This document shows positions 1 to 64,000 of a stretch of DNA of 64,000 nucleotides, in pieces (the stretch's first letter is position 1; each line of letters opens with the position of its first letter). The translations under genes were made by a program, and so were the position numbers. The stretch is from contig NZ_CP042856.1 in NCBI RefSeq assembly GCF_008001035.1, positions 1,798,001 through 1,862,000 on the forward strand. Reading direction: 5' to 3'. The notes below the pieces were generated by a model that was not told the origin of the DNA, did no database searches, and saw nothing but the letters and a program-made list of their open reading frames with translations. Source of the stretch: Salinibacterium sp. dk2585. Its GTDB lineage: Bacteria; Actinomycetota; Actinomycetes; Actinomycetales; Microbacteriaceae.

Positions 1-57
1 TGCTTGTAAGTGCCCCACCCCGAGCCCGCTCCAACGGATCGGAGCCTCCAACCCCTC

Positions 58-198
58 TCACCGATAGGGGCGATCATGCTCGTATCTGAACTCGATGTAG
101 TCACGGAACGCGCTAGGGGGATCGAGCGGGTCAGGGTATGGAATCAGCTTCTGCGCGTCCGGAGAGAACTCGCCACCTTGCTCACGACTGTCAGTCAT
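58..198 (-). CDS. Small hypothetical phage-region protein (46 aa)
   Basis: I do not recognise this 46-residue protein. It starts with ATG at 198-196 and ends with TGA at 58-60. The start overlaps the stop of the upstream Cys/His gene by 8 bases (ATGACTGA), the same geometry as the next junction upstream, which is the main reason to believe it. It begins MTDSREQGGE and is rich in Pro, Asp and Tyr, with no membrane segment. It belongs to the same minus-strand phage gene train as the capsid-like gene. It may be a small structural or assembly protein, but nothing in the sequence shows that. Confidence 0.5.
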   Translation of the reverse strand: MTDSREQGGEFSPDAQKLIPYPDPLDPPSAFRDYIEFRYEHDRPYR

Positions 199-895
199 CG
201 TCGCGTCTCTTTCGTTCGGGTCGCTCTACGGTGCTCTTGATGTGGAGTGCGCCATGACGGAGCACGGTGACATTGCCATCCATATGGGGTCCGATTCGAG
301 GGCCGTCGAAGTGCGGACGCACCGGCTCCGGATAAGGCAGGGTGGATTCTTCGACTATCTCGGCGTCTTCGATGTCTTCGAGCGCGGGGAGCACGTAAGT
401 CGCTTGGCTCTCAGATGGATGTGATTCGGGCATCTCCGTAATGATGTGCCCCATCGTGACTTCCCATGGCTTCGACTGAACGTGCTCGATGGTCATGCCC
501 TTGCCATAGCCAGTACGGTCCAGCACCATGCTGATAGCTCGCAGCTTGTCGCCGTCCGACGTAGCGGGAGCCAACAGAATCTTGTTGAGCTCGACCAGCG
601 CAGGATTCACCATGTTCATCAAACGCTCTTTGGCCTTGCGCTGAATATGCGCGGCAGCACCGCCATGCTTCTTGCAGACCGTGCCACCCTTGATCGGCGC
701 GAGCTTGCACTGTTCGCCGTTGCGCTTCGTGTATCTACAGCGCGGCTTTTCCAGACCATCGAGTGCTTTGGCGATCACGTCATTCGGTTTGTACTTCGCT
801 CCCCCGTGCGCCTGGCACTTGTCAGACCCACGAACGCGACTTCGACGGCACGGGTTACCGGCTCGCGTGGTTGCAGTGCACTGGCTGTCACCCAC
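191..895 (-). CDS. Phage-type Cys/His 'HGG' zinc-binding protein, possible terminase small-subunit-like
   Basis: This 234-residue protein carries two copies of a Cys/His motif near its N-terminus, each a pair of cysteines followed by CxxHGG (CQAHGG near residues 27-32 and CKKHGG near 73-78). They look like two small zinc-binding knuckles. Short proteins with CxxHGG motifs are common in phages, often next to or annotated as small terminase subunits. The rest is hydrophilic and acidic with a charged C-terminal tail (ERPERKRRDDD). The start is GTG at 895-893, overlapping the upstream stop by 8 bases. The role is unproven: a packaging or DNA-binding function is inference from the motif and the capsid-like neighbour. 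Confidence 0.6.
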   Translation of the reverse strand: MGDSQCTATTRAGNPCRRSRVRGSDKCQAHGGAKYKPNDVIAKALDGLEKPRCRYTKRNGEQCKLAPIKGGTVCKKHGGAAAHIQRKAKERLMNMVNPALVELNKILLAPATSDGDKLRAISMVLDRTGYGKGMTIEHVQSKPWEVTMGHIITEMPESHPSESQATYVLPALEDIEDAEIVEESTLPYPEPVRPHFDGPRIGPHMDGNVTVLRHGALHIKSTVERPERKRRDDD

Positions 896-1166
896 GACGC
901 CCTCGCCGTGGTGTGGCTCGGAGCTCGGCAGTCATCTCATCCGATGTCAGGTTCAGGAGCGGATCGACGCGCACGCGCTCTGAGACTGAGGCGTGCAGGC
1001 GCGCAGCAATCGGCTCCATTTCCGCCTTGAGAATGGCGTTGAAGCTGGCCACGAACTCTGGGTCAGTCCCCGGCCCGTTGAGGGCGTGCGTGGACTTGAA
1101 GTCGTTCACGGCCTTGGCGGTCCGTATGTCCCTATCCGAAAGGTGGGATTCGAGGAAGGTGGTCAT
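888..1166 (-). CDS. Hypothetical phage-region protein (92 aa)
   Basis: The product begins MTTFLESHLSDRD and has 92 residues. I chose the ATG at 1166-1164 over a further in-frame start 57 bases upstream because GGAG lies about 8 bases before it. No domain is recognisable. It looks largely helical and ends in a basic tail (TPRRGRRG). Its stop overlaps the start of the HGG protein gene by 8 bases, so the two are probably translationally coupled. It lies behind the capsid-like gene in the same orientation, as expected for a minor structural or head-assembly protein, but no specific role can be read. Confidence 0.55.
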   Translation of the reverse strand: MTTFLESHLSDRDIRTAKAVNDFKSTHALNGPGTDPEFVASFNAILKAEMEPIAARLHASVSERVRVDPLLNLTSDEMTAELRATPRRGRRG

Positions 1167-1201
1167 TGGTATGGCTCCAATCCGTGGCTCGAATGAACTG
1201 A

Positions 1202-1239
1202 CAGGGCGCCGCGCCGGAGCCACGCAGCGCGACGCCCTG
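1202..1239 (-). terminator. Hairpin behind the capsid-like gene
   Basis: Two 13-base arms at 1202-1214 and 1227-1239 pair along their full length as minus-strand RNA, with one G·U pair, around a 12-base loop. The hairpin sits in the 129-base gap between the capsid-like gene and the next gene of the phage train. It lacks a clear U-run, so it is more likely a partial terminator or a 3' mRNA-stabilising structure that helps keep capsid expression above that of downstream genes. Confidence 0.4.
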
Positions 1240-1295
1240 AGTTGGTGTCGCCGGAGGAAAGAGGGTGGAAACCCCAGCGACTACCGGAGGTCGGC

Positions 1296-2441
1296 CTATG
1301 ACGGCCATTCGGGGTTGACGTACGACCCCGAAGCTTTGATCTGCATGACAGCCGCGGCCGAACGATTCTCGATTCCAGTTCCGAACCCGCGCTCGTACGT
1401 CGAACCGACGAGCGGGTAGGACGCATTCTCCGAGTGGAGAATCAGCCCGTGGTTCTGGCTCTGTGAGTGCTGGCGGAATGCGACTGGGTTGCGGGTGCTT
1501 CCCGGACCGGACGACGCGAGAGCAACCATGTAGCCCTGCGGCACGAGGTAGTCCTTGTGAATCCACGCATCGCCGTACGAACCCTCGATGGAGAGGTTCT
1601 GGTACGTGGATGGCGCACGATCCCCGATGATCGACACGTCGGTGAGATACGCGGGCGCACTGACAGACGGGATGAAGTCGTAGGGGTGCGCGGCGTCGTT
1701 CTCCGAGTCGCGGCGGAATTGCCGGATGGCCTCGAAGTCCGTGGGATGCACGAAGATCACAATCTGCTCGTTAGACGAGCGGAGACCGTAGCCGTGCTCC
1801 TGAATGGTGTCGATCAGTTGCTTGAGGTCGCCACCATCGACGGTTGCAGCACCAGACACGAAGTAATGCTGGTGACCGCCGGAGAAGGTCCTTCCGCCGA
1901 ACGGTTCCGGCTTCGAGTCCGAGAGACCGTCCCACAGCGAGAAGATCGGCAGACCTTCCGGCGAGACCGGACGACTCGATGCGTCAGCAGGTTTGGTCGT
2001 GAGTGCGCGCATTATGCCGCCGAAGACCAGGCGGTTGTCGGCTTCGAAGATTGCAGCGTGCTGGCTTCGAACCTGTTCTGCACTCGCTTCGCGAAGGAAC
2101 GAGCGTGTATAGCGCAGAGCCAGGTCGTACCAAGTGAAGTCGTAGCCCATGCGCATGTAGTCGGGCTTCGCGCGCCCTGCCTTCGCGAGACCAAACTCCG
2201 ATGCCTGCTCGAAGCTGATGTTGTTCTTGTGATCAACGGCGTGCAACGAATAGGCGTCCGTGGTGTTGAACGAGAACAGAGCCTGAAACGCGGAGCGTCC
2301 CTGATTCCACTCTGTCAGTGCTTCCTGGAACTCGTTCCAGATAACGTTGAGGGACACCCCGTCTGCCGTTTGCGTGAGGACATCTGCCCGCACGCTGAAG
2401 CCGCGATCGGCTCCGTAGATGTCAGGGAATGTGAGTTCCAT
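1296..2441 (-). CDS. Phage major capsid-like protein
   Basis: This 381-residue protein (starts MELTFPDIYGAD) has the look of actinophage major capsid proteins. It is a soluble, mixed alpha/beta protein of capsid length without signal peptide or membrane segment. It has an N-terminal helical stretch, a central 'VIFVHPTDFEAIRQF' region, and C-terminal segments resembling a receptor for HK97-type shell contacts (WIHKDYLVPQGYMVAL). A strong ribosome site (AGGAG, 7 bases before ATG) supports the start and high expression. It is the first phage gene after the junction with yifB. The assignment is from sequence appearance and context only; another coat or scaffold-like structural protein is the alternative. 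Confidence 0.55.
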   Translation of the reverse strand: MELTFPDIYGADRGFSVRADVLTQTADGVSLNVIWNEFQEALTEWNQGRSAFQALFSFNTTDAYSLHAVDHKNNISFEQASEFGLAKAGRAKPDYMRMGYDFTWYDLALRYTRSFLREASAEQVRSQHAAIFEADNRLVFGGIMRALTTKPADASSRPVSPEGLPIFSLWDGLSDSKPEPFGGRTFSGGHQHYFVSGAATVDGGDLKQLIDTIQEHGYGLRSSNEQIVIFVHPTDFEAIRQFRRDSENDAAHPYDFIPSVSAPAYLTDVSIIGDRAPSTYQNLSIEGSYGDAWIHKDYLVPQGYMVALASSGPGSTRNPVAFRQHSQSQNHGLILHSENASYPLVGSTYERGFGTGIENRSAAAVMQIKASGSYVNPEWPS

Positions 2442-2571
2442 GGCAACTCCTAACGGTTAGTGGTTGGACCACGCCACCGCGGGTGCGCGTGAGGCCGAGT
2501 GCGAGAGGGAGTAGCGATGGAGCTACGTCGAACCTCTACTCAGCGAGTACGCGGTAACCACTGGTTTCCCG

Positions 2572-3564
2572 TTACAAAAATTGTACTAGGAGGGTTGCGG
2601 ACCCGCAGGCTATTGCTTGTATTGAGTACGAACAATTCGATTCGTCGAGGAAGAGCACGCCGTGCGACGCCCTCGCCGCCGCGCCCGGGCGCACGATGCC
2701 ACTGCCTCCTCCCACGAGGGAGGCAGCGGTCGCCGTGTGGTGGGGCGATTCGAATGGTGGGCGCGTGTCGAGCGTCGACCCGGGCGGTTGGCCGACGAGT
2801 GACCGCAGGCAGTTGACCTCGAGGGCCCGTTCCGCATCGAGCTCGGGCAGGAGGCCGGGAAGTCTCTCCGCCAACATGGTCTTGCCCGCGCCGGGTGGCC
2901 CGAGCATGAACATGTGGTGACCACCGGCCGCCGCGACGACAAGCGCGTCGACAGCATCCGGATTGCCCACGACATCGGCCAGGTCTGGTGTGCGACGCGC
3001 TTCCGAGTGCGATGAGGGGAGGGCGAGCTCGTCCACGGGAATCGGCTCGAGTTCGGCACCATGCCAGATCGCGGCGTCTCGCAGCGACGCGACAGCGACG
3101 ATGCGCACGCCCGGCACGAGCGACGCTTCGTCGGCGTTGGCGCGCGGCACCATGACGGTCTCTGCGCCTGCTCGCGAGGCGGCGAGCACCGAGGGCAGTA
3201 TCCCGATGGTGGGGCGAAGCCTGCCGTCGAGTCCGACCTCCCCGACATGCACGACGCGCTCGACGGACTCTCGGGAGATGACCTCATCGGCGGCGAGCGC
3301 CGCGACTGCGATGGCCAGGTCGAAGCCCGAACCGTGCTTCGGAAGCGAAGCCGGCGAGAGGTTGATCGTGATCTTGCGACTTGCCAGCGGACATCCGGAG
3401 TTCGAGGCGGCTGAACGCACCCTCTCCCTTGCTTCTCCCAGCGCGGCGTCGGGCAGGCCGATGATCGAGAAACCGGGAAGGTTGCTGGAGATGTCGGCTT
3501 CGACCTCGACGAGTCCGCCGGCCAGCCCGAGCAATGCGACGGCTCGCGTTCGCGCGACCGGCAT
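2572..3564 (-). pseudogene. yifB: YifB/ComM (Mg-chelatase-like AAA+ ATPase), 3'-truncated by phage junction
   Basis: YifB/ComM proteins are AAA+ helicases of about 500 residues that drive branch migration during natural transformation. Here about 308 native residues remain. The N-terminal ChlI-like domain (SSNLPGFSIIGLPDAALGEA), Walker A (GPPGAGKTMLAERLPGLLPEL) and Walker B (GVLFLDE) are intact. The sequence then leaves the family and ends after 22 unrelated residues, so sensor 1, the arginine finger and the C-terminal domain, roughly 200 residues, are missing. The start ATG (3564-3562) overlaps the yraN stop as TGATG. A working enzyme is unlikely in this configuration, although precise excision of the element would restore it. 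Confidence 0.85.
2575..2660. other. Element-chromosome junction (putative attachment site) inside yifB
   Basis: Read on the minus strand, yifB sequence is normal through the codons for GVLFLDE (GAA ends at 2641). It then turns into unrelated AT-richer sequence that adds 22 foreign codons and stops with TAA at 2572-2574. The last host-like bases, 2641-2658, are the strongly conserved Walker B coding sequence and would be the natural core of an attachment site. The adjoining 2575-2640 is AT-rich for this genome and contains short inverted elements (TTGT...AACAA), as expected for an integrase arm region. The partner site and the 3' half of yifB should lie left of the window. Confidence 0.55.
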
Positions 3565-3935
3565 CAGTACACCTGCTGCAGGTGTTCGACGACGGGCGCG
3601 GCGCCGGCACGACGGATGACCGAGATCGCGTCGATGCGGATACTGCGTCGCGGGGCCGGAACGCCGTCCTGGGGGTTCGCCTCGCACCATGCTCGTGCCA
3701 GACGTCGAAGGCGGGACAGCTTAGCGCTCGTGATCGCTTCGAGGGGATGCCCGAAACCGAGCCCGGACCGCGTCTTCACCTCAACGAAGACCGTGTCGCG
3801 ACCGTCGACCGCAACGATGTCGATCTCGCCCTGCTGGCACCGCCAGTTGCGTTCCATGATCGTGTATCCGGCGCGTGCCAGGAACGCCGCCGCGTGATCT
3901 TCACCCCATCTGCCGAGCTCATCCTTTGCGGACAT
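3564..3935 (-). CDS. yraN: YraN-family endonuclease-like protein (UPF0102)
   Basis: The product is 123 residues, the usual length of the family. It has the nuclease-like signature GRWGEDHAAAFLARAGY followed by GEIDIVAVDGRDTVFVEVKTR, the E...D...ExK pattern of Holliday-junction-resolvase folds. I chose ATG at 3935 because a perfect AGGAGG stands 6 bases upstream; longer in-frame starts would add non-family sequence. The stop overlaps the yifB start (TGATG). YraN usually sits between rnhB/DUF2469 and yifB-dprA, as here. Its cellular substrate is not established. Confidence 0.9.
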   Translation of the reverse strand: MSAKDELGRWGEDHAAAFLARAGYTIMERNWRCQQGEIDIVAVDGRDTVFVEVKTRSGLGFGHPLEAITSAKLSRLRRLARAWCEANPQDGVPAPRRSIRIDAISVIRRAGAAPVVEHLQQVY

Positions 3936-4070
3936 CGCCACCTCCTGCGTCGAGGATGGCCGTCGGGCGCAGCGGCGTCTTGCGGTACTTCCGCATCCGT
4001 GAGGGAAGGACGCGGAGGCGGGCTGGGGAGGAACTGACGGAAGCACATCTGCCACACAGGCAGCACGGAT

Positions 4071-4076
4071 TAGGCT
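4071..4076 (+). promoter_or_regulatory. -10 element for leaderless LCP gene
   Basis: TAGGCT lies 8 bases before the GTG start of the LCP-family gene, and no Shine-Dalgarno sequence is present. This places the likely transcription start on or next to the GTG, giving a leaderless mRNA. No clear -35 hexamer is visible. Confidence 0.45.
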
Positions 4077-4084
4077 CATCCGCT

Positions 4085-5377
4085 GTGCATCCCGAACCAC
4101 CCACCCGCCGCCGGCGCGTATCCGGCCCCTCGCCCGTCGCGCGACACGGTCGACTGCCGAACCGCGGCACCGGCCGCGGTCTTCTCAAGCTGCTCGGGGC
4201 TGCGCTTGCCGTCACCCTGACGAGCACGCTCGCGGTGGCCGGCGTGGCGGTCGCGAACATCACGAACCAGATCAAGCCGGGGATCGAGCTTGCCGGCGAG
4301 GACCAGGTGCCGGAGATCGGCGCCATCGAGGGCGGCGTGAACCTCCTGCTGGTTGGCAGTGACAGCGGAGGCGGGAATGCCGCCTATGGCGAGCGGGGCC
4401 AGACCCTCAACGACGTCACGATCCTGTTGCATATCTCCGAGGACCACACGCATGCGACCGTCGTCAGCTTTCCCCGGGACCTGTTTGTCTCGATTCCCTC
4501 CTGCCCGGCGGAGGACGGCGGCAGCTCCCCCGCCATGTCATCGCAGAAGATCAACACGACCCTGACCTACGGCGGCCTCGCCTGCACCGTGCTGACGGTC
4601 GAGAAGCTCACGGGCCTGACGATCCCGTTCGCCGGCATGATCGAGTTCGACGGTGTCATCCAGATGTCCAACGCCGTCGGCGGTGTACCCGTCTGTGTTG
4701 CAAGCGACATCAACGACAAGCAGATCAACTTCTCGCTCGCGGCAGGCGAGCACACCCTCTCCGGCTTTGATGCCCTGCAGTTCGTCCGCTCGCGCTACGG
4801 CGTCGGTGATGGCAGCGACCTCGCCCGCATCAGCAACCAGCAGGTCTTCCTCTCCTCGCTGGCCCGCACCATCAAGAGCGCCGACACACTGTCTGACCCC
4901 GTGAAGGTCTACGGGCTCGCGCAGGCGGCCGTGCAGAACATGGAGATGTCGAACAGCCTGCAGAACGTGTCGACGCTCGCGTCCATCGCCGTCGCGCTCA
5001 AGGACATCCCGCTCGAGAACGTCACCTTCGCCCAACTGCCGACCTACTACGGCAACAGCGGCAGCCAGAGCGGCGTGCTGCTGAAGAAGGATGACGCCCA
5101 AGAGCTCTTCGATGCCCTCATCAACGATGTACCGGTGCACCTGACTGGCTCCCTCGGCGAGGGCGCCGTGCAGAACCCGGATGCTGGTGTCACGACCCCT
5201 GAACCGAGCGAGGCTACAACACCAACACAGCCCGAGCCCGGCACTCCGGGAACGCCGGCCACCCCAGAGACTGGAGCCGTCGAGCCGGGCACCCCTGCGG
5301 AGAGTCCCGTGGTGCAACTGCCGGACTCGATCACGGGATCGACCGCGGCGACGCCCTCCTGCTCGGCGGGCCAGTAG
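4085..5377 (+). CDS. LytR-CpsA-Psr family cell-wall glycopolymer ligase
   Basis: LCP enzymes transfer undecaprenyl-phosphate-linked glycopolymers onto peptidoglycan at the outer face of the membrane. The 430-residue product has an Arg-rich cytoplasmic N-terminus, one membrane anchor (LLKLLGAALAVTLTSTLAVAGVAV, about residues 33-56), and the LCP core. The core shows VNLLLVGSD, NDVTILLHI, ATVVSFPRDLFVSIP, and RSRYGVGDGSDLARISNQQ with the conserved Arg/Asp residues. A Pro/Thr/Glu-rich tail of about 80 residues follows, probably spanning the wall. The GTG at 4085 fits the -10 hexamer and the expected domain start. It is transcribed divergently from yraN-yifB. Confidence 0.85.
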   Translation: MHPEPPTRRRRVSGPSPVARHGRLPNRGTGRGLLKLLGAALAVTLTSTLAVAGVAVANITNQIKPGIELAGEDQVPEIGAIEGGVNLLLVGSDSGGGNAAYGERGQTLNDVTILLHISEDHTHATVVSFPRDLFVSIPSCPAEDGGSSPAMSSQKINTTLTYGGLACTVLTVEKLTGLTIPFAGMIEFDGVIQMSNAVGGVPVCVASDINDKQINFSLAAGEHTLSGFDALQFVRSRYGVGDGSDLARISNQQVFLSSLARTIKSADTLSDPVKVYGLAQAAVQNMEMSNSLQNVSTLASIAVALKDIPLENVTFAQLPTYYGNSGSQSGVLLKKDDAQELFDALINDVPVHLTGSLGEGAVQNPDAGVTTPEPSEATTPTQPEPGTPGTPATPETGAVEPGTPAESPVVQLPDSITGSTAATPSCSAGQ

Positions 5378-5393
5378 GGTCAGACGCCAGCGC

Positions 5394-5417
5394 GTAGCGC
5401 TACAGGCAGGGCGCTAC
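5394..5417. terminator. Weak hairpin between convergent genes
   Basis: A perfect 7-base inverted repeat (GTAGCGC/GCGCTAC, loop of 10) lies between the LCP gene and the convergent DUF2469 gene, and its right arm covers the DUF2469 stop codon. It has no U-run. It could serve as a weak terminator for the plus-strand gene. Confidence 0.3.
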
Positions 5418-5737
5418 TCGTCGAGTGCGAGCTCCTTCGGCAGCTCCAGCTCCTTCGCGTTGAGTTCCTCGACGTTGACATCCTTGAACGTCAGGACGCG
5501 AACTGCCTTGACGAACCGATCTGAACGGTAGACGTCCCAGACCCAGACGTCTTTCATCGTCAGCTCGAAGTAGAAGTCGTGCTCCGTGTCCTGCCGCACG
5601 AGTTCGACCTCGTTGGCGAGGTAGAAGCGACGCTCGGTCTCGACGACATAGCGGAACTGCGAGACCACGTCGCGGTACTCCCGGAACAGGGCCAGCTCGA
5701 CCTCGCGGTCGTAGTCTTCAAACTCGTCGTCTTCCAT
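5414..5737 (-). CDS. DUF2469 family protein
   Basis: This small acidic 107-residue protein begins MEDDEFEDYDREVELALFREYRD and contains FYFELTMKDVWVWDVYRSDRFVKAVRVLTFKDVNVEEL. That is the hallmark of the actinobacterial DUF2469 family, which sits next to rnhB and yraN across the phylum. It is soluble, with no membrane segment or known catalytic motif, and has family-typical length. The function is unknown. It lies 45 bases downstream of rnhB on the same strand, so it is probably cotranscribed with lepB-rnhB. Confidence 0.88.
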   Translation of the reverse strand: MEDDEFEDYDREVELALFREYRDVVSQFRYVVETERRFYLANEVELVRQDTEHDFYFELTMKDVWVWDVYRSDRFVKAVRVLTFKDVNVEELNAKELELPKELALDE

Positions 5738-5782
5738 AGCGGCTCAATCCTACGCTGTTCGCGCGGAGCGGCCAGGTTGAGC

Positions 5783-6484
5783 TCAGGAGGCCTGAAGCTC
5801 CTCGGCTGCAGACTCGCTGTCATCAAGCAGCCCATCGAGGAGGCTCGGCGGCTTGAGCCAGCTGTGCCGGTGCAGCTCGCTCGGGCCGAGTTCCGTGATC
5901 GCGGCGTAGTGCGCCGCGCTGCCGTAGCCCTTGTTGCCGCGCCATCCGTAGCCCGGGATGCGCTCATCGTGCTGGATCATGAGCGAGTCGCGGTGCACCT
6001 TCGCGATGACGGATGCCGCGGAGACTGAGGCGCAGTCCCGGTCGGCCTTGACCCGCGTGACGACGTTCGCTACGCCGCCCAGTGCGGGGCTGAGCCAGTC
6101 GAAGTGGCCATCAAGGATGATGGTGCTCTCAGCGAGCGGAATCCCTGCGTCCTGGAGCGACTCGAGTGCGCGGGCGCCCGCGAGTCCGAGACATGCCGAG
6201 ATGCCGAGCCGGTCGACTTCCGCAGGCGAGGCGAGGCCCACCCCGCTGTGGAGGCTCCATGACTCGGCGACGGGCGCGAGTTGCTCACGGCGACGCTCGC
6301 TCAGGAGCTTGGAATCACGCAGACCCTCTGGAATCTTCGACATGCGCCCGCCCACGACGCACATGCCGACGCCGACCGGACCCGCGATTGCGCCGCGCCC
6401 GACCTCATCCACGCCGATGACGAAACGAGAGCCGACCCGCTGAAGGCGTCGCTCGATCGTGAGGCTTGGAGTCGCGACCGTCAC
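5783..6484 (-). CDS. rnhB: Ribonuclease HII
   Basis: RNase HII removes ribonucleotides and RNA primers from RNA/DNA hybrids. The signature FVIGVDEVGRGAIAGPV (about residues 18-34) carries the first two catalytic acids (DEVGRG). VTRVKADRDCASVSAASVIAKVHRD and the HHxxxGYG-like segment ERIPGYGWRGNKGYGS follow in family order. The length of 233 residues is normal. The start is 2 bases from the lepB stop, so the two genes are coupled. The upstream in-frame GTG/ATG choice is constrained by this junction. Confidence 0.93.
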   Translation of the reverse strand: MTVATPSLTIERRLQRVGSRFVIGVDEVGRGAIAGPVGVGMCVVGGRMSKIPEGLRDSKLLSERRREQLAPVAESWSLHSGVGLASPAEVDRLGISACLGLAGARALESLQDAGIPLAESTIILDGHFDWLSPALGGVANVVTRVKADRDCASVSAASVIAKVHRDSLMIQHDERIPGYGWRGNKGYGSAAHYAAITELGPSELHRHSWLKPPSLLDGLLDDSESAAEELQAS

Positions 6485-6485
6485 G

Positions 6486-7235
6486 TCAGCCCGCGCTTTC
6501 CGAATCGTCGACGCCTTCGAAGACCTCGGGGTGATTGTCGAGCCAGACCCAGCGATCAGTCGGCCAACTGATCACGACGGCGCGCCCCACGACATTCTCA
6601 AGCGGCACGAAACCCTTGCTCGGCCCCGAGGCGTTGCAGCGCGAGTCGCAGGAGTTGTAGCGGTTGTCGCCCATCACCCAGAGGGCGTCGTCCGGAACGG
6701 TGACGGCGAAGTCGTCTTTCGCGACCTTTGTCACGCGCTCCGGGAGCTTCAGGTATGGCTCGTCGAGCGGAACGCCATTGACCGACATCTGGCCAAAGGT
6801 GTTGCAGCAGGCAACCTCGTCGCCGGGCAGGCCGATGACCCGCTTGATGAGGTGATCATTGCTGTCGGGAGCGCTCAGGCCGACGGCCGCGAGCACCCAG
6901 TCGACCGCCTCGACCACCGGGGAGCGTTCCTCCTGGGGTGACGGTGCGAGCCACCCGCCCGGATCCTGGAAGACGATGATGTCGCCGCGGTTGAGCTCGA
7001 CGACATCGGGAACGAGCTGGTTGACGATGATGCGGTCATAGATCTGGAGCGTGTCCTCCATCGACGAGGACGGGATATAGAACGACCGCACGAGGAAGGT
7101 CTTGATGACGACCGAGATGAGCACGGCGGCAACGAAGATGACCAGGAGGTCACGAAGGAACAGCAGGGCGCCGCGACGTCGGCGGCCCGAAGCAGTTGTC
7201 GCAGCAGCATCCGCCGGCGAAGAATTTTCTGACAT
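6486..7235 (-). CDS. lepB: Signal peptidase I
   Basis: This membrane-bound serine protease cleaves signal peptides from secreted preproteins. The 249-residue protein has a basic N-terminus, one membrane segment (LFLRDLLVIFVAAVLISVVIKTFLV), the catalytic Ser box IPSSSMEDTL and the catalytic Lys in HLIKRVIGLPGDEV, followed by VMGDNRYNSCDSR. The extra cysteine pair (ACCNTF and SCDSRC) is a local feature. ATG at 7235 is preceded by AGGGG, which partly lies in the 3' arm of the strong hairpin at 7242-7280. Translation initiation may therefore depend on that hairpin being melted or transcribed through. Confidence 0.93.
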   Translation of the reverse strand: MSENSSPADAAATTASGRRRRGALLFLRDLLVIFVAAVLISVVIKTFLVRSFYIPSSSMEDTLQIYDRIIVNQLVPDVVELNRGDIIVFQDPGGWLAPSPQEERSPVVEAVDWVLAAVGLSAPDSNDHLIKRVIGLPGDEVACCNTFGQMSVNGVPLDEPYLKLPERVTKVAKDDFAVTVPDDALWVMGDNRYNSCDSRCNASGPSKGFVPLENVVGRAVVISWPTDRWVWLDNHPEVFEGVDDSESAG

Positions 7236-7241
7236 TAAACC

Positions 7242-7280
7242 CCTGAGCTCCCCGCCAGTTTACGTGGCGGGGAGCTCAGG
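7242..7280 (-). terminator. Strong hairpin terminator between rplS and lepB
   Basis: A perfect 16-base inverted repeat (arms 7242-7257 and 7265-7280, 7-base loop GTTTACG as read on plus) follows rplS on the minus strand and is trailed by GGTTTA. It should terminate or attenuate transcription from rplS. Its 3' arm touches the lepB ribosome-binding site, only 6 bases from the lepB ATG. Confidence 0.75.
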
Positions 7281-7318
7281 TGGACACGTTCTTTACGTGC
7301 GTCGCGCGAAGCGATGGA

Positions 7319-7666
7319 TCAGCTTTCGCGCTTCTCCTTGATCTTGGCCTTCTTGCCGCGCAGGTCACGCAGGTAGTAGAGCTTGGCGCGGCGGACGTCA
7401 CCGCGCGTCACGACCTCGATGTGGTCGATGACGGGCGAGTGCACCGGGAAGGTACGCTCGACGCCGACCTGGAAGCTCACCTTGCGAACCGTGAACGTCT
7501 CGCGCACACCCTCGCCCTGGCGGCCGATGACGACGCCCTGGAAGATCTGGATACGCGAGCGGTTGCCCTCGATGATGTTGACGTGCACCTTGACGGTGTC
7601 ACCGGCGCGGAACTCCGGGATGTCGGAGCGGAGTGAAGCCGCGTCGACGGCGTCGAGAATGTTCAT
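7319..7666 (-). CDS. rplS: 50S ribosomal protein L19
   Basis: The product is 115 residues and begins [19 protein letters not shown]. It has the L19 core [26 protein letters not shown] and the C-terminal [21 protein letters not shown], which sits at the 30S-50S interface. I chose the ATG at 7666 because the family begins here; the longer frame adds only untranslated leader. In most actinobacteria rplS directly follows trmD. Here a membrane-protein gene and an LLM oxidoreductase gene lie between them. Confidence 0.96.
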
Positions 7667-7790
7667 GGTGATTCGCTCTCTGCGACCGCCACAGGTCGAC
7701 CGCGTTCTCAGTACTGCAGAAAGTGGGATGGTGCCGAGACGTTGCAGACCCCCCTGTGGCAGGGTCGTGCGCAGGCACAAACACTCATTC
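7667..7790 (-). promoter_or_regulatory. rplS promoter and structured 5' leader
   Basis: A CAGAAT -10-like hexamer lies near 7792 on the minus strand, giving a leader of roughly 120 bases before rplS. Inside it 7753-7760 and 7688-7695 are perfectly complementary (CCTGTGGC/GCCACAGG), so the leader can fold into a long-range stem. An autoregulatory L19 leader is possible but unproven. Confidence 0.35.
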
Positions 7791-7812
7791 TGCCACAGCG
7801 CTGGGGCTGGCG

Positions 7813-8334
7813 CTAATCGCCCTCGCGCTGCACTGGCGGGTCAAGGCGGATGACCTGCCCGCGAAGCGGCGCATCCGGAGTGGGGCGGCCCGGGACCGTG
7901 ACTCGCGCGGCCTGGAACTCCCGCGCGGATGCCGCGGCCTCACTGAACTCATCGACGACTGCCTTCACGCGGCGACGCGTCTCCAAGACCCACTGCACGA
8001 CGGCAGACCAGAATGCGATGACGCCCACGATGAGCACGAGGAGCAGCATGGGGACGGGAATCGGAAACGGGGACGCGACGATCAGCAGGAGCCAGGTGCC
8101 CAGTACGCCGACGTCGACCCACGAGACCGCCTGGTCGAGCCGCACGCCCTTGCGCATCCACGTGAGGAAGAACACCACCGCAAGCGCTGCGGCGATCACG
8201 AGCGCGAAGAAGAGCGGCGCGATGACGCCTCCGATGTCCCGCCAGTGCCAGATCCAGGACACGACCACGAACCAGGTGGGGAGCACGACGGGCGCCCACC
8301 GCAGGGCGAAGTAGATACCGCGCCGGATGACCAT
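7813..8334 (-). CDS. Conserved membrane protein of unknown function
   Basis: I do not recognise a named family. The 173-residue protein begins [17 protein letters not shown] and has about four hydrophobic segments ([73 protein letters not shown]), then a cytoplasmic helical tail ([25 protein letters not shown]). GGAGG immediately before ATG 8334 fixes the start. It precedes rplS on the same strand and is divergent from the LLM gene at 8480, with starts about 145 bases apart. Confidence 0.65.
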
Positions 8335-8479
8335 GCCTCCAGAGTACGACTCCCGCCCGAGCGCCTCCGCCCGTTTCGCCGAGAGCGCACCGCGTTCCCC
8401 TCCCCCACCGGGCGAGCGCAAGGCTTCGTGTTTGCTGGGGATTTATCGGCAGCACGCCAAGCCGCGGGAGAGTCGAGAT

Positions 8480-9451
8480 ATGACACGCTTCGGTTACACC
8501 CTCATGACGGAACAGAGCGGGCCCCGCGAACTCGTGTCCTACGCGGTCGCCGCTGAGCAGGCAGGCTTCGACTTCGAGGTCTCGAGTGACCACTACTCCC
8601 CCTGGCTGACCGAGCAGGGCCATTCCCCCTACGCGTGGTCTGTGCTGGGCGCAGTGGCCCACGCGACCACGCGGGTGGACCTGGCGACGTATGTCACATG
8701 CCCGAGCATCCGGTACCACCCCGCTGTCGTGGCGCAGAAGGCGGCGACGATGCAGCTGCTGTCGGGCGGCCGTTTCATCCTCGGGCTCGGCGCCGGCGAG
8801 AACCTCAACGAGCACGTCGTTGGTGAGGGCTGGCCGATGGTGGATGCCCGGCACGACATGCTCGAAGAGGCCGTCATGATCATCCGGGAGCTTCACACCG
8901 GCGAGCTCGTGACGTGGCAGGGCGAGTACTTCAGGGTGGATTCGGGGAGAATCTGGGACCTGCCCGACGAGGGTGTCCCCATCGGCATCGCCGTCTCTGG
9001 CGCGAAGTCGATCGCGCGCTTCGCGCCCCTGTCTGACCACATGATCACGACCGAGCCAGACGGAGACCTCGTCTCGTCGTGGCACGACGCAGCGAATGCA
9101 GGAGACGGCGCTCGCGTCATCGGGCAGGTGCCCATCTGCTGGGCGCCCAACCGCGAGGATGGTGTCGCGCTCGCGCACGAGCAGTTCCGCTGGTTCGCCG
9201 GGGGCTGGAAGGTGAACGCTGACCTTCCGACGCCTGCCGGCTTCAGCGCCGCAACGAACTCCGTGCGTCCGGACGACGTGGCGGAATCCATCGCGTGCGG
9301 GCCCGACCTCGATGAGCTTGCCGAGAGCGTGCGCCCGTTCATGGACGCCGGGTTCACTGACATCGCCCTCGTGCAGATCGGCGATCGCTACCAGGAACAG
9401 TTCCTCGCCGAGGTCGCCGAGCCGCTACTCGAACGCCTTCGGAGCCTCTGA
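8480..9451 (+). CDS. F420-type LLM-class oxidoreductase (glucose-6-phosphate dehydrogenase-like family)
   Basis: Luciferase-like TIM-barrel enzymes of this branch use coenzyme F420. The 323-residue protein starts MTRFGYTLMTEQSGPRELVSYAVAAEQAGFDF and continues with SSDHYSPWLTEQGHSPYAW and FILGLGAGENLNEHVVGEGWP, the pattern of the F420_G6P family (TIGR03557-like) that includes FGD. ATG 8480 has GGGAGAG upstream and matches the family N-terminus. The substrate cannot be read from sequence; sugar phosphate or alcohol oxidation are family options. It converges on trmD, with stop codons 6 bases apart. Confidence 0.82.
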   Translation: MTRFGYTLMTEQSGPRELVSYAVAAEQAGFDFEVSSDHYSPWLTEQGHSPYAWSVLGAVAHATTRVDLATYVTCPSIRYHPAVVAQKAATMQLLSGGRFILGLGAGENLNEHVVGEGWPMVDARHDMLEEAVMIIRELHTGELVTWQGEYFRVDSGRIWDLPDEGVPIGIAVSGAKSIARFAPLSDHMITTEPDGDLVSSWHDAANAGDGARVIGQVPICWAPNREDGVALAHEQFRWFAGGWKVNADLPTPAGFSAATNSVRPDDVAESIACGPDLDELAESVRPFMDAGFTDIALVQIGDRYQEQFLAEVAEPLLERLRSL

Positions 9452-9457
9452 CGCAGT

Positions 9458-10156
9458 TCAGTCGAGTGAGGGAGGCGGCAGCAGTTCCGGCCGCACGCGA
9501 CGAGTGCGCTCGACCTGTTGCTCGTGGCGCCACGCCGCGATCGCCGCATGGTTGCCGCTGAGGAGCACGGGAGGCACGTCGAGTCCGCGCCACGACGCGG
9601 GCTTCGTGTAGCTCGGGTACTCGAGCAGGCCGGCTTCGTGGCTCTCCTCGACGAGACTCTCCGGGTTCCCGATGACCCCGGGGATCAGGCGGCCGATCGC
9701 CTCGATCATCGCCATTGTGGCCACCTCGCCGCCATTGAGCACGTAGTCGCCGAGGCTGATGAGACGCACCTCCGCACGCGTCGCCGCGTAGTCAACGACA
9801 CGCTGGTCAATGCCCTCGTAACGACCGCATCCGAAGATCAGATGCGAACGCTGCGCGAGCTCGCGCGCGGTGGCCTGCGTGAACACCTCGCCCGCCGGTG
9901 AGGGGAAGATGACGGTTGGCGCATCCGACGACTCCAGGATGCCGTCGAGCGCCTCGCCCCACGGCTCCGGCTTCATGACCATTCCCGCTCCCCCGCCGTA
10001 GGGAGTGTCGTCGACCGTGCGATGCCGGTCGTGCGCGTGGTCGCGCAAGTCATGCACCTGCAGTGTCATCACGCCGCTCTGCCGCGCCTTGCCAAGCAGG
10101 GAGACGTCGAGCACGGAGAAGAACTCGGGAAAGATCGTGACAATGTCGATGCGCAC
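9458..10156 (-). CDS. trmD: tRNA (guanine-N1-)-methyltransferase
   Basis: TrmD methylates G37 of tRNAs and prevents +1 frameshifting. The 232-residue product has the family opening [12 protein letters not shown], the SPOUT knot elements [26 protein letters not shown] and [10 protein letters not shown], and a C-terminal domain with [23 protein letters not shown] chose GTG 10156: it matches the family start and lies 6 bases after a TAGACT hexamer, suggesting a leaderless mRNA. An in-frame TTG six bases upstream is the alternative. Uncommonly, rimM is not next to it: the nitrite block intervenes and sirB ends 16 bases upstream. Confidence 0.95.
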
Positions 10157-10162
10157 TCGCAA

Positions 10163-10168
10163 AGTCTA
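10163..10168 (-). promoter_or_regulatory. -10 element of leaderless trmD promoter
   Basis: TAGACT on the minus strand ends 6 bases before the trmD GTG. The hexamer overlaps the space between the sirB-like stop and trmD. It would let trmD be transcribed independently of the upstream nitrite genes. Confidence 0.45.
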
Positions 10169-10177
10169 TGCAGCGAC

Positions 10178-10924
10178 TCAGGCGAGGCCGACCGCAGGCA
10201 TGGCTCCCTCCTCCACATCGATGGGCGCGTGGGCGTAACGATCGAGCACGAGTTGCACGATGCGGGAGTCCGGTTCCTCATGCGCGAGCAGGAGTGGCGG
10301 CGCGACCACGTCGGCCGAGGAAGTCGCAACGAGGTGGGCGAAGTAGCCGGGCGCGAGCAGGTAGGTGCTCACGACGACCCGGTCGGAGGGCCACTCGCGG
10401 CGTTCTGCCGCGACGGCATCCGCAACGGTCGGGGATGCCGCCGAGATGAAGGCGGTACGCACCGGCATGCCGAGGGACGCGGAGAGCATCCGCGCCACCT
10501 CGCGGCAGTCATCGAGCGCCCGCTCGTCACTCGACCCCGCACAGGCGAGCACGATGCGGTCAGAGACGCGCAGGCCGACTGAGAGCAGCCGACTGACAAG
10601 GATGTCGACAAGGTCGCGGTCGGGGCCGAGGGCATCGGTCAGCACAGCGCGGGGCCACTTCTCGACCTCCTGCGCGAGATCGACGTGCACGTGGTAGCCC
10701 GCAGACAGGAGAAGCGGCACCACGACGACGGGCCGCTCGCGTCCGAGGCTGGCGATCGTGAGCGGAACATCCGGCTGCTGCACGTCGACGAAACCGCCGC
10801 GCACCGGCACACCATCGAGTGCACGGCCGACCGCCGCGACGAGAGCAGCGACGGCTGCCTGGCCCAGTGGCGACGACGTGCCATGAGAGATGGCGGCGAG
10901 CGCCGCGACATCCGTCGTGTTCAC
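10178..10924 (-). CDS. Sirohydrochlorin chelatase-like protein (CbiX/SirB family)
   Basis: This 248-residue protein has two CbiX-type halves. The first has AAISHGTSSPLGQ with the metal-site His, VVVVPLLLSAGYHVHVDL and LGPDRDLVDIL; the second has VLACAGSSDERALDDCREVA and VVVSTYLLAPGYFAHLV. Such enzymes insert Fe2+ into sirohydrochlorin to make siroheme, the cofactor of NirB, so it fits its neighbours nirD, nirB and cobA. GTG 10924 overlaps the nirD stop as GTGA. A longer start is possible but would enter nirD. The assignment to iron rather than cobalt rests on context. Confidence 0.85.
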   Translation of the reverse strand: MNTTDVAALAAISHGTSSPLGQAAVAALVAAVGRALDGVPVRGGFVDVQQPDVPLTIASLGRERPVVVVPLLLSAGYHVHVDLAQEVEKWPRAVLTDALGPDRDLVDILVSRLLSVGLRVSDRIVLACAGSSDERALDDCREVARMLSASLGMPVRTAFISAASPTVADAVAAERREWPSDRVVVSTYLLAPGYFAHLVATSSADVVAPPLLLAHEEPDSRIVQLVLDRYAHAPIDVEEGAMPAVGLA

Positions 10925-11310
10925 ATCGGTACCCCCACCTCGACCATGCCGTCGACGACCCGGGTCGGGTAGCACTCAAGCATGAGATCCGGGTCGTTGT
11001 AGCAGCGCCCCGTGCGGAGGTCGTAGACCTGCTTGAGGAGCGGCGACGTAATGGTCGGCCGGTGCCCTTCACCCTCGGCGCGCCGAGAGCCCACGATGCC
11101 TCGCGCCATGACGGGGGCGCCGCTCATCGGATCCAGGTGGCTCACGGCGAAGACCTCGCCGCCCACGACGGCGATTGCCACCTGCCTGTCACCGACCAGC
11201 GCTGCCACTGCCCAACCGGATTCCAGCTCCGAAGAGGAGCACACGGTGTGCCACTGCGGAGCGAAGAGGAGCGGAGGTGCGTGGTGCGGGGGCGATTCCA
11301 GTAGGGTCAT
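10921..11310 (-). CDS. nirD: Assimilatory nitrite reductase small subunit (NirD)
   Basis: NirD is a Rieske-fold partner of the NADH-dependent nitrite reductase NirB. The 129-residue protein has the family motifs VCSSSELESGWAVAALVGDRQVAI, HLDPMSGAPVMARGIVGSR and ITSPLLKQVYDLRTGRCYND. As usual for NirD it lacks the Cys/His ligands of true Rieske clusters. It is transcribed divergently from nirB, which is unusual because the pair is normally nirB-nirD on one strand. It is translationally coupled to the sirB-like gene. Confidence 0.9.
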   Translation of the reverse strand: MTLLESPPHHAPPLLFAPQWHTVCSSSELESGWAVAALVGDRQVAIAVVGGEVFAVSHLDPMSGAPVMARGIVGSRRAEGEGHRPTITSPLLKQVYDLRTGRCYNDPDLMLECYPTRVVDGMVEVGVPM

Positions 11311-11366
11311 GGCCGGTCCGTTCTCGTAGGCGAGTGAGCGTGCGAGTCTCTCGCGAGGCGATACCG

Positions 11367-11372
11367 ACCCTA
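11367..11372 (-). promoter_or_regulatory. -10 element for nirD
   Basis: TAGGGT on the minus strand would start transcription near 11360, about 50 bases before the nirD ATG. The GlnR-like box 11383-11419 lies just upstream of it, in an activator-compatible position. Confidence 0.35.
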
Positions 11373-11382
11373 GGCTCGCCGT

Positions 11383-11419
11383 GTTTCGCGCCCGTCACAG
11401 CGTGTTTCACGCCCGTGAA
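11383..11419. promoter_or_regulatory. GlnR-like box 1 between nirD and nirB
   Basis: GTTTC-N6-GTCAC (11383-11398) is followed by GTTTC-N6-GTGAA (11404-11419), with the two copies 21 bases apart, two helical turns. This is the inverted form of the actinobacterial GlnR consensus gTnAc-n6-GaAAc. GlnR activates nitrite reductase genes in streptomycetes and mycobacteria. Confidence 0.6.
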
Positions 11420-11458
11420 GCTTGTCTCACAGCGCAGGCCGAGCGTTGTGGCGTGAAG

Positions 11459-11485
11459 GTCACGCCGCGGTCATGATGGGGAAAC
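11459..11485. promoter_or_regulatory. GlnR-like box 2 upstream of nirB
   Basis: GTCAC-N6-GTCAT-N6-GAAAC reads in the forward consensus orientation, with one mismatch in the second half-site. It lies 22 bases upstream of the nirB -10 hexamer, overlapping the -35 region. Confidence 0.5.
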
Positions 11486-11506
11486 CGCCAGGAAATACCC
11501 CGTCCA

Positions 11507-11512
11507 TAGGCT
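11507..11512 (+). promoter_or_regulatory. -10 element of leaderless nirB promoter
   Basis: TAGGCT ends 6 bases before the nirB ATG at 11519 and no Shine-Dalgarno sequence precedes the start, which predicts a leaderless nirB mRNA. Confidence 0.45.
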
Positions 11513-11518
11513 CACGCC

Positions 11519-14110
11519 ATGACACGAGACCAGCACCGGCCCTCCTCCACACCGCGCCGCCTCGTCATCATCGGCGGCGGTCCAGCGGCACACCGCTTGG
11601 CCGACGCGCTCACGAACCGCGACACCGCGGGCACGCTGCACATCACGGTCATCTCTGAAGAGCCCCACCTTCCATACGATCGGGTCGCCCTCAGTCGTCG
11701 GCTCGACGGGGGCGATGACATCACCCTCCCGACCGCGCCGTGGGATGCGGCCAACGTCAGTCTTCGCCTGGGCGACGGCGTGACTGCGATCGACCGCGCC
11801 GCCCGCACGGTGACGACAGCGGCGGGCCACGTGGTCGAGTGGGACGAACTCGTACTCGCGACCGGTTCATCCGCGACGGTCCCGCCCATCGAGGGAGCGG
11901 AGCACGCGCGGGTCTACCGCACGATCGACGACATCGACGCCCTGATGGCCGAGGTCGAGCGGCTCTCGAACGACTTGGGCCGGCGGCCGCGCGTGCTTGT
12001 CGCCGGCGGCGGTCTCCTCGGTCTCGAAGCCGCTGGGGGCCTTCAACGGCGCGGAGCAGATGCCGCGGTCGTGAACTCTGCCGGCTGGCTCATGAACGCG
12101 CAGCTCGACGAGGGTGCCGGACAGGCGCTCGGGAGGATCATCACGTCGCAGGGCATCGAGCTGCACCTGGCGACACTGCCCTCGGCGGTGCATGTGGGTG
12201 ACACGGGGGCCGTGACCTCCGTCGAGTTCACGAACCACAGCCGCGTCGCTGCCGATCTCGTCGTCTTCGCAATCGGCATTCGTCCGCGTGATGAGCTCGC
12301 TCGCGCGGCGGGACTTGACGTCGGCGAGCGCGGCGGGGTCATCATCGGCCGCGACTGCAGGACCTCGGATGCCCGCATCTGGGCCATCGGCGAGGTGGCC
12401 TGCTTCGAGGGTCGGTGCATCGGGCTGGTCGCCCCGGCCAATGCGATGGCGGAGGTTGTCGCCGATCGCCTTCTGGGCGGCGCCGCCGAGTTCACGACGG
12501 TCGACGACGCCACGAAGCTCAAGCTGTCGGGGGTGGATGTCGCGAGCTTCGGCGACACGCGCGCCGAGCAGCCGGGCGCGCTCGAAGTCGTGTACGCCGA
12601 CCCCGCCCGCGGCCTCTACCAGAAGCTCGTCGTCTCGAACGATGCCCGCACGCTCCTCGGCGGCGTCTTCGTGGGCAACGTCGAGCCATTCGCCTCGCTG
12701 CGTCCCCTGCTTGGTTCCCAGCTCAGCGCCGACCCCGGCTCGTATCTCTCGGTACCGGGTGCCACCGCCCCCGAGGGCGCCGAGCTTCCGGATGACGCGC
12801 TCGTGTGTTCCTGCAATGCCGTCACGGCCGGCACGGTTCGCGCCGGCATCCATGAGGACGGCTGCACCGAACTTGGTGCGCTGAAGGCGTGCAGCCGTGC
12901 AGGTACGCAGTGCGGCTCCTGTGTCCCGCTCGTCAAGAAACTGCTCGAGAGCGAACTGACGAAGGCGGGCCTCGCCGTCGATCGAGCGCTGTGCGAGCAT
13001 TTCTCCCTGAGCCGACAGGAGCTCTTCGACTCCGTCCGAGTGCTCGAGCTGGCCTCCTTTGACGACATCATCGCGCGCTTCGGCGAAGGACACGGATGCG
13101 ACGTCTGCAAGCCGGCAATCGCCTCCATGCTCGCCAGCCACTTCAATGGCCACATTCTCGACGCGGGTCGTGGTGGCCTGCAGGACACGAACGATCGGGC
13201 GCTCGCCAACATGCAGAAGGACGGCACCTACTCTGTGGTGCCGCGCATCCCGGGCGGCGAGATCTCGCCCGCGAAGCTCGCCGTCATCGCGCAGGTGGCG
13301 GCTGACTTCAAGCTCTACACGAAGATCACCGGTGGTCAGCGCATCGACATGTTCGGCGCGCGACTCGACCAGCTGCCTGATATCTGGAGGAGGCTCGTCG
13401 ATGCCGGCTTCGAGTCGGGACAGGCCTACGGCAAGTCTCTTCGCAACGTCAAGAGCTGTGTCGGGTCGACTTGGTGTCGTTTCGGCGTGCAGGATTCGGT
13501 GGGCATGGCCATCCGGCTCGAACTGCGCTATCGCGGCCTACGCGCGCCGCATAAGTTCAAGTTTGGCGTCTCGGGCTGCGCCCGCGAGTGCGCGGAGGCG
13601 CGCGGCAAGGACGTAGGGGTCATCGCGACCGATCAGGGCTGGAACCTCTACGTCGGTGGTAACGGCGGTTTCCAGCCCACCCACGGCCAACTGCTCGCCT
13701 CCGACCTCGACGATGACACCCTCGTGCGCTATATCGACCGCTACCTGGTCTACTACATCCGCACGGCCGACCGGCTCCAGCGCACGGCCAGGTGGATGGA
13801 GGAACTCCCCGGCGGCATAGACCATGTGCGCGACGTGGTCGTCGACGATTCGCTGGGCCTCGCCGCCGACCTCGAATCGGCCATGGAGCGTCACGTCGGC
13901 ACCTACCAGGACGAATGGGCGGCGACCCTCGCGGACCCAGACAAGCTCCTCAGGTTCCGCAGTTTCGTGAACGCGCCGGACGCTCCGGATCTCGGGTTCC
14001 CCCGGGTTGCGGAACGCGAACAGTGGCGCCCTGCCACCACTGAGGAGACCGCGGACCCGGCGACCATCCTCCTCGCGGGCAGAACGATCCCGGTGAGGAG
14101 CGGATCGTGA
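11519..14110 (+). CDS. nirB: Assimilatory nitrite reductase [NAD(P)H] large subunit
   Basis: NirB reduces nitrite to ammonium in the cytoplasm. The 863-residue protein has, in order: an FAD/NAD(P)H module (RLVIIGGGPAAHRLAD; VLVAGGGLLGLEAAGGL); a BFD-like [2Fe-2S] domain (CSCNAVTAGTV...CSRAGTQCGSC, about residues 427-470); then the nitrite/sulfite reductase core with CVGSTWCRFGVQDS and KFKFGVSGCARECAEARGKD, whose four cysteines hold the 4Fe-4S cluster and siroheme. The length is normal. The stop overlaps the cobA start (GTGA). Two GlnR-like boxes upstream suggest nitrogen control. Confidence 0.96.
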   Translation: MTRDQHRPSSTPRRLVIIGGGPAAHRLADALTNRDTAGTLHITVISEEPHLPYDRVALSRRLDGGDDITLPTAPWDAANVSLRLGDGVTAIDRAARTVTTAAGHVVEWDELVLATGSSATVPPIEGAEHARVYRTIDDIDALMAEVERLSNDLGRRPRVLVAGGGLLGLEAAGGLQRRGADAAVVNSAGWLMNAQLDEGAGQALGRIITSQGIELHLATLPSAVHVGDTGAVTSVEFTNHSRVAADLVVFAIGIRPRDELARAAGLDVGERGGVIIGRDCRTSDARIWAIGEVACFEGRCIGLVAPANAMAEVVADRLLGGAAEFTTVDDATKLKLSGVDVASFGDTRAEQPGALEVVYADPARGLYQKLVVSNDARTLLGGVFVGNVEPFASLRPLLGSQLSADPGSYLSVPGATAPEGAELPDDALVCSCNAVTAGTVRAGIHEDGCTELGALKACSRAGTQCGSCVPLVKKLLESELTKAGLAVDRALCEHFSLSRQELFDSVRVLELASFDDIIARFGEGHGCDVCKPAIASMLASHFNGHILDAGRGGLQDTNDRALANMQKDGTYSVVPRIPGGEISPAKLAVIAQVAADFKLYTKITGGQRIDMFGARLDQLPDIWRRLVDAGFESGQAYGKSLRNVKSCVGSTWCRFGVQDSVGMAIRLELRYRGLRAPHKFKFGVSGCARECAEARGKDVGVIATDQGWNLYVGGNGGFQPTHGQLLASDLDDDTLVRYIDRYLVYYIRTADRLQRTARWMEELPGGIDHVRDVVVDDSLGLAADLESAMERHVGTYQDEWAATLADPDKLLRFRSFVNAPDAPDLGFPRVAEREQWRPATTEETADPATILLAGRTIPVRSGS

Positions 14111-14880
14111 CCGGCCGGGTGACGCTCGTTGGCGGCGGGCCAGGGGCCGAGCACCTCATGACGGTCGGTGCCCTGCGCGCGCTCGCCGATGCAGACGTCG
14201 TGCTCTACGACAGGCTTTCGCCCCACGAGCGGCTCAGCGAGTGGGCTCCGCGTGCCCTGCTGATCAACGTCGGCAAGCTTCCCGGACACCACCCCGTGAG
14301 CCAGCAGGGCATCGAGCTGCTCCTCATCGACCATGCGAGGGCCGGATGCCACGTGGTGCGGCTGAAGGGCGGCGACCCCTACGTCTTCGGCCGTGGCAGC
14401 GAAGAGGTCATCGCCTGCCGTGCGGCCGGGATTCCCGTCGAGGTGATCCCGGGGGTCACGAGCGCAATCTCGGTTCCCGCGGCCGCCGGCATCCCGTTGA
14501 CCCACCGGGGCGTGAGCAAACTCTTCACGGTCGTCTCGGGGCACGCGCCGCTCAGCGAGGAGGAACTCCAGCATCTGGCGGCGCTTGGCGGCACCATCGT
14601 CGTGCTGATGGGTGTGGGCACACTCCCCCACCTCTCGGCGGGACTGCGCCGCCACGGCGCCGCTGCAGACCTGCCCGTGGCAATCATCGAGCGCGGCTAC
14701 AGCAACGAGCAGAAGACGACGATCTCGAACCTGGCAGACGTGGTGGCCGACGCCACTCGCGCCGACGTCGCTGCGCCCGCCGTCCTCGTCGTGGGAGAGG
14801 TCGTGCGACTGGCTCACTCTGGGGACCTCGTCGCGGCCGGAGTCCTCCATTCGGCCGAGTTCCTGACGGAGGGACTGTGA
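14107..14880 (+). CDS. cobA: Uroporphyrinogen-III C-methyltransferase
   Basis: SUMT methylates uroporphyrinogen III at C2 and C7 to give precorrin-2, the first step to siroheme. The 257-residue protein starts with GTG (VTLVGGGPGAEHLMTVGALRAL) and has the SAM and substrate motifs DADVVLYDRL, VRLKGGDPYVFGRGSEE, VIPGVTSAISVPAAAGIPLTHRG and VVLMGVGTL. It lacks the CysG-type N-terminal dehydrogenase/ferrochelatase, so precorrin-2 oxidation must come from elsewhere, with iron insertion probably by the SirB-like protein. It is coupled at both ends by GTGA overlaps to nirB and hemD. Confidence 0.94.
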   Translation: MTGRVTLVGGGPGAEHLMTVGALRALADADVVLYDRLSPHERLSEWAPRALLINVGKLPGHHPVSQQGIELLLIDHARAGCHVVRLKGGDPYVFGRGSEEVIACRAAGIPVEVIPGVTSAISVPAAAGIPLTHRGVSKLFTVVSGHAPLSEEELQHLAALGGTIVVLMGVGTLPHLSAGLRRHGAAADLPVAIIERGYSNEQKTTISNLADVVADATRADVAAPAVLVVGEVVRLAHSGDLVAAGVLHSAEFLTEGL

Positions 14881-16043
14881 CGCCGGACGTGACCCTCGAC
14901 CCGCCCGCCGTGCTCCCGGACACGATCGGCCAGGGTGTCCCTGGGTTTCGGCACGACCAGCTCGCAGGCTTCCGCATCGGAGTCACCTCCCACCGGCGAA
15001 GCGACGACCTGATCGACGCGTTCGAACGTCGCGGGGCAAGCGTCACGCACGCACCGACACTGAGGGTGACGCATGACCGTGCCGACGGGCCGGTACTGGC
15101 TGACACGCGCGCGATCATCGCGGCGCAGCCAGACGCCCTGCTCGCGACAACCGGGTACGGAGTCCGGCGCTGGTTCGAGGTGACGGATGCCGCGGGCCTC
15201 GGCGATGAACTGCTGCTCGCGCTCGCCCGTGCCCGGATACTGGTGCGCGGCCCCAAGGCCCGCGGGGGCATCCGTGCGGCCGGTCTCGACGACGACGGCA
15301 TGAGCGAGGAGGAGACCACGCAGTCGCTGGTGTCGAAGGCGCTCGAGGAGTTGCCCGACGGCCTCACGATCGCGGTGCAGCTGCATGGACACACCGACGA
15401 ACTCCAGCTCGCACGACTTCGCGCACGCCACACGGTGCTGACCGTGGCGCCTTACAGCTGGACGCACCTCGGAAGCGCCGACGAACGCGTGCAGCGCCTC
15501 ATCGAGTCGATCTGCGCGAGGGCCCTCGATGCCGTCACCTTCACGAGCGCGCCCGCCGTCGATGCCCTCTTCCTCGCAGCAGAATGCATGGGCGTACTCG
15601 ACAGCGTCCACGACGCCTTCCGCGGCGACGTCCTGGCCGCGGCAGTTGGCCCCGTGACGGCCGCTCCGCTCCTCGCCGCCGGCATCCGCGTCGTGCAGCC
15701 AGAACGCTACCGAATGGGGGCGCTCATCCGCTTGCTCTGTGAGCACCTCGAGACGGAACGAGTCCAGCGGGTCCCGACGGCGCACGGCACGCTCGTCTTG
15801 CGGGGACAATTGGTCGAGATCGGCGGTACCAGCGCCATGCTCGCGCCGACACCGCTCGCACTCCTGCGACGACTCGCCGCCGTCCCCGGCGCTGTCGTCT
15901 CCCGTTCAGACCTTGTCGCGTCGCTACCCGGCACGCACGACGATCACGTCATGGAGGTGGCCTTGAGCCGCCTACGGCGCGCCCTCGGAACCCCCGGGCT
16001 CGTGGTGACAGTCGTCAAGCGCGGCTACCGGCTCGACGTCTAA
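14877..16043 (+). CDS. hemD: Uroporphyrinogen-III synthase with C-terminal winged-helix DNA-binding domain
   Basis: The first ~265 residues look like HemD (GFRIGVTSHRRSDDLIDAFERRGASVTHAPTL; LLATTGYGVRRWFEV; VTFTSAPAVDALFLAAECMG; VAAAVGPVTAAPLLAAG). The last ~100 resemble an OmpR/PhoB winged helix (LVEIGGTSAMLAPTPLALLRRLAAVPGAVVSRSDLVASLPG...VEVALSRLRRALG...VKRGYRLDV). This fusion is known in actinobacteria near nir genes (Rv0260c type). It may make uroporphyrinogen III for siroheme, act as a regulator of the cluster, or both. GTG 14877 overlaps the cobA stop. Confidence 0.85.
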   Translation: MTPDVTLDPPAVLPDTIGQGVPGFRHDQLAGFRIGVTSHRRSDDLIDAFERRGASVTHAPTLRVTHDRADGPVLADTRAIIAAQPDALLATTGYGVRRWFEVTDAAGLGDELLLALARARILVRGPKARGGIRAAGLDDDGMSEEETTQSLVSKALEELPDGLTIAVQLHGHTDELQLARLRARHTVLTVAPYSWTHLGSADERVQRLIESICARALDAVTFTSAPAVDALFLAAECMGVLDSVHDAFRGDVLAAAVGPVTAAPLLAAGIRVVQPERYRMGALIRLLCEHLETERVQRVPTAHGTLVLRGQLVEIGGTSAMLAPTPLALLRRLAAVPGAVVSRSDLVASLPGTHDDHVMEVALSRLRRALGTPGLVVTVVKRGYRLDV

Positions 16044-16048
16044 CGAAT

Positions 16049-16696
16049 TCAGGACTGCTCGGTCTCCGGGGCGTCGCCGCTCGATTCCGCCTCAGCGCGG
16101 TCCTGCGCGGGGGCAGGCTCATCGTCGGGAAGCTCTTCGAAGAGGCCCGCCGGAGGCGTCACCGTCACGGTGCCCGCTGCGATGTCCACGCTGGGCACGA
16201 TCGCCTTCACGAACGGCACCAGCACGTCCCCGGAATCCGTCTCGACGTGCAGGAGGTCTTGCGCGGGCATGTGCTCGACCCGCGCGATGCGACCGATGAC
16301 GGTGCCGTCGCGAACGACAGAGAGTCCGACCAATTGGTGGTCGAACCACGCGTCCTCTTCGCCAGACTCCTGCTCGAGGTCCTGGTCGATCCACAGGATG
16401 GCCTTGAGGAGGGACTCCGCGGTCGTGCGATCCGGCACTCCCTTGAAGAAGGCGACCGGGTGCGCGTTGTACCAGCGGAGCTCGGCAAGCTCGAGGGTCT
16501 TGCCGTGCCAGGGCGACGTCGTCGGCACCTGGAGGGTGAACACGGCGCCCGGCACGAAGCGACGTGCCGGGTCATCCGTGTACAGCTCAAGCTTGATTGC
16601 GCCCTTGAGGCCATGGGCCTTTGTCAGGCGACCGACCCGAAGCTGGGTCGTGTTGGGGCCAGCTTCTCTAGAAATCGGTATCCACCACGTCGACAC
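16049..16696 (-). CDS. rimM: 16S rRNA processing protein RimM
   Basis: RimM assists maturation of the 30S head with ribosomal protein S19. The core begins TTQLRVGRLTKAHGLKGAIKLELYTDDP and continues with FFKGVPDRTTAESLLKAILWID and the PRC-barrel (LVGLSVVRDGTVIGRIARVEHMPAQDLLHVE). An acidic, Ala/Glu-rich tail follows. The start is uncertain: GTG 16696 overlaps the end of the KH gene by 29 bases, ATG 16711 and a start at 16729 are alternatives, and no start matches the family N-terminus exactly. It converges on hemD with 5 bases between stops. The partner trmD, usually next, is 5.9 kb away. Confidence 0.9.
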   Translation of the reverse strand: MSTWWIPISREAGPNTTQLRVGRLTKAHGLKGAIKLELYTDDPARRFVPGAVFTLQVPTTSPWHGKTLELAELRWYNAHPVAFFKGVPDRTTAESLLKAILWIDQDLEQESGEEDAWFDHQLVGLSVVRDGTVIGRIARVEHMPAQDLLHVETDSGDVLVPFVKAIVPSVDIAAGTVTVTPPAGLFEELPDDEPAPAQDRAEAESSGDAPETEQS

Positions 16697-16904
16697 GAAC
16701 CTTCTTGCCATCGGCGATCGCCGAGACAAGAGTGCGGAGGGCTTTGGCAGTACGACCGGAACGACCGATCACGCGGCCGAGGTCCTCGGGGTGCACGCGC
16801 ACCTCGAGGACCTCGCCGCGCGGCGTGTTCCTGGCGTCCACTGCGACCTCGTCCGGGTGATCGACGATCCCCTTGACAAGGTGTTCCAGAGCAGCAGCCA
16901 GCAA
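16668..16904 (-). CDS. khpA: KH-domain RNA-binding protein KhpA
   Basis: This 78-residue single KH domain protein has the GxxG loop in VIGRSGRTAKALRTLV. KhpA proteins bind RNA, often with KhpB, and influence cell division and mRNA fate in Gram-positive bacteria. The start is TTG at 16904 with AAGG 8 bases upstream, 3 bases after the rpsP stop. The position between rpsP and rimM is the classical one for the gene. Confidence 0.9.
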   Translation of the reverse strand: MLAAALEHLVKGIVDHPDEVAVDARNTPRGEVLEVRVHPEDLGRVIGRSGRTAKALRTLVSAIADGKKVRVDVVDTDF

Positions 16905-16907
16905 GGA

Positions 16908-17363
16908 TCAGGCCTTGTCTGCGTCGGTTGCCTCGGCCTCGACGGCCTCGGCGGGTGCGGTCTCCTCGGCGGGAGCCTCGGACTTGGCAGGGGCCTCGTC
17001 TGCCTTTGGCTCAGCCTTCTTGGGCTTGAGCACGGGCTTCTTCTTCTCGTCGGCGACGAACGCCTCCTTGGGCTCCTTGACCTTGACGGTCGAGACAGCC
17101 TTGGCGTCGCCCTTGAACTTGCCCCAGTCGCCCGTGAGCTTGAGGATCGCGGCAACCTGCTCGGTCGGCTGTGCGCCGACGCTGAGCCAGTACTGCGCGC
17201 GCTCCGAGTCGACCTCGATGAACGAGGGCTCCTCGGTCGGGTGGTACTTGCCGATCTCCTCGATCACGCGACCGTCGCGCTTGGTGCGCGAGTCGGCCAC
17301 AACGATGCGGTAGTACGGTGCCCGGATCTTGCCAAGGCGCTTCAAACGAATCTTTACAGCCAC
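16908..17363 (-). CDS. rpsP: 30S ribosomal protein S16
   Basis: The first ~80 residues are S16 ([41 protein letters not shown]). An unusually long tail of about 65 residues follows, made almost only of Ala, Glu, Lys and Pro ([17 protein letters not shown] and beyond). Such extensions occur in actinobacterial S16 and are probably disordered. GTG at 17363 has AGGAG upstream. It is the first gene of rpsP-khpA-rimM. Confidence 0.95.
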
Positions 17364-17574
17364 AATTCTCCTGTGTTTCTAGATATGGGAGCGAACTGAC
17401 AGCCGTGAGCGTGGGGGCACACTCGGCCAGAAAGGTCTAATGGATCCCGTCGTCATCTGATTAGAGGGTCGGATGACGCGGGCTCAACGCTCTATTCTGC
17501 CAGAGATTCGCGGACACTGCGCACCGCGGGCGCCACGCTCCCCGTCATTGTGTCTGCGGGTGCCCTGGTGACGC
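17364..17574. other. Intergenic region upstream of rpsP
   Basis: This 211-base gap holds the rpsP ribosome site and leader. It also has a 7-base inverted repeat (CGTCATC/GATGACG near 17452 and 17473) that could close a 14-base loop. I could not settle a promoter; AT-richer hexamers such as TTAGAC near 17440 are candidates on the minus strand. Confidence 0.3.
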
Positions 17575-18417
17575 TCAGCTGGCGGCAGTTCCGCGCCGCG
17601 CGTTGTGGGCGTCCCGCCATTCGAGCCAGTCCTTCACGGCATCGACGTCGTAGTGCGGCCCTGAGAGGCCAACCGTGAACAGCGTCGCGCCGAGGTCGAC
17701 CAGCTCGTCCGCGGCATCCGCGCCCGTAGATCCACCACTCGTGCCGATCGGGCGCCGCTTGACCTCCGTGGAGATCTCAATCTCGCTCGTGTCGCGGCCC
17801 ACGTCCCTGCCGTGCTGTGCGAGGATGCCGAGCTTGCGTTCGAGGGTCGGGGCATCCGAGAAGCTGTGCCAGATGTTCGCGTGCTCCGCGACGATCCGAA
17901 GTGTCTTCTTCTCGCCGCCGCCCCCAATGAGAATCGGGATGCGCCGCGTCGGAAGGGGGTTGAGCTCCTCCCAGCGGGACCGGATGATGGGCAAGTCGCG
18001 AGCGAGCGCCGCAAGCCGAGTGCCCGGAGTGCCGAAGTCGTAACCGTATTCGTCGTAGTCCCGTTGGAACCACCCGGCACCCGTGCCGAAAATGAAGCGA
18101 CCCTCCCCGCCCTTGGCGCTGATGTGGTCGATCGTGCGCGCCATGTCGGCCTGCAGGTTGGGATTGCGGTAGCTGTTGCAGTTGACGAGCGCACCGATCT
18201 CGACTCGTGTTGTCTGCTCAGCGAGCGCCGCGAGCATCGTCCAGGATTCGAAGTGTTGCCCGTCGGGTTCACCCGAGAGTGGGAAGAAGTGGTCCCAGTT
18301 GAAGAGGATGTCGACCCCCAGTTCCTCGAGCTCCGCAGCGGCGTCGCGGATTCGCTCGTAGGGGGCGTGCTGGGGCGCGAGCTGTACGCCGATGCGGATG
18401 GGTCGTGTGCTTGTCAT
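17575..18417 (-). CDS. F420-type LLM-class oxidoreductase
   Basis: This 280-residue luciferase-like TIM-barrel protein begins with [40 protein letters not shown], then [46 protein letters not shown]-type sequence and [21 protein letters not shown]. This is the layout of F420-dependent LLM enzymes (the Rv1855c-like branch). The substrate is unknown. Together with the enzyme at 8480 it implies that the organism makes coenzyme F420. It is divergent from the glycosyltransferase at 18515 and about 200 bases upstream of rpsP. Confidence 0.82.
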   Translation of the reverse strand: [280 protein letters not shown]

Positions 18418-18514
18418 GTGTCCAGACTATGCAGGGCGAGCGATTCTTGTGGCGTTCACGCCGCGGCTACCCGCACGCAGTCGCGCGGACGCACGCGGTG
18501 CCGAGGCTCGGGGC

Positions 18515-19681
18515 ATGAGAATCGCGCTCGTCGCCGAAACCTTCCTCCCGCACATGAATGGCGTCACGCACTCCCTCTTGCGTGTGATCGATCATCTCGC
18601 CGCCCGCGGGGATGACGTGCTCGTGATCGCACCGCGCGACAGCGAATTGCCCCAGGAACTCTCGGGCTTCGACATCGAGGGCCTGCCCGCGCTTGCGCTG
18701 CCGAGCTATCGTAACGTTCGCATCGCTACGGTGACGGTCGCGCGGGTTGCGAAGTCGCTGCGACGCTTCCGCCCTGATGTCGTGCACCTCGCCTCACCAT
18801 TCGTGCTTGGCCTGCAAGCGGTCATTGCGGCCGAGCAGCTCGGCATCCCGACCGTCGCCGTCTACCAGACGGATGTCCCCGCCTACGCCGCTCGCTACGG
18901 CTTCCGTGGCGCAGAGCCGCTGCTCTGGCGCCAGGTGCAGCGCATCCACCAGCGCGCCACACTCACCCTGGCCCCCTCGAGCTACGCGGAACAGCAGCTC
19001 GAGGAACACCGCGTCACCCGGGTGCGGCGCTGGGGACGAGGCGTCGACACCGAACGATTCATGCCAGCACGACGCGACGAGGACTGGCGCCGCGCCGTGG
19101 CGCCGAACGGCGAGCGGGTCGTCGGCTACGTCGGGCGGCTCGCCTCAGAAAAGCAGGTGGAGGACCTCCGCGTACTCACGACACTTCCCCACACCAAGCT
19201 CGTGATCGTCGGCGCAGGGCCGCTGCGTGCTCGCCTAGAAGACCTCATGCCGACCGCGCACTTCACGGGATTCCTCGGCGGGAACCGGCTCGCAACGGCA
19301 CTCGCAAGCTTCGACGTCTTCGTGCATCCGGGAGAGCTGGAGACCTTCTGCCAGACCATTCAGGAGGCCATGGCGAGCGGGGTGCCCGTTGTCGCAACAG
19401 GCCGCGGCGGACCTGTCGACCTCGTCGACTCGAGCCGAAACGGATGGCTCTACGCGCCGGGCAACCTGCACGAGCTGCGCGACCGCGTCGCCGACCTCGT
19501 GGGCGACGATGCGAAGCGTCGCGCCTTCGCCGAGGTGGGACGCGCGAGCGTGCTGCCGCGCACCTGGACCTCGCTGTGCGAAGAGCTCATGGGCCACTAC
19601 AGCGAGTCGCTCGAGCTCCACCGTCGGCGTCCCGCTGGCGGCTGGGCGGTCACCACCGGCCGCCCCTCCGTCACGAGGTGA
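18515..19681 (+). CDS. GT4-family glycosyltransferase (GDP-mannose-dependent mannosyltransferase-like)
   Basis: This 388-residue GT-B enzyme begins MRIALVAETFLPHMNGVTHSLLRV and has WGRGVDTERFMP, VGYVGRLASEKQVEDL and PGELETFCQTIQEAMASGVPVVATGRGGPVDLV with the EX7E nucleotide-sugar motif. This is the signature of MgtA/PimB-like alpha-mannosyltransferases of actinobacterial glycolipid and lipomannan synthesis. It probably acts at the cytoplasmic membrane face on a lipid acceptor; the acceptor cannot be read. ATG 18515 has GGGG just upstream and fits the family start. Confidence 0.85.
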   Translation: MRIALVAETFLPHMNGVTHSLLRVIDHLAARGDDVLVIAPRDSELPQELSGFDIEGLPALALPSYRNVRIATVTVARVAKSLRRFRPDVVHLASPFVLGLQAVIAAEQLGIPTVAVYQTDVPAYAARYGFRGAEPLLWRQVQRIHQRATLTLAPSSYAEQQLEEHRVTRVRRWGRGVDTERFMPARRDEDWRRAVAPNGERVVGYVGRLASEKQVEDLRVLTTLPHTKLVIVGAGPLRARLEDLMPTAHFTGFLGGNRLATALASFDVFVHPGELETFCQTIQEAMASGVPVVATGRGGPVDLVDSSRNGWLYAPGNLHELRDRVADLVGDDAKRRAFAEVGRASVLPRTWTSLCEELMGHYSESLELHRRRPAGGWAVTTGRPSVTR

Positions 19682-19692
19682 GCGCGGCGGGC

Positions 19693-20508
19693 TCAGCCGG
19701 TGACGGTCATGCCGGAGAGGATGCGTTCGGCCAGCTGCTCGTCTCCCGTCACGCGCACGCGCTCCGGGTCCGCTGACCGGCGTCCGCCTGCCAACACGAT
19801 GAACGACTCGGAATCGAAGTCGATGCGCAGATCAGGCTGCTCAGGCACGGCGGGAAGGACTCTGCCTCGACGGTCCTCACCCACGCCGACCGCGAGTGGC
19901 GGTAGCCCATCGAGCGCGAAGACCACCGTCGTTCCGGGCGTCGCCTTCCCCCGCTTCGCAACAACGAAGCCCAGGCTCTCCGCGAAGTAGCGCACCGTGT
20001 GCTCAGCGGGCGGGGTGTCGAAGCCGCCCGGCAGGCCGACAGCACGCCGGATGTCCTGCTCGTGCATCCACACGTCGAGGGGCCGATTGCGCAGGAGGGT
20101 GCGCCAGTCCCATGACAGGCCGGGCACACCGAGGGCAGGCTTGGCCGAAGCATCCGTCGGTGGATCCGCCTTGAGCGCGGCGAACCGTGCATCGGCCGAC
20201 TCGCGGATCTCCCGGATGATGTCTGCCGGCGCGTGGTCCCGACGTGCAACGACTCCGCGCTCCGTGTAGTCACCCGTTGGTGCCGTCAGGTGCGGGAGGT
20301 CACCGAGTCCCACGGTCGGCTCAGGGTCGCCGGCCAACACCGATTCCAAGTGCGCTACGTGCGATGCGACCGCCTTGACGTCCCAGCCGGGCAGGTCCGT
20401 CGGAGTTGACCAGGCGGCATCCGGAAGCCGCTCAAGCAAAGCGACGAAGTCACCGATGGCCCGCCGACCAACCGTAATGTATCCGGCGAGGAGCTCCTGA
20501 TCAGTCAT
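19693..20508 (-). CDS. Mycothiol-dependent maleylpyruvate-isomerase/DinB-family enzyme
   Basis: The 271-residue protein has an N-terminal DinB-like four-helix domain with the metal His positions of the mycothiol-dependent family (DLPGWDVKAVASHVAHLE and RPLDVWMHEQDIRRAVGLPG). The C-terminal SCP2-like domain (VVFALDGLPPLAVGVGEDRRGRV...LRIDFDSESFIVLAGGRRSAD) follows. Such enzymes use mycothiol, the actinobacterial thiol, in detoxification or isomerisation; the specific reaction is unknown. It lies 21 bases downstream of ffh on the same strand and converges on the glycosyltransferase gene. Confidence 0.8.
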   Translation of the reverse strand: MTDQELLAGYITVGRRAIGDFVALLERLPDAAWSTPTDLPGWDVKAVASHVAHLESVLAGDPEPTVGLGDLPHLTAPTGDYTERGVVARRDHAPADIIREIRESADARFAALKADPPTDASAKPALGVPGLSWDWRTLLRNRPLDVWMHEQDIRRAVGLPGGFDTPPAEHTVRYFAESLGFVVAKRGKATPGTTVVFALDGLPPLAVGVGEDRRGRVLPAVPEQPDLRIDFDSESFIVLAGGRRSADPERVRVTGDEQLAERILSGMTVTG

Positions 20509-20529
20509 GGAGCCACACTAGAGCAACGC

Positions 20530-22095
20530 TCAGCGACCCCCGAGCATCTTCTGGAGCGCGGCCAGCTCTTCCTCGCTCGGCATGCCATCCGCCGTGCCGC
20601 CACCGAGCCCGAAACCCGACCCGGCAGGAGCGTTCGACGCCGGCTTGCCAGCGGCCAGGGCCTTCTCCTCGGCCGCCCGCTTCGCGGGGTTGCCCGAGCG
20701 AGACTTCTTCTGCGGCGCCTTGCCCTTCTTCTTGCCGCCACCGAAACCAGCACCGGGGATGGGACCCATGCCCGGAATCTGCGGCACGCCACCCTTCGCC
20801 ACCGTCTTCATCATCTTGGCGGCCTGCTCGAAGCGCTGCACTAGGCCGTTGACCTCGGTCACGGTCGTGCCCGAACCACGTGCAATGCGCAGGCGACGCG
20901 AGCCGTTGAGGAGCTTGGGGTTGCGGCGCTCTGCGGGGGTCATCGACTGGATGATCGCCTCCGTGCGGGTCAGCTCAGACTCATCGAAGTTCTCGAGCTG
21001 CTCCTTCATGCCGCGCGCGCCAGGCAGCATGCCGAGCAGGCCCTTCATGGAGCCCATCTTCTTCAGCTGCTGCATCTGGGAGAGGAAGTCCTCGAGCGTG
21101 AAGCTGTCGGTCGCGAACTTCTCCGCGACCTTCTTCGCCTCCTCCTCGTCGAAGGTCTTCTGCGCCTGCTCGATGAGCGTGAGGATGTCACCGAGGTCGA
21201 GAATCCGGCTCGCCATGCGCTCTGGGTGGAAAGGCTCGAACTCCTCGAGCCGCTCCCCCGTGCTCGCGAAGATGATGGGACGGCCGGTGACGGACGCGAC
21301 CGAGAGGGCAGCACCACCGCGGGCATCACCATCCAGCTTCGTCAACACGACACCCGTGAAGTCGACACCCTCCTGGAACGCCTTCGCCGTAGCGACGGCA
21401 TCCTGACCGATCATGGCATCGATCACGAAGAGCACCTCGTCGGGATCAACGGCCTTGCGGATGTCGGCGGCCTGCTTCATCATCTCGGCGTCGACACCGA
21501 GACGGCCGGCCGTGTCGACGATGACCACGTCGTGCACCTTGTCGTTGGCGTACTTGATCGCGTCCTTCGCGACCTTCACCGGGTTGCCGACGCCGTTGCC
21601 GGGCTCCGGTGCGAAGACGTGCACGCCCGCCTGCTCGCCAACCACCTGGAGCTGCGTGACGGCGTTGGGGCGCTGGAGGTCGGCGGCAACGAGGAGCGGG
21701 GTGTGGCCCTCCCCAGCCAGCCACTTCGCCAACTTGCCGGCGAGCGTCGTCTTGCCTGCACCCTGCAGGCCCGCGAGCATGATGACCGTCGGGCCTGACT
21801 TTGCGAACTGCAGGCGCCGCTGTTCCCCGCCGAGGATCGTCACAAGCTCGTCGTTGACCACCTTGACGACCTGCTGCGCCGGGTTGAGCGCCTTGTTCAC
21901 CTCGTCGCCGAGAGCGCGCTCGCGCACGGCAGAGGTGAACTGCTTGACAACATCGAGCGCGACATCCGCCTCGAGCAGGGCGCGACGGATCTCGCGGACG
22001 GTGCCGTCGACATCCGCCGGGCTCAGCTTGCCCTTGTTGCGGAGGTTCTTGAAGGTATCCGCGAGGCGGTCGGTGAGGTTTCCAAAAGTGGCCAT
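20530..22095 (-). CDS. ffh: Signal recognition particle protein Ffh
   Basis: Ffh binds signal sequences and 4.5S RNA and targets nascent membrane proteins. The 521-residue protein has the N domain (MATFGNLTDRLADTFKNLR), the GTPase G domain (GLQGAGKTTLAGKLAKWL; VIVDTAGRLGVD; TKLDGDARGGAALS) and the Met-rich M domain (GSMKGLLGMLPGARGMKEQ). It ends in a Gly/Lys-rich tail. ATG 22095 is the family start. The divergent gamma-carbonic-anhydrase-like gene starts only 22 bases away, so the promoter must overlap that reading frame or lie in the gap. Confidence 0.97.
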   Translation of the reverse strand: MATFGNLTDRLADTFKNLRNKGKLSPADVDGTVREIRRALLEADVALDVVKQFTSAVRERALGDEVNKALNPAQQVVKVVNDELVTILGGEQRRLQFAKSGPTVIMLAGLQGAGKTTLAGKLAKWLAGEGHTPLLVAADLQRPNAVTQLQVVGEQAGVHVFAPEPGNGVGNPVKVAKDAIKYANDKVHDVVIVDTAGRLGVDAEMMKQAADIRKAVDPDEVLFVIDAMIGQDAVATAKAFQEGVDFTGVVLTKLDGDARGGAALSVASVTGRPIIFASTGERLEEFEPFHPERMASRILDLGDILTLIEQAQKTFDEEEAKKVAEKFATDSFTLEDFLSQMQQLKKMGSMKGLLGMLPGARGMKEQLENFDESELTRTEAIIQSMTPAERRNPKLLNGSRRLRIARGSGTTVTEVNGLVQRFEQAAKMMKTVAKGGVPQIPGMGPIPGAGFGGGKKKGKAPQKKSRSGNPAKRAAEEKALAAGKPASNAPAGSGFGLGGGTADGMPSEEELAALQKMLGGR

Positions 22096-22117
22096 GATGC
22101 CTACTAGTTTAACTGCC
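22096..22117. promoter_or_regulatory. 22-base divergent start region with overlapping -10 elements
   Basis: On the plus strand TAGTTT (22105-22110) ends 7 bases before the ATG at 22118, predicting a leaderless mRNA. On the minus strand TAGTAG-type sequence overlaps it and ends about 5 bases before the ffh ATG. A palindromic ACTAGT sits at the centre. Confidence 0.45.
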
Positions 22118-22648
22118 ATGGACATGTCGCCGCTGATCGTTCCCATCGACGGGGTTTCGCCCACCGTCGCCAACACCGCCTGGGTCGCCCCCAATGCAAC
22201 ACTCATCGGGCGCGTGACGCTCCACGAGCAGTCGAGCGTCTTCTACGGGACAGTGCTTCGGGCGGATGTGGACACCATCACGCTGGGCGCCGGCAGCAAT
22301 CTCCAGGACAACGTGACGGTGCACTGCGACGCCGGCGTTCCCACCTCGATCGGTGCTGGCGTGAGCGTCGGACATGCCGCGATGCTGCACGGATGCACTG
22401 TCGAAGACGACTGCCTCATCGGCATGAGCGCGACCGTCCTCAACGGGGCGGTCATCGGCAAGGGATCCTTGGTCGCAGCCGGCGCAGTCGTGCTCGAAGG
22501 AACCGTGATCCCACCCGGCTCGCTCGTCGCGGGGGTGCCTGCGAAGGTCCGCCGCGAACTGAGCCTCGACGAGCAAGCCGGCCTCCGCGAGAACGGCGTG
22601 CGCTACGTCGGCTACAAGGAGCTCCACCGCGAAGCTCTCGGCGGCTGA
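22118..22648 (+). CDS. Gamma-carbonic anhydrase-like hexapeptide-repeat protein
   Basis: This 176-residue left-handed beta-helix protein shows repeated hexapeptide turns and the metal-binding histidines in VTVHCDAGVPTSIGAGVSVGHAAMLHGC. It includes SSVFYGTVLRADVDTITLGAGSNLQDNVTVH, the Cam/YrdA pattern. It may be a zinc or iron carbonic anhydrase, or a related family member without that activity. The start could also be ATG 22124; the -10 spacing favours 22118. It is divergent from ffh. Confidence 0.85.
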   Translation: MDMSPLIVPIDGVSPTVANTAWVAPNATLIGRVTLHEQSSVFYGTVLRADVDTITLGAGSNLQDNVTVHCDAGVPTSIGAGVSVGHAAMLHGCTVEDDCLIGMSATVLNGAVIGKGSLVAAGAVVLEGTVIPPGSLVAGVPAKVRRELSLDEQAGLRENGVRYVGYKELHREALGG

Positions 22649-22837
22649 GACCCGACCGCTCCTACTGAAAGGCACCGCGGCGACAAGCCCGGTGCGCCTC
22701 GCGCTTCGGCGCCAGTCAAGACGTGCCGTCAAGATGCACCATCGAGCCCAGTGGCAGCGAGGACTGAGGCTATTGCCCTTCTGAGCCGGGAGCCGCCCTG
22801 GCGCGTGTGTCCCGGTGGGTGGGGTCGGGTTAACGGG
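22649..22837. other. Intergenic region between the carbonic-anhydrase-like gene and the rRNA terminator
   Basis: This 189-base gap has GC-rich short inverted elements around 22690-22710 that could end the plus-strand transcript. I see no gene or tRNA in it. Confidence 0.4.
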
Positions 22838-22866
22838 AAATGGCCACCCCGGTGGGGTGGCCATTT
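22838..22866 (-). terminator. rRNA operon terminator
   Basis: A perfect 13-base inverted repeat (AAATGGCCACCCC / GGGGTGGCCATTT, 3-base loop) lies just behind the 5S gene on the minus strand. It ends in TTT, as a Rho-independent terminator. Confidence 0.85.
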
Positions 22867-22877
22867 CTCGAAAGAAG

Positions 22878-22996
22878 TCCGGCGGTGTCCTACTCTCCCA
22901 CAGGGTCCCCCCTGCAGTACCATCGGCGCAGAGAGTCTTAGCTTCCGGGTTCGGAATGTAACCGGGCGTTTCCCTCTCGCTATGGCCGCCGAAACA
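22878..22996 (-). rRNA. rrf: 5S ribosomal RNA
   Basis: The minus strand reads GTTTCGGCGGCCATAGCG at the 5' end, then the conserved CCGAAC loop region, and ends with GGAGAGTAGGACACCGCCGG. The two ends pair as helix I. Ends are placed to within a few bases by eye. Confidence 0.95.
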
Positions 22997-23119
22997 CTAT
23001 TGATTTATGTATCAGTTCATAGCCGCGCACCGTCTCGAGCGGAAGCTCGGCACTGGTGTGCGGGATGATTCCCGACCGTAAATCGGGAACCACAAAGTGG
23101 ACGCGAGACACCTTTGTAA
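22997..23119 (-). other. 23S-5S spacer
   Basis: This spacer of about 123 bases contains no tRNA. It includes GTGTCTCGCGTCCAC sequence next to the 23S 3' end that can take part in the processing stem. Confidence 0.6.
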
Positions 23120-28225
<5,106 letters not shown>

Positions 28226-28786
28226 GTTTGATTGCACAATCACCGAAGCGACTGGCACATCTAGTGTGAACGACCACCGGAATAGGCAGACCGAACACAA
28301 GTTTGAAACTGACAAGAACAAACATCATTGCTGACATTTGCATTGTTGTTTAATGTTTTTCCAAAGGAATCTCCTACACCCCAAAAGGATGTACGAGGTT
28401 TTTGGCATTTGACATTGTGCACGCTGTTGAGTTCTCAAGGAACGGACGCTCCCGGTGCCCCACCTCCCGGCGGCAGCTGCCGAGGCAACTTTCCAAACTT
28501 ACCACCCTCTGCGCTGGGTTTCTGACGGCCGAGAGGCCATGCAGACCCGCTGCGTACTCCATGATGGAGTCGAGAGTGGGAAGGGTTTTTAATCCTAGAC
28601 CCGAAGATCGTGACTTTGCAACATGAGTCGCTGGCCGGAATCTTCGGCGGCTTTCGCCTTCGGATTGTGTCCCACGTGAGGCCGGGAAGCTCTGCGGCTT
28701 TCCGCACCTTTGGGGTGACGAGTGATTACTTTACGCAGGCTTTGGGACCGGCGCCAAATCATGGTGCACCCCGGGCGTGTCGCGCC
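28226..28786 (-). promoter_or_regulatory. rRNA operon leader and promoter region
   Basis: No protein gene is supported in this 561-base stretch. On the minus strand two candidate promoters can be read: TTGGCG-N18-TAAAGT (28752-28757 / 28728-28733) and TTGCAA-N18-TAGGAT (28616-28621 / 28592-28597). A leader of about 360 bases follows and contains the boxA-like CCTTGAGAACTCAACAGCGT (28421-28440). The AT-rich stretch 28320-28380 probably forms half of the 16S processing stem. Confidence 0.5.
28421..28440 (-). promoter_or_regulatory. boxA-like antitermination motif in the rRNA leader
   Basis: CCTTGAGAACTCAACAGCGT matches the mycobacterial-type nut boxA core (TTGAGAACTC). It recurs in altered form in the 16S-23S spacer, as expected for an rRNA antitermination/processing element. 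Confidence 0.55.
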
Positions 28787-30442
28787 TCACTCGCCCGTGT
28801 CGCCGGGCGCGCAGTACTCCGCGACGTGCGCCTGGACTGAAGCGATCTCGGGCACTGCCTGCAGGTCGAGGAGGTCTCCTGCCCGATTCGTGTCGGGGAA
28901 ACTCGCGGCCCTCGCGACGATCTGATCGATCTGCGCGCTGGCCGACGTCACCTGCTCAGCAATGATCGCCGGTGCGAGAGGAACCAAGCCCTGCCAAGTG
29001 GCGGCGTAGGCGGAGATCCCAGGGACGTAGCCGGCAGTGTCGTCCGCCGCGGGCCAACCGAAGTCGGCAGCATCCGTCGCCAGCACGGGCGAGCCCGTCA
29101 ACGCCCCGCAGAATGCGGCGCTCTCCTCGACCAGCGCCGCATGTGCGGCGGCAGCGGCTTGCGCGCTCTCTTCAGCGTCGAGCTGCTTTCGATGTTCGGA
29201 CCAGAGGAGGACCCCGGCAACGATGAACACGAAGGTCATGCCGACGGCGATCCAGAGCGAGGCCCGCGCCATGGCGGATGTCCACCCTCGGTAGGCGCGA
29301 CCACGCGCGGATGCCACGAGGCCGAGCACGAACCCGACGGGCGGGAGCAGGATGGCGGCGGCGAGGGCGACGCGGTCGAGGAGCACCACCTCCTGCGGAG
29401 TCTCCTGAACTCGGGGCGCCAGCGGTCCGAGGACGGGGTGCCCGGAGGATGGCGCAGCCGCCGTGGTCGGCTTGACGTCCGCTCCCGCGGAAGGTGCTGG
29501 CGGAAGTTCCTGCGGCGGAACAGCGGGAGGGGCAAGCGGCGCCGACAAGGCGACGGACGGGTTTGCCCCTGGTAGCGACGGTGACCCCGCCGAAACCGGT
29601 GCAGCCTCAAAGTCCGAGGTCGGTGCTTCGGCGGGCGGCATAGGGCCGGGCGACACCACGGGGGCGGCCGCAGCGGGCGGTGAGTACAGCTCGGCAGCCG
29701 AAATGGCCTGAGTCGGCGTCTCGGCCTCAGAACGCGAGGGAACCGGGGGGACGGTGAACGCCGCCGGGGAAACGCCGGGAGCCGCGGCATCCGGAGCCCC
29801 TGCACTCGGAACACCTGCACTCGGAACCCCTGCACTCGGAGCCCCTGCACCCGTGACCGGCGCGACGGGCAGGTAGGCGGTGGACGTGTCCTGCGGGCGA
29901 ACAGGCGGCTGTGTCGACTGGGAGAAGGGGCCAGGCGAAGCGAAGGCGTGGGTCACGGGCGGGACGGCCGGGCGCGGCGGTTCTTCAAGGGGCGGCGGCT
30001 GCAGGAGCGGCGGCGTGGACGCATCCGGCTCGAAAGTCACCAGCCCGGAAGTCACCGACCCGGAGGCCTGTGCCGGTGCAACGGGCCGCGCGGGCTCGGA
30101 ACCATACGCGGGCGGGATGACGCCTGAGGACTGCGGCGGCGTCAGGGGCTCAGCGGCAGCCGGAGACGCTGGCGCGGGGATGTTGCGGAAGCGCGAGACG
30201 TCGACGGGAGCCGACTCCTGAGCCGGCGGTTCGAAGGATCGGCGTTCGAAGCCCAGCGCCTCGAATGCACTGAAGCCTCCCGTGTCAGGGAGCGCCGTCG
30301 ATTCCGCGGGCTGCTCGCGAGAGACGGTTTCTTCTGCCTCTATGCGGGCGCTCTCGCGGAGTCGCCTGCGATCGCGACGAAGTCCGCCGTCGGGACTGTT
30401 CGGGGCACCAGTCCCCTGACCGACATCAGGCTTATCGTCCAC
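28787..30442 (-). CDS. Pro/Ala-rich membrane protein with C-terminal DUF4190-like double-TM domain
   Basis: I recognise only the general architecture. Of 551 residues, roughly the first 340 are a low-complexity Pro/Ala/Ser/Glu-rich cytoplasmic region, including three tandem GVPSA-type repeats near residue 205. Two membrane helices follow (VALAAAILLPPVGFVLGLVAS and ARASLWIAVGMTFVFIVAGVLLW), then an outer helical segment rich in Ala (ESAQAAAAAHAALVEESAAFCGAL) and a soluble C-terminal domain. The layout resembles actinobacterial DUF4190-type proteins. It may be a cell-envelope sensor or scaffold, but no function is shown. It is the first gene upstream of the rRNA operon, pointing the same way. 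Confidence 0.65.
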   Translation of the reverse strand: MDDKPDVGQGTGAPNSPDGGLRRDRRRLRESARIEAEETVSREQPAESTALPDTGGFSAFEALGFERRSFEPPAQESAPVDVSRFRNIPAPASPAAAEPLTPPQSSGVIPPAYGSEPARPVAPAQASGSVTSGLVTFEPDASTPPLLQPPPLEEPPRPAVPPVTHAFASPGPFSQSTQPPVRPQDTSTAYLPVAPVTGAGAPSAGVPSAGVPSAGAPDAAAPGVSPAAFTVPPVPSRSEAETPTQAISAAELYSPPAAAAPVVSPGPMPPAEAPTSDFEAAPVSAGSPSLPGANPSVALSAPLAPPAVPPQELPPAPSAGADVKPTTAAAPSSGHPVLGPLAPRVQETPQEVVLLDRVALAAAILLPPVGFVLGLVASARGRAYRGWTSAMARASLWIAVGMTFVFIVAGVLLWSEHRKQLDAEESAQAAAAAHAALVEESAAFCGALTGSPVLATDAADFGWPAADDTAGYVPGISAYAATWQGLVPLAPAIIAEQVTSASAQIDQIVARAASFPDTNRAGDLLDLQAVPEIASVQAHVAEYCAPGDTGE

Positions 30443-30489
30443 GCTCTCCCCTCAAAAGTTCGCCCCATCCTAACGAGACGCGACTGTGC

Positions 30490-31794
30490 TTACCGTGCGA
30501 CGACGCCCGCGAGGGTCTTCTTGCCGCGACGCAGGACGGCGAAGCGGGAGAACAGGAAGCGGTCGCCGATCGACTCCCCCACGTCCGTCACTTTCACGTT
30601 GTTGCAGTAGACACCGCCCTGCTCGATCGCCCGGCGGGACTCCCCCAGGCTCTTGGTGAGGCGGGTGTCGACAAGCAACTGGGCGAGCGAGGATTCGGCC
30701 GTCGCCTCAGCCTGCGGAAGCTCAGCGAGCGCGGCGGAGAGGGTGGGCTCGTCGAGCGCCGTGAGGTCGCCCTGGCCGAAGAGCGCCTCGGCCGCGGCGA
30801 TGGCCGCGTGCGTTGCCTCCGCGCCGTGCACGAGCGAGGTCACCTCGAAGGCCAGTGTGCGCTGCGCCTCGCGCCGGAAGGGTTCATTCGCGACCGACTC
30901 CGCCAGCGCCTCGATGCGCGCACGCGACAGGAAGGTGAAGACCTTGAGACGAGCGATGACATCCGCGTCGTCGGTGTTGAGCCAGAACTGGTACATCGCG
31001 TAGGGGCTCGTGAGCGAGGCATCCAGCCACACGGCGTTGCCCTCGCTCTTGCCGAACTTGGTGCCGTCAGAGTTCGTGATGAGCGGCGTGCCGATCGCGT
31101 GGACGCTCGCGCCCTCCGCCTTGTGGATCAGATCGGAGCCGCTCGTCAGGTTGCCCCACTGGTCGGAGCCGCCCGTCTGGAGCACACAGTCGTAATTGCG
31201 GTACAACTGGAGGAAGTCCATCCCCTGGAGCACCTGGTAGCTGAACTCGGTGTAGCTGATGCCCGCGTCGGAATTGAGGCGGGCGGTCACCGCATCCTTC
31301 TTGAGCATCGAGCCCACGCGGAAGTACTTGCCGACGTCGCGCAGGAAGTCAATGGCCGACATCGGTGCAGTCCAGTCGAGGTTGTTCACCAAGCGCGCCG
31401 CGTTGTCGCCTTCGAAACTCAGGAACCGTGACACCTGGCCCTGGATCTTGCCGACCCACTCGGCAACGACCTCGGGGGTGTTGAGGGTGCGCTCAGCCGT
31501 GGGCTTCGGGTCACCGATGAGTCCCGTCGAACCGCCGACGAGCGCGAGCGGCCGGTGACCCGCTAGCTGGATGCGACGCAGCAGTAACACCTGCACGAGA
31601 TTGCCGAGGTGCAGGCTCGGCGCCGTCGGGTCGAAGCCGCAGTAGTAGACGATGGGCGGACCATCCAACAGCGTCTTGAGCGCCTCAGGGTCCGTCGAGA
31701 CGTGGACGAGGCCTCGCCACAAAAGCTCGTCCCACAGGGACTCGAATGACTCGTCGTTGTTCTGCTGTTCTAGGTTCTGCGCGCTCGCTGACAC
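30490..31794 (-). CDS. tyrS: Tyrosyl-tRNA synthetase
   Basis: This class I synthetase has 434 residues. The HIGH-like motif is FDPTAPSLHLGNL, the KMSKS-like motif is KFGKSEGNAVW, the tyrosine pocket includes LQTGGSDQWGNLTSG, and the C-terminus is an S4 RNA-binding domain (RAIEQGGVYCNNVKV). GTG 31794 lies 7 bases after TAGCCT, which suggests a leaderless message. The family normally begins near 'LWDELLWRGLV', so about 20 extra N-terminal residues are present. Confidence 0.96.
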   Translation of the reverse strand: MSASAQNLEQQNNDESFESLWDELLWRGLVHVSTDPEALKTLLDGPPIVYYCGFDPTAPSLHLGNLVQVLLLRRIQLAGHRPLALVGGSTGLIGDPKPTAERTLNTPEVVAEWVGKIQGQVSRFLSFEGDNAARLVNNLDWTAPMSAIDFLRDVGKYFRVGSMLKKDAVTARLNSDAGISYTEFSYQVLQGMDFLQLYRNYDCVLQTGGSDQWGNLTSGSDLIHKAEGASVHAIGTPLITNSDGTKFGKSEGNAVWLDASLTSPYAMYQFWLNTDDADVIARLKVFTFLSRARIEALAESVANEPFRREAQRTLAFEVTSLVHGAEATHAAIAAAEALFGQGDLTALDEPTLSAALAELPQAEATAESSLAQLLVDTRLTKSLGESRRAIEQGGVYCNNVKVTDVGESIGDRFLFSRFAVLRRGKKTLAGVVAR

Positions 31795-31801
31795 CCGACC
31801 A

Positions 31802-31807
31802 AGGCTA
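31802..31807 (-). promoter_or_regulatory. -10 element of leaderless tyrS
   Basis: TAGCCT on the minus strand ends 7 bases before the tyrS GTG, and there is no Shine-Dalgarno sequence. Confidence 0.45.
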
Positions 31808-31942
31808 CCAGCGGCCGAAGACCCCGCCTCACTCGCCCGAGTCGGTGAGCGCCGTGCGATCACGCACGGATACCTCCGATTCGTGCACAATGCGGCCGGC
31901 GGTGCCACCGCCGGCCGCATGGAGAACCCCTGCCGTTCCGAG

Positions 31943-33337
31943 CTACTGCGCGCGCTCGGGGCTGCGCAGCACGCTTGTCACGACGGGACGGGTCGCAACG
32001 AGCGACAGGGCGACGAGCGCGATTCCGGCGACGAACGCGAGAGCGATCACGAGGAGCGACGTGGGGGCGACGATGAGCGCGTACCCCGCGAGCGGGAAGA
32101 CGAGCAGTCCGCCGAGGGCCGCCGATCCCAGCGAGACCCAGCACAGCGGCACGAGGATCGCGCGAGCCCGCGCCTGTTCCTGCACCTCGCGCGGCATGCC
32201 GACCCGGTCGAGCCCGACGTAGAGGTCACGGCGGTCGAGCACTGCGGATGCCTGGTTGACCCCCACAGAGCAGGCGACCATGAGGAAGGAGGCGACGAGG
32301 GTGATGATGATGCCCGTGCGCACGTCGACGTAGAGCGCCAGCTCGTTGGCAGGACCGCCCTCCTCGATCAGGAACGACACACCGGTGCCGCCCACGACCG
32401 CGACGAAGCTGGTCATCGCGAGGCCGCTGACCTGGCGCCACGCGACCTTGGGTGCCTCGAGCGTCGTGCGTGCGGCGATGAGGCGCGCCGCCGTACGGGC
32501 GCGACCGACTTGCATCCGTGCAAAGACCCAGATGAGCCACGGGCCGACCAGGTTGAGCACGGCAACTCCGACCGCGAAGGTTGCGGCTATGGCCACCGCG
32601 ACCGCCGTGTAGTCGGGCAGCACGCCGAAGCTTTGCAGCACGACGACGGCGACGATGACAACGACTCCCCCGATGAGGCCGCGGAGCCAACTCATGCGCG
32701 GCGCGCTCTGCTTCAGCCTCACGCCCAGCGGTGAGATGACGACTTTGCGCAGGCCGATGACGGCACTCACGGCGGCGAGCAGCACGATCCCTGCGATGAC
32801 GCCGATGATCGCGAGCGGATTCAGGATGATCGACGCCGCGCCGATGGCCTCCCCGCCGAAGGGGATGAGGCCGACCAGCGGAGAGGCCGCGAGGTACAGG
32901 ACGACGCCCACCAGCGCGCCTGCCGCGGCGACCATGACCGACTCGAGGACCGTGATCGCGACGACGTTGCCGGGCGTCGCCCCGAGGAGGCGGAGGGTCG
33001 CCAGGCGGTCGTCACGCCGACGCGCCGAGAGCCTCGCGGCGGCGCCGCTCAGGCTCGCGAGCGGAATCACGAGCAGCGCGAGGGCGAGCCCACTCAGCAC
33101 CTGGTATGTGGCCGCATTCACTTCGTCGGGCCAGTTCCAGAACATCACGCCACCACCCGCGACCGTGAGGAGCAGGGCGGTCGTGATGGCGAACGCGACA
33201 CCAGGAAGCACGAGCGTCGAGACCGAGTCGGCGCTGGGCCTCGCGAGCATCCACGTCAGGGTTCCGATGGGCGCGCGACGCCTCGACGGCGCGAGGCGCC
33301 CCGGGGCAGGAGCGCGGACATCCGTCATGCTGCTCAT
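31943..33337 (-). CDS. FtsX/MacB-type ABC transporter permease
   Basis: The 464-residue protein has about ten hydrophobic segments in two halves (for example TLVLPGVAFAITTALLLTVAGG, NVVAITVLESVMVAAAGALVGVVLYL, AIIGVIAGIVLLAAVSAVIGL, and SLLVIALAFVAGIALVALSLVA). Cytoplasmic loops carry RLSARRRDDRLATLRLLGATPG, the FtsX-like 'LRxxGAxxxxV' motif. Such permeases export peptides, lipids or antibiotics, or transmit mechanical signals. It forms a pair with the ATPase upstream through an ATGA overlap. The substrate is unknown. Confidence 0.8.
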   Translation of the reverse strand: MSSMTDVRAPAPGRLAPSRRRAPIGTLTWMLARPSADSVSTLVLPGVAFAITTALLLTVAGGGVMFWNWPDEVNAATYQVLSGLALALLVIPLASLSGAAARLSARRRDDRLATLRLLGATPGNVVAITVLESVMVAAAGALVGVVLYLAASPLVGLIPFGGEAIGAASIILNPLAIIGVIAGIVLLAAVSAVIGLRKVVISPLGVRLKQSAPRMSWLRGLIGGVVVIVAVVVLQSFGVLPDYTAVAVAIAATFAVGVAVLNLVGPWLIWVFARMQVGRARTAARLIAARTTLEAPKVAWRQVSGLAMTSFVAVVGGTGVSFLIEEGGPANELALYVDVRTGIIITLVASFLMVACSVGVNQASAVLDRRDLYVGLDRVGMPREVQEQARARAILVPLCWVSLGSAALGGLLVFPLAGYALIVAPTSLLVIALAFVAGIALVALSLVATRPVVTSVLRSPERAQ

Positions 33338-34056
33338 GCGCTGGCCCTCGAAACGGTCGTCGCGGCCTGGACATCGAGGCGCCCGTCACGTAGCCGCACG
33401 ACGCGCGAGCAGCGGGCGGCGACCTGGTCGTCGTGCGTGACGACGACGAGCGCACGACCGTCTTCCGTCGCGGCATCGAGGAGCGCCGTCATTGTCTCGG
33501 TCGAGGTCACGGAATCGAGGGCTCCCGTCGGCTCGTCGGCGAAGATCACCCGAGCGCCCGTGACCTGGGCGCGAGCGATCGCGACGCGCTGAGCCTGGCC
33601 ACCCGAGAGTTCGCCGATGCGGCGCCGCTCGAGGCCGCCGAGGCCGAGCCGGCCGAGCCACTCAACGGCGTGCGCCTCGGCGGTCGCCCGCGTGCGCCCC
33701 GCCAGGAGAAGGGGAAGGGCGACATTCTCGACGACCGTGAGTTCGGGGATCAGGAGTCCCTGCTGGAACACGAAGCCGAACTCCTCGCGGCGCAGTCTCG
33801 AGCGCTCGGACTCCGCGAGGGCACTCACGGCAATGGCGCCGCTCGGCGTGTGCACGACGACCTCGCCGCTCGTCGGGGTGATGATGCCCGCAAGCGCGTG
33901 GAGCAGCGTCGTCTTGCCCGATCCTGAGGGCCCCATGATGGCGACGGACTCGCCGGGATAGATGGCCAGGTCGACCCCGTCGAGGGCGCGGGTTCCGGGG
34001 TACGTCATCGAGACGCGCGATGCCGAGAGCAGAGGTGTTGAGGCGGAAGAATTCAT
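33334..34056 (-). CDS. ABC transporter ATP-binding protein (MacB/LolD type)
   Basis: The 240-residue ATPase has Walker A GPSGSGKTTLLHALAG, Q-loop GFVFQQGLLIPELTVVENVALPLLL, signature [14 protein letters not shown], Walker B VIFADEPTGALDS and H-loop VVVTHD. The family is the LolD/MacB/FtsE group. I chose ATG 34056 (MNSSASTPLLSASRVSMTYPGTRALDGV) with GGAAG upstream over the start 51 bases further. It is coupled to the FtsX-like permease. Confidence 0.88.
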   Translation of the reverse strand: MNSSASTPLLSASRVSMTYPGTRALDGVDLAIYPGESVAIMGPSGSGKTTLLHALAGIITPTSGEVVVHTPSGAIAVSALAESERSRLRREEFGFVFQQGLLIPELTVVENVALPLLLAGRTRATAEAHAVEWLGRLGLGGLERRRIGELSGGQAQRVAIARAQVTGARVIFADEPTGALDSVTSTETMTALLDAATEDGRALVVVTHDDQVAARCSRVVRLRDGRLDVQAATTVSRASA

Positions 34057-34113
34057 GCTTCCAGCCTCGCCGACGCACCGTTCGACCACATCGGTCGGGC
34101 GGCGCATCCCGCG

Positions 34114-34736
34114 TCATCCTCGCGATGTATTCCGGGGCTTCGGCACGTGCCGCTTGTAGGGCGAGACCGTGGGGGCGCCCGGGATCCAGAAGCGCCATGG
34201 GAAGGCATCCGTGCCCCCGGGCCCGGAGACTCCCGTGCGGGGTCCGGCCGCGATATCCGGCTGCTCGCTTCCGAGGGACAAGCGGATACGCGAGCTCGAC
34301 AGGTCAGCACCACCGTCGGCGAGCGTGATGCCGAGCGCCACGCTGACCCGGCCAGGGCCGCGGGCGAGGTCGTCGTCGACGCGGGAGGTGTGCCGACGCG
34401 CGCGGGCCAGCTCGATGCCCTCGACGATCTCGCCCGCTCGGATGAGGCATCCGGATGCCACGCCCTCCGTGCCGCAGACGATGTTCGAGCACGTGTGCAT
34501 GCCGTAGGTGAAGTACGTGTAGAGGTGCCCGGCCGGACCGAACATGACGGAGTTGCGCGGGGTCTGGCCGCGGAAGGCGTGCGACCCGGGGTCATCCGCG
34601 CCGTGGTACGCCTCAAGCTCCGTGATGCGGAGCGTCACGCGCCCCTCGGGCGAGTCGACGGACAGGAACGAGCCGAGCAGGCGTGGGGCCGCCTGCACGG
34701 CGTCCTGCGCGAGGACGCTCGCGAGTTCCTCGGGCA

Positions 34737-34737
<1 letters not shown>
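34114..34737 (-). CDS. 3-Methyladenine DNA glycosylase (AAG/MPG family)
   Basis: This enzyme removes alkylated purines in base-excision repair. The 207-residue protein has the AAG signature RITELEAYHGADDPGSHAFRGQTPRNSVMFGPAGHLYTYFTYGMH (catalytic Glu in TELEAY) and the downstream RARRHTSRVDDDLARGPGRVSVAL. The start overlaps the argH stop (ATGA; a GTG three bases upstream is also possible), so it is the last gene of the arg transcript. In many Microbacteriaceae mpg follows argH in this way. Confidence 0.92.
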
Positions 34738-37077
<2,340 letters not shown>

Positions 37078-37081
<4 letters not shown>

Positions 37082-38265
37082 TGTGCGGCCTCCAATGCCG
37101 TGCTGAAGAGTCTGCCGAACTCGTCGATCTCGACGTCGCCGACGATGAGGGGCGGCGCGATCCGCACACTGTACTCGTTCGCCGCGTTGACGATGAGGCC
37201 TGCGTCGAGCGCGGCCGCAGACACCCTGTTCGCCACCGGCTCCGTGAGGCCGACGCCGATCAGCAGACCGCGTCCGCGCACCTCGTCGACGAGCGGGGAG
37301 TCCATCTCGCGGATCAGTTCCCGCAGCTGCGTGCCGCGCTGCTCCGCGTTGCCGATGAGGCCGGATGCCTCGATCTCGCCGAGCACTGCGTTGGCCGCCG
37401 CGGTCGCGAGAGGGTTGCCGCCGAAGGTGCTCCCGTGGTGGCCCCGCTTGAAGAGCTCGGATGCCTCTCCGAACGTCACGAGGGCACTGATGGGCATGCC
37501 GCCGGCGATGCCCTTCGCGATCGTGACGGCATCGGGCTCGATGTCGAACTGCTGGTAGGTGAACCACGTGCCCGTGCGGCCGACGCCCGTCTGGATCTCA
37601 TCGAGGATGAGCAGCGCGCCGTGCTCCCGCGTGAGCTCACGTGCACGCACGATGAAGCCCTCCGGCAGGTCGACGACGCCGGCCTCGCCCTTGATGGGCT
37701 CGAACACGACGGCGGCGACGGTGTCATCCATTGCCGCTTCGAGCGCCTCGATCGTGCTGTCGATGTGCTCGACACCGTCGAGGAGCGGAGCGAAGGGATC
37801 GCGAAGGGCGGCCTTGCCGGTGAGCGACAGGGCGCCCATGGTACGGCCGTGGAAGGCGTTCGTGAGGGCGAGGATGCGGCGCCGCTTGCCACCGTCGTTG
37901 TTGAGGCGCGCGAGCTTGAACGCGGCCTCCATCGCCTCTGCTCCCGAGTTGCCGAAGTAGACGCGCCCGCGCTCCCCCGCGCCAGTGATGCGCTTGAGCC
38001 GCTCAGCGAGCTCGATCTGCGGCGGCGTCGCGAAGTAGTTGGAAACGTGCGCGAGCGTTGCGACCTGGCTCGAGACCGCGTCGACGAGTGCCGGATGCGC
38101 GTGCCCGAGCGAGTTCACGGCAATTCCCGCGAGGAAGTCCAGGTATCGCTTGCCGTTGGTTCCCCACACGTAGCAGCCCTCACCCCGCTCGAGCATCGTG
38201 AGGGGTGTCGCGTGCGAGCCCATCATGGCCGCACCGAACCTGCTGCTCCAGTCGTGATTCACCAC
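37078..38265 (-). CDS. argD: Acetylornithine aminotransferase
   Basis: This PLP enzyme converts N-acetylglutamate semialdehyde to N-acetylornithine. The 395-residue protein has GEGCYVWGTNGKRYLDFLAGIAVNSLGHAHPALV, YFGNSGAEAMEAAFKLAR, LILDEIQTGVGRTG and the PLP lysine in VTIAKGIAGGMP. The start lies in GTAGTGGTGAAT: GTG 38265 overlaps the argB stop by one base, and GTG 38262 is equally possible. Confidence 0.96.
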
Positions 38266-39191
38266 TACCCTGCCTTCGCTGTCGAGTCGTTGTCGTTTGG
38301 GGTGGCGTCGGGCACGACCTCCGTGCCCACGCCGCTGCTGCGGAACACCTCGAGGAGGATCGAGTGGGCGACTCGCCCGTCGATGATCGCGGCCTTGTCC
38401 ACCCCGCCCGCGACGGCTTCGAGGCAGGCCGTCATCTTGGGGATCATGCCGGACTCGAGCGACGGGAGCAGTGCGGAGAGCTCGCACGCCGTGATCCGAG
38501 ACACGAGCGAGTCGCGGTTCGGCCAGTCGGAGTAGAGCCCCGCGACATCCGTCAGTACCACCAGCTTGACGGCACCGAGCGCGACGGCGACGGATGCCGC
38601 GGCCGAGTCCGCATTGACGTTGAGCGCCTGCCCCGGCACCTCCCCATCGGGTGCGACGGAGGAGACGACGGGGATCTTGCCCGCGTCGAGGAGGGCGTGC
38701 AGCACGGAGGGATCGACATCGACGACCTCACCGACGAGTCCGAGATCGACTTCTTCCCCGTCGACGACCGTGCCACGGCGACGGCCGCGGAAGAGGCCCT
38801 GCGTCTCGCCCGACACCGGCTGCGCCAGGTCACCGTGCTCGTTGATGAGGGCCGCGAGTTCACCGCTGACCTCTCGCGTCAGCACGTCGCGCACGACGTC
38901 CATCGCATCGGGGCTCGTCACCCGCAGGCCGCCGCGGAACTCGCTTTCGATGCCGCGCTCCTTGAGGGCGCGCGAGATCTGGGGGCCACCACCGTGCACG
39001 ACGACGGGCCGGATGCCCACGTGGTGCAGGTAGACCATGTCGGCAGCGAAGGCCCTCTTGAGTTCATCGTCGACCATCGCGTTACCGCCGAACTTCACGA
39101 CGATGATGCGGTCACGGAAGAGGGTCAGCCACGGCAGGGAGTCGATGAGCGTCTGCGCCTGCACGGCGTTGAGGTCGGTCGGCTCGCCCAT
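38265..39191 (-). CDS. argB: Acetylglutamate kinase
   Basis: ArgB phosphorylates N-acetylglutamate, normally the arginine-inhibited step in cyclic pathways with ArgJ. The 308-residue protein has [27 protein letters not shown], the substrate loop [11 protein letters not shown], and [26 protein letters not shown] and [27 protein letters not shown] near the C-terminus. The start overlaps the argJ stop (TGATG). Confidence 0.97.
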
Positions 39192-40375
39192 CAGCTTGAG
39201 TACGCGCTGTTCTCGTGCACGTAGTCGTGCGTGAGGTCGTTCGTGAGGATCATCGCGGCAGCATGCCCCGCGTTGAGTTCAAGCTGCAGCAGCACCTCGC
39301 GACCACTCAGGTCGACCTCCTCGCGCGGCCGGTCTGGGCCGCCCTTGGTGCACACCCGCACGCCGTTCATGAGCACGTCGACGTTGTAGGGGTCGAACTC
39401 GGCCGAGGTCGTGCCGATCGCGGCGAGCACGCGGCCCCAGTTGGGGTCGTTGCCGAAGATCGCTGCCTTGAAGAGATTGTTGCGGGCAATCGACCGCCCG
39501 ACCTCGACCGCGTCGTCCTCGCTCGCGGCGCTCATGACCTCGATCACGATGTCGTGGCTCGCGCCCTCCGCATCACGCTGAAGCTGGAACGCGAGGTCCA
39601 TGCACAGCCCCTGCAGCTGCACCGTGAACATCGAAAGGTCGGGACGGACTCCGGATGCCCCGCTCGCCATGAGCGTCACCTGGTCGTTGGTCGACATGCA
39701 GCCGTCGGAGTCGAGCCGGTCGAAGCTGATCCGAGTGGCCGCGCGAAGTGCCTCGTCGAGCTCGGAACTCGTGAGTTCCGCATCCGTCGTGATGACGACG
39801 AGCATGGTCGCGAGCCCGGGCGCGAGCATCCCTGCGCCCTTCGCCATGCCGCCGATCGTGTACCCGTCGCCCCGCACCGTCGCGCGCTTGGGCTGGGTGT
39901 CGGTCGTCATGATGGCGCGGGAGGCGTCGTCGCCACCGGTCGCGCTGAGGGCCTTCGCCGCGACGTCGACGCCCGCGAGCACGCGGTCGCGGAAGGTCTG
40001 GTCACCCACACCGATGAGGCCCGTCGAGCAGACGAGCACGTCACCCGCCGAGACGTCGAGGGCTTTGCCGACGGCCTCGGCGGTCGCATGCGCCGTCTGG
40101 AAGCCGAAGGACCCCGTAAAGCAGTTCGCCCCGCCCGAATTGAGCACGACGGCAGAGACGACACCATCTTGGATGACCTGCCGCGACCAGATGATCGGGT
40201 TGGCCACGGCCCGGTTGGAGGTGAAGACGGCCGCCGCCGACTGCAGGGGGCCGCGGTTCACGACAAGTGCGAGGTCGAGCCCGCCCGAATCCTTGAGGCC
40301 GGCCTCAATACCGGCGGCCTCGAAGCCCGCGGGCTCGGTCACTCCCCCGACGCCACTCTCCACCGGCTGCCTCAT
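39191..40375 (-). CDS. argJ: Bifunctional ornithine acetyltransferase/N-acetylglutamate synthase
   Basis: ArgJ recycles the acetyl group from acetylornithine to glutamate. The 394-residue precursor has [11 protein letters not shown] and the self-cleavage site [13 protein letters not shown], where the chain splits before Thr to give alpha and beta subunits. The C-terminal region includes [19 protein letters not shown] 40375 overlaps the argC stop (ATGA). Confidence 0.96.
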
Positions 40376-41418
40376 GGCGCCACTCCGTTCGTCTCAAGGC
40401 CCGTTGTCTCGGGCAGCCCGAGGGCGATGTTCATCGACTGCACGGCGGCGCCCGCCGTGCCCTTCACGAGATTGTCGATCGCGCTGATGACGACAAGCCG
40501 GTTGGCCGCCTCATCGACCGCGAGTCCCATGACCGCCGTGTTCGCGCCCAGCACGTCGGCCGTCTTCGGGAACTGACCCTCCGGCAGCACATGCACGAAG
40601 GGTTCCGTGCCGTAGGCGAGTTCCCATGCGGCCCGAGCATCCGAAAGGCTGACGCCGGGCAGCAGCTGCGCTGTGCTCGTCGCAAGGATGCCCCGCGACA
40701 TCGGCACCAGCACGGGCGTGAACGAGACCGTTGCTCCCTCCGCGCCGGCGACCGTGAGGTTCTGCACAATCTCGGGGGTGTGCCGGTGCGTTCCCCCGAC
40801 CCCGTACGGCATGGCCGAACCGTGGATCTCGCTCGCCAGGAGATGTGTCTTAAGGCTCTTGCCCGCCCCACTCGTGCCGACCGCGAGCACGGAGACCAGG
40901 TCTTGCGAATGCACGAGCCCAGCCTGGAGGCCGGGGGCCAGGCCCAGCGTGATCGCCGTGACATTGCATCCGGGCACCGCGATGCGGCGGGCGCCGACGA
41001 TCCGTTCCCGCTGCCGCGAGCCGTCAGCGAGCAGGAGTTCGGGCATGCCGTAGGTCCAGGCGCCGTAGAACTCACCGCCGTAGAACTTGGTCCAGTCTGC
41101 CTCCGAAGTGAGGCGGTGGTCTGCGCCGCAGTCGATCACGAGGGCGCCCTCGCCGAGGTGGTCGGTCAGCTCCCCCGACTTACCGTGCGGGAGCGCGACG
41201 AAGACGACGTCGTGACCCGCAAGGTTCTCGGGGGTCGTGTCGACGAGCGTGAGGTGCTCGAGGGAACGGAGGTGCGGTTGCGCCGCGATGAGCGGCTGCC
41301 CAGCGTTGGAATGGGCGGTGACGGTCGTGATCGTGACATCCGGATGGTGAGCGAGGATGCGCAGCAGCTCGCCACCCGCATAGCCGCTCGCGCCGGCGAC
41401 GGCAACGGAGAGGGTCAT
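40372..41418 (-). CDS. argC: N-acetyl-gamma-glutamyl-phosphate reductase
   Basis: ArgC reduces N-acetylglutamyl phosphate with NADPH. The 348-residue protein begins [26 protein letters not shown] (Rossmann motif) and has the catalytic Cys in [17 protein letters not shown] and [18 protein letters not shown] 41418 has AAGG about 10 bases upstream. The 191-base region before it contains a short Arg-rich frame and a large hairpin, so expression is probably controlled by attenuation. Confidence 0.96.
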
Positions 41419-41461
41419 GGGTTCTACCTTAAATGAGGAACGGACGATGAAAGGCCGGAGG

Positions 41462-41508
41462 CGGCGACGCGGCGGCTGAGCGAAGGGCTCAGCGAGGCGA
41501 CGTCGCCG
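41462..41508 (-). promoter_or_regulatory. Alternative hairpin system in the argC leader
   Basis: On the minus-strand RNA the segment CGGCGACG (41508-41501, within the leader frame) pairs perfectly with CGTCGCCG (41469-41462, after its stop). Inside, GCTGAGC (41493-41487, which holds the TGA stop) pairs with GCTCAGC (41481-41475) around a CCTTC loop. The first arm can alternatively pair with CGTCGCC at 41542-41536, the tandem Arg codons. The two folds exclude each other. A C-rich, G-poor tract follows (41461-41425), and no U-run terminator is visible. Confidence 0.6.
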
Positions 41509-41575
41509 AGAGTCGGCGCGCGCGGAACAGCTCGAGGCGACGCTCGCCGAGCAGGGTTCCACGGATCATGTCCAC
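41489..41575 (-). CDS. Candidate Arg-rich leader peptide upstream of argC
   Basis: This short frame encodes 28 residues from GTG 41575, or 26 from ATG 41569, and ends with TGA at 41491-41489. Seven of the last 26 residues are Arg (positions 3, 10, 11, 16, 18, 19 and 26 from the ATG), including two tandem pairs. The GTG lies 6 bases after a TACAGT hexamer, as in other leaderless starts here, and most codons end in G or C. I read it as a possible arginine-sensing leader peptide. High Arg content can arise by chance in GC-rich DNA, so conservation is decisive. Confidence 0.5.
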
Positions 41576-41581
41576 CCGAAC

Positions 41582-41587
41582 ACTGTA
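41582..41587 (-). promoter_or_regulatory. -10 element of the arg operon promoter
   Basis: TACAGT on the minus strand ends 6 bases before the GTG of the candidate leader peptide, placing the likely transcript start on that GTG. The corresponding -35 region (GTCGAG) is weak. It begins 23 bases after the pheT stop, so argC need not be read from pheST. Confidence 0.5.
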
Positions 41588-41609
41588 GCGCGAACCGCGC
41601 CCCTCTCGA

Positions 41610-44135
41610 CTACTCGCGCAGGGTTGCCCTGAATCGCTCCGCCGCGACGGCGACGCCCGCGAGACGAGCATCGGATGCCTCGGCCGCCGTCAGCGTGCGG
41701 TCGGCTGCCCTGAAGCGCAGCGCGAAGGTGAGCGAACGGCTGCCCTCAGGGATGCCCTGACCTCGGTAGTCGTCAACCAACTGCGCACTCTCGAGCAGCG
41801 CGCCCGCGCCTTCCGTGAGCGCCGCAAGCACATCGCCTGCGGGCACCTCGACGGGAACCACGAGCGACACGTCCTGCGTCGCGGCGGGATATCCAGAGAT
41901 CGGTGAGGTGACAACCTCGCGAGTACCGAGCTCGATCAGGGCGTCGAGGTCGAGTTCCAGGAGCGCGACCACGCGGGGCAGGTCGAGATCGTCGGCGATT
42001 GCCGGAAGCAGCTCGCCCGTGATTCCGACCACGCGCTCGCCCGCAAAGATCTCGGCCGTGCGGCCGGGGTGGTAGGCGGGGTGATTGCCCTGCTCGACGC
42101 GGATGTCGACCGCGAGCGCAAGTGCAAGCTGGCGGGCCGCATCGATCGCGTCGGAGACCGACGACGGCACAGCGCCGATACCCGGCTGGTGCACGACTCG
42201 TTCGCCAACGAAGAGCGCGGCGACATGCCACGGCTGCGGCGGGATGCCGGCGTTCAGCGCCGCGACGACCTCGTCACCCGGGTGAGCGTTGCCAACGGGC
42301 AACGGGCCGCTGCCGTAGGCGCGACCGGCCTCCGGCAGGAACACCGTGCCGACCTCGAACAGTGCGAGATCGGTGAGGCCGCGGGAGAGGTTGCGGCGCG
42401 CCGTCTCGAGCAGGCCCGGCACGAGGCTGCGGCGAAGCAGCGGCACGCTCGCGTCGAGTGCGTTCGCGAGGCGCATGGCCGGAGCATCACCCGAGAAGCG
42501 GGCGTGCGTTGCCTCCGAGAGGAAAGGGTACGACTGCACCTCGGTCAGGCCATTCGCCGCGAGCATGTTCGACGCCGCGCGACGCAGGCGCTGCGAGCGT
42601 GACAAGCCACGGCCGGGAGGGGCCACAGGCAGGATCGACGGGATGCGGTCATAGCCGATGAGTCGGGCGACCTCCTCCGCGAGGGTCGGCTCGTCAGTCA
42701 GGTCGGGTCGCCACGACGGCGGCGTCACGGAGAGCCCGCCGTCAACATCCTCGACGCTTGCGCCGATCGCTTCGAGCGAGGAGCGCACCTCCTCGCTCGT
42801 GTACTCGACGCCGAGCAGCGACGTCGTGAGCCCGTCGCGCAGCATGATGGGCGACGGGGCGGATCCCTCGAACAGGGTCGACCCGAGTGTGTCGACCGTG
42901 CCGCCGGCGAGCTCGACGAGGAGCTGGGCGACTCGCGCCGCGGCCGCCTCAGCGACGTGCGGGTCCACACCACGCTCGAAGCGCTTGGACGCCTCGCTCG
43001 GCAACTTGTGACGGCGGGCCGTGCGCGCAATCGAGACTGGATCGAAGTTCGCGGCCTCGATCAGTACGTCGGTCGTGGCATCCGAGATCTCGGTCGTCGC
43101 GCCGCCCATGACGCCCGCAAGGCCGATCGGGCCGGAATTGTCGGTGATCAGGAGGTCTTCCGTGCTGAGCTTGCGCACCTGGTCGTCGAGCGTCGTGAGG
43201 GTCTCACCCTGGTTCGCGCGACGCACGGTGATGCCCCCCGTGAGCTTGGCGAGGTCGTAGCCGTGGATCGGCTGGCCGAGCTCGAACATGACGTAGTTCG
43301 TGATGTCGACCGCGAGGGAGATGGAGCGGACGCCCGCGAGCTTGAGTCGCGAGACCATCCATGCGGGGGTCGGCCGGGTCGGGTCGATGCCGCGCACGAC
43401 CCGCGTGACGAAGACCGAGCATCCGACGTTCCCGCGGATCGGCGCCTGGTCCGCAACCGTCACCGAAAAGCCCTCGTGCGTGGACTCGACGAGCTCACGC
43501 AGCTCGGGCGCGAGCGCGGGGTCGCGGAAGGCCGCCCCCGTCGAGTTGGAGTACTCGCGGGCGATGCCGCGGATCGAGAAGGCGTAGCCACGGTCTGGCG
43601 TGACGTTGACCTCGACCGCGTAGTCGTCGAGGCCGAGGAGCGCGATCGCGTCGGTGCCGGGCTCCGGGTCGAGGCCGAGCTCGGCCAGGCGCAGGATACC
43701 GCCGTGCTCGTCGCCGAGGCCCAACTCCTTGGCGGAGGCGATCATGCCGTCGCTCACGTGACCGTAGGTCTTGCGCGCCGAGATCGGGAAGGGGCCGGGC
43801 AGCACGGCGCCGGGGAGTGACACCACGACCTTGTCGCCGGCGAAGAAGTTGTGGGCGCCGCAGACGATGCCGCGGATGTCCCTCTCCCCCTCGGTGTCGA
43901 CAGGCTCACGCCGCGGGCCCACGTCGACCTGGCACCAGCGGATCGTCTTGCCGTTCGACTGCGGCTCATCGACGAACTCGAGCACGGTGCCGACCACGAT
44001 CGGTCCGCTCAGCTCGGCGCGGTGGATGTCTTCCTCCTCGAGCCCCACGCGCACGAGCGCGGCGTGGATGTCCTCGGGGGTCGAGCTTGCGGGGACCTCG
44101 ACGAATTCACGAAGCCACGAGGCTGGGACGCGCAT
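41610..44135 (-). CDS. pheT: Phenylalanyl-tRNA synthetase beta subunit
   Basis: The 841-residue beta chain has the N-terminal tRNA-binding domain (VGTVLEFVDEPQSNGKTIRWCQVDVG), B3/4 and B5 domains (GITVRRANQGETLTTLDDQ...GVMGGATTEI), the catalytic-like core and the C-terminal anticodon-binding FDX-ACB fold (YPAATQDVSLVVPVEVPAGDVLAAL...QGIPEGSRSLTFALRFRA). The length is normal. ATG 44135 overlaps the pheS stop (TGATG). Confidence 0.97.
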   Translation of the reverse strand: MRVPASWLREFVEVPASSTPEDIHAALVRVGLEEEDIHRAELSGPIVVGTVLEFVDEPQSNGKTIRWCQVDVGPRREPVDTEGERDIRGIVCGAHNFFAGDKVVVSLPGAVLPGPFPISARKTYGHVSDGMIASAKELGLGDEHGGILRLAELGLDPEPGTDAIALLGLDDYAVEVNVTPDRGYAFSIRGIAREYSNSTGAAFRDPALAPELRELVESTHEGFSVTVADQAPIRGNVGCSVFVTRVVRGIDPTRPTPAWMVSRLKLAGVRSISLAVDITNYVMFELGQPIHGYDLAKLTGGITVRRANQGETLTTLDDQVRKLSTEDLLITDNSGPIGLAGVMGGATTEISDATTDVLIEAANFDPVSIARTARRHKLPSEASKRFERGVDPHVAEAAAARVAQLLVELAGGTVDTLGSTLFEGSAPSPIMLRDGLTTSLLGVEYTSEEVRSSLEAIGASVEDVDGGLSVTPPSWRPDLTDEPTLAEEVARLIGYDRIPSILPVAPPGRGLSRSQRLRRAASNMLAANGLTEVQSYPFLSEATHARFSGDAPAMRLANALDASVPLLRRSLVPGLLETARRNLSRGLTDLALFEVGTVFLPEAGRAYGSGPLPVGNAHPGDEVVAALNAGIPPQPWHVAALFVGERVVHQPGIGAVPSSVSDAIDAARQLALALAVDIRVEQGNHPAYHPGRTAEIFAGERVVGITGELLPAIADDLDLPRVVALLELDLDALIELGTREVVTSPISGYPAATQDVSLVVPVEVPAGDVLAALTEGAGALLESAQLVDDYRGQGIPEGSRSLTFALRFRAADRTLTAAEASDARLAGVAVAAERFRATLRE

Positions 44136-45172
44136 CAGACCACCATTCCGAACTGCTGCGAGAAGCGGATGTCGCCCTCGACCATGTCGCGCATGTCATT
44201 CATGTCGTTGCGGAACTGGAGCGTGCGCTCGATCCCCATTCCGAAGGCGAAGCCCTGGTACTCCTCGGGGTCGATGCCGGCCGCGCGGAGCACGTTGCGA
44301 TTGACCATGCCGCATCCGCCCCACTCGACCCAGCGGGCGCCACCCTTGGCGTTCGGCTGCCACACGTCCATCTCGGCGCTCGGCTCGGTGAAGGGGAAGT
44401 AGTTGGGGCGCAGGCGAATCTTCGCCTCCTCCCCGAACATCGCGCGGGCGAGGTGCTCGAGCGTGCCGCGAAGGTGCGCCATCGTGAGTCCCTTGTCGAT
44501 CGCGATGCCCTCGATCTGGTTGAAGACGGGGGTGTGGGTCGCGTCGAGCTCGTCCGTGCGGAAGGTGCGGCCCGGCGCCACGACGTAGACCGGCAGCGGG
44601 CGCTCCAGCAGCGAACGGATCTGCACGGGCGAAGTGTGCGTGCGCATCACGAGGTGCGAATCGACCGGGTCGATGAAGAAGGTGTCCTGCATTGCGCGCG
44701 CGGGGTGGTCCTCATCGAAGTTGAGCGCGTCGAAGTTGAACCACTCGTTCTCGAGCTCGGGGCCCTCCGCGACCTCCCAGCCCATGCCGACGAAGACATC
44801 CGACATCTGCTCCATGAGGAGGGTGAGCGGATGCCGCGCCCCGGGAGTCCAGCGGGAACCAAGGGCCGTGACATCCACCGCCTCAGCAGCAAGCCGCGCC
44901 GTCTCCTCGGCAGCCGCAACCTCGTGCTCGCGCGCTGTAAACGCCTGGTTCACGCGCCCGCGGGCCTGGCCGACGAGCTTGCCGAGGGCGGCCTTCTGGT
45001 CGTTGGGCACGTTGCGCAGCTCGCCATTCAGTTTGGCGAGCGCGGAAGCCTCGCCGAGGTGGGCGGAGCGCACCGACTTGAGCGCGGCAGAGTCGCTGGC
45101 CTCCGCGATCGCGGCAAGGGCGGCATCCACCGCCTCGGCGACACGGGACTCGGTGATCAGGGGTTCAGACAC
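44135..45172 (-). CDS. pheS: Phenylalanyl-tRNA synthetase alpha subunit
   Basis: The 345-residue alpha chain has an N-terminal coiled-coil and the class II core. Motif 2 is PGRTFRTDELDATHTPVFNQIEGI, and motif 3 is GFAFGMGIERTLQFRNDMNDMR. GTG 45172 lies 8 bases after TAAACT with no Shine-Dalgarno sequence, which suggests a leaderless or near-leaderless message. gluD ends 38 bases upstream on the same strand. Confidence 0.97.
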   Translation of the reverse strand: MSEPLITESRVAEAVDAALAAIAEASDSAALKSVRSAHLGEASALAKLNGELRNVPNDQKAALGKLVGQARGRVNQAFTAREHEVAAAEETARLAAEAVDVTALGSRWTPGARHPLTLLMEQMSDVFVGMGWEVAEGPELENEWFNFDALNFDEDHPARAMQDTFFIDPVDSHLVMRTHTSPVQIRSLLERPLPVYVVAPGRTFRTDELDATHTPVFNQIEGIAIDKGLTMAHLRGTLEHLARAMFGEEAKIRLRPNYFPFTEPSAEMDVWQPNAKGGARWVEWGGCGMVNRNVLRAAGIDPEEYQGFAFGMGIERTLQFRNDMNDMRDMVEGDIRFSQQFGMVV

Positions 45173-45180
45173 GAGGCTCA

Positions 45181-45186
45181 AGTTTA
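45181..45186 (-). promoter_or_regulatory. -10 element of pheST
   Basis: TAAACT on the minus strand ends 8 bases before the pheS GTG. Confidence 0.4.
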
Positions 45187-45210
45187 GTCTGCCTCGGGCC
45201 GGGCCCCCGT

Positions 45211-46074
45211 CTACTTGATTTCGACCTGGTTGGCTGCCTGGACGGCCGGTGCCACCTTCGTGATCCTCGGATTGCGCCGCGAGCGCACCTCGACCCACTT
45301 CGCGACCGCGGATAGAGCAAGGCAGAGCAGGATGTAGATCGTGCCGAAGACGATCGTCGACGGGATGATTGGCGAGCCGTAGGTCACCTGTCCGCCGTAG
45401 AACTTGGCGAGGTACAGCAGCTCCTGGAACGTCACGATGAAGCCAAGGGCTGTGTCCTTCAGCACCACGACGAGCTGCGAGATGATGACGGGCATCATTG
45501 CGCGGATCGCCTGCGGGTACTGGATCAGCAGCATGACGGCGGACTTGCGCATCCCGATCGCGTAACCGGCTTCGGTCTGGCCCTTCGGCAGCGACTCGAT
45601 GCCGGCTCGGAAGACCTCAGCGAGCACCGAACCGTTGTAGAGGGTGAGCCCGATGACAACGGCCAGGAACGGGGTCATGAACGTGACACCGAGCGGCGGG
45701 AGACCGTAGTACATGATCATCATGAGGATCAGGACGGGAATGGCACGGAAGAGCTCCGTGAACAGCATGACCGGCACGCGGATGATCGCGTGATCGCTCA
45801 GACGACCGATCGACAGCAGCAGCCCGAGCACGAGGCTCGCGACCGCTGCGACAGCGAAGGCCGACAGCGTACGCAGCGTCGCGTCGATGATGTTCTGGTG
45901 AACAAGCGGGAACGTGAAGATGCGCCACTTCTCCGCAGTGAACTGGCCGGTGACCGCGAGGCGGTAGATGATGAAGCCGAGGATCGCCAGCACGACGACC
46001 ACGGTCACGACCGCGAGGATGCGGTTGCGCAGGATCGCCTTCGGTCCGGGGACGTCATAGAGCACGCTGCTCAT
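45211..46074 (-). CDS. gluD: Amino-acid ABC transporter permease (GluD type)
   Basis: The 287-residue membrane protein has about five to six helices and the EAA loop region (PKGQTEAGYAIGMRKSAVMLLIQYPQAIRAMMPVIISQLVVVLKDTALGF). It is the second permease of a glutamate/polar amino-acid importer. ATG 46074 overlaps the gluC stop (ATGA) and has GGAGGG about 9 bases upstream; a longer start at 46089 is less likely. It is the last gene of gluA-gluB-gluC-gluD. Confidence 0.9.
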   Translation of the reverse strand: MSSVLYDVPGPKAILRNRILAVVTVVVVLAILGFIIYRLAVTGQFTAEKWRIFTFPLVHQNIIDATLRTLSAFAVAAVASLVLGLLLSIGRLSDHAIIRVPVMLFTELFRAIPVLILMMIMYYGLPPLGVTFMTPFLAVVIGLTLYNGSVLAEVFRAGIESLPKGQTEAGYAIGMRKSAVMLLIQYPQAIRAMMPVIISQLVVVLKDTALGFIVTFQELLYLAKFYGGQVTYGSPIIPSTIVFGTIYILLCLALSAVAKWVEVRSRRNPRITKVAPAVQAANQVEIK

Positions 46075-46718
46075 CGGGCCACCCTCCACTTGTTCTCAAG
46101 TCGTCGCTGCACGAGCGACAGGACCGTCACGAGCACGACGAAGATTGCGGCGACCCACAGCAGCACGACGATCGCGGGTTCGCCGCGCTCAGAGAGGTAC
46201 GCGCGAATCGCGCCGGCCTCGAAGACGGAGAACCCGGCCGCAACCGTCGTGTTCTTGAGGAGCGCGATGAACACGCTCATGAGGGGCGGGATGACCGCAC
46301 GGAATGCCTGGGGCAGGATCACGAGCGACATCGTCTGCGCGAAGGGAAGCCCGATCGCCCTCGCGGCCTCGGCCTGGCCCACGGGAACCGTGTTGAAGCC
46401 CGAGCGGATGACCTCGGCGACATACGTCGCCGTGTAGAGGCTCAGCGCGATGATCGCGAGCGTCATGTAGGAAAGCTTGCCGAGCTCGAGCTTCGGATAG
46501 CCAAAAGCGAAGAAGAACATGAGCAGCGTGAGCGGGGTGTTGCGGATGAAGTTGACGTAGACCGTGCCGACACCACGCATGATTGGCACGGGCGAGACCC
46601 TCATGCCGCCAACGATCGTGCCCAGGATGAGCGCCGCAACGCCTGACACCACGAACAGGATGATCGTGTTCCTGAAGGCGGGAACGAAGATGTCGAGATT
46701 GTTGATCAGGGGATCCAC
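46071..46718 (-). CDS. gluC: Amino-acid ABC transporter permease (GluC type)
   Basis: The 215-residue permease has the typical VNFIRNTPLTLLMFFFAFG segment and the EAA loop VPVGQAEAARAIGLPFAQTMSLVILPQAFRAVIPPL. The start is GTG 46718 with AAAGGA about 13 bases upstream. A perfect 14-base hairpin separates it from gluB. Confidence 0.9.
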   Translation of the reverse strand: MDPLINNLDIFVPAFRNTIILFVVSGVAALILGTIVGGMRVSPVPIMRGVGTVYVNFIRNTPLTLLMFFFAFGYPKLELGKLSYMTLAIIALSLYTATYVAEVIRSGFNTVPVGQAEAARAIGLPFAQTMSLVILPQAFRAVIPPLMSVFIALLKNTTVAAGFSVFEAGAIRAYLSERGEPAIVVLLWVAAIFVVLVTVLSLVQRRLENKWRVAR

Positions 46719-46760
46719 GTCAGCGACAGTCCTTTCGAAGGGCGAGAAACGGCGGGAAGG

Positions 46761-46792
46761 GATGGCGGCGCCGCCTCAGCGGCGCCGCCATC
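46761..46792 (-). terminator. Intercistronic hairpin between gluB and gluC
   Basis: A perfect 14-base inverted repeat (GATGGCGGCGCCGC / GCGGCGCCGCCATC, 4-base loop) follows gluB. With no U-run it is better read as an attenuator or 3' stabiliser that keeps binding-protein levels above those of the permeases. Confidence 0.6.
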
Positions 46793-46802
46793 CGTTGAGG
46801 GC

Positions 46803-47630
46803 TTAGTAGTCCTCGATCTCGGGCTGCTCGACCTCAGTGCCGGACTGGCCGAGCGTCGCGTCGTAGATCTCCTGCCAGCGGTCGCCACCTTCGGTGAACA
46901 TTTCGTTGATCTGGCCGCGGAGCTCGGAGCCCTTGGGCAGGCCAACACCGTACTTCTCCACCGTGAAGGGCTCGCCGACGACCTTGAGGTTGTCGGGGTC
47001 CTGCGAGGCATAGCCGAGAAGGATCGCCTGGTCGGTCGTCACTGCGTCGACCTGACCGTCGAGAAGAGCCTCGACGCACTGCGAGTAGGTGTCGAACTCG
47101 ACCGTCTCGGTGTCGGGGAAGTTGTCCTTGATGTTCTGGATGGGCGTCGAACCGGTTGCGGAGCACACAGTCTTGCCCGCGAGGTCTTCCTCGCTCTGGA
47201 TGGACTCTTCGTCTGCAGCCACCAGGAGGCCCTGGCCCGTGATGAAGTACGGACCGGCGAAGTCGATCTGCTCCTTCCGGCTGTCGGTGATCGAGTAGGT
47301 GCCGACGTAGAGGTCGACGTCGCCGTTCACGAGGGCAGACTCGCGGTTGGCACTCGGGATGGCCTCCCACTCGATCTGGTCCTCGCCGTAGCCGAGCTCC
47401 TCGGCGACCCACTTCGCGATCTCGATGTCGAAGCCACTGCGCTCACCGGTCGCTGCGTCGAGGTAACCGAGACCTGGCTGGTCTTCCTTAACGCCAATCG
47501 TGATCGAACCCGATGCCGTGCCCTCGCCGTCGGTCGTTCCGCCGCCGTTATCGCTGTCGCCGCCAGCGCATCCGGTCAGGACGAGCGCAGCCGCGGCAAG
47601 CGTGGCCACAAGTGTTGATCTCTTGTGCAT
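46803..47630 (-). CDS. gluB: Glutamate/polar amino-acid-binding lipoprotein (GluB type)
   Basis: The 275-residue protein has a signal peptide with lipobox LVLTGC (Cys about residue 21), so it is membrane-anchored outside. The family-3 binding fold follows: ITIGVKEDQPGLGYLDAATGERSGFDIEIAKWVAEELGYG, YVGTYSITDSRKEQIDFAGPYF, and TVCSATGSTPIQNIKDNFP. It delivers the amino acid to GluCD. The exact ligand is inferred from the operon type. Confidence 0.9.
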   Translation of the reverse strand: MHKRSTLVATLAAAALVLTGCAGGDSDNGGGTTDGEGTASGSITIGVKEDQPGLGYLDAATGERSGFDIEIAKWVAEELGYGEDQIEWEAIPSANRESALVNGDVDLYVGTYSITDSRKEQIDFAGPYFITGQGLLVAADEESIQSEEDLAGKTVCSATGSTPIQNIKDNFPDTETVEFDTYSQCVEALLDGQVDAVTTDQAILLGYASQDPDNLKVVGEPFTVEKYGVGLPKGSELRGQINEMFTEGGDRWQEIYDATLGQSGTEVEQPEIEDY

Positions 47631-47686
47631 GTTGTTCCTTTCGTAAGGAGTCGCGGCGAAGCGCGACCCCGCCCTGTGTGCAGGTC

Positions 47687-48472
<786 letters not shown>

Positions 48473-48522
48473 GAGCCAAACGTAGTCCGGTGGGGCCCCT
48501 GTCGGGGAGATCCGTCATGCCG

Positions 48523-49353
48523 TTACGTGTTCGTAACCGACGAGATCCGCTGCGCGAACGCGCTTTCATAGAGACAGACGGATGCTGCGGTCGCGAGATT
48601 CATCGATTCGGCCCGCCCGTAGATCGGCACCGAGACGGCCCGGTCAGCCAGCGCGAGGTAGTCGTCGCTGAGGCCCCGCGCCTCGTTGCCGAACAGCCAC
48701 GCGGTCGGCTGCGACAGCACGCCCTCCTGGCGGGCAGCGAGCAGGTCGTCGCCCTTGATGTCGGCGGCCAAGACGCTCAACCCGGCATCGCGCAGGCGCT
48801 CCCGCAGCGCGGGGAACTCCGCGCCCACCGCGACCGGGATGTGGAAGAGCGAGCCCGTCGTCGAACGGACCACCTTCGGGTTGTAGAGGTCGACCGTGCG
48901 GCCGCTAAAGATCACGCCGTCCGCCCCAGCAGCATCCGCGGCCCGGATGATCGTACCCGCGTTGCCCGGATCGCGAACCTCCTCGAGCACGACAATGAGG
49001 CTCGGCCGCCCGGGCTCCCCCGGGGCGAGCAGTTCGCGCACCGAGACGGGGAACTGTCGACAGACGGCGACGACGCCCTGCGGCGTGACCGTGTCGGCCA
49101 TCGCCTCGAGCACCTGCTCCGTCACGAACTCGACCGTGACATCCGCCTCTTCCGCCGCAGCAGCGAGGTCTGGGTGTCGCTCGAGCGCCGTGGGCGTGGC
49201 GTAGAGCTCCTGCAGGAGTTCGGGGCGCCAGGCGAGCGCCTCCGACACCGCCTGCGGGCCCTCCAAAAGAAAGAGCCCGGTCTCAGACCGGGCGTCTCTC
49301 TTGCGAAGTTTCGCTACGCCACGCACACGGGGTGAGCGCGGGTTGTCAAGCAT
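48523..49353 (-). CDS. 23S rRNA/tRNA 2'-O-methyltransferase (SpoU/TsnR-like)
   Basis: The 276-residue SPOUT-class enzyme has an L30e-like N-terminal domain (FLLEGPQAVSEALAWRPELLQELYATP) and the SpoU motifs: motif 1 LEEVRDPGNAGTIIRAADAAGADGVI, motif 2 WLFGNEARGLSDDYLALAD, and motif 3 VPIYGRAESMNLATAASVCLYES. It methylates a ribose 2'-OH in rRNA; the target base is not readable. It lies downstream of rplT, as in many actinobacteria. Confidence 0.9.
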   Translation of the reverse strand: MLDNPRSPRVRGVAKLRKRDARSETGLFLLEGPQAVSEALAWRPELLQELYATPTALERHPDLAAAAEEADVTVEFVTEQVLEAMADTVTPQGVVAVCRQFPVSVRELLAPGEPGRPSLIVVLEEVRDPGNAGTIIRAADAAGADGVIFSGRTVDLYNPKVVRSTTGSLFHIPVAVGAEFPALRERLRDAGLSVLAADIKGDDLLAARQEGVLSQPTAWLFGNEARGLSDDYLALADRAVSVPIYGRAESMNLATAASVCLYESAFAQRISSVTNT

Positions 49354-49379
49354 GGCCTAAGTCTAGGCCGGGTGTGCGG

Positions 49380-49766
49380 CTATGCCGACACCTTGGGAGC
49401 CGACGTGTCGGCCGGCAGCGCCGCCTTGGCGGTCGCGACGATGGCCGCGAACGTCTTGGGGTCGTTCACTGCCATGTCGGCGAGCATGCGGCGGTCAACC
49501 TGCACACCCGCGAGGCCGAGGCCCTGGATGAGACGGTTGTAGGTGAGGCCGTTGGCGCGCGACGCAGCGTTGATGCGCTGGATCCACAGGCGACGGAAGT
49601 CGCCCTTGCGGGCACGACGGTCACGGTACGCGTAGACGAGCGAGTGGGTGACCTGCTCCTTCGCCTTGCGGTAGAGGCGCGAGCGCTGGCCGCGGTAACC
49701 GCTGGCGCGCTCGAGGATGACCCGACGCTTCTTGTGGGCGTTGACAGCCCGCTTTACTCTTGCCAT
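49380..49766 (-). CDS. rplT: 50S ribosomal protein L20
   Basis: The 128-residue protein begins [68 protein letters not shown], the L20 signature. L20 starts 23S assembly and in other phyla represses its own operon by binding the leader. The C-terminus has a short extra tail ([10 protein letters not shown]). Confidence 0.97.
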
Positions 49767-49801
49767 TTTCTCTGTTCCTTAGTTCCGAATGCGGGGGCGG
49801 C

Positions 49802-50005
49802 TCAGCGGCCGGCCTTGCCAAGAAGGCGCTTGATGACCTTCGCGTCCTGGGGTGCCAGCACCTGGTCGGCGTTCAGGCGGCGCTTGCGCTGCCCCGACTT
49901 GACCTCGAGGTTGTGGCGCATGCCGGCCTGCTGCTTCATGACCTTGCCGCTGCCGGTGACCTTGAAACGCTTCTTGGCCCCTGAGTGGCTCTTCTGCTTA
50001 GGCAT
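49802..50005 (-). CDS. rpmI: 50S ribosomal protein L35
   Basis: This 67-residue basic protein ([44 protein letters not shown] pattern) has the L35 signature. It lies between infC and rplT with AGGAGAG before ATG 50005. Confidence 0.97.
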
Positions 50006-50066
50006 TTCTCTCCTTGTTCACTGTCGTGCTTCATCACGCCCGTGCGGGCGAAGACTGGGGTGCGGA

Positions 50067-50672
50067 CTACTCCGCAGGCGTCGCCTCGCTGGACTCGTCC
50101 TGGGCCTCGCGGGGCTCCTTCGACGACGCCTTGCGGGCATCCGACTCGACCTTGATCTCGGCCTTCGTCTTGTGCGGGCCGATGACCATCACCATGTTGC
50201 GACCGTCGATCGTCGGGGTCGACTCGACCGTGCCGAGCTCCGCGACATCCTCCGCGAAGCGCTGCAGGAGGCGAACACCCTGCTCGGGACGCGACTGCTC
50301 GCGACCGCGGAACAGGATCATGGCCTTGACCTTGTCGCCCTGCTTGAGGAACCCCTCGGCGCGCTTGCGCTTGGTCTCGTAGTCATGCTTGTCGATCTTG
50401 AGCCGGAAACGAACCTCCTTGAGGATCGTGTTCGACTGGTTGCGCTTGGCTTCCTTCGCCTTCTGCGCCGTCTCGTACTTGAACTTGCCGAAGTCCATGA
50501 TCTTGACGACCGGGGGCCGGGAATTGGGAGCAACCTCAACCAAATCCAGGTCGGCCTCCTGAGCTAGGCGCAGGGCCTCCTCAATGCGGACAACGCCGAC
50601 CTGCTCGCCCCCGGGGCCAACGAGACGGACTTCCGGGACGCGGATTCGGTCATTCGTTCTGGGATCGCTGAT
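50067..50672 (-). CDS. infC: Translation initiation factor IF-3 (AUC start)
   Basis: IF-3 prevents premature 70S formation and proofreads start codons. The 201-residue protein starts with ATC at 50672-50670, preceded by GAGGAGG, and runs [22 protein letters not shown], then [27 protein letters not shown] and [23 protein letters not shown]. No ATG/GTG gives the family N-terminus, so the AUC start is compelling. IF-3 discriminates against such starts, giving autoregulation. The C-terminal tail is Ser/Glu-rich. Confidence 0.94.
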
Positions 50673-50941
50673 GCGGTCCTCCTCATGTACTCGTCTGCGA
50701 AAACTGTGTGCCTGGCCTGCGGCGGATGCCGTGGCGACGAGAGGGAGGATTCACCCAGAGAGACCCCGCACAGGATGCGGAACTGCACTGGCACGGCACC
50801 CTTCAGTACTACCGACGAGCACGTGGTGCGCGTCAGCGGGGTGCCAACAACCCGGTAACCTTTAAAGCACGGCGGTCAAGCGCGGGTGGGAGAATCTCCA
50901 CTTTCGTATCCGGAACCGACAACGGTTCCAGAGCCCGGACG
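50673..50941 (-). promoter_or_regulatory. Long structured leader of infC-rpmI-rplT
   Basis: From the probable -10 TAGAAT (50942-50947) to the infC AUC lie about 263 bases with no gene. The leader opens with a GGAACCG/CGGTTCC hairpin and contains several GC-rich self-complementary stretches. A ribosomal-protein (L20-type) or IF-3 leader control is plausible, not shown. Confidence 0.4.
50912..50929. promoter_or_regulatory. Perfect inverted repeat between infC and DUF1844
   Basis: GGAACCG-ACAA-CGGTTCC is a perfect 7-base dyad. It lies at the start of the predicted infC transcript and 34 bases before the divergent DUF1844 gene, so it may be an RNA hairpin or a shared DNA operator. Confidence 0.35.
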
Positions 50942-50947
50942 ATTCTA
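50942..50947 (-). promoter_or_regulatory. -10 element of the infC operon
   Basis: TAGAAT on the minus strand is a strong -10 hexamer. It overlaps the ribosome site region of the divergent DUF1844 gene. No good -35 is seen. Confidence 0.4.
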
Positions 50948-50962
50948 GCAGAGGAAATCTTG

Positions 50963-51346
50963 ATGAGCGATACCCCGCGTCCCGGTGGACACGAGGCCCA
51001 CGACAACGACATCTACGACATGCCGGCCGGCGCGACGCGCGACATCGCCGACGTGCCCGCGATCGAGGTCATCAACACCGTCGCGGTACACCTCATGAGC
51101 GCCGCGGCCGTCAAGTGCGGTCTCGCCGACGACCCCGATGCGGAGACCGACCTCGACGAGGCCCGCAAGCTCATCACGGCCCTCGCGGGACTCATCACGG
51201 CCGCTGCCCCCGACCTCTCCGACTCGCACGCGCGGCCGCTGCGCGACGGGCTCCGTTCACTGCAGCTCGCCTTCCGCGAGGCATCCGCAATCCCCGACGC
51301 ACCCGGCAAGGGCCCGGGCGAGAAGTACACGGGCCCGGTCTCCTAG
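50963..51346 (+). CDS. DUF1844 domain protein
   Basis: The 127-residue acidic protein has the DUF1844 core IEVINTVAVHLMSAAAVKCGLADDP...DLDEARKLITALAGLI, here followed by a short tail ending GEKYTGPVS. The family is small, cytoplasmic and of unknown function. It commonly lies divergent from infC in actinobacteria. ATG 50963 has AGAGGAA upstream. It converges on the SseB gene with 2 bases between stops. Confidence 0.88.
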   Translation: MSDTPRPGGHEAHDNDIYDMPAGATRDIADVPAIEVINTVAVHLMSAAAVKCGLADDPDAETDLDEARKLITALAGLITAAAPDLSDSHARPLRDGLRSLQLAFREASAIPDAPGKGPGEKYTGPVS

Positions 51347-51348
51347 GG

Positions 51349-52137
51349 TCAGACCGCAGCGGGCACGACGCGGACCGCGAGGGAGTCGACCCCGAGGGCG
51401 ATTCCCTCGCTGCGTGACCACCGGTCCTGCAGGCGCGACACCAGATCCTGCAGTGCGCCTTCGTCAAGGCCCGGCCTGAGCGCCAACTCGACGACCGCCT
51501 CGGGGCCCTGCAGCCGCGCCGTGGGATCGCCCGAGCGCAGCGTCACCGCCGCGACGTCCGCTTCTGACGCGACGGATGCCTCGAACTCGCCGATGATCGC
51601 AGCGCTGTCGAACGGCGCCGCCCATGGCAGCGACTGCGCTATCGCCCAGAGTGCGGGCCGGCGGATGACGAACTCCGTTTCGCTCGTCGGGTCAACGACG
51701 ACGAGTTCGGTCGACTCATCCGCCGCGGCAAGCGCCACCCGCACGGCGTCGGCAGGCACGGGACGAGCCGAGGGGTTCCATGCCTGCATGGCCGCCACCG
51801 AGCTGAATACGGGGAGCACAGCACGCCCGTCGGGTCCAGCGACCGTCACGATCGCGAGGTCTGCGCTCTTGTCGACCGTCACGCCGTGTTCGTTCGTGCC
51901 CGCCTCGCCAAGCGACGCAACGAGCGGGACGAGCAAGCGACATCCGCGAATAATGTCGACGACCTGTGCGGACGATGCCTCCCCCTGTCGAAAGGCGGAG
52001 ATAGCGGCGAGGAACGCAGCGGGAGCCGAGCCGTCGTCATCGGCGAAGGGGGTCTCGCCGAATGAACGGCCCGCCCAGGGCTGGCCGGCCGAGTCGGCGC
52101 CACCGATGGGGTGGCCGTGTGAGGAACCCGAGGTCAC
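51349..52137 (-). CDS. SseB family protein
   Basis: The 262-residue protein has the SseB N-terminal-type domain ([62 protein letters not shown]). The remainder is a less conserved C-terminal region ([40 protein letters not shown]). SseB-like proteins in actinobacteria have no settled function. GTG 52137 overlaps the hisA stop (GTGA), so it is the last gene of the his cluster transcript. Confidence 0.82.
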
Positions 52138-52883
52138 GCGCCCGCGACGTCCAAGGCCTCGGCGAGGGTGAAGGCGCCGTTGTAGAGGGCCTTGCCGACA
52201 ATGGCACCCTCAAGCCCGAGCGGGACGAGCTCCCGCAGTGCCAGAAGGTCATCGAGGCTCGAAATGCCGCCGGAGGCGATAACGGGCTTGTCGGTGTGCT
52301 CGAGCACCTGGCGGAGGAGGTCGCCGTTCGGCCCCTGCATGGTACCGTCCTTGGTGACATCCGTCACGACGTAGCGCGCACAGCCGGCCTCTTCGAGACG
52401 GTCCATGACCGACCAGAGGTCGCCACCGTCCTGTGTCCAGCCGCGGGTTGCGAGGGTCGTGCCGCGCACGTCGAGCCCCACCGCGATCGCCTCGCCATAC
52501 TCCGCGATGACATGCGCTGCCCACTCCGGGTTCTCGAGGGCCGCCGTGCCGAGATTCAGCCGTTTCGCGCCCGTCGCAAGCGCAGCCTCGAGGGAACGGT
52601 CGTCGCGGATGCCACCGGAGAGCTCGATGTTGAGCGAGCCACGCACCTGCCGGATCACCTTCTTGATGATCCCGTAGTTGTTTCCGCGCCCGAATGCCGC
52701 GTCGAGGTCGACGAGATGGATCCAGTCGGCCCCCTGGGCCGCCCAGGCCTCGGCGGCCGCGACGGGGTCGCCGTAGCTGGTCTCGCTGCCAGCCTCGCCG
52801 CGCGTGAGACGCACAGCCTTGCCGTCAGACACATCGACGGCAGGAAACAGGGTAAGGCCGGGTGTCGTGTTGAACTCGCTCAT
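52134..52883 (-). CDS. hisA: Phosphoribosyl isomerase (HisA/PriA)
   Basis: The TIM-barrel isomerase has 249 residues. [31 protein letters not shown] is the actinobacterial PriA type, which often also does the TrpF reaction, followed by [33 protein letters not shown] and [13 protein letters not shown]. The start could also be the ATG three bases upstream. It overlaps sseB and lies 111 bases after hisH, without a clear promoter. Confidence 0.93.
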
Positions 52884-52994
52884 CATGGGCTTTCTTCGGG
52901 GCATGCCGGGGGAAGGAAATGAAGGCTTGCGCCGTGGCGCGCGCAACAAGTCACCGATACTACTCCGGAAGGCGGCGGCGGCGAATTCGATGAC

Positions 52995-53636
52995 TCAGAG
53001 CGTGCGAAGCCAGTTGCTGAGCACGCGGATGCCCGCGCCGCCAGACTTCTCGGGATGGAACTGTGTCGCGCTCAGCGGGCCATTCTCAACCGCCGCGAGG
53101 AATCGTCCACCGTGGTCGGCCCACGTGAGTCGCGCCGCGGGGAAGGGAGGCATCGCGTCGATGCCCCACTCCTTTGCCGCATAGGAGTGCACAAAGTAGA
53201 AGCGCTCATCCTCGACACCGTCGAAGAGCACCGAATCCTCGGGCGCCTCGACACTGTTCCAACCCATGTGGGGAACGACGGGTGCGTCAAGCTCGTCGAC
53301 CGTGCCAGGCCACTCCCCCAGCCCTTCGGTCGTGACGCCGCGTTCGACGCCCTTCTCGAACATCACCTGCATTCCGACGCAGATCCCGAGCACGGGGCGC
53401 CCTCCGGCGAGGCGACGGTCGATCATCTCGCCGCCACCAACCTTCTCGAGCGCCGCCATAACGGCGGAGAACGCGCCGACTCCCGGCACGAGGAGGCCGT
53501 CGGCCTCGGCTACCCGCTTGGGATCAGCCGTCAACTCCACATCTGCACCGGCGAGCTCGAGAGCCTTGACGGCGGAGTGGACGTTGCCGCTGCCGTAATC
53601 GAGTACGACGACACTGGGCTTGGACGCGAGCGTCAC
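52995..53636 (-). CDS. hisH: Imidazole glycerol phosphate synthase subunit HisH
   Basis: The 213-residue glutaminase has [15 protein letters not shown], the nucleophile elbow [12 protein letters not shown] (Cys), YFVHSYAA, and the catalytic His/Glu in [15 protein letters not shown] 53636 overlaps the hisB stop (GTGA). hisF is not in this window. Confidence 0.96.
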
Positions 53637-54256
53637 AGGGCGCCCTTCGTCGACGGCACCCCGCTCACGCGGGCGTCCCGCTCGATCGCCTTGCGCATTG
53701 CGCGCGCGAAGGCCTTGAACTCGGCCTCGGCGATGTGGTGGGGATCCCGGCCCCCCAGCACGCGCACGTGCACTGTGAGCCCGGCGTGGAACGTGATGGC
53801 CTCAAACACGTGGCGCACCATCGACCCCGTGAAGTGCCCGCCGATGAGGTGAAACTCGAAACCTGCGGGCTCACCCTCGTGCACGAGGTAGGGCCGGCCA
53901 GACACGTCGACGACGGCACTGACGAGCGCCTCATCGAGTGGGACCATCGCGTCGCCGAAGCGCGAGATTCCAGCTTTGTCACCGAGCGCCTGCGCGAGCG
54001 CCTTGCCCAGCACGATGCCGATGTCCTCAACCGTGTGGTGCACGTCGATCTCGACGTCACCTGTGGCGCGAACCGTGAGGTCGATGAGTGAGTGCTTTGC
54101 GAACGCCGTCAGCATGTGGTCATAGAAGGGCACCGAGGTACTGATGTCGGCGCGCCCCGTGCCATCGAGGTCAAGTGAGAGCTCGACGCTCGACTCGCTC
54201 GTCTGGCGCGTCAGCTGCGCGACACGACGACCCGATGTTTCGGCCTGCTCTGCCAT
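53633..54256 (-). CDS. hisB: Imidazoleglycerol-phosphate dehydratase
   Basis: The 207-residue single-domain HisB has the two His-rich metal motifs [15 protein letters not shown] and the C-terminal [14 protein letters not shown], together with [20 protein letters not shown]. It has no HisN phosphatase fusion. The gap to hisC is 105 bases. Confidence 0.96.
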
Positions 54257-54361
54257 TGCTGCATCCTCATCTCGCGGCGTCGCCGCCGCGCGGCGAGCCA
54301 GTTGGGGTGGGCGAATGCCCGCATCAAGTCTAGCGAGCGGCGGGAACTGCGGCCGCTGTGT

Positions 54362-55456
54362 TCACCGAGCGCCGAATGATGCTCCGCCAAGGTCGCGGAG
54401 CGCTTCGAGGAACAGCGTCGTCTCGCGCTCGGTGCCTGCCGTGACCCGGAGGTGGTGTGGGATTCCGAGGTCACGAATGATGATGTCGCGTTCCAGGAGC
54501 GCCTCGAAGAGCGCGTGGGGTTGGTGGACTCCCCCGAACAGCACGAAGTTGGCCTCGCTCGGCCAGACCGTGAAGCCCAGTTCGGACAGCTCCTTCAGGA
54601 GCCGGTCGCGCTGCCCGCGGATGTCGCCGACCATGCCGAGCATCTCGCTCGTGTGGTCGAGCGCCGCCACCGCCGCTGCCTGGGTGAGCGCAGAGAGGTG
54701 GTACGGCAAGCGCACGAGGCGGATCGCGTCGCAGACCGCTGGGTCCGCGATCATGTACCCGACGCGAGCACCCGCGAAGGCGAAGGCCTTGCTCATGGTG
54801 CGCGAGACGATGAGTCGCTCGCGGCCCTCGAGCAGTGAAAGCGCCGAAGGCGAGCCTTCGGGAGCGAACTCCGCGTAGGCCTCGTCGACGACTACCATCC
54901 CGTCGGTTGCGTCGTATGCCGCGACGATCGTGTCGAGGGAGACGGGCGTGCCGGTCGGATTGTTGGGTGCACAGAGGAAGACGAGGTCTGGTTTCGTCTT
55001 CTCGATCCACTTCGTCACGAGCGCCGGCGAGAGTTCGTAGCCGGGGTCGCGCTCGCCAGCGACCCACGTGGTGTCAGTGCCCGCGGCAATGATCGAGTGC
55101 ATCGAGTAGGTCGGGGGGAAACCGAGCACGGAACGTCCGGGACCTCCGAACGCCTGCAGCACCTGCTGGAGCACTTCGTTCGATCCGTTCGCCGCCCAGA
55201 CATGGTCGGCCGTCGCGCCGTGGCCGACATAGCTCGCGAGCCGCTCGCGCAGCGTCGTGAACTCGCGGTCGGGATAGCGGTTGATGCCCATGAGGGCCCG
55301 CGCCAGGGACGTCACAACGTCGTGCGCGACACTCTCCGGAATCGGATGGGTGTTCTCGTTGACGTTGAGTGCAACGCTCACCTGCTCCTGGGGAGCTCCG
55401 TACGGAGTCAGCCCCCGGAGATTGTCGCGAATGGGGAGGTCTGCGAGTGATGCCAC
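54362..55456 (-). CDS. hisC: Histidinol-phosphate aminotransferase
   Basis: The 364-residue PLP enzyme has LNVNENTHPIPESV, GINRYPDREFTTLRERLA, the PLP lysine in VSRTMSKAFAFAGARVGY and ADHVWAANGSNEVLQQVL. GTG 55456 lies 6 bases after TAGAAT, suggesting a leaderless message. It is the first gene of the his cluster (hisC-B-H-A-sseB); hisD is not in the window, and the LysM gene lies upstream on the same strand. Confidence 0.95.
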   Translation of the reverse strand: MASLADLPIRDNLRGLTPYGAPQEQVSVALNVNENTHPIPESVAHDVVTSLARALMGINRYPDREFTTLRERLASYVGHGATADHVWAANGSNEVLQQVLQAFGGPGRSVLGFPPTYSMHSIIAAGTDTTWVAGERDPGYELSPALVTKWIEKTKPDLVFLCAPNNPTGTPVSLDTIVAAYDATDGMVVVDEAYAEFAPEGSPSALSLLEGRERLIVSRTMSKAFAFAGARVGYMIADPAVCDAIRLVRLPYHLSALTQAAAVAALDHTSEMLGMVGDIRGQRDRLLKELSELGFTVWPSEANFVLFGGVHQPHALFEALLERDIIIRDLGIPHHLRVTAGTERETTLFLEALRDLGGASFGAR

Positions 55457-55462
55457 TGCCCC

Positions 55463-55468
55463 ATTCTA
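55463..55468 (-). promoter_or_regulatory. -10 element of leaderless hisC
   Basis: TAGAAT on the minus strand ends 6 bases before the hisC GTG, with no ribosome site. Confidence 0.5.
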
Positions 55469-55490
55469 GGAGCGGGCGAACCGAGCGTGC

Positions 55491-55859
55491 TCAGTAGCGA
55501 GAGGGAACGAGGAGTTCCTGACCGGGCACGACGTCGAGCGAGTCGAGCTGGTTCACCTGCACGAAGGACGCGATCACGTCGCGCGGGTCAGCGTCGGGCG
55601 CAACCTCGCTCGCGATCGACCAGAGCGACTGGCCGGATGAGACGGTCACGGCTTCGAGCGGAGCGCCCGCCGTGCCGCTCGCAGTCGCCATGCCGCCGTT
55701 GAGGCCAAGCAGGAGTGCAGCGATGACGAGAGGGGTTGCAGCAAGTGTCGTGAAGACGATTCGGCCACGCCGGGTGAGGCGAAGGCGAGGGCGGGCGGCG
55801 ATCGACTCGACCGGGCGCAGCCTCGGGTACTCGCGGGTGGGTGATGCGGTGGTGCTCAT
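55491..55859 (-). CDS. LysM-domain membrane protein divergent from lexA (candidate SOS division inhibitor)
   Basis: The 122-residue protein has an Arg-rich N-terminus, one membrane segment ([20 protein letters not shown]) and an external LysM domain ([52 protein letters not shown]). LysM binds peptidoglycan. Its position and layout match ChiZ/Rv2719c of mycobacteria and YneA of Bacillus, both SOS-induced division blockers next to lexA. ATG 55859 has AAAGGAG upstream. An SOS box sits in its promoter, which supports this reading; activity is not proven. Confidence 0.75.
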
Positions 55860-55915
55860 TGCTGACTCCTTTCGCCGTCGTGCTGCCCAGGTGGCCGCTG
55901 TGGCCTCGGGAGAAG

Positions 55916-55957
55916 GTTCCGCACCCGACACTCGGCCGGGAGGGCCGGGTGCGGAAC
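55916..55957 (-). other. Hairpin in the leader of the LysM gene
   Basis: A perfect 12-base inverted repeat (GTTCCGCACCCG / CGGGTGCGGAAC, 18-base loop) lies between the SOS-box promoter and the LysM ribosome site. It has no U-run on the minus strand. It may slow transcription or affect mRNA stability. Confidence 0.5.
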
Positions 55958-55963
55958 TTTGTA

Positions 55964-55979
55964 CCGAACATATCTTCGA
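55964..55979. promoter_or_regulatory. SOS (LexA) box of the LysM gene
   Basis: TCGAAGATATGTTCGG on the minus strand (CCGAACATATCTTCGA on plus) matches the actinobacterial LexA consensus TCGAACATATGTTCGA at 14 of 16 positions. TACAAA immediately downstream can serve as a -10. Confidence 0.65.
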
Positions 55980-56039
55980 ATGCGTCGCAGTGCAAGCACC
56001 GAGAATCAAGAAGATTCCGCGAAGCGTGCCGCGACACAC

Positions 56040-56055
56040 TCGAACAGATGTTTGT
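56040..56055. promoter_or_regulatory. SOS (LexA) box of lexA
   Basis: TCGAACAGATGTTTGT matches the actinobacterial LexA operator. It overlaps a TTTGTA -35 (56051-56056) spaced 18 bases from TACAGT (56075-56080), giving autorepression of lexA. Confidence 0.75.
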
Positions 56056-56142
56056 ATCTGGGCATCCAGGCGGATACAGTTTCGATTGTTGAGAGACAGC
56101 ACACCAGCACCCACCGACATTGAGTCGCGCGACGAGGAGACC

Positions 56143-56817
56143 ATGGACGAGAAGCCCTCACCCCGCAGGCGCAAGAGCCTCAGCGAGAAGCAACTCGCCA
56201 TCCTCGAGTTCATCCAGCGCGCGGTGTCGACCAAGGGGTACCCGCCGAGCATGCGCGAGATCGGCGACGCGGTCGGCCTCGCATCCCTCTCGAGCGTCAC
56301 ACACCAGTTGGGGCAGCTCGAGCTGAGCGGCTATCTCCGACGGGACCCCAACAGGCCACGCGCTATCGAGGTGCTGATCGACCTGCCGCAGAACGAGCGC
56401 AGCGAGAGCCCCGAGGAGGCGATCTCTTCAGTGCCGCGCGGCGACGCGGCGATGGTCCCCCTCGTGGGACGCATCGCGGCCGGAGTTCCGATCACGGCCG
56501 AGGAGCAGATCGACGAGGTGTTCCCCGTGCCGCGGCAGCTCGTCGGCAAGGGCGAACTCTTCATGCTCAAGGTCGTCGGCGACTCGATGATCGACGCCGC
56601 CATCTGCGACGGCGACTGGATCGTCGTGCGCCAGCAGAAGACTGCGGAGAACGGCGACATCGTCGCGGCAATGCTCGATGACGAAGCCACCGTCAAGGTC
56701 TTCCAGCAGCGCGACGGTCACACCTGGCTCCTCCCCCGAAACAGCGCCTTCGCCCCTATCCTCGGGGACTACGCCGAGGTCCTCGGCAAGGTCGTCGCTG
56801 TCCTCCGGGCGGTCTAG
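56143..56817 (+). CDS. lexA: LexA repressor
   Basis: The 224-residue repressor has the N-terminal winged helix ([48 protein letters not shown]), the Ala-Gly cleavage site in [10 protein letters not shown], catalytic Ser in [11 protein letters not shown] and Lys in [10 protein letters not shown]. It represses SOS genes until RecA filaments stimulate self-cleavage. ATG 56143 has GAGGAG upstream. It is divergent from the LysM gene. Confidence 0.97.
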
Positions 56818-56959
56818 CACCTCCCCCTTGAGACGGTACCCCGAGCCGTAGCGGGGGTTGTGAAGACCATCCGCGCGACGGATGCCCCGGCGAGGCACGG
56901 TGCCCTAGCGTGATTGTCGCGGGGACGACTGTCTCCATACGACGACGGAGAGGGGAACC

Positions 56960-57883
56960 TTGATCGAGGCGGCAACGCTCACGAAGCGCTATGGAAGCCG
57001 AACGGCGGTAGACAATGTCAACTTCACCGTGCGGCCCGGCACGGTGACGGGTTTTCTCGGCCCGAACGGTGCCGGCAAGTCAACGACCATGCGCATGATC
57101 GTGGGGCTCGACAAGCCGAGCGCGGGGAGCGTCACCGTCAATGGCAAGGCGTACCGCGAACACCGGGCTCCCATGCGCGAGGTCGGCGTGCTGCTCGACG
57201 CCAAGGCCGTGCACACCGGTCGCAGCGCCTACAAGCACCTCCTTGCGATGGGGGCGACGCACGGCATCGGCAAGGCCCGCGTGCAGGAGGTCATCGAGCT
57301 GACCGGCCTCGCCAGCGTCGCGCGCAAGCGTGTCGGCGGCTTCTCCCTCGGGATGGGGCAGCGGCTCGGCATCGCAGCCGCGCTCCTCGGCGACCCAGCG
57401 ACGCTCATCCTCGACGAGCCCGTCAACGGCCTCGACCCAGAGGGCGTGCAGTGGGTGCGCAAGCTCGTGCGGCACCTTGCCGCCGAGGGACGCACTGTGC
57501 TGCTCTCCTCCCATCTCATGAGCGAGATGGCACAGACCGCTGACCACATCATCGTTCTCGGTCGCGGTCGCATCCTCGCCGACGCGCCCGTCTCCGACAT
57601 CATCGCGGGCGCCGGCGGCTCGACCGTGCGCGTGCGCACACCGCGCCCCGAACTCCTGGCCGAGGCACTCCCCCAGGCGCAGCAGACTCCGCTCTCCGAC
57701 GGTGCGATCAGCCTGAACGGCGTCACGGCGGAAGAGGTCGGCGAGGCCGCGGCGGTCCACGGTGTCGTACTCCACGAGCTCACGCCCGTCGCAAGCTCAC
57801 TCGAAGAGGCCTACATGGCCCTCACCCAGGACGAAGTCGAGTACCGCGCCGGCGGCGCCGTGCCCGTGGGAGGTGCCCGATGA
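56960..57883 (+). CDS. ABC transporter ATP-binding protein (ABC-2 export type)
   Basis: The 307-residue ATPase has Walker A GPNGAGKSTTMRMIVGLD, signature GFSLGMGQRLGIAAAL, Walker B TLILDEPVNGLDPEG and H-loop LLSSHLMSEM. This is the drug/lipid exporter family. The start is TTG 56960 with GAGAGGGG upstream. It is coupled to the permease through ATGA. The substrate is unknown. Confidence 0.88.
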   Translation: MIEAATLTKRYGSRTAVDNVNFTVRPGTVTGFLGPNGAGKSTTMRMIVGLDKPSAGSVTVNGKAYREHRAPMREVGVLLDAKAVHTGRSAYKHLLAMGATHGIGKARVQEVIELTGLASVARKRVGGFSLGMGQRLGIAAALLGDPATLILDEPVNGLDPEGVQWVRKLVRHLAAEGRTVLLSSHLMSEMAQTADHIIVLGRGRILADAPVSDIIAGAGGSTVRVRTPRPELLAEALPQAQQTPLSDGAISLNGVTAEEVGEAAAVHGVVLHELTPVASSLEEAYMALTQDEVEYRAGGAVPVGGAR

Positions 57884-58743
57884 CCGCGACATCCGCCTCC
57901 ATCACGCGCGGCGCGCGACTCAGCTTCGGCGGTCTCGTGCGCTCCGAGTGGATCAAGTTCACGAGCCTGCGCTCGACCTACTGGAGCTCCGGCATCATCC
58001 TCGTGCTGTGGCTGCTCCTCGCGCTGCTGCTCTCATCCGCCGCCAACTTCCAGGCGATCGACCCCATGACCGGTGAGGACCTCCCCGCCACCGACGAACT
58101 TCGCCAGAGCGCGACGATGTCGGCCGTCACGAGCGGCATCATGTTCGGGATGCTCGTGGCGGGCATCCAGGGCGTGCTGAGCATCTCAGGCGAGTACTCG
58201 ACGGGGATGATCAAGTCGAGCCTCGCCGCGGCACCGCGCCGTCTCGGCATGTATGCGGCCAAGGGCGTCGTGACCTTTGTCTGGATGTTCCTGCTCGGTG
58301 CGGTCAGCGTGCTCGCCGCCTACCTTGTAGCGATGCCATTCCTGAGCGCAGACGACATGCTCGCGCCCCTTGGGGCCGAGGAACTGGTGGCCATGCTGGG
58401 CGCCGCGACATTCCTCGGCTTCGTCGGACTTTTCGGTCTCGGCGTCGGCACCCTCGTCCGCTCGGGCGCGGGCGGGATCGCGATCGTCGTCGGCGTGCTC
58501 ATGGTGCTGCCGATGGCGCTCGGCATCTTCTCCATCTGGATCGACTGGATCTCAGATGTCATCCCTTACATGCTCGATACCGCGGGCAACGCCATGCTGA
58601 CGATTCCAGGCGGCGAGGGCACCCCAACGCCGAACGGCATGATGACGGCACTCGAGCCGGGCATGGCTACGCTGGTCGCGCTCGCGTGGACCGCCGCCAG
58701 CCTGCTGCTCGGAGCGCTCGCCCTCAAGGGGCGCGACGCCTGA
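57880..58743 (+). CDS. ABC-2 type transporter permease
   Basis: The 287-residue protein has about six membrane helices, including STYWSSGIILVLWLLLALLLSSA, VTFVWMFLLGAVSVLAAYLVA, FLGFVGLFGLGVGTLVRSG and IAIVVGVLMVLPMALGIF. It has the ABC-2 motif GEYSTGMIKSSLAAAPRR. It forms an export pair with the ATPase upstream. A hairpin terminator follows. Confidence 0.85.
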   Translation: MTATSASITRGARLSFGGLVRSEWIKFTSLRSTYWSSGIILVLWLLLALLLSSAANFQAIDPMTGEDLPATDELRQSATMSAVTSGIMFGMLVAGIQGVLSISGEYSTGMIKSSLAAAPRRLGMYAAKGVVTFVWMFLLGAVSVLAAYLVAMPFLSADDMLAPLGAEELVAMLGAATFLGFVGLFGLGVGTLVRSGAGGIAIVVGVLMVLPMALGIFSIWIDWISDVIPYMLDTAGNAMLTIPGGEGTPTPNGMMTALEPGMATLVALAWTAASLLLGALALKGRDA

Positions 58744-58763
58744 TCGCGCATGAGCACGTGCGG

Positions 58764-58791
58764 GGCCCCGGTCGGTTTGCCGGCTGGGGCC
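58764..58791 (+). terminator. Terminator hairpin after the ABC-2 pair
   Basis: Arms GGCCCCGGTCGG and CCGGCTGGGGCC pair along 12 bases, with two G·U pairs in plus-strand RNA, around a TTTG loop. It lies between the permease stop and the convergent hflX and may serve both. Confidence 0.55.
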
Positions 58792-58828
58792 TCGCCCGTT
58801 CTCGGCAGCACAGGGATGCTACAGCCGG

Positions 58829-60379
58829 CTAGGAGCTCGGCGTCGGCTCGCCCAGGGCCGCCACATCGACCGCGCGCAGCTGGGACGCAAGTTGCCCGTC
58901 AACCATGGCGTGGAGCTTTGTGCCGTGCTCGTCATACGTCGAGGCGAGGACGCGCCCCCGGTCATGGGCGAGCGCGACGAGGTCTCCCCGGTCAAAGGGC
59001 ACGACGACCTCGATCTCTTCGGCGAGGTCGGGCAGCACGTCCTGGATGCGCGCGAGCAGCTCCTCCACGCCCTCACCCGTGCGTGCGGACACGAAGATGC
59101 CGTCGGGCTCGAGACCGCGAAGGAGCAGCCGCTGGTCATCATCCGCCAGGTCGGCCTTGTTGAACGCAACGATCTCTGGGATGTCGCGCGCACCCACCTC
59201 GCCGATGACGTCACGCACGGTCGCGAGTTGGCTCGCCGGATCCGGATGCGACGCGTCGACTACGTGCACGATGACATCGGCCTCGGCGACCTCCTCGAGC
59301 GTCGAACGGAACGCCTCGACGAGCTGGTGGGGTAGGTTGCGGACGAAGCCGACCGTGTCGGTCAGCGTGTAGTTGCGACCATCGGCCGTCACGGCCTTGC
59401 GCACCGTCGCATCCAGTGTCGCGAACAGGGCGTTCTCGACGAGCACGCCGGCCCGCGTGATGCGGTTGAGCAGGCTCGACTTGCCCGCGTTGGTGTAGCC
59501 CGCGATCGCCACACTCGGCACCGCGAAGCGATTACGGTTCGCGCGCTTCGCCTCACGTGCAGGCTTGAACTCCTTGATCTGACGCCGAAGTTTCGCCATG
59601 CGGGAATGGATGCGGCGACGGTCGAGCTCGATCTTCGTCTCACCCGGCCCACGGCTTCCCATACCCGCCCCAGCGCCACCCACCTGACCACCGGCCTGGC
59701 GGGACATCGACTCGCCCCACCCGCGAAGACGCGGGAGCAGGTACTCGAGTTGCGCGAGCTCGACCTGGGCCTTGCCCTCCCGGCTCTTGGCGTGCTGGCT
59801 GAAGATGTCGAGGATGACGGCCGTGCGGTCGATGACCTTGACCCGGATGACGTCTTCCAGGGCCCTCCGCTGGCTTGGGGCCAGCTCACCATCGACGATC
59901 ACGGTGTCAGCGCCGACCGAGGCGACGACATCCCGCAGTTCATGCGCCTTGCCCTTGCCGAAGTAGGTGCTCGGGTCGGGCGTCGCCCGCTTCTGCAGCA
60001 GTCCGTCAAGCACGACAGCACCGGCCGTCTCTGCAAGCGCGAAGAGCTCCCGCATGGAGTTCTCCGCCTCCTTGAGCGTGCCCTGCGAGTAGATCCCGAT
60101 CAGGACGACCTTCTCGAGGCGCAGCTGCCGATACTCGACCTCGGTGACGTCTTCGAGCTCGGTCGAGAGGCCAGAGACCCGGCGAAGCGCCTCGCGCTCC
60201 TCGCGGTCGAACTGCTCGCCATCCGTCTCGCCGGTCGGCGCAGCGCCCGGATCAGACTGGAGCGCCTGGGCGCGTTCACTCGTGAAGATCGTGGAGCCTA
60301 CAGGTCGGGTCGCCGCGCTGGCCAACACGCGCTCGATGACGTCCTCGTCACGACGCTCTTCAGATTCAGCTTCAGTCAT
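58829..60379 (-). CDS. hflX: GTPase HflX
   Basis: HflX binds and splits stalled 70S ribosomes. The 516-residue protein has the N-terminal HflX domain (YFGKGKAHELRDVVASVGADTVIVDGELAPSQRRALEDVI), a Gly-rich linker (RQAGGQVGGAGAGMGSRGPGETKIELDRRRI), the GTPase P-loop VAIAGYTNAGKSSLLNRI and DTVGFVRNLPHQLVEAF, and the C-terminal domain. ATG 60379 lies 7 bases after TAGGGT, which predicts a leaderless message, divergent from the methyltransferase. Confidence 0.95.
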   Translation of the reverse strand: MTEAESEERRDEDVIERVLASAATRPVGSTIFTSERAQALQSDPGAAPTGETDGEQFDREEREALRRVSGLSTELEDVTEVEYRQLRLEKVVLIGIYSQGTLKEAENSMRELFALAETAGAVVLDGLLQKRATPDPSTYFGKGKAHELRDVVASVGADTVIVDGELAPSQRRALEDVIRVKVIDRTAVILDIFSQHAKSREGKAQVELAQLEYLLPRLRGWGESMSRQAGGQVGGAGAGMGSRGPGETKIELDRRRIHSRMAKLRRQIKEFKPAREAKRANRNRFAVPSVAIAGYTNAGKSSLLNRITRAGVLVENALFATLDATVRKAVTADGRNYTLTDTVGFVRNLPHQLVEAFRSTLEEVAEADVIVHVVDASHPDPASQLATVRDVIGEVGARDIPEIVAFNKADLADDDQRLLLRGLEPDGIFVSARTGEGVEELLARIQDVLPDLAEEIEVVVPFDRGDLVALAHDRGRVLASTYDEHGTKLHAMVDGQLASQLRAVDVAALGEPTPSS

Positions 60380-60386
60380 TGGGTTA

Positions 60387-60392
60387 ACCCTA
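60387..60392 (-). promoter_or_regulatory. -10 element of leaderless hflX
   Basis: TAGGGT on the minus strand ends 7 bases before the hflX ATG, with no Shine-Dalgarno sequence. Confidence 0.45.
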
Positions 60393-60408
60393 GCTCCTCG
60401 CTATTCGA

Positions 60409-60414
60409 TAGGTT
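60409..60414 (+). promoter_or_regulatory. -10 element of leaderless methyltransferase gene
   Basis: TAGGTT ends 7 bases before ATG 60422. The two divergent starts are 42 bases apart, so two leaderless promoters share this gap. Confidence 0.45.
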
Positions 60415-60421
60415 TCTCTCC

Positions 60422-61030
60422 ATGGCCAACGAGCACTACTTCTCCGCAGAACCGGAGAGTGAGCTCAAACTACGCCCGCTGACTGTGAACCTCGCGGGGT
60501 TGCCCCGCACACTCACGACCGCAGGTGGAGTGTTTAGTCCCGATCGCATCGACGTTGGGACCCAGGTGCTTCTTGCCAATACTCCCCCTCCGCCGCCGGG
60601 AGGACACCTGCTGGATCTTGGCAGCGGTTGGGGCCCGATCGCCCTCACGATGGCGCTCGAATCACCTCACGCAACCGTCTGGGCAGTCGACGTGAACGAG
60701 CGTGCGCTCGACCTCGTGCGCCGAAATGCCGAGACCCTCGGCCTGTCGAATGTGAACGCAGTGCTGCCCCAGGATGTTCCCGACGACGTGACCTTCATGG
60801 GCATCCGCTCGAACCCGCCCATCAGGGTGGGCAAGAACGTGCTCCACGACATGCTGCTGCACTGGCTGCCGCGGCTCGAGGCGGCAGCCGACGCCTGGCT
60901 CGTCGTGCAGAAGAATCTCGGTTCCGACTCTCTGCAGCGCTGGATGGAAGGCGCACTGCCCACGGGATTCGCCGTCACCAGGGCGGCCACAAACAAGGGC
61001 TTCCGCGTACTCCGCGTTCGCCGACGCTGA
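60422..61030 (+). CDS. Class I SAM-dependent methyltransferase (RsmC-like)
   Basis: The 202-residue enzyme has the SAM motif I LLDLGSGWGPIALTMA, motif II VWAVDVNERALDLVRRNA and the catalytic-type SNPPIR (NPP[FY/I]) of N2-guanine/adenine methyltransferases. It begins MANEHYFSAEPESELKLRPL, close to the RsmC C-domain (16S m2G1207). The specific RNA target is not shown. The substitution of Ile for the usual aromatic in NPP(F/Y) is a point to note. Confidence 0.85.
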   Translation: MANEHYFSAEPESELKLRPLTVNLAGLPRTLTTAGGVFSPDRIDVGTQVLLANTPPPPPGGHLLDLGSGWGPIALTMALESPHATVWAVDVNERALDLVRRNAETLGLSNVNAVLPQDVPDDVTFMGIRSNPPIRVGKNVLHDMLLHWLPRLEAAADAWLVVQKNLGSDSLQRWMEGALPTGFAVTRAATNKGFRVLRVRRR

Positions 61031-61035
61031 CGGCG

Positions 61036-61911
61036 TCAGACGCTGAGGTCTCCCTCGAAGACCAGCACCGCTGGACCACTCAGCGAGACGTGCTCGCCGT
61101 CCTCAGCCGCCCACATCCGCACGCCGAGTGACCCACCCGGCACGTCAACGCGCCAGTGGTCTGGAGCGCCGGCGCCCGCCCAGTGACGCGTTGCAAGCGC
61201 AGCCGCCGCGGCACCCGTGCCGCAGGAGAGGGTCTCGCCGCTCCCACGCTCGTGCACCCGCATCGTGATGTGCCCTATGCCATCCACGACGAGCGGGTCG
61301 TGCGGTACGACGAACTCGACGTTCGCCCCATCCGGCGCCTCGGGTTCCAGGACGGGCGGGACAGAAAGATCTGCGGCATCCAGCTCGTCCTTCGATGACA
61401 ACGCCACGACGACATGCGGGTTGCCGACATTGATGCCGAGGCCGGGACGCGCGACGGGCACGCCTGCCGTGCGGACGAGGGGATCGGAACCGTCGAGGCG
61501 CCAGCGGCCGAGGTCGACCTGGAAGCCGCGCTGGTTGCGCTGGAGGTCGCGCACTCCAGCCCGCGTGCCAACCGTCAGCGTGTCATTGCGTCCAAGCTCG
61601 ACGAGACCGTTTGCCGTGAGGTACTCCGCGAAGACACGGATGCCGTTGCCACACATCTCCGACGGTGAACCATCCGCATTGTGGTAGTCCATGAACCACT
61701 CGGCAGCGTCATCCTCAGCGAGGGCAGCCGCCCCCTCCGGAAGCTTGGACGAGCGGACCGCCCGGATCACGCCGTCGCCACCCACGCCGAAGCGTCGGTC
61801 GGCGATCGCGGCGAGCTGTTCGGGGCTCAGCTCGATCGTGCCGTCTGGGTCGGCGAACAGCACGAAGTCATTGCCCGTGCCGTGCCCCTTGGTGAAATGG
61901 ATCTCAGGCAT
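61036..61911 (-). CDS. dapF: Diaminopimelate epimerase
   Basis: DapF makes meso-DAP for peptidoglycan and lysine. The 291-residue protein has both catalytic cysteines: [13 protein letters not shown] and [15 protein letters not shown]. It begins [24 protein letters not shown], which fixes ATG 61911; this overlaps the miaA stop by 8 bases. It converges on the methyltransferase with 5 bases between stops. Confidence 0.96.
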
Positions 61912-62863
61912 TGTCCAAGGATACGTGCGCGGTTGTGCCGGCCAGTGCGCGGACAGCCGCGGCATCGGCCCTCTCCGGGTTGTCGTGCTCGAGCCACAGC
62001 GCCGAACGATAGCGGCGGAACCAGCCCACCTGCCGCCGTGCGTAGCGTCGGGTGAGCGCCTGAGTCTGCTCGATCGCGGCCTCACGGGAAAGCTCGCCCC
62101 GCAGTTGGGCGATCGCCTGCGCGTAGCCGATTGCGCGCTGTGCCGTGACGCCGCGCTCGATTCCCGCGGCCATGAGCGACTCGACCTCATCGAGCATGCC
62201 GGAGCGCCACATGCCTTCCACACGGGCATCGAGTCGCTGCACGAGCACGTCGCGCGGCGCCGTGAGGCCCAGGATGCGCGTGTCGGGCCACCAGGGAGCG
62301 TCCTCCGGGAGGCCCGCGCCGAAAGGCTCCCCCGTGATCTCGATCACCTCGAGGGCCCTCACGATGCGTCGACCATTGTGCGGCCCGATCGACTTTGCCG
62401 CGTCGGGGTCGCGCTCCTGCAGCCGTCGGAACAGCGCACCGGGGCCGGCCGCCTCAAGCTCGACCTCGAGGCGCTCGCGCACGCTGGCATCCGTGCCAGG
62501 AAACCGGAAGTCGAAGAGCACCGAGGAGATGTAGAGTCCCGAGCCTCCCACGAGAATCGGCGTCGCGCCTCGCTCCGCGATCTCCGTCACGGCCGCGCGT
62601 GCCTGCTCCTGGAAGGCGGCGACACTCGCCTCCTCGTCGACGTCGAGCACGTCGAACATGTGATGCGGGACACCTCGACGCTCCCCTAGGGGAATCTTCG
62701 CCGTGCCGATGTCCATGCCGCGGTAGAGCTGCATGGCGTCGCCGTTGACGATCTCGGCCGAACCCCCGGCATCCGCGATCCGTTCGGCCACCTCCAGCGA
62801 GAGTTCGCTCTTGCCTGTGCCGGTCGCACCGACGATCGCGATCAGGGGCGGCTGCTCGGCCAC
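61904..62863 (-). CDS. miaA: tRNA dimethylallyltransferase
   Basis: MiaA adds the isopentenyl group to A37 of tRNAs. The 319-residue protein has the P-loop [37 protein letters not shown] and [18 protein letters not shown], with the C-terminal RRQVGWFRR tRNA-binding region. The start is GTG 62863, 6 bases after the miaB stop. MiaB then methylthiolates the same base, so the two genes form a pathway. Confidence 0.96.
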
Positions 62864-62868
62864 AGTGC

Positions 62869-64000
62869 TCAGCGCTCTCCGTCAGCCGAGTCGTAGATCG
62901 GCACGGTCGCCACGCGGAGCGACGGCAGGCCAAGCGAGACCCGCCCCGGCGTGCTCGTGCCCGAGGCCGCCGACGCGGGCACGCCGCACGAAGCCGCCTC
63001 GGCACGGTCCCACGCATCGCCGGAACGGGTGCGTCGGATGCTCGGGGCTGTTCCCGCCGCGGCATCCGCAATGAGGTAGAAGGGCTTGGCGTCGCTCACG
63101 ACGACCGTCACGATGTCACCGGGGCGCGGCGTCGGCGAGTCCTGGGGCAGCGCGAAGTGCACGAGACGGCTGTCCTCGGCGCGACCGGAGAGCCGGTGCG
63201 TCTGCGCGTCCTTCGTGCCCTCGGCCGAGACCATGACGTTGACCGTGGTGCCGACGAGCTTCTGGTTCTCCTCCCAGGAGATGCGGTCCTGCAGCTCGAC
63301 AAGCCGCTCGTAGCGCTCCTGCACGACAGCCTTGGGCACCTGGTCGGGCATAGTGGCCGCGGGCGTGCCAGGCCGGATTGAATACTGGAAGGTGAATGCA
63401 GAGGCGAAGCGCGCCTGCTGGACCACGCGAAGCGTCTCCTGGAAGTCCTCCTCTGTCTCCCCCGGGAAGCCCACGATGATGTCGGTCGAGATCGCGGCGT
63501 GCGGGATGCGATCACGCACGCGGTCGAGGATGCCGAGGAAGCGCTCCGAGCGGTAGCTGCGACGCATCGCCTTGAGGACGCGGTCGGAGCCCGATTGGAG
63601 GGGCATGTGGAGCTGTGGCATGACGTTGGGCGTCTCCGCCATGGCGTGGATCACGTCGTCAGTGAATGCGGCAGGATGCGGACTCGTGAAGCGCACGCGC
63701 TCGAGCCCGTCGATCTCCCCCGTCGCACGAAGGAGCTTACTGAAGGCCTGCCGGTCGCCGAACTCGACGCCGTAGGAGTTGACGTTCTGGCCGAGCAGCG
63801 TGACCTCGATCGCGCCGTCGTCCACGAGCGCCTGTACCTCAGCGAGGATGTCGCCGGGACGGCGATCCTTCTCCTTACCGCGCAGCGCCGGCACGATGCA
63901 GAAGGTGCAGGTGTTGTTGCAGCCGACGGAGATGGAGACCCAGCCGCTGTGGGTCGATTCACGCCGCGTCGGGAGCGTCGAGGGGAACACCTCGAGCGAC
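62869..64000 (-). CDS. miaB: tRNA-2-methylthio-N6-dimethylallyladenosine synthase, 5' part beyond window
   Basis: This is the C-terminal part, about 377 residues, of MiaB. It has the radical-SAM cluster motif [25 protein letters not shown] (CxxxCxxC), [20 protein letters not shown]-type [20 protein letters not shown], and the C-terminal TRAM domain ([15 protein letters not shown]...[10 protein letters not shown]). An extra C-terminal tail of about 65 residues after the TRAM domain is present. The N-terminal MTTase domain with the second Fe-S site lies outside the window. Confidence 0.95.

Follow-up and report, generated by a model that had tools for sequence, protein, structure and literature searches.

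An arginine-rich leader frame upstream of argC

The gap between pheT and argC in the window (the whole 64-kb stretch of DNA that was analyzed) contains a short arginine-rich frame, and the question raised by this locus is whether that frame senses arginine for the downstream argCJBDFH operon or is a chance product of GC-rich DNA. The window comes from a 2.84-Mb genome whose nearest named relatives, as judged by argC, are Salinibacterium, family Microbacteriaceae, and it also carries a complete rRNA operon (16S, 23S, 5S) at 22877-28224 on the minus strand. The features of the arg region, all on the minus strand, are as follows.

41582..41587 (-), TACAGT, a -10-like element 6 nt ahead of the leader GTG, with the spacing seen in relatives
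41489..41575 (-), Arg leader peptide frame, GTG to TGA, 28 codons, with counterparts in 40/76 genera
41537..41542 (-), Arg codons 12-13 (CGT CGC), the distal tandem, corresponding to the RRR/RRRR cluster seen in relatives
41513..41518 (-), Arg codons 20-21 (CGC CGA), the proximal pair, the CGA lying exactly two codons before the hairpin-opening codon
41463..41507 (-), hairpin 2:3 (GGCGACG .. CGTCGCC), whose stem opens in the last codons of the leader; from covariation and co-adaptation
41476..41492 (-), inner stem-loop CTGAGC-CCTTC-GCTCAG containing the leader TGA; from sequence and predicted fold
41454..41476 (-), counterpart of the 3:4 helix, GCCG (41476-41473) with CGGC (41457-41454), weak here
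41431..41462 (-), C-rich, G-poor stretch from the hairpin to the Shine-Dalgarno sequence (family mean, C 44%, G 20%)
41427..41430 (-), AAGG, the argC Shine-Dalgarno sequence; from sequence and alignment
40372..41418 (-), argC, first gene of the operon (TIGR01850, 355.9 bits)
34737..40375 (-), argJ, argB, argD, argF, and argH, the remaining operon (NCBIfam matches exceeding the cutoff)

The leader lies between the end of pheT (41610) and the argC ATG (41418). Reading of the sequence from 41575 to 41489 gave 28 codons plus a TGA, with 7 Arg residues, and placed TACAGT (41587-41582) 6 nt ahead of the GTG (41575-41573), as had been described in an earlier note on this DNA. The tandem Arg codons, numbered 10-11 in that note, are codons 12-13 when counted from the GTG. 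Because the -10 element is only 6 nt before the leader start, the transcript was predicted to start at or next to the GTG and hence to be leaderless. A search of both strands of the 64-kb window for a TAnnnT followed after 6-7 nt by a frame of 15-40 codons detected the Arg leader as the sole case.

Conservation of the leader in the Microbacteriaceae

The argC upstream regions were read in 80 named relatives and in a single representative of each of 76 Microbacteriaceae genera, with the window genome representing its own genus in the 76-genus set. An Arg leader of the same design was present in 117 sequences and in 40 of the 76 genera; the alignment of the pheT-argC gap that the earlier note had asked for thus revealed a conserved frame with its Arg runs kept. 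The design comprised a TAnnnT, 6-7 nt, an ATG or GTG, a variable N-terminal half, an Arg run of RR to RRRR, and a second Arg group standing directly before the leader end and followed by GGCG. A typical leader peptide from Microbacterium reads MPSATQGLPTLLPSAAPARRRRLGERRL followed by a stop. Of the 117 leaders, 103 had 6 nt and 13 had 7 nt between the -10 element and the predicted start (116/117 with 6-7 nt), leaving no room for a Shine-Dalgarno sequence, as in the leaderless short-frame attenuators of Actinobacteria. When one leader per genus was considered, Arg accounted for 29% of codons in frame 0 versus 9% and 18% in the other two frames. The worry, expressed earlier, that an Arg-rich frame had arisen by chance is countered by this excess, by the 117 family sequences, and by the uniqueness of the frame in the window. 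Overall, sequence comparison indicated that the predicted frame is short and holds a conserved run of codons for the product of the operon, as is characteristic of attenuators.

The Arg codons were placed with differing stringency relative to the hairpin that follows. The last Arg codon was always 1-2 codons from the hairpin in the leaders compared, and the first RR pair was most often 9-10 codons before it; insertions were tolerated in the spacer between the two Arg groups, and the N-terminal halves varied freely in sequence. The leader stop was usually a UAG directly ahead of GCGAC, with replacement by UCG or another codon in some lineages. A change of this UAG at the hairpin base to UCG, giving a frame that is 4-7 codons longer and ends inside the hairpin, was observed in a Microbacterium testaceum-like group (L043, L066, and L079-L083), in the window lineage, and in others. 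Relative to the stem, the stop thus varies in position and the CGA codon does not.

No Arg leader was detected in the remaining 36 of the 76 genera, and ArgR was absent there too; the element is therefore dispensable. On a weakly supported ArgC tree, the leader was scattered over the family, requiring ∼11 changes versus 24 with shuffled labels, for which an early gain followed by repeated losses would be the simplest reading. Frondihabitans-like genera (L131, L158, and L205) and L011 had lost the leader frame and retained, in the pheT-argC gap, a GTCGCCGCCCCG-like stretch that resembles a remnant of arm 3. Other leader-less genera, including L134, L137, L157, L181, and L196, had argC directly after pheT with an apparently leaderless start (TAGATTTGACnCATG) and neither an Arg leader nor ArgR. 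Three unusual loci were also observed. Tandem repeat copies (CGACAAGCTCAGGGACCCATAT) were inserted in the 2:3 loop of L056, with the stem arms intact, and L065 had an enlarged 2:3 loop of related sequence, shorter than that of L056. In L141, the leader was ∼333 nt before argC and was followed by ∼230 nt of unrelated sequence, the GGCG hairpin being gone; this is a probable decaying copy. No Arg leader was found at argG (L259, G000:C1:235805-237025), which is outside the arg operon and appears leaderless, with a TACGAT 6 nt from the ATG.

Loss of ArgR

The earlier note had mentioned ArgR/ARG-box control as known in actinobacteria. The N-terminal DNA-binding domain of ArgR (PF01316) was not found in any of 120 Microbacteriaceae genomes (78 genera); the same search gave matches in 9 of the 14 genomes used as controls, Corynebacterium glutamicum among them. 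The C-terminal domain (PF02863) was detected in 178 of 198 genomes of the order, and the misses were all 16 Microbacteriaceae sampled plus 4 small or fragmented genomes, 3 of which were also without argC. In the sister families, nearly all genomes had ArgR and TGTATAGT-ATGCAT-like ARG boxes were present over a leaderless argC promoter, with no Arg leader detected at argC. Control by ArgR is thus contradicted for the family genomes searched, and the leader element most likely does the job that is done by ArgR in the sister families. As ArgR has been lost and the leader and RNA switch are conserved in about half of the genera, arginine is probably gauged via the speed of leader translation.

Alternative helices in the leader RNA

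Three complementary 7-mers had been proposed to form a switch between a 1:2 and a 2:3 pairing. Their complementarity was exact (CGTCGCC at 41542-41536, GGCGACG at 41507-41501, and CGTCGCC at 41469-41463), and the stop was located inside the inner stem as described, with the TGA at 41491-41489 falling in CTGAGC/GCTCAG (41492-41487 with 41481-41476). Structure was examined across a set of 40 leaders, one from each of 39 genera together with a second member from one of them. Hairpin 2:3 (GGCGAC..GUCGCC) starts with the final base of the codon that stands at the leader end and had a mean energy of -28 kcal/mol. Its stability exceeded that of shuffles in 40/40 cases (mean z, -2.95) when the outer 4 bp were fixed and the interior was shuffled. 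The aligned stem contained 88.6% standard pairs, its covariation score was reached by 0 of 500 shuffles, and RNAalifold recovered the stem unaided. The two halves were co-adapted, as none of 5000 between-genus swaps fit as well; the permutation ranks given here ignore relatedness among genera, with negative pairings serving as internal controls.

The 2:3 part of the proposed switch was therefore conserved and covarying, but the 1:2 part did not stand. Two versions of the 1:2 pairing exhibited no co-adaptation, with 2588 of 5000 permutations as good, so that the helix expected of an attenuator in an untranslated leader was not found among these pairings. Co-adaptation was likewise not detected between the leader and segment 3 (1:3) or between segment 3 and the Shine-Dalgarno sequence or argC start. 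Within the coding part of the leader, a hairpin was co-adapted (0/5000) and may be a pause hairpin. A role for region 3 as a mimic of argC coding sequence (GTCGCCGTC) was considered and rejected, several genera being without GTCGCCGTC in argC and yet keeping 2:3.

The co-adapted alternative to 2:3 was a downstream helix, 3:4, that lies beside the argC Shine-Dalgarno sequence and formed no part of the earlier note. One strand of this helix comprises nucleotides immediately upstream of arm 3 and part of arm 3 itself, and the other lies 12-24 nt ahead of the argC ATG; 0 of 5000 permutations were as good. Arm 4, at -24 to -12 from the ATG, ended a median of 3 nt before AAGG. The stability signal was weak with a short 5' arm and became clear with a longer arm and a localized scan; the sliding scan localized 3:4 in the nested order expected for a hairpin. 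Examples include GUGGGCG..CGUCCAC, GAGACG..CGUCUC, and UCGUGUGAC..GUCGCACGA. In the window genome, the helix has only 4 bp and lies ∼23 nt from the Shine-Dalgarno sequence; in most other genera it is strong and co-adapted. As 2:3 and 3:4 share one strand, they are mutually exclusive, so that the pair of exclusive helices typical of an attenuator is co-adapted across genera, with 3:4 weak in the genus of the window. Rfam gave no match at the gathering level and no T-box, the one sX15 match being at chance level (E, 0.6).

The invariant CGA codon

In 39 of the 40 leaders, CGA stood two codons ahead of the hairpin codon. As a background, CGA made up 2.5% of the 1234 Arg codons counted in the argC genes of the family. 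Given a footprint of the usual size, a ribosome holding this codon in its A site would cover roughly 5 nt at the start of the stem. The tRNA-Arg genes of the window genome have only the anticodons ACG, CCG, TCT, and CCT, and no tRNA-Arg(UCG) was found there. The ACG tRNA (ICG after editing) alone can read CGA, which is therefore decoded through I34:A, a reading reported to be inefficient (PMC3711424). CGA was retained in all 7 of the 7 leaders in which its A could not pair in a 1:2 hairpin. Retention where pairing is impossible makes decoding a likelier reason than pairing for the conservation of this codon.

Proposed mechanism and level of control

Comparison within the family established the frame, the Arg clusters, the CGA, hairpin 2:3, and the family-level 3:4 helix. 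The element is real and conserved and is most likely an Arg-sensing, ribosome-mediated attenuator. A complete scheme for argCJBDFH with a leaderless leader peptide, including the stalling steps and the shutdown of argC, is one that we consider probable. Transcription would begin at the GTG, ribosomes would load on the 5' end, and the leader would apparently be translated from the first transcript base. When arginyl-tRNA is scarce, a ribosome would stall at the distal Arg cluster and leave segment 2 free, so that 2:3 would form, 3:4 would be blocked, and argC would be translated. With plentiful arginine, it would go on to the slow CGA and the stop and cover segment 2, whereupon 3:4 would form against the Shine-Dalgarno sequence and argC would be shut down. 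Sequestration of the Shine-Dalgarno sequence was assessed by accessibility and rejected, as its predicted accessibility was equal in the masked and unmasked states; the 3:4 helix would therefore act by crowding the 30S site and not by pairing with the Shine-Dalgarno sequence. Which way the switch responds to arginine, and at what level it acts, are inferred in this scheme.

The level of control was considered in relation to the sequence after the hairpins. The earlier note had listed the lack of a U-run terminator as a weak point, and the alignment bore this out, with no U-run after 2:3 or 3:4 and AATAAGG-like sequences past 3:4; the order of a classical transcriptional attenuator, 3:4 and then a U-run, was not observed. 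The distance from the hairpin end to the ATG was tight (median, 39.5 nt; interquartile range, 38-42). Control probably acts on the translation of argC and not through intrinsic termination, since arm 4 is tied to the Shine-Dalgarno sequence, the hairpin-ATG distance is tight, and there is no U-run. The same leader could instead have a transcriptional output, in which 2:3 or 3:4, acting with Rho or as a U-run-less terminator, stops RNA polymerase before argC as decided by the position of the ribosome. The C-rich tract that had been noted after the hairpin holds for the family as a whole, is G-poor and unstructured when folded alone, and could serve Rho, for which linked leader control is known in Salmonella speF (PMC6386406). 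This tract is, however, just ∼25-30 nt long, both hairpins are without a U-run, and neither the tight spacing nor the tie between arm 4 and the Shine-Dalgarno sequence is needed for termination, and we regard a transcriptional output as rather unlikely.

Polarity was weighed in a similar manner. Conservation of the proximal CGA could point to the opposite arrangement, in which starved ribosomes stall on CGA, mask segment 2, and block 2:3, so that 2:3 is repressing and 3:4 permissive. Such an arrangement would fit the invariant distance between CGA and hairpin (the distance of the distal cluster varies), the stem coverage expected of a ribosome at CGA, and the much greater strength of 2:3. Starved ribosomes should, however, halt earlier, at the upstream Arg cluster, and it is 3:4 that abuts the Shine-Dalgarno sequence, 2:3 leaving it free; the reversed polarity was judged unlikely. 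A conserved structured RNA, either a riboswitch or a protein target, in which the frame is incidental and the peptide is not sensed, would account for the covarying hairpins and draws on the ease with which GC-rich DNA yields Arg-rich frames. The start signal, frame, Arg clusters, and CGA were nevertheless kept in widely diverged leaders, the CGA even where it could not pair, while the N-terminal halves varied freely, and this explanation appears very improbable.

The preferred reading, a translational attenuator in which arginine plenty shuts down argC, has wider consequences. In a large family of bacteria from soil, water, and plants, the leader would stand in for an otherwise near-universal arginine repressor. 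Such a natural exchange of protein sensing for ribosome sensing can be traced from genus to genus, the leader having been lost again in some. The invariant CGA offers a direct test case for slow wobble decoding as a timing device in gene control. More tentatively, loss of ArgR may have placed the arginine operon under a leaderless translational attenuator in which CGA, readable only by the weak I:A wobble, holds the ribosome at the switch hairpin as a constant brake or sensor; if this possibility, to which we give less than even weight, is true, then charging of Arg-tRNA(ICG), and perhaps its inosine editing by TadA, becomes the signal for arginine biosynthesis.

Relation to known systems

Classical attenuators of Actinobacteria are known for trp, ilvB, and leuS, and a survey of the amino acid operons of this phylum by Seliverstov et al. 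in 2005 saw no conserved RNA structure for arginine (PMC1262725). Literature searches, with a thin reach for subscription journals, found no leader attenuator of bacterial arginine biosynthesis. The Arg leader shares with the classical trp and his attenuators a leader peptide enriched in the amino acid that the pathway makes, 2:3 and 3:4 helices that exclude each other, and a stop beside segment 2; it differs from them in having a leaderless start, an arm 4 tied to the Shine-Dalgarno sequence, no U-run terminator, and no conserved 1:2 helix. ArgR with its ARG boxes and Arg T-boxes have in common with it the control of arg genes by arginine, but ArgR and its box are absent from the Microbacteriaceae and no T-box match was obtained here.

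Two arginine-sensing leaders have been described, neither of which acts on arginine biosynthesis. In orf34 of Salmonella speF, two consecutive Arg codons set alternative RNA structures according to arginine; this enterobacterial frame lies inside a long leader sequence and, unlike the Arg leader, controls ornithine decarboxylase via Rho, translation, and RNase G (PMC6386406). The rbfL leader of Staphylococcus aureus also senses arginine by rare, slowly decoded Arg codons, but it is 8 codons long, regulates biofilm, and in starved cells directly obstructs the rbf ribosome-binding site, with no hairpin switch described (PMC13009471). Nearest in style, as judged from citing descriptions, are the leaderless poly-cysteine frames of mycobacteria (Canestrari et al. 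2020, cited in PMC9031893; PMC4633059). These frames sense cysteine rather than arginine; as described in those sources, they resemble the Arg leader in being actinobacterial, leaderless, and short, in carrying a run of the pathway amino acid, and in lying upstream of biosynthetic genes that are subject to attenuation without a clear terminator.
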